Of a DNA stretch of 28,413 nt, positions 1 through 28,413 are shown piece after piece. Origin of the DNA: a virus; IMG/VR virus record IMGVR_UViG_3300028597_000056, positions 1-28,413 of that record. One strand, given 5' to 3'. Position 1 is the stretch's first letter, and each line of letters opens with the position of its first letter. The translations under genes and the position numbers were made by a program. The notes beneath the pieces were generated by a model. It had not been told where the DNA came from. It worked only from the letters and a program-made list of their open reading frames with translations, and made no database searches.

Positions 1-221
1 GCCGGGGGCGGCATCCACCAGGGCGGCGCCTCCCCGGGCTCCGGTGGGCGGGCTGGTAGCGGGGCCCCGGCGGGGATGATCTGGGACGGGATGATGGGCT
101 GGTCGGTCATGGGAGTCCTCTTGGGAACGTCATGGGCGTGGCCGAAGGGGCGGGCGCCGAGGCGTCGGAGGTAGTGGCGGGCACGAAGCTCGTCGCCGTC
201 GGGGGACGGCTGCGTGCCCAT
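1..221 (-). CDS. Proline-rich small protein, truncated at the window edge
   Basis: The frame is open from an ATG at 221 to the left edge, so the C-terminus is missing. It begins MGTQPSPDGDELRARHYLRR and continues into a proline-rich stretch (MTDQPIIPSQIIPAGAPLPA, then PPEPGEAPPWW). Two starts are possible. The ATG at 221 has AGGA six bases upstream, and the 36 codons after it use G or C at most third positions. The in-frame ATG at 110 has AGAGGA five bases upstream and may be the true or a second start. The gene follows the membrane/HTH gene ending at 295, with a hairpin between them. I do not recognise a domain. Similar short Pro/Trp-rich proteins occur in actinobacterial mobile elements, but I cannot assign a function. 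Confidence 0.45.
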   Translation of the reverse strand, partial: MGTQPSPDGDELRARHYLRRLGARPFGHAHDVPKRTPMTDQPIIPSQIIPAGAPLPARPPEPGEAPPWWMPPP

Positions 222-253
222 CACGCGTCCTGGCCGGTGGTGACCGGCAGCGG

Positions 254-284
254 GGGCGGCGTCCCGAGCAGCAGAACGCCGCCC
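254..284 (-). terminator. Hairpin after the membrane/HTH gene
   Basis: A perfect 9-bp inverted repeat (GGGCGGCGT at 254-262, ACGCCGCCC at 276-284) with a 13-nt loop lies just downstream of the stop at 295. No U-tract follows, which is common for hairpins in high-GC actinobacteria. It could terminate or attenuate transcription into the gene starting at 221. Confidence 0.45.
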
Positions 285-294
285 GGGTCCGCCT

Positions 295-1464
295 TCAAAC
301 GGGCACCCCTACGTGGAAGTTGGGCAGGTCGTTCGGGTGGAAGAGGTTGCGTCCGTTGATGTCCTTGGAGTGGACGGGGATGCGTCCCGCGGCGACCCAG
401 TTGCGGGCGGTCGACGGCTTGATGCCGTAGTGGTCGGCGACGTCTGCGGTCGTCATCAGGGGTGGCTCGGGCGGGGGCCCGTCGTCTGCGTCCGGGTCGT
501 CCTCGGGCGTGTCCTCGGCGTCCTGCGAGCCCAGTGCCGGGGGCGTCGGGCGGGCGACGATCGGCAGCATGCGGGCCCCCTGCGGGACGGGCGTCGGAAG
601 GGGCGGGACGCTGGAGGACGCGGGCGCGTCCTGGGCGTCCTCGGTGTCCTGGGGGGTGTCCTGCCACGGGGACGGGAGGTCGATCGTGGCGAGGGACTCG
701 GCGTGCCGGCGGGCGGCGAGCAGCTCGAGGAGCTTGGTCCGCTGCTCCTCGGACGCGCCAGCTTGTGCCTTGCCGACGGCGACGGACAGGCGGCGGGCGA
801 CCCGGGTGCGGCCGCGGGCGCCCGGCTTCATCTCGGCGAGCCGGGCGGCGAGGCCGACGGCCTTCACGGTCCACCGGTCGCGGGTGATCTGCTCGGCGGA
901 GCGGTCGCGGACGGCGAGCCCGAGCCGGGACAGCAGCCGCTCCCGGGCCTCGCGGGCGAGGAGAGCGGGCAGCGACTGGGAGGCCGCCTCCGGGCTGGCG
1001 TGGCGGAGTTCGATGCCCATGGCGAGGTGCCAGAGCAGGGCGGCGAGGATCGGGCCGACGACGGCGCGGACGGTGCCGCCGACGAATCCGGACTCCGAGT
1101 AGGCGGGGATGACCTGCACGCCGGTGATGACCCACACCAGGACGCCGGGGGTGCCGGGGGTGCCCTGCGGGGAGCGGAGGTTCTGGCGGGCCATGAGGGC
1201 GCAGGAGAACAGGGCGAGTTCGGCGGCGGCGAACATGGCGGCGCGTTCGACGTCGGAGGCCATGCCGAGGCGGTGCTCGGCGAAGCGCCAGCTGGTGTCT
1301 GCGCTGTAGGCGGTGCAGGCCATCGCGGCGAGGGAGGCGACCGCCACGGCGGCCGGCGTCTTCCGCAGGGGCCGCAGCAGCAGTGCCACGACGGCGACCA
1401 GGAGGACGCCGGCGGCGCCGGCCAGAAGCGGCTGGGACTGCGCCCAGGCGGTGAGCGTGCTCAT
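295..1464 (-). CDS. Multi-pass membrane protein with C-terminal HTH domain (DUF2637/SpdB-like)
   Basis: The protein has 389 residues. Hydrophobic segments at about 13-30, 37-50, 71-92, 104-121 and 127-150 give four or five predicted membrane helices. A charged, partly helical region (160-260) and a Pro/Asp-rich linker follow. Residues 337-389 form an excisionase/MerR-like helix-turn-helix (TTADVADHYGIKPSTARNWV, with a GRIPV turn). The N-terminal part resembles the DUF2637/SpdB-like membrane proteins of Streptomyces plasmids and integrative elements; that match is from memory and not verified. The start codon overlaps the stop of the gene at 1461-1865 (ATGA). The architecture suggests a DNA-binding protein tethered to the membrane. 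Its role in the phage is unknown; segregation, intramycelial spread or replication anchoring are possible. Confidence 0.8.
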   Translation of the reverse strand: MSTLTAWAQSQPLLAGAAGVLLVAVVALLLRPLRKTPAAVAVASLAAMACTAYSADTSWRFAEHRLGMASDVERAAMFAAAELALFSCALMARQNLRSPQGTPGTPGVLVWVITGVQVIPAYSESGFVGGTVRAVVGPILAALLWHLAMGIELRHASPEAASQSLPALLAREARERLLSRLGLAVRDRSAEQITRDRWTVKAVGLAARLAEMKPGARGRTRVARRLSVAVGKAQAGASEEQRTKLLELLAARRHAESLATIDLPSPWQDTPQDTEDAQDAPASSSVPPLPTPVPQGARMLPIVARPTPPALGSQDAEDTPEDDPDADDGPPPEPPLMTTADVADHYGIKPSTARNWVAAGRIPVHSKDINGRNLFHPNDLPNFHVGVPV

Positions 1465-1865
1465 CGGCGCTCACCCCGCAGGTGCGTCAGCTCGTCGAGG
1501 GCGCGGTCGAGACGGGCGGCGGCGGCGCGGAGGGCGCGGGTGAGGTGCCGGCCGTCCTCGGTGGCGACGGTCGCGTCGACCTCGACCCGGAGCGTGAGCA
1601 GCGGCCGCGACTCGGGCTGGGTCTCGCCGTGCGGGGCCTGGGTGAGGCGGGCCTCGAGGATCGGGGCGCGGCCGTACCGGGCGGTGAGGACGTCGGCGGT
1701 GATGACGGGCCCGTTGTGGGTGATGTCGGCGAGGTGGCCGACGAGGTCGTCGTCGTGGCCGATGCACCAGGCCGGCTCGGGCACGGTGATCTCGCCGTGG
1801 TCGAGGGTCTGCAGGATGACGGTGCGGTCCCGGTAGCGCGGGGACTGTCGGCGGGGCTCGCTCAT
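1461..1865 (-). CDS. Small hypothetical protein, DUF6907-like
   Basis: The protein has 134 residues. The segment DHGEITVPEPAWCIGHDDD, followed by THNGPVI and a C-terminal Arg/Ala-rich helix, resembles the small DUF6907 proteins common in Streptomyces chromosomes and mobile elements. I recognise the family by its HG-x-V-x-E-P-x-WC-x-GH pattern but could not run a search. Cys and His in WCIGH may bind a metal. There is no signal peptide or membrane segment. It is translationally coupled at both ends: ATGA overlap with the downstream membrane gene, and a 4-base overlap with the gene at 1862-2131. Function unknown. Confidence 0.75.
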   Translation of the reverse strand: MSEPRRQSPRYRDRTVILQTLDHGEITVPEPAWCIGHDDDLVGHLADITHNGPVITADVLTARYGRAPILEARLTQAPHGETQPESRPLLTLRVEVDATVATEDGRHLTRALRAAAARLDRALDELTHLRGERR

Positions 1866-2131
1866 CGGGTCGCCTCCGTCTCGGCGCCGAGGGCGCGGAG
1901 CAGGATGCGGAGCGACTCGGAGAGCGCGCCGTGGGCCTGGGCGTAGCCGAACTCGTCGAAGCCGCTGGTGTCGCCGTAGGCGGCGAGCATCTTCTGGGCG
2001 ACGGTCACGGCGGACTCGAGCTCGCTGCGCTGGCGCAGCTGGTCGCGGACGGCGTCGGCGGCGGCTCCGTAGAGGGGCTCGGCCGTGTTGATCTGCGCGC
2101 TTTCGGGCGCGCTAAGGTTCTGCTGGGCCAT
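1862..2131 (-). CDS. Small helical hypothetical protein
   Basis: The protein has 89 residues from an ATG at 2131 (MAQQNLSAPESAQINTAEPL). The frame is open further upstream to 2227. I prefer 2131 because AGGAG lies 12 bases before it and the upstream residues look like noncoding translation. It is predicted to be helical (AADAVRDQLRQRSELESAVT, then LRILLRALGAE). I recognise no domain. It is the first gene after a 126-base noncoding gap containing inverted repeats, so it may start a transcription unit that also includes the DUF6907-like and membrane/HTH genes. Confidence 0.65.
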   Translation of the reverse strand: MAQQNLSAPESAQINTAEPLYGAAADAVRDQLRQRSELESAVTVAQKMLAAYGDTSGFDEFGYAQAHGALSESLRILLRALGAETEATR

Positions 2132-2149
2132 GGAGGGCTCATCTCCTGT

Positions 2150-2180
2150 GGTCAAGTGACCAGGTGTCTCACCACCTGGT
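2150..2180 (-). promoter_or_regulatory. Inverted repeats upstream of the 2131 gene
   Basis: The perfect inverted repeat ACCAGGTG (2159-2166) / CACCTGGT (2173-2180) has a 6-base spacer and overlaps a second near-palindrome, GGTCA-AG-TGACC (2150-2161). It sits 20-50 bases upstream of the ATG at 2131. It may be an operator or a 5'-UTR hairpin. The rest of the 2132-2257 gap shows no gene; a GC-rich alternating tract lies near 2190-2205. Confidence 0.45.
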
Positions 2181-2257
2181 TGCGTAGAGGGTCGGGCGGC
2201 GCGCGCGCCTCCTCGGTGTTCCAGCACCGTGGAGAGCTGCTGTCCGGCCCTCGCTGT

Positions 2258-2521
2258 CTATTCGGTTGTGTACTTCTTGATCGCGTGAGCGACGGCCGTC
2301 CAGCTGAGACCGAGATCCTTCGCCAGCGCGTACACACTGCCGAGTTCACCGGCCCCTTCCTTCAGGGCGGTCGCCCGTCGTCTGCGGGCCTGCTCCACCT
2401 GGTCCTCGAGCTGTTCCAGCAACTCGTCTTCCATGCGGAGGCGGTCCCGCCAGGGAGGCGTTTCCACCTCTCCGAGGTTATCACTAACCCCCCTATGCGC
2501 AAGGGGGTTAGCGATACTCAC
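2258..2521 (-). CDS. Small HTH protein with coiled-coil N-terminus
   Basis: The protein has 87 residues. A charged, likely coiled-coil segment (about 28-52, MEDELLEQLEDQVEQARRRR) precedes a C-terminal helix-turn-helix-like segment (LGSVYALAKDLGLSWTAVAH). The GTG at 2521 overlaps the previous stop (GTGA), which supports that start. An internal ATG at 2434 would remove the first 29 residues. Codons 3-14 overlap a strong inverted repeat (2480-2515). It is probably a small DNA-binding regulator. No family is assigned. Confidence 0.65.
   Translation of the reverse strand: MSIANPLAHRGVSDNLGEVETPPWRDRLRMEDELLEQLEDQVEQARRRRATALKEGAGELGSVYALAKDLGLSWTAVAHAIKKYTTE
2480..2515. promoter_or_regulatory. 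Long inverted repeat at the start of the small HTH gene
   Basis: The arms CTAACCCCC (2484-2492) and GGGGGTTAG (2503-2511) are perfect, with a 10-base loop. ATC (2480-2482) and GAT (2513-2515) extend the repeat across one mismatch. It begins four bases inside the gene starting at 2521 and is locally less GC-rich than its surroundings. It could be an operator (possibly for the HTH protein it overlaps) or an mRNA hairpin that controls translation after the start codon. Confidence 0.5.
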
Positions 2522-3141
2522 GCCGCCTTCCCCGGCTGGAAGTGGAGCAGCAGCAACAGGTCCTGCTCGGACTCGTAGGTGTAGCTACACCAGCGGCATT
2601 GGATCCGCGTCTGGCCGGGAAGCCGGGAGATCACCGCACCGCACACCACGCCTTCCGCAGTGATCGCCACGCACGTACCGAGCCGCTGCGGCCGGGGTGC
2701 CGGGTCCCCAACGATCGTGCGGGCCTGCGTCTCCAGCTCGCCCACCTCGCGCGCCATCTCCCCGGCCGCCGGGTAGTGGTCGACCACCCAGTCGATTTCC
2801 ATGGCCAGCCATCGGCAGTTGGCGTCCAGGGAGGCCGGCGGCGGCGGGGAGTGCTGCGGCCAGCGCTCCCGCTGCACGTCCACCCGCCACAGCTGCAGCA
2901 CCTCGGCGGCCCGCGCCATGTTCACCGTGTCGAGGACGTCCTCGTCGAGCGGCGACCGCGGGCCCGCCGCCGCCTTCGTCGCGACGATGTCACCCCAACC
3001 GGACCGGCGAGGCACCAGGCACTCGCCGACCTCGGCGTACAGGGTGGGCAGGTCGTCCAGCCGCTTGGCCAGCTGCACGGTGTGCCGCTCGCACAGGTAC
3101 CGGCCTGCGGTTTCCTCGCCGCACAGCTCGCAGTTGGTCAC
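2518..3141 (-). CDS. Zinc-ribbon protein, hypothetical
   Basis: The protein has 207 residues. The N-terminus (MTNCELCGEETAGRYLCERH) carries CxxC plus C-x2-H, a likely zinc site. A second CxxC lies near the C-terminus (IQCRWCSYTYE), and a single Cys pair (GTCVAITAEGVVCG) comes before it. The two halves enclose a helical region. Proteins with this layout occur in many Streptomyces phages and may bind nucleic acid, but the function is unknown. GTGA overlaps couple it to the membrane peptide upstream (3138) and the HTH gene downstream (2521). Confidence 0.75.
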   Translation of the reverse strand: MTNCELCGEETAGRYLCERHTVQLAKRLDDLPTLYAEVGECLVPRRSGWGDIVATKAAAGPRSPLDEDVLDTVNMARAAEVLQLWRVDVQRERWPQHSPPPPASLDANCRWLAMEIDWVVDHYPAAGEMAREVGELETQARTIVGDPAPRPQRLGTCVAITAEGVVCGAVISRLPGQTRIQCRWCSYTYESEQDLLLLLHFQPGKAA

Positions 3142-3344
3142 GGGACGAGTCCGTAACGCTGCTGGACCTGGTACAGCTCCAGGCTGCTCATGAAGTGGTC
3201 GCCGGCCGCGCGGCGGCGGGCCTGGTGGGACTCGGCGAGGCTGCGGCGGGCCTGCCGCATGTCGAGGGCGATGTGCCAGATGGCCACAAGGTTGGCGCCG
3301 ACCAACAGGCCGGTGATCAGCATGGTGATCTCGTTGGGGGTCAC
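3138..3344 (-). CDS. Small single-span membrane protein
   Basis: The protein has 68 residues. One hydrophobic helix (about 8-26, MLITGLLVGANLVAIWHIAL) is followed by a basic, soluble tail (DMRQARRSLAESHQARRRAA). The GTG start at 3344 has GGGGAGGGA just upstream. It is the first gene after a strong terminator (3378-3406), so it may head a unit running to 2258. Function unknown. Confidence 0.65.
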   Translation of the reverse strand: MTPNEITMLITGLLVGANLVAIWHIALDMRQARRSLAESHQARRRAAGDHFMSSLELYQVQQRYGLVP

Positions 3345-3377
3345 GATCCCTCCCCTTTCGTGGTGTGCTGGCCTGAC

Positions 3378-3406
3378 GGCCGGGCCTGATAAGGACAGGC
3401 CCGGCC
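3378..3406 (-). terminator. Strong terminator hairpin after the 3409 gene
   Basis: GGCCGGGCCT (3378-3387) and AGGCCCGGCC (3397-3406) form a perfect 10-bp stem with a 9-base loop, extendable by TGA/TCA across a one-base bulge. It directly follows the stop at 3409 and separates the replication block from the genes below. The gap 3345-3408 holds only this hairpin and the next ribosome binding site. Confidence 0.75.
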
Positions 3407-3408
3407 GA

Positions 3409-4251
3409 TCAGACGGCGATGAACAGCTGCGGCAGGGCGGACAGCTCCTTGCGCGCCGCCAATTGCTTCTGGCGGTAGGCCTCGACTTCGGCGATCTCCT
3501 GGGTGAACGCGTCAGTCACGGCGTCGAAACCGCCCCACTCGTCGATGTGGCGACGGAGCTTGCCGAGTGCCTCGTCAAACAGGGATTGCGTCTTCTCGAC
3601 CTGATCGCCGTACATCGCGCGGTGGGCTTCCTTCCATTCATCGCGGCGTCGTTCCTCGTCCGGCGTAAGGGGTTTCTCAGCCTCCTGCCGGAGGTATCGC
3701 AGGTGCGCAGCGTGTTCCGCGGCGTCGGTTGCTGCAGCCCCGGCCATCGACAGGACCGGGAAGTCGGTGGTTCCGGAGAGCTCTGGCGGCAGCTCGAGGG
3801 CCGGCTCGTAGGTGGGCCACTTGCGGTAGCTGTCGTATGCCTGCGCTCGGGGCGTGAGGATCGTGTCGCCGCCAGCCTTGAGGCCCATGTAGACCAGGGC
3901 GTCGAGGTACCGGTCGGCGGCTTGGCTCTTATGAGTGTGCTGGGGGTAGTAGTTGCCGTTGTAGCTCCGCCGGTTGAAGTCGGGCACGACAGGGACGTTG
4001 GCGCGCAAGAGCTCGCTGCCGCGCTGCCAAACGATGTGCCAGTGCTCGTCTTCGTCGCTGCACTTATCCGGGTGGTAGTTGACGATGCCCCACGGCTCAC
4101 CGTTGAGGGTGCCGTCGTCAGCAATCAGTGGTGCCTTCTTGAGCTGTCGGAAGACCGCAAGGGTGACCTGCTTGCCGCTGATGGTGAGGGTCTTCACTTC
4201 AACCGTGGCGGTGGTGATGGTGGCGTTTTGGGTGGTCAGCTGTTTGCTCAT
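3409..4251 (-). CDS. Hypothetical protein in the replication operon
   Basis: The protein has 280 residues from an ATG at 4251 (MSKQLTTQNATITTATVEVK) that overlaps the previous stop (ATGA). The N-terminal half is beta-rich with aromatic motifs (EPWGIVNYHP, DEHWHIVWQRGSELLRANVP). The C-terminal half is helical and charged (RYLRQEAEKPLTPDEERRRD, then a Lys/Arg/Glu helix). Its base composition is less GC-rich than its neighbours (many AAG, ACC and GTT codons), hinting at a different origin. I recognise no family. Its position, last gene before a terminator in the initiator/DnaC/DnaB operon, suggests a role around DNA replication or early takeover, but nothing in the sequence proves it. Confidence 0.75.
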   Translation of the reverse strand: MSKQLTTQNATITTATVEVKTLTISGKQVTLAVFRQLKKAPLIADDGTLNGEPWGIVNYHPDKCSDEDEHWHIVWQRGSELLRANVPVVPDFNRRSYNGNYYPQHTHKSQAADRYLDALVYMGLKAGGDTILTPRAQAYDSYRKWPTYEPALELPPELSGTTDFPVLSMAGAAATDAAEHAAHLRYLRQEAEKPLTPDEERRRDEWKEAHRAMYGDQVEKTQSLFDEALGKLRRHIDEWGGFDAVTDAFTQEIAEVEAYRQKQLAARKELSALPQLFIAV

Positions 4252-4526
4252 CGGTTCCCCTTGATCTGTTCTTCGAGGCTGCGGATGGCGGCCTGCCGAC
4301 TGCCGCACTGGTCCTTCAGGGTGGCCGCCATGGCGTCGGCGAGGTGGATGGCGACGTCCATCAGGTTCATGATTCCGTCCGGCCTCATGAGGCGGGTGAT
4401 TTCGTCGTAGGCAGCGGCCTGGTCCTGCGAGCGGAGCCGGTGGAGGACCAGGTTCATGGCCTTGTGGCGAACGTCGGCTGTGGGCGGGCCGGTCGGCTGG
4501 GGCGGGCGAATCGGGGTGACGCTCAC
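4248..4526 (-). CDS. Small helical hypothetical protein
   Basis: The protein has 92 residues: a Pro-rich start (MSVTPIRPPQPTGPPTADVR) followed by a helical body with Met/Leu repeats and a charged C-terminal helix (RQAAIRSLEEQIKGNR). There is no membrane segment or known motif. It overlaps both neighbours by four bases, so it is expected to be translated together with the genes at 4523-4783 and 3409-4251. Function unknown. Confidence 0.7.
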   Translation of the reverse strand: MSVTPIRPPQPTGPPTADVRHKAMNLVLHRLRSQDQAAAYDEITRLMRPDGIMNLMDVAIHLADAMAATLKDQCGSRQAAIRSLEEQIKGNR

Positions 4527-4783
4527 GGTTCCTCCTCAGTGCTGGGGGTGAATCGGTCCGGCCAGAGACGGGCCAGGTACTCGGCGACCTCTGGGGTCGG
4601 CCCGGGAGATCGTGTGCCTGCTGGCCACGCGCCGGGGCGTGCCCGCTGGATGGCGGGCGGTGGTTCGGCAGCGGGTCGCGGCTTGGCGGCCTTCACGGGC
4701 AGGCCGCTCGCCATCAGCAACAGGGCCGCGATATCGCCCTGCGCGCGGGCGGCTGCGATGTCCTCGGGGGTCAGCTCGCTCAT
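4523..4783 (-). CDS. Small hypothetical protein downstream of dnaB
   Basis: The protein has 86 residues from an ATG at 4783 that overlaps the dnaB stop (ATGA). It has a short helical N-terminus (MSELTPEDIAAARAQGDIAA), a Pro/Ala-rich linker and an acidic C-terminus (RLWPDRFTPSTEEEP). The same frame is open far upstream inside dnaB, but the ATGA junction marks the real start. No family recognised. It could be a small adaptor of the helicase, which is speculation from position only. Confidence 0.65.
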   Translation of the reverse strand: MSELTPEDIAAARAQGDIAALLLMASGLPVKAAKPRPAAEPPPAIQRARPGAWPAGTRSPGPTPEVAEYLARLWPDRFTPSTEEEP

Positions 4784-6108
4784 GTCTGGGCCATGTCGAT
4801 GAACCGGCTGAAGTGCAGCTGAGACGCGACGGTGATCGTTGCGGTGGGCCCGTTGCGGTGCTTGTCGACGATCAGGTCCGTCTCGCCGGCCCGCGGGGAT
4901 TCCTTGGTGTAGGCGTCCTCGCGGTGGACGAGGATCACGACGTCGGCGTCCTGCTCGAGAGATCCGGACTCGCGCAGGTCGGCCTTGGTCGGCTTCTTGT
5001 CCTGCCGCTTCTCGGACTCCCGGTTGAGCTGGGAGAGGACCACGACGGGCACCTCGAGTTCCTTGGCGAGGAGCTTGAGGCTGCGGCTCATCTCGGAGAC
5101 TTCGAGCTGTCGGTTGTCTCGCCGGGTGGTGCCCGCGGTGAGCAGCTGGAGGTAGTCGATGACGACCAGGTCGAGGCCGCCCTGCTGCTTGAGGCGTCGG
5201 CACTTGGCCTTGATCTGGGCGACGGTCTGGTTGGGGCCGGCGTCGATGACGAGCGGGGCGGCGGCGATGTCGGGTGTGCGCCGGGCGATGCGGGTCCAGT
5301 CGTCGTCGGTCATCATCCCGCCCCGGATATGGTGCAGGCCGACGCGGGCCTCGGCCGAGGTGATGCGGGCCTGCACCTCGCGGCGGGACATCTCCAGGCT
5401 GAACAGGACGGACGGGCGGCCGTGCTTGATGGAGCAGGACCGGAGGAAGTCGACCCCGAGCGTCGACTTTCCGAGGCCGGGCCGCCCGGCGACGATGATG
5501 ACCTGCCCGGGGTGGAGCCCGTTCAGCAGACTGTCGAGGTCGGTGAAGCCGGTGGGCACGCCCATCGCGGTGCCGTTGCGGGCGAGTCCGTCGAGTTCCT
5601 CGAGGAACTCGCCGTAGTCGTCGCCGAGCGGGGCGAAGTCGGTGTCGTCGTCGATGGTGGTGATGTTGGCGATCTCGGTGGCGGCAGCGTCGACAGCTTC
5701 GGCGGCGTCCTGGCCGGAGTAGCCGAGGCTGGCGATGGTCGCGCCGGCCGTGATGAGGCGTCTGCGGGTCGCGCAGTCTCGGACGATCTCCGCGTGGTAG
5801 CCGGCGTTGGCCGCCGTCGGCACGTGGTTGATCAGGTCGTGGACGGCGAGTGCTCCGCCCACTTTGCCGAGCGTGCCCTGTTCGCGCAGGTAGTTGGTGA
5901 TCGCGATGGGGTCGGTGGGCTCCCCCTTGGCGAACATCGTGACGATGGCGTCGAACAGGACTTCGTGGGCGGGCTGGTGGAAGGCGGCACCCGTGATGAT
6001 CTCGATGACGTCCGCGATGGCGTCGCGGGACAGGAGCATCCCGCCCAGGACGGCGCGCTCGGCGGCCAGGTCGTGCGGCAGGGGGCGCTCGTAAGGCTGC
6101 TCGCTCAC
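4780..6108 (-). CDS. dnaB: Replicative DNA helicase, DnaB family
   Basis: The protein has 442 residues from a GTG at 6108 that overlaps the loader's stop (GTGA); an in-frame extension upstream is not needed. The N-terminal DnaB domain (about 8-110, LPHDLAAERAVLGGMLLSRD) is followed by the RecA-like ATPase domain: Walker A GRPGLGKST (208-216), Walker B VVIDYLQLL (315-323), the conserved SGSLEQDADVV (381-391) and the arginine-finger motif KHRNG (416-420). The length is normal for the family. It is a hexameric 5'-3' helicase that unwinds the fork and recruits primase. With the DnaC-like loader and the initiator directly upstream it forms a complete phage helicase-loading set. Confidence 0.95.
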   Translation of the reverse strand: MSEQPYERPLPHDLAAERAVLGGMLLSRDAIADVIEIITGAAFHQPAHEVLFDAIVTMFAKGEPTDPIAITNYLREQGTLGKVGGALAVHDLINHVPTAANAGYHAEIVRDCATRRRLITAGATIASLGYSGQDAAEAVDAAATEIANITTIDDDTDFAPLGDDYGEFLEELDGLARNGTAMGVPTGFTDLDSLLNGLHPGQVIIVAGRPGLGKSTLGVDFLRSCSIKHGRPSVLFSLEMSRREVQARITSAEARVGLHHIRGGMMTDDDWTRIARRTPDIAAAPLVIDAGPNQTVAQIKAKCRRLKQQGGLDLVVIDYLQLLTAGTTRRDNRQLEVSEMSRSLKLLAKELEVPVVVLSQLNRESEKRQDKKPTKADLRESGSLEQDADVVILVHREDAYTKESPRAGETDLIVDKHRNGPTATITVASQLHFSRFIDMAQT

Positions 6109-6887
6109 TTGCTGACCTTCTTCCGGCGGTCGGTGCCCTTGAGGGCGGTGCGCTCGCACATCTCGGCGATGCGGGAGGCGACGCGGTCGCCGACGGTCGC
6201 GCCGAGTTGGGCGGGCAGCACGTTGGTGGTGAAGATCGAGGGCAGGCAGCGCTCGTACCGGTCGTTGATCAGCCGGTAGGTGACCTCTTCCGCCCATTCG
6301 GTGAGCTTGGCCGCGCCGAGGTCGTCGATGAACAGCAGCGGGGCGTGGGCGATGGACTCGTAGTCGGAGTCCGCACGGCGGTCGTCACGGGGCCTCAGGG
6401 CGGCGTACAGGTTCGCCGCGGTGTAGGCCTGCCACTTGATCGTGCTGCCGGTCTCAGCGACCGCACGGAGGACGCTGTAGCCGTAGTGGGTCTTGCCGAC
6501 GCCCACGGGGCCGACGAGCAGCAGCGACTGGGTGTCGTGTGGCGCGGCGACGACGCGGGCCGCCCAGTCTCGGGCCGCCGCGTCGGGCTCGGCCTTGGCG
6601 AAGCGGAGCGGTACGTGCTCGTCGAAGTAGTCGAGAGCCTGCTGGCGGCGGTCGTCGACCTGCTCCTGCAGTTCGCCCCGCAGGAACGTGAACTCGGCCG
6701 GGGTGAGGTCGGCGACGGGGCGCTGCCCGGTGTAGTGCTCGCGCAGGTGCTCGGCGAACTGGTCGGGGTCGAGGCCGGCGGCCTGGGCGTGCGACCGGGC
6801 GGCGGGCTCGCCGGGGAGGGCGTACCTGCCGGGCGGGATACCGAGACCGGCGTGGTCGAGGGTGAGGGTGCTGAAGTGCTTGTTCAT
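6105..6887 (-). CDS. DnaC/IstB-type AAA+ helicase loader
   Basis: The protein has 260 residues. The N-terminal about 115 residues are helical and divergent and may contact DnaB or the initiator. The AAA+ domain shows Walker A GPVGVGKT (126-133), Walker B LLFIDD (184-189), sensor-1 FTTN (219-222) and an SRI arginine finger (R239). A basic tail (DRRKKVSK) ends the protein. Members of this family load DnaB-type helicase onto single-stranded DNA at an origin, using ATP. The gene overlaps the initiator by four bases (ATGA) and dnaB by four (GTGA), consistent with stoichiometric production of loader and helicase. Confidence 0.9.
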   Translation of the reverse strand: MNKHFSTLTLDHAGLGIPPGRYALPGEPAARSHAQAAGLDPDQFAEHLREHYTGQRPVADLTPAEFTFLRGELQEQVDDRRQQALDYFDEHVPLRFAKAEPDAAARDWAARVVAAPHDTQSLLLVGPVGVGKTHYGYSVLRAVAETGSTIKWQAYTAANLYAALRPRDDRRADSDYESIAHAPLLFIDDLGAAKLTEWAEEVTYRLINDRYERCLPSIFTTNVLPAQLGATVGDRVASRIAEMCERTALKGTDRRKKVSK

Positions 6888-7714
6888 GCCACTTCCTGGT
6901 CGTAGTCGTCTTGGTTCTCGGGGTCGCGGTACGGGCCGTTGCGGCGACCGCGGATCTTGCCGAGGGCGGTGTCGAGGGTTCCGCCGGAGATGGACCAGCC
7001 CGAGATGGCTAGGTCGTTGAGGGCGTGCGCGAGTTCGTTGCGTTCGACGCCGTTCTTCATCGCGTTGCGGACGATCTTGAGGACGGCGGCGTAGGGCTGG
7101 GCCCTGCCCTTGCCGTGCACCTTCCAGAAGGCGGCGGTGAGTTCGTCAGCCACCTGGTGCGGGTTCGGCTTGGCTGGCTCGCTGCTGGAGCTGTCCTCAG
7201 GCTTGGCTTCTGGTGCGTCAGTGCCAGAAGAGGAAGTTGTAGTTGAGGAAGTAGAGGGGTAGGGGTGGTTCTTTTGACCACCCTTCGTGGTCGAAAAAGA
7301 CCACCCTTCAGGGTCCGTAGGGTGGTTCATTTCGCCACCCTGGGGTTCTTCCTGGTCGGGCTCGTAGGGTGGTTCATTCGACCCGGCTACGGGGTCCGTA
7401 GGGTGGTCGATTTCGCCATCCATCGAGTCGGCCGGTCCGAGGTGCAGGAACCGGTACTTGGCGGTGCGGCCGTTGTGCCCCTTGCCGACCTGCTCCAGGA
7501 CCTTCTCCGCCTTGAGGCGGGCAATGATCCGCAGCATCTTCCGGCTGTCGGGGACCATGGCGCAGCGCATGATCTCCTCGTCGACGACGCTGTTGTACGT
7601 CAGGCGTGTGTCGTCGTTGGCGTCGTCCGCCAGCACCAGGGCGGTGAGCTTCTCCTGGTGGGTGAGCGTGGGGGGAGCCCACAGCTTCACCTCACGGAAC
7701 AACAGGAAACCCAT
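6884..7714 (-). CDS. Replication initiator (lambda O-like / winged-helix replisome organiser)
   Basis: The protein has 276 residues from an ATG at 7714, with GGAGG four bases upstream; a GTG at 7717 is the alternative. The N-terminus (MGFLLFREVKLWAPPTLTHQ) leads a winged-helix-like domain (about 15-92, with LTYNSVVDEEIMRCAMVPDS and the RIIARLKAEKVLEQVGKG wing). Residues about 98-185 are low complexity (HPTDP and NHPYP repeats, a Ser/Thr run). The C-terminal domain (about 186-276) contains QVADELTAAFWKVHGKGRAQ. Order, position before the dnaC-type and dnaB genes, and iterons inside the linker match phage initiators such as lambda O. It would bind the origin and recruit the loader-helicase complex. 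No direct family match was computed. Confidence 0.8.
   Translation of the reverse strand: MGFLLFREVKLWAPPTLTHQEKLTALVLADDANDDTRLTYNSVVDEEIMRCAMVPDSRKMLRIIARLKAEKVLEQVGKGHNGRTAKYRFLHLGPADSMDGEIDHPTDPVAGSNEPPYEPDQEEPQGGEMNHPTDPEGWSFSTTKGGQKNHPYPSTSSTTTSSSGTDAPEAKPEDSSSSEPAKPNPHQVADELTAAFWKVHGKGRAQPYAAVLKIVRNAMKNGVERNELAHALNDLAISGWSISGGTLDTALGKIRGRRNGPYRDPENQDDYDQEVA
7263..7421. repeat. Iteron array inside the initiator gene; candidate replication origin
   Basis: Five copies of an imperfect inverted repeat (arms GGGTGGT and ACCACCC or GCCACCC, 7- or 8-base centre) lie at 7263-7283, 7285-7306, 7320-7340, 7367-7384 (right arm shortened to ACCC) and 7401-7421. Copies 3 and 5 share the longer left context GGGTCCGTAGGGTGGT (7311-7326 and 7392-7407). 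On its lower-coordinate side lies a purine-rich tract (about 7225-7258) with under 50 % GC against about 70 % nearby. Iterons in the linker of the initiator gene, followed in gene direction by a more AT-rich tract, reproduce the plan of the lambda origin in gene O. Confidence 0.7.
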
Positions 7715-7826
7715 CACCCCTCCGCCCTCTCGCGAGCGGCCCGACCCGGGGCCTCCCGAGCGATGCGGCTGCCGCCGGTAGTGCTCTTCACAAACAGCTC
7801 TTCTCTGCGCTGGTGTGCGTTGCCGG

Positions 7827-7854
7827 GGCGCGGGCGGCCGGGGCCGCCCGCGCC
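7827..7854 (-). terminator. Perfect GC hairpin between the zinc protein gene and the initiator
   Basis: GGCGCGGGCGGCC (7827-7839) and GGCCGCCCGCGCC (7842-7854) form a 12-13-bp stem directly after the stop at 7857. There is no U-tract. It probably ends or attenuates the immediate-early transcript. The remaining gap (7718-7826) shows no gene, only the initiator's ribosome binding site. Confidence 0.7.
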
Positions 7855-7856
7855 GG

Positions 7857-8174
7857 TCAGGCAGATCTCTGGGTGGTGGCGACGACGGCGACGACGATGT
7901 CGTCCCGGTGTCTCTCGCAGGCCGGGACGTCGTAGCGCCGGTTGGGGCCCGAGAAGGTGCTGACGACGTGCTTGGCGGTCGTGCCGCACCCGCCGCACCG
8001 GTAGTTCGGATTGTTGTGCGGCGAGTCGGGTCCGTCGGGGCAGTCGCACCAGGTGCACTGCTCGCCGTTGGCTGCGGTGACGACGACCGGCATGAGGCTG
8101 GGGTCAGCGGCGGCGGTACGACCGGCGGCCAGCGCCTGGTCGGACAGGAACGTGTCCTGCGGCGTGCGGCTCAC
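7857..8174 (-). CDS. Cysteine-rich (zinc-binding) hypothetical protein
   Basis: The protein has 105 residues. Paired cysteines CTWCDC (about 40-45) and CGGC (about 60-63), plus CERH (about 87-90), suggest one or two structural zinc sites around a beta-rich core (KHVVSTFSGPNRRYDVPACE). The GTG start overlaps the previous stop (GTGA). Similar small proteins are frequent in Streptomyces, but the function is unknown. The overlapping reading frame at 7714-8058 was judged to be a shadow because it lacks any motif and has Arg-rich low complexity. Confidence 0.7.
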   Translation of the reverse strand: MSRTPQDTFLSDQALAAGRTAAADPSLMPVVVTAANGEQCTWCDCPDGPDSPHNNPNYRCGGCGTTAKHVVSTFSGPNRRYDVPACERHRDDIVVAVVATTQRSA

Positions 8175-8491
8175 GCCTGCACCTCGCCGTCTCGGTCATA
8201 GACGGTGACCTGGAGGACGTCGGGGAAGAGGTGGGTGGGCAGGCCGAGGTACTGGGTGATGAGGAAGCGGGCGGCTATGTCGCGCTGGAGGTCGCTGGCC
8301 TGCGACGGGAGGTAGACGGTGGCGCGGCCCGAGTCGTGGATCGCGATGTAGCCGAAGAACTTCGGCTCGTTGATCTCCGTCGTGTCGAGGGTGACGTCCA
8401 CCTGGGCGAGCAGGTCGCCCATGGGGAGGTCGCAGACCTGCTCCGGGGTGAGCTGGGTCGACGGCATCGTTGACGTCGTGGGAGCATTCAT
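8171..8491 (-). CDS. Small acidic hypothetical protein
   Basis: The protein has 106 residues from an ATG at 8491. It is acidic, with beta-strand-like content (KFFGYIAIHDSGRATVYLPS) and hydrophobic strands (FLITQYLGLPTHLF, VLQVTVYDRDGEV). There is no signal peptide or known motif. It follows the excisionase-like gene by 15 bases and is coupled to the Cys-rich gene by a GTGA overlap, so it belongs to the early transcript. Function unknown. Confidence 0.7.
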   Translation of the reverse strand: MNAPTTSTMPSTQLTPEQVCDLPMGDLLAQVDVTLDTTEINEPKFFGYIAIHDSGRATVYLPSQASDLQRDIAARFLITQYLGLPTHLFPDVLQVTVYDRDGEVQA

Positions 8492-8506
8492 GCGAGTGGT
8501 TCCGTT

Positions 8507-8830
8507 CTACTTACAGGGATGGGCGGATTGCTCGACAGGAGCGGCCGGCTGGTACCCGGCCGCTTCGCCGTTTCCGGCGGACGATCCCGTCTGGTACACG
8601 GGACCGGCGCCGTTCTCCTGCGGGGCGAGCCCGAGGAAGCGGTGGAGGTCGATAGTCCGGGCGACGCGTCGGCGTCCCAGGCGGATGACCTCGACAGGCA
8701 GGCGGCCCTCGGCCGCGAGCTGGTAGGTGGTGGACTCGGCGAGCCCCAGGGCCCGTCCGACGGTCGGCCACAGGGGCACGACGGCGGGCTGGTCGAGGAT
8801 CTCGGCGATCGTCAAAGCCGGGGCGGTCAT
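8507..8830 (-). CDS. Excisionase-like HTH DNA-binding protein
   Basis: The protein has 107 residues from an ATG at 8830 that overlaps the preceding stop (ATGA). Residues about 15-68 form a MerR/AlpA-type winged HTH: PLWPTVGRALGLAESTTYQL, then AAEGRLPVEVIRLGRRRVAR, then a terminal DLHRFLGL helix. This layout is typical of recombination directionality factors and of small activators. Residues 70-107 are flexible and Gly/Pro-rich. It sits in the early operon opposite the integrase, where a phage excisionase is expected; a transcription regulator remains possible. Confidence 0.7.
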   Translation of the reverse strand: MTAPALTIAEILDQPAVVPLWPTVGRALGLAESTTYQLAAEGRLPVEVIRLGRRRVARTIDLHRFLGLAPQENGAGPVYQTGSSAGNGEAAGYQPAAPVEQSAHPCK

Positions 8831-9063
8831 GCGGCTTCCCTCTCGGCGCCCGTCAGGCCGAGCACCTGCGCCCACTTCAAGGCCACAGAGCCTCGCGGCT
8901 GATTCGCGCCGGTCTCCCACCTCGAGACGGTGGAGGGGCTAGCGCCGATGGTGCGTGCGAGTTCGCGGAGTCCGATGTGCCGCGCCTCTCTCAAGGCGCG
9001 TGCGCGTCCGCTTGCAGCAAGACAGCGCAGCTCACCGACCATCCGAAGTTCTTCCGGGGTCAT
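8827..9063 (-). CDS. XRE/Cro-family transcriptional regulator
   Basis: The protein has 78 residues from an ATG at 9063; a TTG at 9099 would add 12 residues and overlap an operator-like repeat. The XRE helix-turn-helix is clear: ARALREARHIGLRELARTIG followed by ASPSTVSRWETGANQPRGSV. Proteins of this type bind palindromic operators. The gene heads the minus-strand early operon and faces the plus-strand HTH/integrase operon across a 110-base region with three repeats, the usual arrangement of a lysis/lysogeny switch. It may act as Cro or as the repressor; which one cannot be told from sequence. Confidence 0.8.
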   Translation of the reverse strand: MTPEELRMVGELRCLAASGRARALREARHIGLRELARTIGASPSTVSRWETGANQPRGSVALKWAQVLGLTGAEREAA

Positions 9064-9090
9064 GCGAAAGATGAAACACGATGGGGAGGC

Positions 9091-9150
9091 GTTGCGCAAC
9101 TGTTCCCAGACACGTTTCAGAATGATCTTCGGGAAGTGTTGCAGAACTGT
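9091..9150. promoter_or_regulatory. Operator-like triple repeat in the divergent control region
   Basis: Three related 13-mers stand at 9091-9103 (GTTGCGCAACTGT), 9114-9126 (GTTTCAGAATGAT) and 9138-9150 (GTTGCAGAACTGT), with starts 23 and 24 bases apart, about two helical turns. The first contains the perfect palindrome GTTGCGCAAC. Copies one and three match at 11 of 13 positions. They lie between the XRE regulator (minus) and the 9174 gene (plus). A weak plus-strand promoter could be TTGCAG (9139-9144) with GACGAT (9162-9167), 17 bases apart. Confidence 0.6.
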
Positions 9151-9173
9151 CCCGACACCGCGACGATGGCGTC

Positions 9174-9932
9174 ATGACAGCGTTGAGCCTGAAGGTGGAG
9201 ATCGGGGAAGCCGAAGAGCGACCTGACTCCCTCGTCGCCACCGTGACGATTAGTGATGAACGTTATGAGCAGCTACTAGTGATCTTCGACTACCTAGTGG
9301 AAGGTGAAGAAGATCCAAAACTTCACGTGGTGCATTTCGAGCCTCGGGCTGAGGCACTGAAATCCGGCGATGTGCCACATCTGACGCCGACCCTCATCCG
9401 AGATTTCCCCATGAGCCAGTGGGACCGGATCGCGCAGGCCGCAGTGCGCAGGTCGCGCGCCACCCATCTACTACAGGGCGCCAAGAATTCACTGGAATCG
9501 ACAAACGTCAGAGTGATGGGCATCAAGCCAGCAGTTGAGTCCGATCATCCGACGCCCCTCGAGTGGGGACCATCGAAGATCGAGGCCGTTGACCTGCCAA
9601 AACCGAAGCCGGAAGACGTAGTGGCGGTCCTCGCCCCCGGCTTGAGCCCCGAGCAAGGCGCAGGGGCGAGACGGCGCTGGAACAGTTTGATGCGGTACGT
9701 CAAGATCTACACTGAGTACGAAGAACTGCTCGCCAGCGGAAATACAGATCCCATCACGGCTCTGGCTCAACAGAATGACGTCGCGAAAGCTACAGTTCGA
9801 TCTTGGCTCCACAGAGCAAGGGAAGCGGGTGTGGATAAAGTCGTTCACCTCGGGTTGTCTCAGCTACCGCTCTTCGCGCTCCCCGAGGACCCTCTTGTAC
9901 AACCGGACCCCCCTAAGGACAAAGACCAGTGA
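9174..9932 (+). CDS. Putative HTH regulator co-transcribed with the integrase
   Basis: The protein has 252 residues. The N-terminal part is beta-rich (SLKVEIGEAEERPDSLVATV) and unrecognised. The middle has a Pro/Asp-rich linker (EAVDLPKPKPEDVVAVLAPG). The C-terminal part contains a probable helix-turn-helix (PITALAQQNDVAKATVRSWL, then HRAREAGV). Composition is visibly less GC-rich than the rest of the window, with AAA, GAT and TCG codons, which suggests separate acquisition. Its stop overlaps the integrase GTG (GTGA). Being divergent from the XRE gene and adjacent to the integrase, it is a candidate immunity repressor or integration regulator. That is inference. Confidence 0.7.
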   Translation: MTALSLKVEIGEAEERPDSLVATVTISDERYEQLLVIFDYLVEGEEDPKLHVVHFEPRAEALKSGDVPHLTPTLIRDFPMSQWDRIAQAAVRRSRATHLLQGAKNSLESTNVRVMGIKPAVESDHPTPLEWGPSKIEAVDLPKPKPEDVVAVLAPGLSPEQGAGARRRWNSLMRYVKIYTEYEELLASGNTDPITALAQQNDVAKATVRSWLHRAREAGVDKVVHLGLSQLPLFALPEDPLVQPDPPKDKDQ

Positions 9933-11500
9933 AAGGTTCGACGTACCGACGCTGTTACTGCCGGGACGGTAGCGGCAAGGTGCTGGGCAAGTCGTGCCCG
10001 CAGCTGTCGAGCCGCCGTCATGGGGTCTGGGCTGTACGTCAGGAGCTTCCGCCGCGCGCCGACGGCGGCCGGCGCTCCTTCTCCCGCTCCGGGTACGGCA
10101 CAGCCAAGGAAGCCCAGGCAGACCTCGACAAGGTCCGCGCTCTCCTCGACCTCGCTCCCGGGGACGATCAGGAAGCGCAGACGAAGATCGGTGACCTGCT
10201 CGAGGCGGTCAGCAAGAACAAGAACGCTCCGCTCCCCGACCTCGGTGAGACGCGCCGCCGGTTCCGCGCGGGCCAGCCGCTTACGTCGAAGCTGACGGTC
10301 GGGGACTGGCTGGACGAGTGGGTGGAGTCGAAGAAGCGGAAGAGGTCCACGCTCAACGGCTACAGCTCCCACATCCGCGTGCACCTCAAGCCGGGCCTCG
10401 GCCACATCCTTCTGGACCGGTTGAACGTCGGGCACCTGGTGGAGTTCTTCGACGCCATCGACACGGCGAACGAGACGATCGAGGCGGAGAATCAGCAGCG
10501 GCGCGAGCAGGAGGCGCGGGCGACGTGGGGGAAGCGGTCCCGGCCGCCGGCGTCCGAGACGGCCCGGCTGGCCGTGGAGCGGGCGAAGCTGGAGGAGTTG
10601 CCCCCGTACCGGCGGATGACGGGCCCGGCGACCCAGCAGCGGATCCGGGCAACGCTCAGGTCGGCGCTCAATGCGGCGATCTCGCAGCAGCTGCTGACGT
10701 TCAACCCGGCGGCGCACGTGGAGCTCGCGTCGGGGAAGCGGCCGAAGGCTGTGCTGTGGACGCCGGAGCATGTGGAGCGGTGGCAGCGGTCGGGCGAGAA
10801 GCCGTCAGGGGTGATGGTGTGGACGCCTGTTCAGGTCGGCGAGTTCCTCGACCACGCCGAACAGGACCGGCTGTACGCGCTGTTCCACCTGATCGCGTTC
10901 CGTGGGCTGCGCCGCGGCGAGGCGGTCGGGCAGGACTGGGCCGGGATCAACTTCGCCAAGGCGCAGCTGACGGTCTCCAAGACGATCATCCAGGACGGGT
11001 GGACGCCGGTGGAGAGCGATCCGAAGACGGAGGGCAGCGCGGCGACGATCGCGCTCGGGCCGGCCACTCTGCAGGTTCTGGCTGAGCACCGTGTGCGGCA
11101 GCAGGCGGAGCGTCAGGCGTACCTGGACAACGGGCTGCCGTGGCAGGAGACGGGCAAGGTGTTCGTCGACGAGGACGGCGGATGGCTGCACCCGGAGAAG
11201 GTGTCGGACGTCTTCCGCCGGCTGTGCCGGGAGGCCGGGCTCCCGCCCATCAACCTTCGTGATCTACGCCACGTGGCCGCAACTCTGATCCATGCGGGTG
11301 GAGGTGACCTTCATGCGATCAAGGAGACGCTGCGGCACGGCACGATCCAGCTAGCGTCCGACACGTACACGTCCCTGCTGCCCCAGGTCGACCAGGAGGT
11401 GGCGAGGAATGCGGAGAGCATCGTCCCGCGTGCCCGCCGCCCCCTGCCGTCTGACACTGCCGCTCACGCATCGCTCACGCAGAACGCTGGAAACGACTGA
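9929..11500 (+). CDS. int: Tyrosine site-specific integrase
   Basis: The protein has 523 residues from a GTG at 9929. The N-terminal arm-binding region contains a Cys-bearing motif (YRRCYCRDGSGKVLGKSCPQ). A SAM-like core-binding domain spans about 120-275 with a long charged insertion (180-230). The catalytic domain runs from about 297 to 490. Catalytic residues visible are R328 (GLRRGE), K366 (DPKTEGS), R447 (LRDLRH), H470 (LRHGTI) and the nucleophile Y480 (SDTYTSL). The usual first His of the HxxR box is Arg (R444). It would recombine the phage attP with a host tRNA-Met gene; a tRNA-Met fragment lies 72 bases past its stop. Its last codons encode one pair of the proposed arm sites. Confidence 0.95.
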   Translation: MKGSTYRRCYCRDGSGKVLGKSCPQLSSRRHGVWAVRQELPPRADGGRRSFSRSGYGTAKEAQADLDKVRALLDLAPGDDQEAQTKIGDLLEAVSKNKNAPLPDLGETRRRFRAGQPLTSKLTVGDWLDEWVESKKRKRSTLNGYSSHIRVHLKPGLGHILLDRLNVGHLVEFFDAIDTANETIEAENQQRREQEARATWGKRSRPPASETARLAVERAKLEELPPYRRMTGPATQQRIRATLRSALNAAISQQLLTFNPAAHVELASGKRPKAVLWTPEHVERWQRSGEKPSGVMVWTPVQVGEFLDHAEQDRLYALFHLIAFRGLRRGEAVGQDWAGINFAKAQLTVSKTIIQDGWTPVESDPKTEGSAATIALGPATLQVLAEHRVRQQAERQAYLDNGLPWQETGKVFVDEDGGWLHPEKVSDVFRRLCREAGLPPINLRDLRHVAATLIHAGGGDLHAIKETLRHGTIQLASDTYTSLLPQVDQEVARNAESIVPRARRPLPSDTAAHASLTQNAGND

Positions 11501-11534
11501 GCGCCCGTCCTGGTCTAAACCAGTTCGGGCGCTC
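11499..11534 (+). terminator. Integrase terminator hairpin
   Basis: GAGCGCCCG (11499-11507) pairs with CGGGCGCTC (11526-11534). Inside it, CTGGT (11510-11514) pairs with ACCAG (11519-11523), leaving a CTAA loop and a 2x2 internal mismatch. The hairpin overlaps the integrase stop codon and precedes the att core. It should end the plus-strand transcript. Confidence 0.8.
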
Positions 11535-11629
11535 GGATCGCTGGTGACACCTGTTTTTCGAACGGGTGTCCTGGTGGGGCGGGTGGGACTCGAACCCACG
11601 GCCGACGGATTATGAGTCCGAAGTTTCTA

Positions 11630-11656
11630 CTCCGGGTGACTCCGGGTGACTCCGGA
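11630..11656. repeat. Tandem 10-base repeat beside the att core
   Basis: CTCCGGGTGA is repeated head to tail at 11630-11639 and 11640-11649, followed by the partial copy CTCCGGATG. It starts 10 bases from the tRNA-like core, on the side away from the integrase. It may be an extra recombinase or host-factor site. Past it, 11657-11926 shows no gene, only the arm-site pair at 11732-11752 and its inverted copy. Confidence 0.6.
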
Positions 11657-11926
11657 TGCTCTAAGAATCCCTGGTCGCGGTGGCCGATCCCTCCGGCTCA
11701 CTCCGCCGATTCCGGCTCCCTTGCGGACCTCCGCTCACGCACCGCTCACGCAATCCCCCGGTCCCGCGTGAGCGCTGACCTGCGCAGATCCCATTGTCCC
11801 GCACTCACCCGCGCACCACAATGCCCGGACACGGAGCGGCCCCGGTCGACGACGGGGCGTCGGCCGGGGCCGCGGATCCCGTCCGCCCCGGAGCACGGGG
11901 AGCACGAGAGCGGTCGGGAATCGAGT

Positions 11927-11971
11927 GAGCGGGCCGCCTTCTTGTGGTGCTTCGCCGTCGGCGGCCCGCTC
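11927..11971. terminator. Hairpin between attP and the accessory cassette (1)
   Basis: GAGCGGGCCGCC (11927-11938) and GGCGGCCCGCTC (11960-11971) form a perfect 12-bp stem with a 21-base loop. It lies downstream of the minus-strand Cys-protein genes and could stop their transcript before it reaches attP. Confidence 0.55.
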
Positions 11972-12019
11972 GTCCTGGCTCCGGCCTTCAGGCAGGCGCG
12001 GCGTGCCAGGAGTGTGGGT

Positions 12020-12059
12020 GAGCGGCCCGCCCCCGACGGGGGCGGGTGACGGGCCGCTC
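12020..12059. terminator. Hairpin between attP and the accessory cassette (2)
   Basis: GAGCGGCCC (12020-12028) pairs with GGGCCGCTC (12051-12059), and an inner CCCGCCCCC / GGGGGCGGG stem (12026-12046) has a GAC loop. The two share three bases, so the structures are partly alternative. It is the first strong hairpin after the stop at 12109 and the likely terminator of the Cys-protein operon. No gene is evident from 11621 to 12108. Confidence 0.6.
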
Positions 12060-12108
12060 GGTCCCGCGCCCGGTGTGATCGGCGGACTGCACTCCGGGCG
12101 CGGGAGTC

Positions 12109-12312
12109 TCAGGGCAGCCGGTGCTCGTGCTTCGGGTGGCGGCGCATCCAGACGTTGCAGTCGGACACGCGGGTGTCGTCGCCGGCCTTCCGCCACCGCT
12201 CCCGCTCGTCGGCCAGGCGCGCGCACTTCTCGCAGCCGGGGACCGGGTCCGGTTCGGGGACCGGCATGCCCAGGTAGACCGGGCCGTCCATCAGCTTCTG
12301 CTGCTCGGTCAC
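12109..12312 (-). CDS. Small Cys/His protein, accessory cassette
   Basis: The protein has 67 residues from a GTG at 12312 that overlaps the stop of the upstream gene (GTGA). The pattern CEKC (27-30), a single Cys in SDCNVW (52) and HPKH (59-62) near the C-terminus would suit a small zinc ribbon. The middle is charged and helical (ARLADERERWRKAGDDTRVS). The frame is open upstream, but the extension is Arg-rich noncoding translation. No family is assigned. It is probably co-transcribed with the 12309-12641 gene and controlled by the divergent GntR gene. Confidence 0.65.
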   Translation of the reverse strand: MTEQQKLMDGPVYLGMPVPEPDPVPGCEKCARLADERERWRKAGDDTRVSDCNVWMRRHPKHEHRLP

Positions 12313-12641
12313 AGTCCGCCCTTCCTCATTAGTCGGTTGGCCGCGATGGCGACCGGGCAGGCCGGGTCCGTTTGGCACTGGGCGCAGGCCGGGGCGTGGG
12401 CGAGGAGCAGGCGGTAGGCGGCGGCACCAGCGCAGTGGGCGCAGCCGCGGGGGAAGAGTTGGCCGCCCTCGGGGGCGGGCCGCTCGCCGGCGTCCTCTGC
12501 GGTGTCGGCGGTGAGCAGCGTGGCGCACCAGGCGCAGGCGGCGCCGCGGCGCTGTGCCTCGGACAGCGTGGAGGTGTCGGGCAGCGGCAGTAGTAGGACG
12601 CCGTCTGTCCGTAAGGCGGTGGGCTGGATAGTCTCTGGCAC
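12309..12641 (-). CDS. Cysteine-rich hypothetical protein, accessory cassette
   Basis: The protein has 110 residues from a GTG at 12641 with AAGGAG seven bases upstream. Three Cys pairs are visible: CAWC, CAHC and CAQC, plus a further Cys in DPACPVAIAANRL. They suggest two zinc sites in a small, Ala-rich fold. There is no membrane segment. Proteins of this look are common near regulators in Streptomyces, but I know of no function. It is the first gene of a two-gene operon divergent from a GntR-type regulator. Confidence 0.7.
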   Translation of the reverse strand: MPETIQPTALRTDGVLLLPLPDTSTLSEAQRRGAACAWCATLLTADTAEDAGERPAPEGGQLFPRGCAHCAGAAAYRLLLAHAPACAQCQTDPACPVAIAANRLMRKGGL

Positions 12642-12670
12642 GTCGACGCTCCTTGTCAGCGTTGGCCACG

Positions 12671-12699
12671 CCCCCGGACCGGTCGCACGGTCGCGGGGG
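12671..12699 (-). promoter_or_regulatory. Leader hairpin upstream of the Cys-protein operon
   Basis: CCCCCG-GACCG (12671-12681) pairs with CGGTC-G-CGGGGG (12688-12699) across one bulged G, with a 6-base loop. It lies in the presumed 5' leader of the 12641 gene, between the GntR-side operators and the ribosome binding site. It could act as an attenuator. Confidence 0.35.
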
Positions 12700-12728
12700 T
12701 CATCCGTGAGACGACGCTACCGCCACTT

Positions 12729-12773
12729 GTCACCTGTTGTCAGGTGACGTCACACGACGAGAAGCATCGTCGT
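12729..12773. promoter_or_regulatory. Operator candidates between gntR and the Cys-protein operon
   Basis: Three dyads are packed into 45 bases: GTCACCTG-TTGT-CAGGTGAC (12729-12748, perfect), the overlapping palindrome GTGACGTCAC (12745-12754), and ACGACGA-GAAGCA-TCGTCGT (12754-12773, perfect). They lie 21 bases before the gntR ATG and about 90 bases before the divergent GTG. GntR-family regulators usually bind such dyads and repress themselves and neighbouring genes. No clear Shine-Dalgarno precedes the gntR ATG, so its mRNA may be leaderless. Confidence 0.6.
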
Positions 12774-12793
12774 ATGGCTCCTACGGTCGATAT

Positions 12794-13063
12794 ATGACCC
12801 TGGATCTCGACGGGCCCGACCCGCTGTACGAGCAGATCGCCGAGGTCCTCGCTGCCCGCATCGCCGACGGCACGTACCCGCCGCGCCGGCGCATCCCGTC
12901 GGAGGCCGGAATCGTTGACGAGTTCGGGGTGTCCCGGCCGACCGCGCGGGCTGCGGTGCAGCTGCTCGTCGAACGCGGCCTGGTCCACACCGTGCGCGGC
13001 AAAGGCAGCTTCGTGGTGGACGCGCCGCCCAGGCATGACGAAACGCCCCCGCCCTCCCCATGA
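12794..13063 (+). CDS. Short GntR-family regulator (DNA-binding domain only)
   Basis: The protein has 89 residues from an ATG at 12794 (MTLDLDGPDPLYEQIAEVLA). The winged-helix GntR domain fills it: RIADGTYPPRRRIPSEAGIV, then DEFGVSRPTARAAVQLLVER, then GLVHTVRGKGSFVV. No effector-binding domain follows, only a short Pro-rich tail, so it may respond to abundance or partners rather than to a ligand. It is the only plus-strand gene right of attP and diverges from two Cys-rich genes across a dyad-rich region. Its stop lies within a terminator loop. It most likely controls this small cassette and possibly other promoters. Confidence 0.85.
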   Translation: MTLDLDGPDPLYEQIAEVLAARIADGTYPPRRRIPSEAGIVDEFGVSRPTARAAVQLLVERGLVHTVRGKGSFVVDAPPRHDETPPPSP

Positions 13064-13081
13064 GCGGGGAAGGGCGGGGGC
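13045..13081 (+). terminator. Terminator at the 3' end of gntR
   Basis: GCCCCCGCCCT (13045-13055) pairs with AGGGCGGGGGC (13071-13081), with an inner CCCC/GGGG and one bulged A. The gntR stop codon sits in the loop. It faces the late-operon terminator at 13103-13141, so the two transcripts converge here. Confidence 0.75.
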
Positions 13082-13102
13082 ATAGGTGGCTGGGGGTGAG
13101 TC

Positions 13103-13141
13103 GTCCCGGGCCGGCCTCCCACCACGGGGCCGGGCCGGGAC
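13103..13141 (-). terminator. Late-operon terminator
   Basis: GTCCCGG (13103-13109) pairs with CCGGGAC (13135-13141), then after one mismatch CCGGCC (13111-13116) pairs with GGCCGG (13128-13133). The hairpin begins at the base after the stop at 13142 and should end the long minus-strand structural and lysis transcript. Confidence 0.75.
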
Positions 13142-13510
13142 TCACAGCTCCACGTCGTGCAGGTACGGGCGGACCTCGTCGGGCATCGGCTGCGGGGGCG
13201 GCGGCGGTTCGAGGCGCTGCTGCCGCATGTAGGCGACCAGGGACCGGGCCCAACTGGCGACGTACCGCAGCGCGTAATCCTGGGTGCTGATCCGTGCCCG
13301 GTCCCTCTCGGCCTCCTCCTCCAGCTCGTCGATGCGCTGGCCCTGCCGGGTGATCTCCTTCTCCATCCGGTCGGTGACCGCAGCGAAGTCGTCCCTCCTC
13401 TGCTGGCCGCGCGGCTGGCGCCGGCCGATGATGGCGGCGGCGATACCGCCGATGGCGGTGACGCCGGCGACGGCCAGCGCACTGAGCGCGGTCAGCATTT
13501 CAGGTCTCAC
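13142..13510 (-). CDS. Membrane-anchored coiled-coil protein, last lysis-region gene
   Basis: The protein has 122 residues from a GTG at 13510 with GGAG nine bases upstream; an ATG at 13498 is the alternative. One N-terminal membrane segment (about 5-28, MLTALSALAVAGVTAIGGIA) is followed by a heptad-rich coiled coil (DRMEKEITRQGQRIDELEEE) and a Pro-rich tail. The design, one span plus a coiled coil at the end of the lysis cassette, is seen in accessory lysis or holin-like proteins of actinophages. Holin, antiholin or an envelope-spanning helper are possible. Function not proven. Confidence 0.7.
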   Translation of the reverse strand: MRPEMLTALSALAVAGVTAIGGIAAAIIGRRQPRGQQRRDDFAAVTDRMEKEITRQGQRIDELEEEAERDRARISTQDYALRYVASWARSLVAYMRQQRLEPPPPPQPMPDEVRPYLHDVEL

Positions 13511-13928
13511 GCGGCTGCTCCGTTCGTGCTGGTGGCTCGTCCCATCCGATCGCTACGAGGTTGACCGCACCGAACGAGCCGAAAATCATGGCAATGACCC
13601 AGCCCCGGGGGGATCCACCGAGCGGCCACCAGGAGACGAGGTAGGCCCCGGCCCAGGCGGACGCGATGAGCCACACCGCGACGTACCCCGGCCAGTCCCG
13701 GCGCTGCGGCAGCCACGCGCAGACGAGTGCGGTGAGGCCGGCGGCGATCCAGGCCCAGCCCCACGCGCTGAGCGGCATGACCTTCAAGAGCAGCGCCAGG
13801 CCCTGCCGGTCGCCCGTCGGCTGGACGACCTGCCCGGAGCCGTACCCGGCGGCGACGATGCCCTTGAGGGTGAGGAGTGCGCCGCGGCGGCCCAGTCGCC
13901 TGGTGAGCCGCCGGGCCGCCCAACGCAT
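13500..13928 (-). CDS. Multi-span membrane protein in the lysis cassette
   Basis: The protein has 142 residues. Three hydrophobic helices are visible: WGWAWIAAGLTALVCAWL, VAVWLIASAWAGAYLVSWW and VIAMIFGSFGAVNLVAIGW. A basic N-terminus (RRLTRRLGRRGALLTLKG) would stay in the cytoplasm. The ATG overlaps the stop of the holin-like gene (ATGA). Together with the neighbouring membrane genes it probably helps permeabilise the membrane at lysis. No family is recognised. Confidence 0.7.
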   Translation of the reverse strand: MRWAARRLTRRLGRRGALLTLKGIVAAGYGSGQVVQPTGDRQGLALLLKVMPLSAWGWAWIAAGLTALVCAWLPQRRDWPGYVAVWLIASAWAGAYLVSWWPLGGSPRGWVIAMIFGSFGAVNLVAIGWDEPPARTEQPRET

Positions 13929-14194
13929 CAGACGCTCGGCGCCGTGCTGGCGCTGTTCTTCGGCCCGATCAGGCGGGCCGCGATCCCCTTCACCAGGGTC
14001 ACGACGGCGGCCAGGCCGGCGGTGCCGACGCCCTCCCAGAAGGACACGGTGAGCATGTCGACCGGGCCCGCCGCGAGGGCGACCGCGCCGGCCGCGCCGA
14101 GGAACGTCCAGATGATCCGTTCGATCAGGTCGACCGCGTAGGTGCGGGCAGTCTTCACGACGGTCTGGGTGTCGGGCAGGTTGATCTCAGACAT
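13928..14194 (-). CDS. Holin-like membrane protein
   Basis: The protein has 88 residues. A soluble start (MSEINLPDTQTVVKTARTYA) is followed by two membrane helices (IIWTFLGAAGAVALAAGPVD and GTAGLAAVVTLVKGIAARL) and a short Ser/Lys tail. Size, two spans and position three bases after the endolysin fit the r1t-type holins of actinophages, which release or activate the endolysin by depolarising or perforating the membrane. The assignment rests on layout; no search was run. Confidence 0.75.
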   Translation of the reverse strand: MSEINLPDTQTVVKTARTYAVDLIERIIWTFLGAAGAVALAAGPVDMLTVSFWEGVGTAGLAAVVTLVKGIAARLIGPKNSASTAPSV

Positions 14195-14197
14195 GGG

Positions 14198-15109
14198 TCA
14201 GTCCTTCACGTCGAAGCCGTGCCGCTTGCCCAGCTGGACCAGCGACGTCTTGCCGGGGATGCCGTCGGCGTCGGTGCCGCGGTAGCCGAGGTGGCGCTGC
14301 CACCGGCTGTAGGCGTCCACGGTGGTGGTGCCGTAGTGGCCGTCCGCGTACCGCTTGGAGAGCAGGCCCTGGTCGACGAGGGCGGCCTCCACGGTGCGGA
14401 CGCCGGCGTAGGTGACGGGCTGGCCGGACGCCTTGGGGTTGGTGCGGGCGGCGGCGACCAGCTGGGAGAGGTCGACGACCGGGCGGCGGGGCGTCGGCAG
14501 CGGCGCGGCTGGCGTCTTGTCGCCGAGTCGGTCGCCGATCCGGTCGCGCATGGACGCCATGGTGAAGCCGCGCGGGTCGACCTTCCCCGGCTGCCACTCG
14601 TTGTGCCCGATCACCGAGCGCTCGTTCCAGCCGTGCACCCTGCAGACCGCGGCCGCCGCCTTCTCGATGGCCTCCAGCTGGGCGGTCGGCCATGGGTCGT
14701 TGCCGTCGCCGAGGTTCTCGCACTCGAAGCCGTAGAAGTGCCGGTTCCCGTCGGTGTTCAGTTCGTCGTCGGTGGGCAGCGGGCGTTCGGAGATGACGGC
14801 GCGGAGCACGTCGTCGTCGCCCAGGCCGGCGTGGTTCGCGCGGCCGTAGCCGACGAGGTGCACGCGGCCGTCCTTGGTGATGACGCCGTGGCACAGCGGG
14901 CCGGGCAGACCGGAGTAGCCGCGGCGGCAGATGTCCACCGTGGTCTTCGCGCCCTTGGTCACGGTGTGGTGGATCAGCACACCGTGGACCGGGCCCCACG
15001 GGCCGACGTGGTTGCGGTTGTGGTCGCGCCAGTCGCCGACCTCGACGACCGTGAGACCCTCCGCGAGCAGGGCGGCCAGGAACGCGTCCGCGGACATGGG
15101 TGGTGCCAC
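14198..15109 (-). CDS. Endolysin: N-acetylmuramoyl-L-alanine amidase with peptidoglycan-binding domain
   Basis: The protein has 303 residues from a GTG at 15109 with GGAGG five bases upstream; an ATG at 15097 would remove four residues. The amidase_2/PGRP-like domain covers about 35-195 and shows the zinc ligand region HGVLIHHT (H47/H48), the GFECEN motif (E129) and VIGHNEWQPGKVDPRG (H169, K176, D178). A linker precedes a C-terminal peptidoglycan-binding domain (about 233-298, DGHYGTTTVDAYSRWQRHLG, then DGIPGKTSL). It cleaves the bond between MurNAc and the stem peptide. There is no signal peptide, so it needs a holin, and holin-like genes follow directly. Confidence 0.92.
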   Translation of the reverse strand: MAPPMSADAFLAALLAEGLTVVEVGDWRDHNRNHVGPWGPVHGVLIHHTVTKGAKTTVDICRRGYSGLPGPLCHGVITKDGRVHLVGYGRANHAGLGDDDVLRAVISERPLPTDDELNTDGNRHFYGFECENLGDGNDPWPTAQLEAIEKAAAAVCRVHGWNERSVIGHNEWQPGKVDPRGFTMASMRDRIGDRLGDKTPAAPLPTPRRPVVDLSQLVAAARTNPKASGQPVTYAGVRTVEAALVDQGLLSKRYADGHYGTTTVDAYSRWQRHLGYRGTDADGIPGKTSLVQLGKRHGFDVKD

Positions 15110-15132
15110 GAGGGCCTCCAGGAATGAGAAAG

Positions 15133-15156
15133 GCCCCGGCCTCAGCGGCGCGGGGC
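15133..15156 (-). terminator. Terminator between tail spike and endolysin
   Basis: On the minus strand GCCCCG-C-GCC pairs with GGC-CGGGGC (one bulged C, GCTGA loop), followed by CCTTTCTC. This is a good intrinsic terminator or attenuator that may lower lysis-gene expression relative to tail genes. The gap 15110-15173 holds only this hairpin and the endolysin ribosome binding site. Confidence 0.65.
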
Positions 15157-15173
15157 GGTGGGGCAGGGATGGG

Positions 15174-17762
15174 TCAGCTGGCGATGAAGGGCAGGAGCGT
15201 GTCGGCCATGTGCTGGAATCCGGCGTCGCTCATGTGGACGCCGTCCGTTCCGGCGGCGCCGGTGCCGGCGCTGGTACCCCAGTAGCCGGCCGCGTTCCAG
15301 ACATCCCAGGAGTTCTGGCCGGTGGTCCACCAGTTGACGAGGGCGAACCCGTAGGTGTCGGCTAGCGGGCGGATCGCCCGGGAGTACTCCTGGTAGCGGT
15401 TGTTGGTGCCCTCGTGGGTGCCGATGTGGGGCAGCGCGACGATGATGTCCGTCCCGGCCCCGGCGGCGCCGCCTGCCCGGACGGCACGGATCCAGCCCAT
15501 GACGTTGGTCAGCCAGGCGTCGCCGGTGACGTTGGTCGATGCATCGTTCGGTGCGGCTGAGTACGTCGCCAGATCCGCGGGGAAGGCGGTGCCGCCGTTC
15601 CAGACGGCGTTGAGGGACGCCGCGGTGTCGGTTCCGTAGCGGGAGCTGGTCGACCCCGCCAAGGCGAGGTTGTGCACGATGACCCCCGAGGCGGTCTCTC
15701 CGGACACGCCGCACACCGACACGTACTGGCCCGTCGTCCCGCCGGCGGCGACCTTGACGACGACGGTGTGCTCCGTGTTGGACAGGCCGGTGACCGTGGT
15801 GGTCTGGATCGCGGCCGTGCCGGAGGGCTGCGGCACGGACACGTCCGCCCCGCCGTCGATGCTGTACAGCATGGCGGGCCGAGTGCCCGACCCGGTCACC
15901 GTGTAGATCTTCACGGTGGTGCCGCGGGCCTTGAAGGTCAGCGAGCTACCGGCGACGTCGGAGTACAGGTAGGTGGCGCCGGGCCCGTAGCTGCTGCCGC
16001 CCTGCGTCCACGTCCCCGACTGGGCGACCGCGCTGCCGTTCGCCAGCCAGGCCGCGTAGGCGGTCGGGCTGCCCGCACCGGTCAGCGTGTTGGACAGGGA
16101 GACGCCGTGGAAGCCGCTGCCGCCGTCGCCGTAGGCGGCCTGCAGCGCGGTCGCGACGAGCCCGGGCCAGCTCTTGGTGCGCGGGTTGGAGGCGTAGTAG
16201 CCCAGGGTTGCCGAGCCGCCGACGCACACCATGCGGGCCAGGCCGGTGCCGGCCGCCGCCTTGTTCCGTGCGGCCAGCCAGTACTTCCCCCAGCCGTCGG
16301 GCACGTAGATGCCGGGCGGCGAGGGCTTCGGCGTGGACGCCGTGGTGTTCCCGACGATGCCGCGGCGCACGGTGGTGGTGGCCGTGTTGAGGCGGCCGGA
16401 CACGGCGACCGCGCTGGACTCTCGGTAGACCCGGCTGTCGAGGACTCGGTTCGGGGCGGTCGGCTCCAGCGTGTTGGCGTCGTCGTACAGGCGGCAGCTG
16501 TCGGTCGCGTACAGCAGGCCCGTGGAGAGGATCGTGTTGTTGAAGCTGTTCGCGCCGAAGGTGTACGCGACCAGCCCGGCCGCCCCGCTGCGGAGGTTCA
16601 CGTGGTTGAGGCGGAAGGTGTTGCTGCTGCCGCGCTCGACGTGGACCAGCTTGTCGAACTGCTCGAGGTTGATGCCGCGCCAGTGGGTGTGGGAGGTACC
16701 CCAGCCGCCGACGCCGGCGATGTGGATGCCGGTGCAGCCGGTGCCGGCGGCGATGGCCTCGCACATCTCGAACTCGATCTGGTTCATCACCCCGGAGTCC
16801 GTGGTGGACTCGACCTTGTAGGCGGTGCCGTTGTCGCCGACCAGGTCGACGAAGCAGCGCTCGAAGGTGCAGTCGCCGGGATTGAAGTCGGCGTGCTCGC
16901 TGTAGAGGCGGACACCGTTGCCGACGCCGCCGATCTCGATGTTCTCGAAAACTGAGCGGAACGGGCTGCCCAGGTTGATGGCCCACCCGGTGTGCGAGCC
17001 GTCCCACGGGCCGTTGAACTGCACATTCTTGAAGGTGGAGTTCCAGAAGGAGCGGTGCCCGCTCAGCTCGCCGTTGGTGGTCGAGGACGTCAGGGCATCG
17101 GTGGAGCCGCCGAAGTCGAACCCGATGTCGCTCATGTAGAGACGGACGACCTTGGTGAGATGAACGACCGACGAGATACCGGGCGTGCCCTTGAGCATGG
17201 TGGCGCGGGCGCCCTGGCCGCGCAGGATGATGCCGATCTCCACGTCGACATCGTCCGTCCCCTCGATGGACAGGGGCGCGGTCAGGTTGTACTCGCCGAC
17301 GGTGAGCTGCACCTCGCCGCCGCCGTTGTCGCGGGCGTCGTCGAGGGCCGCCTGGATCTGCTCCTGGTCGGCGATGCCGTCGCACACCCAGGTCGCTGCG
17401 GCGCGGATGTCTGCCGGCGCGGTCGCGCTGGCCACGATCCGGCTGATCGATGTGTACGCCCCGCCGGTGCCGCCCCCGGCGCTGGCGTCCCGGGCTTCCA
17501 TCCATGCTCGCGATGCGCCGCCCGCGTCGGCCCACATCCCGGTCACCCCGTCCGGCCCCTGGAAGCTGGGGATGAACCCGTACTCGTCGGCGGTGATGGT
17601 CGTGGTCGTGGTGCCGGACGCGTCGAGGAGGTCGGTGTACTGGGTACCCGCGTCGGGGTCGTCCCAGAACGTGAGGATGGCGCTGGACGGGACACCCCAC
17701 AGGCCGTCTGTCGGCTGCACGACGTAGTCGGCGATACCTCGGCCGAAGTGGTAACGGGGCAT
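15174..17762 (-). CDS. Tail spike: beta-helix with C-terminal SGNH hydrolase
   Basis: The protein has 862 residues. An N-terminal particle-binding region (about 1-105, ending in a Gly-rich hinge) leads to a pectate-lyase-like right-handed beta-helix (about 120-450, with repeated short beta turns such as FKNVQF and FENIEIGG). From about 508 an SGNH/GDSL esterase fold is visible: block I VCVGGSATLG (S517), Gly of block II in LALAGS (G703), Asn of block III in APND (N739) and block V DGVHMSDAG (D840, H843). About 130 residues between blocks I and II form a beta-sandwich-like insertion (about 560-690). It probably recognises and deacetylates a cell-surface glycan during adsorption. The exact substrate is unknown. 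Confidence 0.85.
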   Translation of the reverse strand: MPRYHFGRGIADYVVQPTDGLWGVPSSAILTFWDDPDAGTQYTDLLDASGTTTTTITADEYGFIPSFQGPDGVTGMWADAGGASRAWMEARDASAGGGTGGAYTSISRIVASATAPADIRAAATWVCDGIADQEQIQAALDDARDNGGGEVQLTVGEYNLTAPLSIEGTDDVDVEIGIILRGQGARATMLKGTPGISSVVHLTKVVRLYMSDIGFDFGGSTDALTSSTTNGELSGHRSFWNSTFKNVQFNGPWDGSHTGWAINLGSPFRSVFENIEIGGVGNGVRLYSEHADFNPGDCTFERCFVDLVGDNGTAYKVESTTDSGVMNQIEFEMCEAIAAGTGCTGIHIAGVGGWGTSHTHWRGINLEQFDKLVHVERGSSNTFRLNHVNLRSGAAGLVAYTFGANSFNNTILSTGLLYATDSCRLYDDANTLEPTAPNRVLDSRVYRESSAVAVSGRLNTATTTVRRGIVGNTTASTPKPSPPGIYVPDGWGKYWLAARNKAAAGTGLARMVCVGGSATLGYYASNPRTKSWPGLVATALQAAYGDGGSGFHGVSLSNTLTGAGSPTAYAAWLANGSAVAQSGTWTQGGSSYGPGATYLYSDVAGSSLTFKARGTTVKIYTVTGSGTRPAMLYSIDGGADVSVPQPSGTAAIQTTTVTGLSNTEHTVVVKVAAGGTTGQYVSVCGVSGETASGVIVHNLALAGSTSSRYGTDTAASLNAVWNGGTAFPADLATYSAAPNDASTNVTGDAWLTNVMGWIRAVRAGGAAGAGTDIIVALPHIGTHEGTNNRYQEYSRAIRPLADTYGFALVNWWTTGQNSWDVWNAAGYWGTSAGTGAAGTDGVHMSDAGFQHMADTLLPFIAS

Positions 17763-17763
17763 G

Positions 17764-18702
17764 TCACACCACCCAACTGATTCCGGAGGCCGGTAGGACG
17801 CTCTCGCCCTTGGCGATCTGTGGTTTGTTCGTCAGCCACACCTGCCCGGGCCGGTCGGTGGTCCCCGAGTAGATGATGAACCGGCCGATCCGCTCGCCGC
17901 CCGTGATGTAGGCGACGCCGTACTGGTCCCGGTTCGGATGCCGGTACGCGGCCGGGATGAGTACGGGCAGCCTCGACTCGGTGCCCGCCGCCAGCGGGCC
18001 GTTCTCACGCGTCCACGACCCGAGCCGCAGATGCACTGACCCGTTGCGTTTCTCCAGCACGTGCTCGGCGTTGCTGCTCCACGCCAGCACCGGCGACGTC
18101 ACGATGATCTGCCCGGAGTCGTCGAACACCGCCTGCCAGCTGCTCCCGGTCCAGACCCGCATGACGCCGGTGTCCAGCTCGAAGCACGTCTCGCCCGGGA
18201 TCGGGTTGGGGTTACGGGTGGTGGACGTGCACGGGCGCGTCCGCGCGCCTACGTACTGCTCGGCGCGGGTCACCGTCACCGACGAGGCGCCCGCCAGGAT
18301 GGTGGCCCTGGCGAGGGGGATCTCGTAGACGCCGGTGTCGCCGATGCTCTGGGTCAGGGCGGGGGCGCCCGCTCCCGGCGTGCCTTCCACGGCGACGGCA
18401 CGGACGGTCCATGTCGACCTGTCCAGCCGCAGCACCACCCAGTCGATGCGGGTGGAGCTGGCGGCGTTCGCGGTGATGGGCAGGGTGGCGCCGGTGGATC
18501 CGGAGGTCCAGCCGTGGCCGCGCAGGCTGGCGTTCACGTTGGCGCGCAGGTTCACCGACAGGCCCGCGCCGGCGGTCACGACCGCGGTGTCGGCCGGGGT
18601 GCCGTACACCCCGTCGTCGGAGAACCGGGACGCGAGCCGTTCATGCTGCACGTCGGTGACGACGCGGTCATTGGCCGGGTCCGGCCATGAACTCTGTGCC
18701 AT
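17764..18702 (-). CDS. Baseplate / minor tail protein
   Basis: The protein has 312 residues. The N-terminal region (NDRVVTDVQHERLASRFSDD) and the beta-rich body with a DWVVLRLDRSTWTVRAVAVEG strand pair resemble the upper-baseplate or receptor-binding scaffold proteins of siphoviruses. The C-terminal part is also beta-rich (VHLRLGSWTRENG, RIGRFIIYSG). It lies six bases after the Gp37-like gene and one base before the tail spike. It likely links the tail tip to the spike. The assignment is based on fold appearance and order, without a database match. Confidence 0.7.
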   Translation of the reverse strand: MAQSSWPDPANDRVVTDVQHERLASRFSDDGVYGTPADTAVVTAGAGLSVNLRANVNASLRGHGWTSGSTGATLPITANAASSTRIDWVVLRLDRSTWTVRAVAVEGTPGAGAPALTQSIGDTGVYEIPLARATILAGASSVTVTRAEQYVGARTRPCTSTTRNPNPIPGETCFELDTGVMRVWTGSSWQAVFDDSGQIIVTSPVLAWSSNAEHVLEKRNGSVHLRLGSWTRENGPLAAGTESRLPVLIPAAYRHPNRDQYGVAYITGGERIGRFIIYSGTTDRPGQVWLTNKPQIAKGESVLPASGISWVV

Positions 18703-18708
18703 CGAGAG

Positions 18709-19890
18709 CTACCTCGCTTCCAGTCGTCCGAGTCGGCGGGCCAGATCTCGCACGGTGCGCACCGTGGCCGTCGTTGTCGTCTTGTCGCTGTCGCCGATCA
18801 CGGCAGTGACCTGCTCCCCTTCATCAGGTGTGGCTTCCAGGCGGATCGTCTGGACGATGTCCGCGATCTCCAGTCCGGTGGGGAGTACGACCGTGACCTT
18901 GTCGCCGAGGCCGTAGTCCCGGCCGGCCTTCAGGTCCTCGGTGTCCACCGTCACGGTGGACAAGGAGGCTTGCGGGTTGTCGTCGCCGAGGGCGAGGGTC
19001 CCGGCCTGGGTGAGTTCCCCATCGGCGTCCGTCTTGCCGGACTCCTCGAGGAGCTTCTCCACCCGGTACCAGTCAGCGGCGTGCCCGCTGGAAACCTCGA
19101 CGTACACCCGCTGGTTGGCGGGCTCCCCCGAGGGCGCCTGTTGCTTGGGGTCCTCGCCGCCCTGCACCAGCTCGGCCGTGGCCCGCGGGGCGCCCATCGT
19201 GAAGCGCACGCTGCGGAGGTTGCCGAGCCCGGCCGAGAAGCGGGCCGTGCCGGTGCGGTCGACGGGGGCGTACACCCCGAACCGGATCTGCCCGTTGTGC
19301 TGGCGTGTGCGGAACCCGAGCCGGTGCCAGGCCGCTGCGGTACGGCAGGCGTCCAGCAGCGGCTCGAACCGCGTAGTGAGCGAGCGGGGCCCGCCGACGC
19401 CGGCGACGTCGTCGAGGACCAGCTGCTCAATGCGCCGGACGCTCAGCGCGCCGGGCCCGCAGTTCTCGTTCACCAGCGCCCTGATGATGAGCTCAGCGTT
19501 GACGCTGACACGGGTCCACTGCACGTCCGCGGTGGTGGTCTGCGCCGCGAAGCTCACGGCCGGGTTGGGGTAGGTGAGGTACCCGGCGATCCTGGCGAGG
19601 TCGTCGGTGAAACGGACGGTCACCGTGCCCGGGCCGGCGTTCTGCGCCAGGTCCCACACGTAGTCCTGGGGTTCCTCCAGCGGGCCCGCGCACCAGATCC
19701 CTCCGTCACGGACGACGACCATGCGGTTGCCGGGCTGCAGCAGTTCCATGTACGCGGGCCGGGCGGGCAGCTGCACCTCACCGGCCGCGGGACGGTTGTG
19801 GTTGAGGTCGCACTTCAGCTGGCCCCACCCGTCGAGCGGATCACCGAGCCAGTTCAGGTTCCGGTCAGTGACCAGCAGTTGGATGCTCAT
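18709..19890 (-). CDS. Siphovirus Gp37-like tail protein
   Basis: The protein has 393 residues from an ATG at 19890 that overlaps the Dit stop (ATGA). It starts MSIQLLVTDRNLNWLGDPLD. The segments RMVVVRDGGIWCAGPLEEPQ and later YGLGDKVTVVLPTGLEIADI fit the Gp37-like family (Sipho_Gp37) of actinophage tail-tip proteins, which occupy the place of the tail-associated hub. The C-terminus carries a short basic helix (VRTVRDLARRLGRLEAR). It is expected in the baseplate, between Dit and the receptor-binding proteins. Confidence 0.8.
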   Translation of the reverse strand: MSIQLLVTDRNLNWLGDPLDGWGQLKCDLNHNRPAAGEVQLPARPAYMELLQPGNRMVVVRDGGIWCAGPLEEPQDYVWDLAQNAGPGTVTVRFTDDLARIAGYLTYPNPAVSFAAQTTTADVQWTRVSVNAELIIRALVNENCGPGALSVRRIEQLVLDDVAGVGGPRSLTTRFEPLLDACRTAAAWHRLGFRTRQHNGQIRFGVYAPVDRTGTARFSAGLGNLRSVRFTMGAPRATAELVQGGEDPKQQAPSGEPANQRVYVEVSSGHAADWYRVEKLLEESGKTDADGELTQAGTLALGDDNPQASLSTVTVDTEDLKAGRDYGLGDKVTVVLPTGLEIADIVQTIRLEATPDEGEQVTAVIGDSDKTTTTATVRTVRDLARRLGRLEAR

Positions 19891-20843
19891 GCGGTCTCGT
19901 ATCTCGGGTAGTACGTGAGGTCGACAGCGCTTCCCGTTGTTGCGCCGGCCAGTTCGAACGTCACCGGCGTCTCGCCCGGCGGCAGCGACCACAGCACGGC
20001 TGACGGCCAGTCCAGGCCGCTGATCAGGTTCTCTCCGCTGCCGGACCGGACCCGGGGCGGATCCGTCGAGATCGTCACCGTCTCGCCGGCCAGCAGCGCG
20101 CCGTGCGCGGTGTCCGTCATGGTGAGGGTGAAGCTGTCGCCGGTGTCCTCGCGGGTGAACGTGATCGCCGACGCGGGACCGGTGATGGTCCACTCCGGCC
20201 ACATGTCGACGTCACCGGAGTTGGTGACGGTGGTGGCGCCGAGGACCTGCGAGGAGGACACCGACGGGTACGGCGCGAGGTAGTCGACCGATGCGCCGGT
20301 CTCGCGGTGGACGGTCTGCGCCTGGACGTCTTTCCAGTACGGGTCCTCGCACCACAGGGTGACGACTGCCGAGTCCCAGGTGATGCCGGTCGCTGTCCTC
20401 CCCTGCCCGTCCCAGCCCTGGCTGTAGTAGACGGCGATACGGCGGGCGGTGCCGTCAGGGCGGGCCACCTCCAGCCAGCCCGGGCCCTCCCGCAGCGTCC
20501 TGGTGAAAGCGCGCGCCAGGGCCCGCCAGTTCGCCATGAACGCCAGATGGTCGGCGCCCTTGACCAGCACCGGCCACACGATGGTCCGCGGCTGCGGCTG
20601 GACGTGCCGCAGCCGCGCACCCCCGCGCGGGTGAGGATCCGAGGTGAGCGTGTACGGCGTGGCCCCCAGCCCGGACACACCCTCGGCGAGGGTGTACCAA
20701 TCGGCGGCCAGGTCGGTCATCGGCCACCGCGTCCCGGCCGGGTCGATGTACGTGATCGACGCGTACCCGATCTCCGGCACCTCGATGGGCGGCGGAGTAG
20801 TCGGCTCCTCCGGTGTGACGACCGGTGCTGTGATCAGGGGCAT
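19887..20843 (-). CDS. Distal tail protein (Dit-like)
   Basis: The protein has 318 residues; its ATG directly abuts the tape-measure stop. A Pro-rich start (PEEPTTPPPIEVPEIGYASI) leads into a beta-rich fold containing ARLRHVQPQPRTIVWPVLVK and a C-terminal galectin-like region (VTNSGDVDMWPEWTITGPAS). Order after the tape measure, length and the tail-protein pattern fit Dit/sipho_tail proteins, which form the hexameric ring joining tube and tip. Confidence 0.82.
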   Translation of the reverse strand: MPLITAPVVTPEEPTTPPPIEVPEIGYASITYIDPAGTRWPMTDLAADWYTLAEGVSGLGATPYTLTSDPHPRGGARLRHVQPQPRTIVWPVLVKGADHLAFMANWRALARAFTRTLREGPGWLEVARPDGTARRIAVYYSQGWDGQGRTATGITWDSAVVTLWCEDPYWKDVQAQTVHRETGASVDYLAPYPSVSSSQVLGATTVTNSGDVDMWPEWTITGPASAITFTREDTGDSFTLTMTDTAHGALLAGETVTISTDPPRVRSGSGENLISGLDWPSAVLWSLPPGETPVTFELAGATTGSAVDLTYYPRYETA

Positions 20844-23642
20844 CTACCCAGGCCTCCCCACACGCTGCCGAGCCTCTTCCTGCCGCTGGATCAGCCGCAG
20901 GTCTTCCACGTCGATCACCGAGGCACGCGGGTACACCTGGTAGGTCACCGACGGCCGGTCACCGCCCGCAGTGCTCGCCGACGCAACCGGTGCGGCGGGC
21001 ATGCCCGGGCGGGCCGCCCGTCCCACCGGCAGGTTCCCGGCGTTCAGGGCGTCCATGAACTTCAGCCCGTACCGGGCCACGGACGCGGCCTTGACGATGT
21101 ACTCGCCGGCCGACGCCAGCACGGGGATGGAGTCCGACATGCTCGTGCCCGGCCCCACCAGCAGACCGCCGCCGGGGAACCCGGGCACGCTGCCGCCGCT
21201 GGCGTACCGGCCGACGGCACCGCCCTGGGCGTAGCTGCCCGGCCGCAGCTTCTCCCGGTTGCGTACCTCTCCGGTGGCGCCCTGCACGATGTACTTCGTG
21301 ACCACGTAGGTCGTCGCGGTCTTGCCGTCCAGCCCGTTGAGCTGACGGCGCGCCGAAGCCAGCTGCCGTTCCAGCTGGGAAATCTCCGCCCGCACTTGCG
21401 CCTTACGGGAGTCCGGGACCGTCCGCAGCCGCTCCTTCGCCCGGTCGATCTTCGCCTGCAGGTCCTCCATGTCGCCCCGCAGCTTGGCCGTCTTGTCCGG
21501 CGTCTTCAGGATCTGATCGGCCAGCGCCTTAGCCTCGCCCCGGGTGAGGCCCATCTGCTGGGCGCTCGCGATGAGCTGCTCACGGCCCCTGGAGTAGATG
21601 CCGTTGACCGTCTCCCACGACTCGCCGTTCTCGCGGGCCGCCGCCGCGGCCTCGTCGGTCTTCGCCGCGAGGTCGTTGAGGGCAGTGGCGGCGGTGCGCT
21701 GCTTCTCGGTGTTGACGACGAGCTTCCCGCCCTGCATGTCGAGGACGCCGGCGTTCTCCCGGGCGGCCTTCGTCGTCGCGTCGATCGCCGCCTCGAACCC
21801 GATCATCCCGGACAGACCCTGCCGGTTGACGTCGTTCAACGCCTGGATGCTCTGGCGCAGCCCGTCAGCGCTGGCCTTCTGCGCGTCGAGCTTCCCCTGC
21901 ACCGCCAGGGCCTGCTCACCGAACAGGCCCATCGACTGGGCGGCCAGCTCCTGCTCCAGGGCCTGCGCGGCCAACGCGTCGTTGTAGGAGGTGAGCTTGT
22001 CGCGCAGCCCGTCCGTGCTGTAGCCCTGCTCCTCGAGCTTGGCGATCGTGTTCTCCAGCGCGGCCGCCGCCAAGTCGGCGTTGCCGCCGGACACCAGGGA
22101 AGCGAGCGCCTCGTCGAACGCGGAGACGTCCTCCTTCGCCTGCTTGACCGGCGTGGAGTCCATGCCGAAGAAGCTGGTGATGGACTGCTGGACCTGGTCG
22201 ATTCCCTCCGGGTCGATGACCCGCTCGAACGCCAGCCCCAAGTCGTTGAGGTCGGCACCATAGAAGCGGAGCGCTTCGCCGCTCACCTTGCCCGACTCGC
22301 CGAGCGCCTTGAGCGACGTCGCCAGTTTGTCGACGTCGGGCTGCGGCTTGCGGCTGCCGGCCGACAGCTGGTCGAGCGTGATGAGCAGCAGCCCGATCCC
22401 GGTCCCGGCCATCGCGAGTTTCGCTGTGCGGGACAGGGTGCCGATCGCCGCGCTGGTCCCGGCGAGCGCGCCAGGTGCACCGGCCGCCGCCGCGCGCATG
22501 GCGCCGATCTGCACACCGAGGGCGGCCAGGCCGGCGCTCATCGCGGCACCGCCAGCCGCGGCGAGCTTGACCGCCTTGATGGCGATGGCCAGCTGCAGCA
22601 GCGCGGCGAGCGCGTCCGGCGGCACCGCGCTGACGATGCCGGAGAGGGCGTTGATGACCTCGAGCATGCCGACGCCCACGCCGGACCCGGCCTCGAGGAC
22701 GTTGAGCAGTGCTTCGGCGACGTTCTCCAGCGTGTCGAACACCATGGGTCCGGCGGCCTGCGCGTAGTCCCACCACTCCTGCAGCGCACCGCCGTTGAAC
22801 TCGCCGCTCTGCAGCTTGGCGAGGAAGACAGTCAGTCGGTCGATGCCGTGGTCGAGGGTGTCGGTGGTGAACTTCTCGAACCGGCCCGTGAGCGCATCGA
22901 AGCCGGGCGTCGAGATGGCACCGCCGACCAGCGTGATGAGCCGGTCGAACTGGGTGGATGCGCCCTCGACGAGGCCCGTCGTCTTCGGCAGCAGCGCGTT
23001 GGCGACGGCCACGCCCTTGGTGAACGGGGCCATCACGTCGCCGGACAGCTCGTCGGACCACTCCTTGAAGTTGTCCTTCAGGATGCCGACGGCGACCGCG
23101 GCCTCCCGCGTTGCCGGGGGCATCCGCTCCAGCTGCCGCTGATAGGCCATCTGCGCCTTGATGGCCTCCTGGCTGGTGGCCCCGGACTCGGCCACGGCCT
23201 CCTCGTACTTCTCCTGCGCCTCCAGGGCCTCCCCGATCGCGGCGACCTGCGGGCCGAGCGCGAGCGCGTAGGCGCCGGCGGCCACGCCGACCGCGCCGAG
23301 CTGCCCGGCGAGGACGGCCGCCGAGGAGGCGAGGCCCGCCGCCGCTGGGATCGCGGCGGGCAGGAGCGAGATCAGATTCGCCTTGAGGGATTCGCCGAGC
23401 TTGCTGGACGCGTCCGACAGCGTGGCCATGCTGCGGCGGACCTGGCTGGAACTGTCGTCGACCCGGCGCTGCGCGTCGGCCAGCGTGAGGAAGCGCCCCT
23501 GCAGGTCACGCAGGTTGCCGTCGGAGTCCGCCGTGATCCCGGCCAGCCGCAGCCGCAGCCGGTCCGCAGAGTCAGCCGTGCCGTCCAGAACCCGGCTCAG
23601 CTCATCACGGCCGGCCAGCGTGAAGGTGAGACGCTCGGCCAC
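20844..23642 (-). CDS. Tail tape measure protein
   Basis: The protein has 932 residues from a GTG at 23642 preceded by GAGGGGG. It is helical, with an N-terminal coiled region (SRVLDGTADSADRLRLRLAG), a hydrophobic stretch at about 90-140 (LPAAIPAAAGLASSAAVLAG), a second Ala/Gly-rich hydrophobic stretch near the middle, and a coiled coil (DLQAKIDRAKERLRTVPDSR) toward the C-terminus. It sets tail length and is ejected with the DNA. By the usual 1.5 angstrom per residue rule, its size implies a tail of roughly 140 nm. It follows the tail assembly chaperone frames, as in other siphoviruses. Confidence 0.93.
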   Translation of the reverse strand: MAERLTFTLAGRDELSRVLDGTADSADRLRLRLAGITADSDGNLRDLQGRFLTLADAQRRVDDSSSQVRRSMATLSDASSKLGESLKANLISLLPAAIPAAAGLASSAAVLAGQLGAVGVAAGAYALALGPQVAAIGEALEAQEKYEEAVAESGATSQEAIKAQMAYQRQLERMPPATREAAVAVGILKDNFKEWSDELSGDVMAPFTKGVAVANALLPKTTGLVEGASTQFDRLITLVGGAISTPGFDALTGRFEKFTTDTLDHGIDRLTVFLAKLQSGEFNGGALQEWWDYAQAAGPMVFDTLENVAEALLNVLEAGSGVGVGMLEVINALSGIVSAVPPDALAALLQLAIAIKAVKLAAAGGAAMSAGLAALGVQIGAMRAAAAGAPGALAGTSAAIGTLSRTAKLAMAGTGIGLLLITLDQLSAGSRKPQPDVDKLATSLKALGESGKVSGEALRFYGADLNDLGLAFERVIDPEGIDQVQQSITSFFGMDSTPVKQAKEDVSAFDEALASLVSGGNADLAAAALENTIAKLEEQGYSTDGLRDKLTSYNDALAAQALEQELAAQSMGLFGEQALAVQGKLDAQKASADGLRQSIQALNDVNRQGLSGMIGFEAAIDATTKAARENAGVLDMQGGKLVVNTEKQRTAATALNDLAAKTDEAAAAARENGESWETVNGIYSRGREQLIASAQQMGLTRGEAKALADQILKTPDKTAKLRGDMEDLQAKIDRAKERLRTVPDSRKAQVRAEISQLERQLASARRQLNGLDGKTATTYVVTKYIVQGATGEVRNREKLRPGSYAQGGAVGRYASGGSVPGFPGGGLLVGPGTSMSDSIPVLASAGEYIVKAASVARYGLKFMDALNAGNLPVGRAARPGMPAAPVASASTAGGDRPSVTYQVYPRASVIDVEDLRLIQRQEEARQRVGRPG

Positions 23643-23645
23643 GGG

Positions 23646-24223
23646 TCACCCCCTCAGTGAAGCGACGTGCCGCTGCAGCCACGCGACGAGCCGCAGGAAC
23701 CGGTCGACGGGCAGCCGGTCGTACTCCGTCGGCTGCATGTGCAGGTAGTGGTAGAACAGCGGCTCGTACTGCCAGATCAGGCCGCGGAGTCCTGGCGGCC
23801 CTTCACCAAGTGGCCTTTTCCCAGCGCGTCCAGGGCGGCGTCGACGTCGTCCCGGTTGTCGGCGAGCTTCCGCAGGTGTGGGGTGACCGCGTCGATCACC
23901 GAGTCCTCGTTCTTGCTCATGGCCTCGGCCATCAGGTTGGTGAGGACCTCGTCGATCTCAGCGCGCTCGATCCGCGCGGACAGGCGCCGCCGCCACCCAG
24001 GCACGTCGAACGTCGCGAACTCCAGGCCCGGGTCGGTCCGCCGGCGGAACGCCCACAGCACCGCGCGCATCGCGGTGGGGTCCTGCGCCCTCAGCCGGTC
24101 CTCGATGGTCCGCCAGGGCACGTCCCCCATGGCCTCCTCGACGGCGGCCGCCTCCAGCGCCGACAGGTCGTCGGTGCTCAGCCGCTCGACGCTGTCGTCG
24201 TCCTGCCTGAACGCGATGATCAC
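23646..24223 (-). CDS. Tail assembly chaperone, long frameshifted form (GT)
   Basis: A -1 shift at the slippery site (23816-23822) joins the first 136 codons of the short frame to 56 codons of a second frame that has no good start of its own. The joined product has 192 residues and ends with GLIWQYEPLFYHLHMQPTEY and a basic helix (RLPVDRFLRLVAWLQRHVAS), typical of the T part of GT chaperones. It would coat the tape measure protein and recruit tail tube subunits in a fixed ratio to the short form. The second frame ends four bases before the tape-measure GTG. Confidence 0.8.
23777..24223 (-). CDS. Tail assembly chaperone, short form (G)
   Basis: The protein has 148 residues from a GTG at 24223 with AGAGGAA just upstream. 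It is helical and acidic, with AVLWAFRRRTDPGLEFATFD and VLTNLMAEAMSKNEDSVIDA. Without a frameshift, translation stops at 23777. Position between the tail tube and tape measure genes, length, and the shift site near the end identify it as the lambda G-like component. The expected excess of the short over the long form is a family property, not measured here. Confidence 0.85.
   Translation of the reverse strand: MIIAFRQDDDSVERLSTDDLSALEAAAVEEAMGDVPWRTIEDRLRAQDPTAMRAVLWAFRRRTDPGLEFATFDVPGWRRRLSARIERAEIDEVLTNLMAEAMSKNEDSVIDAVTPHLRKLADNRDDVDAALDALGKGHLVKGRQDSAA
23816..23822 (-). other. Programmed -1 ribosomal frameshift site
   Basis: On the coding (minus) strand the heptamer G_GGA_AAA lies 13 codons before the zero-frame stop, in exact X_XXY_YYZ phase (zero-frame codons GGA and AAA). 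Slipping back one base re-reads GGG and AAA and continues as AGG CCA CTT, the second chaperone frame. GC-rich sequence able to form a hairpin (GGGCCGCC...) follows within 20 bases. Confidence 0.8.
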
Positions 24224-24237
24224 TGCTGTTCCTCTTC

Positions 24238-24765
24238 TCACGTAAGGTCGCGGCGGACGTCGCCGAGGACCCGTTCCACTTCGGCCCGCATGCGGGGGGT
24301 GCCGGCCGCGACGGTGCGCGACCACCAGCCCGACGGCCTGGCCCACTGCGTCGCCCACCGCCGCCGGTTGCCGAACACGGGGTGCCGGACGCGGCCGGAC
24401 TCGATGACCCAGGGCATGTTCTTGATGTCTGCCGGGAGTCGCCCGCGGTCGATCCAGACGCGGGCGCCGATGCCTGTGCTCTGCCGGACGCTGATCTTGA
24501 TCGCGCGGGCGATCGTGTCCCGCAACGGCCGGGTCGTCGGCGACGGACCGCCGCGCCCCATCCGCCCGTCCCGGTTGCGCTTGCGCCCCTCGGACACCAG
24601 CGGCTGGGACCTGATGGCCTTCTGCAGATCCTTCTGCAGCGGCTCGGCGGCCCGGCGCACGCGGCGTGCGAAGTTCTGCCGCAGGCGCGGACCGCCGGCC
24701 CGCCGCATGCGCCGGGACAGGTCAACCAGCTGGCCGGTGCCCAGGATCTGCACGCTGCTGGGCAT
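24238..24765 (-). CDS. HK97 gp10-like minor head-tail protein (tentative)
   Basis: The protein has 175 residues and is very basic. The N-terminal VQILGTGQLVDLSRRMRRAG and helices RLRQNFARRVRRAAEPLQKD resemble gp10-like proteins that join head and tail or complete the tail. A central segment (RDTIARAIKISVRQSTGIGA) and the ESGRVRHPVFGNRRRW motif are also typical of that group. It lies between the tail tube and chaperone genes, one place later than usual for gp10-like genes. It therefore may be a tail completion protein specific to this phage. Confidence 0.6.
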   Translation of the reverse strand: MPSSVQILGTGQLVDLSRRMRRAGGPRLRQNFARRVRRAAEPLQKDLQKAIRSQPLVSEGRKRNRDGRMGRGGPSPTTRPLRDTIARAIKISVRQSTGIGARVWIDRGRLPADIKNMPWVIESGRVRHPVFGNRRRWATQWARPSGWWSRTVAAGTPRMRAEVERVLGDVRRDLT

Positions 24766-24771
24766 GACCGG

Positions 24772-25260
24772 TCAGGGGGTCTCGGCCGGGATGGCGACGT
24801 TCTCGGCGGGCTCGCTGGTGATGGCGAACTGCGCCATGATCTGCGCCGCCGTGTCCAGCTCCCGCACCTTGGCCTGGCTGGTCACCGTCACCGGGTACAC
24901 GTCCATCGTCTGGGTGGGGACATCGCCCTCGTCCATCCACACGATGAAGCCGGACGCCTCGCGCACCAGCAGCGTGCGGACGTCGTCGGAGTCCTTCGAC
25001 GCCCAGAACGTGAGCGAGGAGTCGGAGGCGGTGATCTCGCCGCCGACCACCGGTGTGAACCGGGAGCCGAGGGCCGGGGTGGGGACGGTGCCGGATGTGG
25101 TCTGCCACCCGGACATCGCGCCGGTCTCACCCTCCAGCGCCGTTCCCGCGTCCAGCTCCGCCCTGGTGGGGCTGTTCTTGTTCGCGATCGTCGGCACCCA
25201 CAGCACGCGGGTCACGCCGCGCCGGTAGTACCGGGTCGACGCCTGGATCGGAGTTGCCAT
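24772..25260 (-). CDS. Major tail (tube) protein
   Basis: The protein has 162 residues. It begins MATPIQASTRYYRRGVTRVL and is beta-rich (LEGETGAMSGWQTTSGTVPT, SRFTPVVGGEITASDSSLTF), ending in the strand VTVTSQAKVRELDTAAQIMA. Size, sequence style and position upstream of the chaperone and tape measure fit the tail tube protein that polymerises into stacked hexamers. Its start codon overlaps the previous gene's stop by one base (TAATG). High expression is expected. Confidence 0.88.
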   Translation of the reverse strand: MATPIQASTRYYRRGVTRVLWVPTIANKNSPTRAELDAGTALEGETGAMSGWQTTSGTVPTPALGSRFTPVVGGEITASDSSLTFWASKDSDDVRTLLVREASGFIVWMDEGDVPTQTMDVYPVTVTSQAKVRELDTAAQIMAQFAITSEPAENVAIPAETP

Positions 25261-25424
25261 TAGTTCTCTCCCTCAGTCCGCCGACGGCCCTTCGCCGCGG
25301 CCATCTCAACGGGCTGAGCTGCCAGGCCGGACACGACCTTCCAGCCCGACCGCTCGTAGTGCTTCACCGAGATCTCGGGGACCTCGATCTCCCGCTCGAT
25401 CCCGTCATGCGTCATCCGCACCAC
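25260..25424 (-). CDS. Small hypothetical protein between neck and tail tube genes
   Basis: The protein has 54 residues from a GTG at 25424 with GGGAG seven bases upstream. The frame is open to 25451, but that start would lie inside the previous gene without a binding site. It contains THDGIEREIEVPEISVKHYE and a basic tail (AAAKGRRRTEGEN). The N-terminal part is probably a small beta fold. Such short genes occur beside tail tube genes in many actinophages. Function unknown. Confidence 0.6.
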   Translation of the reverse strand: MVRMTHDGIEREIEVPEISVKHYERSGWKVVSGLAAQPVEMAAAKGRRRTEGEN

Positions 25425-25438
25425 CGCGCGGCTCCCTT

Positions 25439-25900
25439 CTACGTGAAGCACTTGCCGGCCACCGTCAGCAGCAGCACGGCCTGAGCGCCCCTGTCCGTCT
25501 GGTCCTGCGTCAACTGGCTGGCCTCGATCGCAGCCTCAACCTCACCGCGGCCCAGGCCGATGCTCGGGTCAGCGGCCAGCCACTCCTCGACACGGGCGCC
25601 GATCTCATACGCCCGCACCCGCGCGGCCCGCACGTCGGTGTCGCCGCGCTGCGCGATCGCCGCGACCATCACCTGGAACTGCTCCTCGCGAGAGCGGGCG
25701 CCGAGCCCGGCCCAGCCGCCGAGGGTCTGCGCGGCCTGGAAGTCACCGGCCGGGTCGCCGTCGAAGCCGACGATCAGCCAGTCCTTCGCGCTGCTGTCGG
25801 TCACCTCGGGGCCGTCCGACACCCGCACGTCCGCCAGGGCCGCATCGGCTCTGGCGAGCGCCACCAGGGCGTCGAGGACCTCCGGCACTCTGGACCCCAT
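25439..25900 (-). CDS. Tail terminator / neck protein (tentative)
   Basis: The protein has 153 residues from an ATG at 25900; a GTG at 25903 is equally close. It is acidic and alpha/beta, with VPEVLDALVALARADAALAD, a DWLIVGFDGDPAGDFQAAQT segment and a hydrophobic C-terminal strand (AQAVLLLTVAGKCF). Its size and order (after the connector, before the tail tube) are those of tail terminators, which cap the tube and dock it to the head. The start overlaps the connector's stop. Confidence 0.65.
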   Translation of the reverse strand: MGSRVPEVLDALVALARADAALADVRVSDGPEVTDSSAKDWLIVGFDGDPAGDFQAAQTLGGWAGLGARSREEQFQVMVAAIAQRGDTDVRAARVRAYEIGARVEEWLAADPSIGLGRGEVEAAIEASQLTQDQTDRGAQAVLLLTVAGKCFT

Positions 25901-26442
25901 CACGCCACCCCCGGAGGACGCCGGAACGAGTCGAGGAGCTGCAGCACCCGGTGCGGGACGGCGTACCCGAACCCGGGGATGGGTTCGGTCACGCTGAAGT
26001 CGTCGCCGCCTCCGGCCAGTCCGCCGCGCGTCGCGCGCTGCGTCCGCCACAGATGCTGCAGCAGAACGAGCGCCGCCAGCTTGATGGTCGGCGGCACCGT
26101 GGCGCGGCCGGCCATGTACGTGACGGTGTACGCCCCCGCCGGGAAGGTGGCCCCGTCCGCGCGGCTGATGATGCCTGCGGAGCCGTCCACCGTGAGCGCG
26201 TCGGCCGAGTAGAGGGCGCCCGCCCCGGCCAGTGAGGTGACCGACAGCAGCGGCGGGTGCAGTACAGCCAGGGCCGCCCCACCGCCGGTCACCCTGTCGG
26301 TGACCTCCCGCTGCTCGATGACGCCCACGAAGCCCTCGATGACCGCGGGCAGCGCGTCGATGTACGTCTGCAGCTCGACGTCCTCACTGTCCCCCGTGAT
26401 GTCCAGCTGCCGCTTGGCCTCTTCCAGCGTCACCAGCGCCAT
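25900..26442 (-). CDS. Head-tail connector, HK97 gp6-like
   Basis: The protein has 180 residues. The N-terminal LVTLEEAKRQLDITGDSEDV, followed by DVELQTYIDALPAVIEGFVG, is the characteristic start of gp6/gp15-type connectors. A central beta domain (VTDRVTGGGAALAVLHPPLL) and a C-terminal helical part (IKLAALVLLQHLWRTQRATR) follow. It forms a ring under the portal that closes the head and receives the tail. It lies nine bases after the small gene at 26452-26673. Confidence 0.85.
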   Translation of the reverse strand: MALVTLEEAKRQLDITGDSEDVELQTYIDALPAVIEGFVGVIEQREVTDRVTGGGAALAVLHPPLLSVTSLAGAGALYSADALTVDGSAGIISRADGATFPAGAYTVTYMAGRATVPPTIKLAALVLLQHLWRTQRATRGGLAGGGDDFSVTEPIPGFGYAVPHRVLQLLDSFRRPPGVA

Positions 26443-26451
26443 GCCCGCCTC

Positions 26452-26673
26452 CTACTCTGTGCCGCGCGGTGCCGTCTTGCGACGGGGCCGGCGGGCAGCG
26501 GTCTCGGCGGCGGGCGGCTGCTCCGGCGTCTCGACGGGCGCGGTGCGCACCAGTTCGGCGCGCACCCCGTCCGCCCACTTCGCCGCCTCCGGGCCGGGGA
26601 GGTCGATCTCCTCCCCGGCCCGCCAGGAGTAGCCCGGGCCCGCAACGCTCACGAGCATGCGGATCCGGGGCAT
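26452..26673 (-). CDS. Small head-region protein
   Basis: The protein has 73 residues. MPRIRMLVSVAGPGYSWRAG followed by EEIDLPGPEAAKWADGVRAE is a compact beta/alpha N-terminal part, and the rest is a flexible Pro/Ala/Arg tail. It overlaps the preceding gene by one base (TGATG). Small proteins of this kind recur between capsid and connector genes in Streptomyces phages. A head-completion or decoration role is possible but unproven. Confidence 0.65.
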   Translation of the reverse strand: MPRIRMLVSVAGPGYSWRAGEEIDLPGPEAAKWADGVRAELVRTAPVETPEQPPAAETAARRPRRKTAPRGTE

Positions 26674-27065
26674 CAGCGGTCGCCCAGGCCCTGGTGCAGC
26701 TGCTCGACCTCACGCTCGGCCTGAGACTCCGCGGTCTCCTTGGCCTTGTCGTGGGCCTCCTTGAGCGCCTTCACCTCGGCGTCCGGCTCCGAGGAGCCGG
26801 TGCCGTCGTCGGTCGGCCCGGCGCTCACGCCGCGCGCGGCGACGTCGACGGCGGACACCGCCTGCACGGCGAGCTGCTCCTTGGCCGCCGCGACCGCGGT
26901 CTCCTTGTCGCCGATGAACTCGGGCCGCACCTGGTCCATCGAGCCGTCCGCGCGCCGGGAGGCCATGACGATGCGGTCGTGGTCACCGTGCTCGGCGGCG
27001 GCCGCCGTGGGCTTGTTCTGCGTGACCCCGGTGTCCGGGGTCTCCTTCTTCGGGCTGGTCGCCAT
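26673..27065 (-). CDS. Hypothetical protein after the major capsid gene
   Basis: The protein has 130 residues from an ATG at 27065 preceded by GGAAGGGA. The frame is open further upstream inside the capsid gene, but the binding site fixes the start. The N-terminus is flexible (MATSPKKETPDTGVTQNKPT), the centre holds RIVMASRRADGSMDQVRPEF and an Ala-rich helix (KETAVAAAKEQLAVQAVSAV), and the C-terminus is a charged coiled coil (EVKALKEAHDKAKETAESQA). It could be a capsid decoration or assembly factor. No family recognised. Confidence 0.65.
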   Translation of the reverse strand: MATSPKKETPDTGVTQNKPTAAAAEHGDHDRIVMASRRADGSMDQVRPEFIGDKETAVAAAKEQLAVQAVSAVDVAARGVSAGPTDDGTGSSEPDAEVKALKEAHDKAKETAESQAEREVEQLHQGLGDR

Positions 27066-27106
27066 AAGGGCGTCCCTTCCTGTGGGTTGGCCGGATGGTC
27101 GGGGGA

Positions 27107-28357
27107 TCAGGTGGCGGAGTTGCGGTACGCCCGGTAGGCGGCCGTGTCCTGCGGGGTACCGTCCGTGCGCGCGAACGCCAGGAAACCGACCTGGAGGTAG
27201 TCCGCGTACCGCTCGGCGAGACGCAGCAGCTGCACGTCCTGCACGTCGCGGATGAGGTAACCGGCGTAGAAGTCGCCGAACATGATCGACTTGGCGTTGG
27301 CCGCCATGACGGGCATGTCCTGGTTGATGGTGTAGCCGTAGCCGAGGAGCCCGTCCGGGGTGCCGACCTGGATGGACGGCTCCCACAGCGGACGGTTCTG
27401 TCCGTCCTTCAGCTTCCGCGCGGCGGACAGCGACGCGTCGTTCAGCATGAACTGGGCGCGGCCGCTGTTGCGGTAGGCGGGGTCCACAGAGTGGATGAGG
27501 TCGATCAGGTCGTCATAGGTGACCGACGTGGTCTGACCGGTGGCGCCGGTCTTGCCGATGACCGCGTTGGTCTGCACGCCCTCCGGCTGGGCGGTGCCCG
27601 TGCCGGTGGTGAAGTGCTGGTTCTGGGCGCGGCCGATACGGCGACCGAGGACGCCGGCCAGCCAGGACTCCAGGTCGAAAGCGTTGTCGTTGAGCAGCTG
27701 CAGCGACACCCGCACCAGCTTCGACGTGTACATGTACGCGCCGATGTCGTTGGTGCCCAGGGTCACGTCCTGCTCGGTGACCTGCGAGTTCTCCGCCAGG
27801 ATCGCGCCGACGTTCGCGGTGTCGTCGTTCGTCGGCCACGGCAGCGTCGCGCCGGTCTCCGTGGTGATGACCTCGGCGACGTCCCGCATCGAGCTGTAGA
27901 ACTTCTGCGCCTCGATGAGCTTGGCCCGGAACGGGGCCGGAACCATGTAGCCGCCGGCCGCACCGGTGGCCACGCCCTGGGCACGCAGCTCCTTGCCGTC
28001 GACCCAGCCGGAGCGCAGCACCGTGCGCTCCTCGGCGGACAGCTCGGTGGTGCCCTCGCGGACCCAGGAACGCCAGGCGTCGGCGTAGGCCTCGGCCTTG
28101 TCGGGGCCGCCGTGCCGCTCCTCGTCGGCGTCCCGGGTCGCGTCGAGGACCTGGGAGTAGTCGACGTTGGAGAGGCGCTGGTGGCGCTCCTCGCGCTCGA
28201 TGTCGGCGGACAGCCGCTCGACGTCGGCGAGCGCGTTGTCCCAGGCGGTGCGGTCCTCGGCGGACAGGTCCTCGTCGGAGGACGCGCGGTTCTGGAACTT
28301 CTGCGCGGCGTCCCAGGCGCTCGCTCGCTGGTCGAGCAGATCCTTCAGGGTGGGCAT
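27107..28357 (-). CDS. Major capsid protein, HK97 fold
   Basis: The protein has 416 residues from an ATG at 28357 with GGAGG five bases upstream; a GTG at 28372 would add five residues. The first about 115 residues are a charged coiled-coil delta/scaffold domain (MPTLKDLLDQRASAWDAAQK, then DLSAEDRTAWDNALADVERL). The HK97 domain follows, with GAAGGYMVPAPFRAKLIEAQ, TGATLPWPTNDDTANVGAIL, the E-loop-like NSQVTEQDVTLG, and QNQHFTTGTGTAQPEGVQTN. The delta domain is usually removed by a phage protease encoded upstream, outside this window. It builds the icosahedral shell. Confidence 0.95.
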   Translation of the reverse strand: MPTLKDLLDQRASAWDAAQKFQNRASSDEDLSAEDRTAWDNALADVERLSADIEREERHQRLSNVDYSQVLDATRDADEERHGGPDKAEAYADAWRSWVREGTTELSAEERTVLRSGWVDGKELRAQGVATGAAGGYMVPAPFRAKLIEAQKFYSSMRDVAEVITTETGATLPWPTNDDTANVGAILAENSQVTEQDVTLGTNDIGAYMYTSKLVRVSLQLLNDNAFDLESWLAGVLGRRIGRAQNQHFTTGTGTAQPEGVQTNAVIGKTGATGQTTSVTYDDLIDLIHSVDPAYRNSGRAQFMLNDASLSAARKLKDGQNRPLWEPSIQVGTPDGLLGYGYTINQDMPVMAANAKSIMFGDFYAGYLIRDVQDVQLLRLAERYADYLQVGFLAFARTDGTPQDTAAYRAYRNSAT

Positions 28358-28378
28358 GCGTGCCTCCAGCACGAAGGG

Positions 28379-28399
28379 CCCCGGCGCCGGTTGGCGGGG
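28379..28399 (-). terminator. Hairpin upstream of the major capsid gene
   Basis: CCCC (28379-28382) pairs with GGGG (28396-28399), and GCC (28386-28388) with GGC (28393-28395), with GGC bulged. On the coding strand it is followed by CCCTTCG. It could be a processing site or attenuator between the head protease region and the capsid gene. The stretch 28358-28413 shows no gene. Confidence 0.35.
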
Positions 28400-28413
28400 G
28401 CTGGGGGATGGGT

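Follow-up and report, generated by a model that had tools for sequence, protein, structure and literature searches.

What kind of site is formed by a tRNA fragment that lies just beyond a phage integrase gene with short repeats on either side of it, and which part of the integrase reads the repeats? The choice of arm sites by the N-terminal domains of tyrosine integrases is poorly defined. Earlier comparisons either found no link between sites and N-terminal domain (cluster J mycobacteriophages; PMC3706429) or covered very close relatives (cluster K; PMC10865867). We addressed both questions in a 28.4-kb linear virus record, hereafter the window (the whole stretch of DNA analysed), in which replication genes occupy the left side and the tail and head genes the right. 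The results indicate that positions 11461-11752 are very probably the attP of a temperate Streptomyces phage that targets tRNA-Met(CAT), with the N-terminal domain of the integrase acting on paired CGCTCACGCA arms.

Paired decamers flank a single tRNA-Met core

The decamer CGCTCACGCA occurs exactly four times in the window (11461-11470, 11472-11481, 11732-11741 and 11743-11752), always on the + strand and nowhere else. Shuffled windows hold 0.31 copies on average, none of 100 shuffles reached four, and two pairs in one window were never seen. The 21-base pair unit, present twice in the window, reaches a mean of 0.03 and a maximum of 1 in 100 shuffles searched at up to three mismatches. The elements of the site are as follows.

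11461..11481, + strand: putative left arm-site pair, CGCTCACGCA-T-CGCTCACGCA, in the last integrase codons (exact matches, shuffles, relatives)
about 11574..11621, - strand: attP core, the 3' half of tRNA-Met(CAT), which would restore the host gene on integration (identical segment within complete tRNA-Met beside related integrases)
11610..11616, + strand: TTATGAG of the anticodon loop, proposed 7-bp overlap between inverted half-sites CGGA/TCCG (position and sequence symmetry)
11732..11752, + strand: putative right arm-site pair, CGCTCACGCA-C-CGCTCACGCA (exact matches, shuffles, spacing, right-arm alignment)

Within both pairs the decamers follow each other at 11-bp spacing, and the pairs enclose the tRNA-Met(CAT) 3' half, the 7-bp TTATGAG segment being separated from the left pair by 128 bp and from the right pair by 115 bp. 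The site therefore shows repeated arm sites on either side of a core, as in attP sites of the lambda/L5 type. The initial annotation had described direct pairs with an 11-base period on each side of a tRNA fragment, and these prove exact, unique in the window and far above the shuffled level. It had placed the left pair inside the last integrase codons, where the open reading frame (9929-11500) indeed covers 11461-11481, and had taken frequent copies of the decamer elsewhere in the phage as grounds for rejecting its reading; the only four copies are all at the attP. Because both pairs flank a single core with phage genes on either side, the site is an undivided attP, and the proposal of a complete attP is borne out. 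Megablast of the attP region against phage records gave no match.

The segment at about 11574-11621 is identical to the 3' half of a tRNA-Met(CAT) that relatives have complete, and in related integrated Streptomyces prophages the core sequence belongs to a complete tRNA-Met. A complete tRNA-Met beside the integrase is what integration at the anticodon loop would give. By analogy with other tRNA-targeting integrases, TTATGAG would be the 7-bp overlap. Elsewhere in the window, ARAGORN reported a tRNA-Ala(GGC) at 19559-19639, in the tail gene region, which has no Rfam match at the gathering score and is probably a false positive.

The inverted near-copy of the decamer that had been listed at 11765-11774 exists, with one mismatch, and was rejected as a fifth arm site. 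The window contains nine decamers within one mismatch, where 6.1 are expected, and no inverted near-copy occurs in the five related right arms compared. Because one-mismatch decamers are common and this one is missing from the related right arms, it carries no weight and is probably a chance match.

The integrase carries a Cys-containing N-terminal domain

The protein encoded upstream of the core and its predicted N-terminal domain are as follows.

9929..11500, + strand: tyrosine integrase of 523 aa (Pfam, PHROG, catalytic residues, AF2 fold)
9929..10153, + strand: predicted N-terminal arm-binding domain, aa 1-75, C9-x-C11...C23...H31 (residue conservation, AF2)

The integrase matches Phage_integrase (PF00589; 7e-10) and Phage_int_SAM_3 (4e-5) in Pfam and an integrase family in PHROG (6e-48). 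The catalytic Arg, Lys, Arg, His and Tyr of a tyrosine recombinase are in place: R328, K366, R447 and Y480 are invariant among 45 relatives, and H470 is nearly so. The AF2 model of the full-length protein (pLDDT 90) finds Tn1549, lambda and Xer recombinases among solved structures in the PDB. In the N-terminal domain, C9, C11 and C23 are invariant and H31 is conserved in at least 90% of 66 sequences, and the four residues could form a metal site. The isolated domain is predicted to fold as three strands followed by a helix (pLDDT 88); two rows from phage and plasmid collections were left out of the structure prediction input. No Pfam model covers aa 1-75, a PDB sequence search gave no match, and Foldseek against solved structures gave nothing significant. 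The lambda and Tn916 arm-binding fold is a three-stranded sheet plus a helix; no PDB match to the predicted domain falls below E=0.7, and homology of the model to that fold is not established. As a putative arm-binding domain that matches neither Pfam nor the PDB, the CxC...C...H domain looks new.

The pair stands at fixed distances from tRNA genes in Streptomyces

The initial annotation had suggested a search of Streptomyces genomes for the same pairs beside related integrases. The pair (at most one mismatch) is present in 149 of 296 genomes, against 2 for a reversed-pattern control, and it lies at the ends of related prophages. Among the 26 first relatives, several of which are the same prophage present in two collections, 23 have the exact left pair at the 3' end of the integrase gene; in the others the pair has one mismatch (L026) or two mismatches (L022, 63% identity), or only a single decamer is found (L025). 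In nearly all close relatives the left pair is followed by a complete tRNA-Met where the contig extends far enough. Whole-record searches place the pair at both ends of related prophages, and in an 8.4-Mb and a 7-Mb genome the sole two matches (at most two mismatches) delimit one element each, of 40 kb and 34 kb. The pair is also a useful DNA tag: in about half of the sampled Streptomyces genomes it marks where integrated elements end, and it specifies the sequences that a vector for integration at tRNA-Met would need.

Sixty fetched regions, picked because the pair is present in them, contain 66 pair arrays. Of these, 51 keep a fixed distance either to one of four tRNA species (tRNA-Met, -Lys, -Thr and -Arg) or to a duplicated 3' half, a figure that describes the position of the pair and not its frequency. 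Twenty-six arrays lie 79-93 bp ahead of a complete tRNA of one of the four species; the other 25 come after a duplicated tRNA 3' half, at a distance of 156-171 bp that is mostly 158-161 bp. Arrays of the tRNA-Arg group lie about 11 bp nearer. The remaining 15 arrays have no recognised tRNA or 3' half at the expected distance. Metagenomic phages with the same N-terminal domain have complete attPs with the same arms around a tRNA-Thr(TGT) core, where the right spacing (114-115 bp) is as in the window and the left spacing is 33 bp shorter. When eight right-arm regions are aligned, no conserved stretch is longer than the decamer pair.

Some arrays contain three or five decamers at 11-bp steps. Three to five decamers replace the pair in L133 (4276-4329), L134 and L135, which suggests that arm sites grow by tandem duplication. 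In L024 of S. djakartensis (4690-4860), the integrase C-terminus, arm pair and tRNA-Met 3' half run into unrelated sequence with no complete tRNA-Met, and this appears to be a displaced or rearranged element.

Arm sequence follows the N-terminal domain

Among the integrases surveyed, 29 of 35 with a KGST[YHF]RRC N-terminal domain carry the pair, compared with 0 of 72 others. Six of the 35 have no recognisable pair nearby, and some of these may be remnants or displaced. In a partial Mantel test on 51 integrases with assigned arms, arm sequence correlates with the N-terminal domain given the catalytic domain (r=0.56, 0/2000 permutations, a count to be taken as a guide rather than an exact probability, as the sequences are related and a few loci had their arms assigned manually), whereas the converse correlation with the catalytic domain given the N-terminal domain is absent (r=-0.03). 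Distant integrases at tRNA-Lys and tRNA-Thr are 67-72% identical to that of the window in the N-terminal domain and 47-54% identical in the core-binding and catalytic parts. The integrase of the Streptomyces phage TurkishDelight shows the opposite pattern (53% in the N-terminal domain, 64% in the catalytic domain) and has another decamer. Arm sequence follows the N-terminal domain both in the partial Mantel test and in the prediction of decamer classes described below. The claim that the Cys-bearing N-terminal domain recognises the arm sites gains from these results: the motif keeps a fixed distance from the tRNA and tracks this domain, and other N-terminal domains come with other decamers. 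That the Cys-bearing domain reads the CGCTCACGCA sites is the best-supported reading of these sequence comparisons.

Excisionases, too, recognise short direct repeats close to the core, and the pairs could in principle be sites for an excisionase (RDF) or accessory factor rather than integrase arm sites. The window encodes a weak HTH candidate and contains further repeats, one set near the core and one more copy near the right arm.

8507..8920, - strand: candidate excisionase with an HTH_17/AlpA-like domain (weak; HTH_17 0.0015, Phage_AlpA 0.0084, below the curated cut-off)
8827-9099, - strand: HTH_31/HTH_3 repressor-like protein that adjoins the candidate excisionase (family search)
11629..11660, + strand: 10-bp direct repeat ACTCCGGGTG, about three copies, possible excisionase (RDF) sites
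11691..11707, + strand: CTCCGGCTCACTCCGCC region, a further ACTCCGG-type element near the right arm (conserved alignment columns), of putative function

This reading of the pairs is improbable: they lie on both arms, whereas RDF sites usually lie on one; the identity of the decamer tracks the N-terminal domain of the integrase; and the separate 10-bp repeat between the core and the right arm is a better RDF candidate, at which directionality might be controlled. Seven other right arms have ACTCCGG elements at much the same position. An analogous 10-bp repeat, for example GATACGAGAC, lies between the left arm and the core in attPs of the TGCTGGCCC type. The protein of 8827-9099 is a possible immunity repressor.

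Less probable still is a role of the pairs as operators through which a phage or host regulator controls integrase expression. Cluster J mycobacteriophages do have arm-like inverted sites at the start of int (PMC3706429), but of the two pairs in the window one lies at the 3' end of int and the other beyond the core, and no site matching at 8/10 or better was found around the int start.

The position of the left pair varies from inside the integrase open reading frame to 15 bp beyond the stop codon, while its distance to the tRNA is constant, indicating selection on the DNA and not on the protein. That the left pair, which is in frame in the last integrase codons, is kept only as coding sequence for the integrase C-terminus and that the right pair is a coincidence is hardly credible, since several tRNA-Lys and tRNA-Thr relatives have the left pair past the stop codon, and the right pair varies neither in sequence nor in its spacing from the core.

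Proposed mechanism and relation to known systems

We therefore retain the pairs as very probable arm sites of the integrase. The layout, its conservation, the fixed tRNA distances and the co-variation of arm and N-terminal domain are observed directly; for binding, protomer count and bending we propose the following. The tyrosine integrase encoded just upstream would bind DNA with two heads, in the manner of the lambda/L5 integrases. Strand exchange by its core-binding and catalytic domains would take place in the anticodon loop across the TTATGAG overlap, and the 3' half carried by the phage would then rebuild an intact tRNA. The N-terminal CxC...C...H domain would hold the paired CGCTCACGCA sites on both arms, probably with a single integrase protomer on each decamer and two adjacent protomers on each pair, and bending of the DNA would bring the arms and core into a single complex.

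Lambda integrase likewise reads core and arm sites with separate domains of one protein. The core-binding and catalytic parts of the window integrase share its fold in the PDB matches, whereas the putative arm-binding domain, with its Cys/His motif, has no significant fold match there.

The initial annotation had called the layout unusually easy to read; the layout itself is not unusual, because mycobacteriophage attP sites match it (PMC3203893, PMC3706429). Direct arm-site pairs flank the core in L5 and Giles (PMC3203893) and pairs have also been described in clusters J and K (PMC3706429, PMC10865867), so the architecture is of a known kind. The L5 and Giles attPs resemble the window in having direct-orientation arm-type pairs around the core (PMC3203893), but L5 has additional arm sites. 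The Giles integrase is about 26% identical to that of the window over part of its length, and the likeness drawn is one of layout rather than of decamers. The attPs of cluster J (Omega, BAKA) also have 10-bp imperfect direct pairs (P1/P2, P3/P4), a core about 100 bp from the 3' end of int and an attB end in the anticodon loop (PMC3706429). They differ in their consensus, TGCATACg/tPuPy, and in their target, tRNA-Leu, and no systematic link between sites and N-terminal domain was seen among them (PMC3706429), whereas the link is visible in the Streptomyces set. Closer relatives are the integrases of TurkishDelight and of the plasmid NBC_01335 unnamed2, which are 54-58% identical to that of the window and whose sites are likewise paired at 11-bp spacing around a tRNA core, but with a different N-terminal domain, the decamers TGCTCCACCG and TGCTGGCCCC and a tRNA-Lys-like core.

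A literature search for the decamer, which did not extend to older pSAM2 work, gave no relevant match among the papers listed. A tool based on the Streptomyces phage Samy was set aside as a precedent, its sites being described as of the serine-integrase type.

A wider family of decamer classes

Integrases with other CxC...C...H N-terminal domains have their own decamers with the same 11-bp period. Period-11 tandem pairs occur at 32 of 59 diverse integrase loci (representatives less than 80% identical to one another), compared with 1.35 in shuffles and at most 8 for other periods. The decamer classes include TGCTGGCCC, TGCTCGCCC, TGCTCCACC and TGCTCAACC. The predicted TGCTCAACC class is the best match (18-19/20) in all four further integrases with an RVSQEL...RRRFQR N-terminal domain, which had shown no pair in the repeat scan or were new to the survey; as the four are closely related to one another, the test is modest.

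At residues 33/35/37 and 50/52, integrases with ACC-type decamers differ from those with CCC-type decamers, each ACC-type class having only two members. These residues alternate along the predicted strands 33-40 and 49-56, as would be expected for a sheet facing DNA. We tentatively suggest, at somewhat less than even confidence, that actinobacterial integrases of this type are modular: the CxC...C...H domain and its matching 11-bp paired arm sites would have been kept or exchanged separately from the catalytic part that is specific for the tRNA, so that one arm site serves elements at tRNA-Met, -Lys, -Thr and -Arg, and a readable residue-to-base code (33/35/37, 50/52) would set the decamer. 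One arm site common to several tRNA targets looks new. Since several decamer classes share one layout and the same decamer occurs at different tRNA cores, domain swaps and single-residue changes would be direct tests.

If arms are shared, elements that lack an integrase could be moved by the integrase of another element. Arm pairs and an intact tRNA with no integrase found nearby occur in L140 (4594-9040), L109, L107, L132, L138, L141 and L148; in L140, the pairs flank a 4.3-kb stretch at tRNA-Lys with an apparent transposase and bacterial-type genes. Such loci could be remnants, or elements that another element's integrase can move. In L267, L296 and L302, two integrases with different N-terminal domains and decamer classes lie a few kb apart in opposite orientation, which suggests adjacent or nested elements at one locus.
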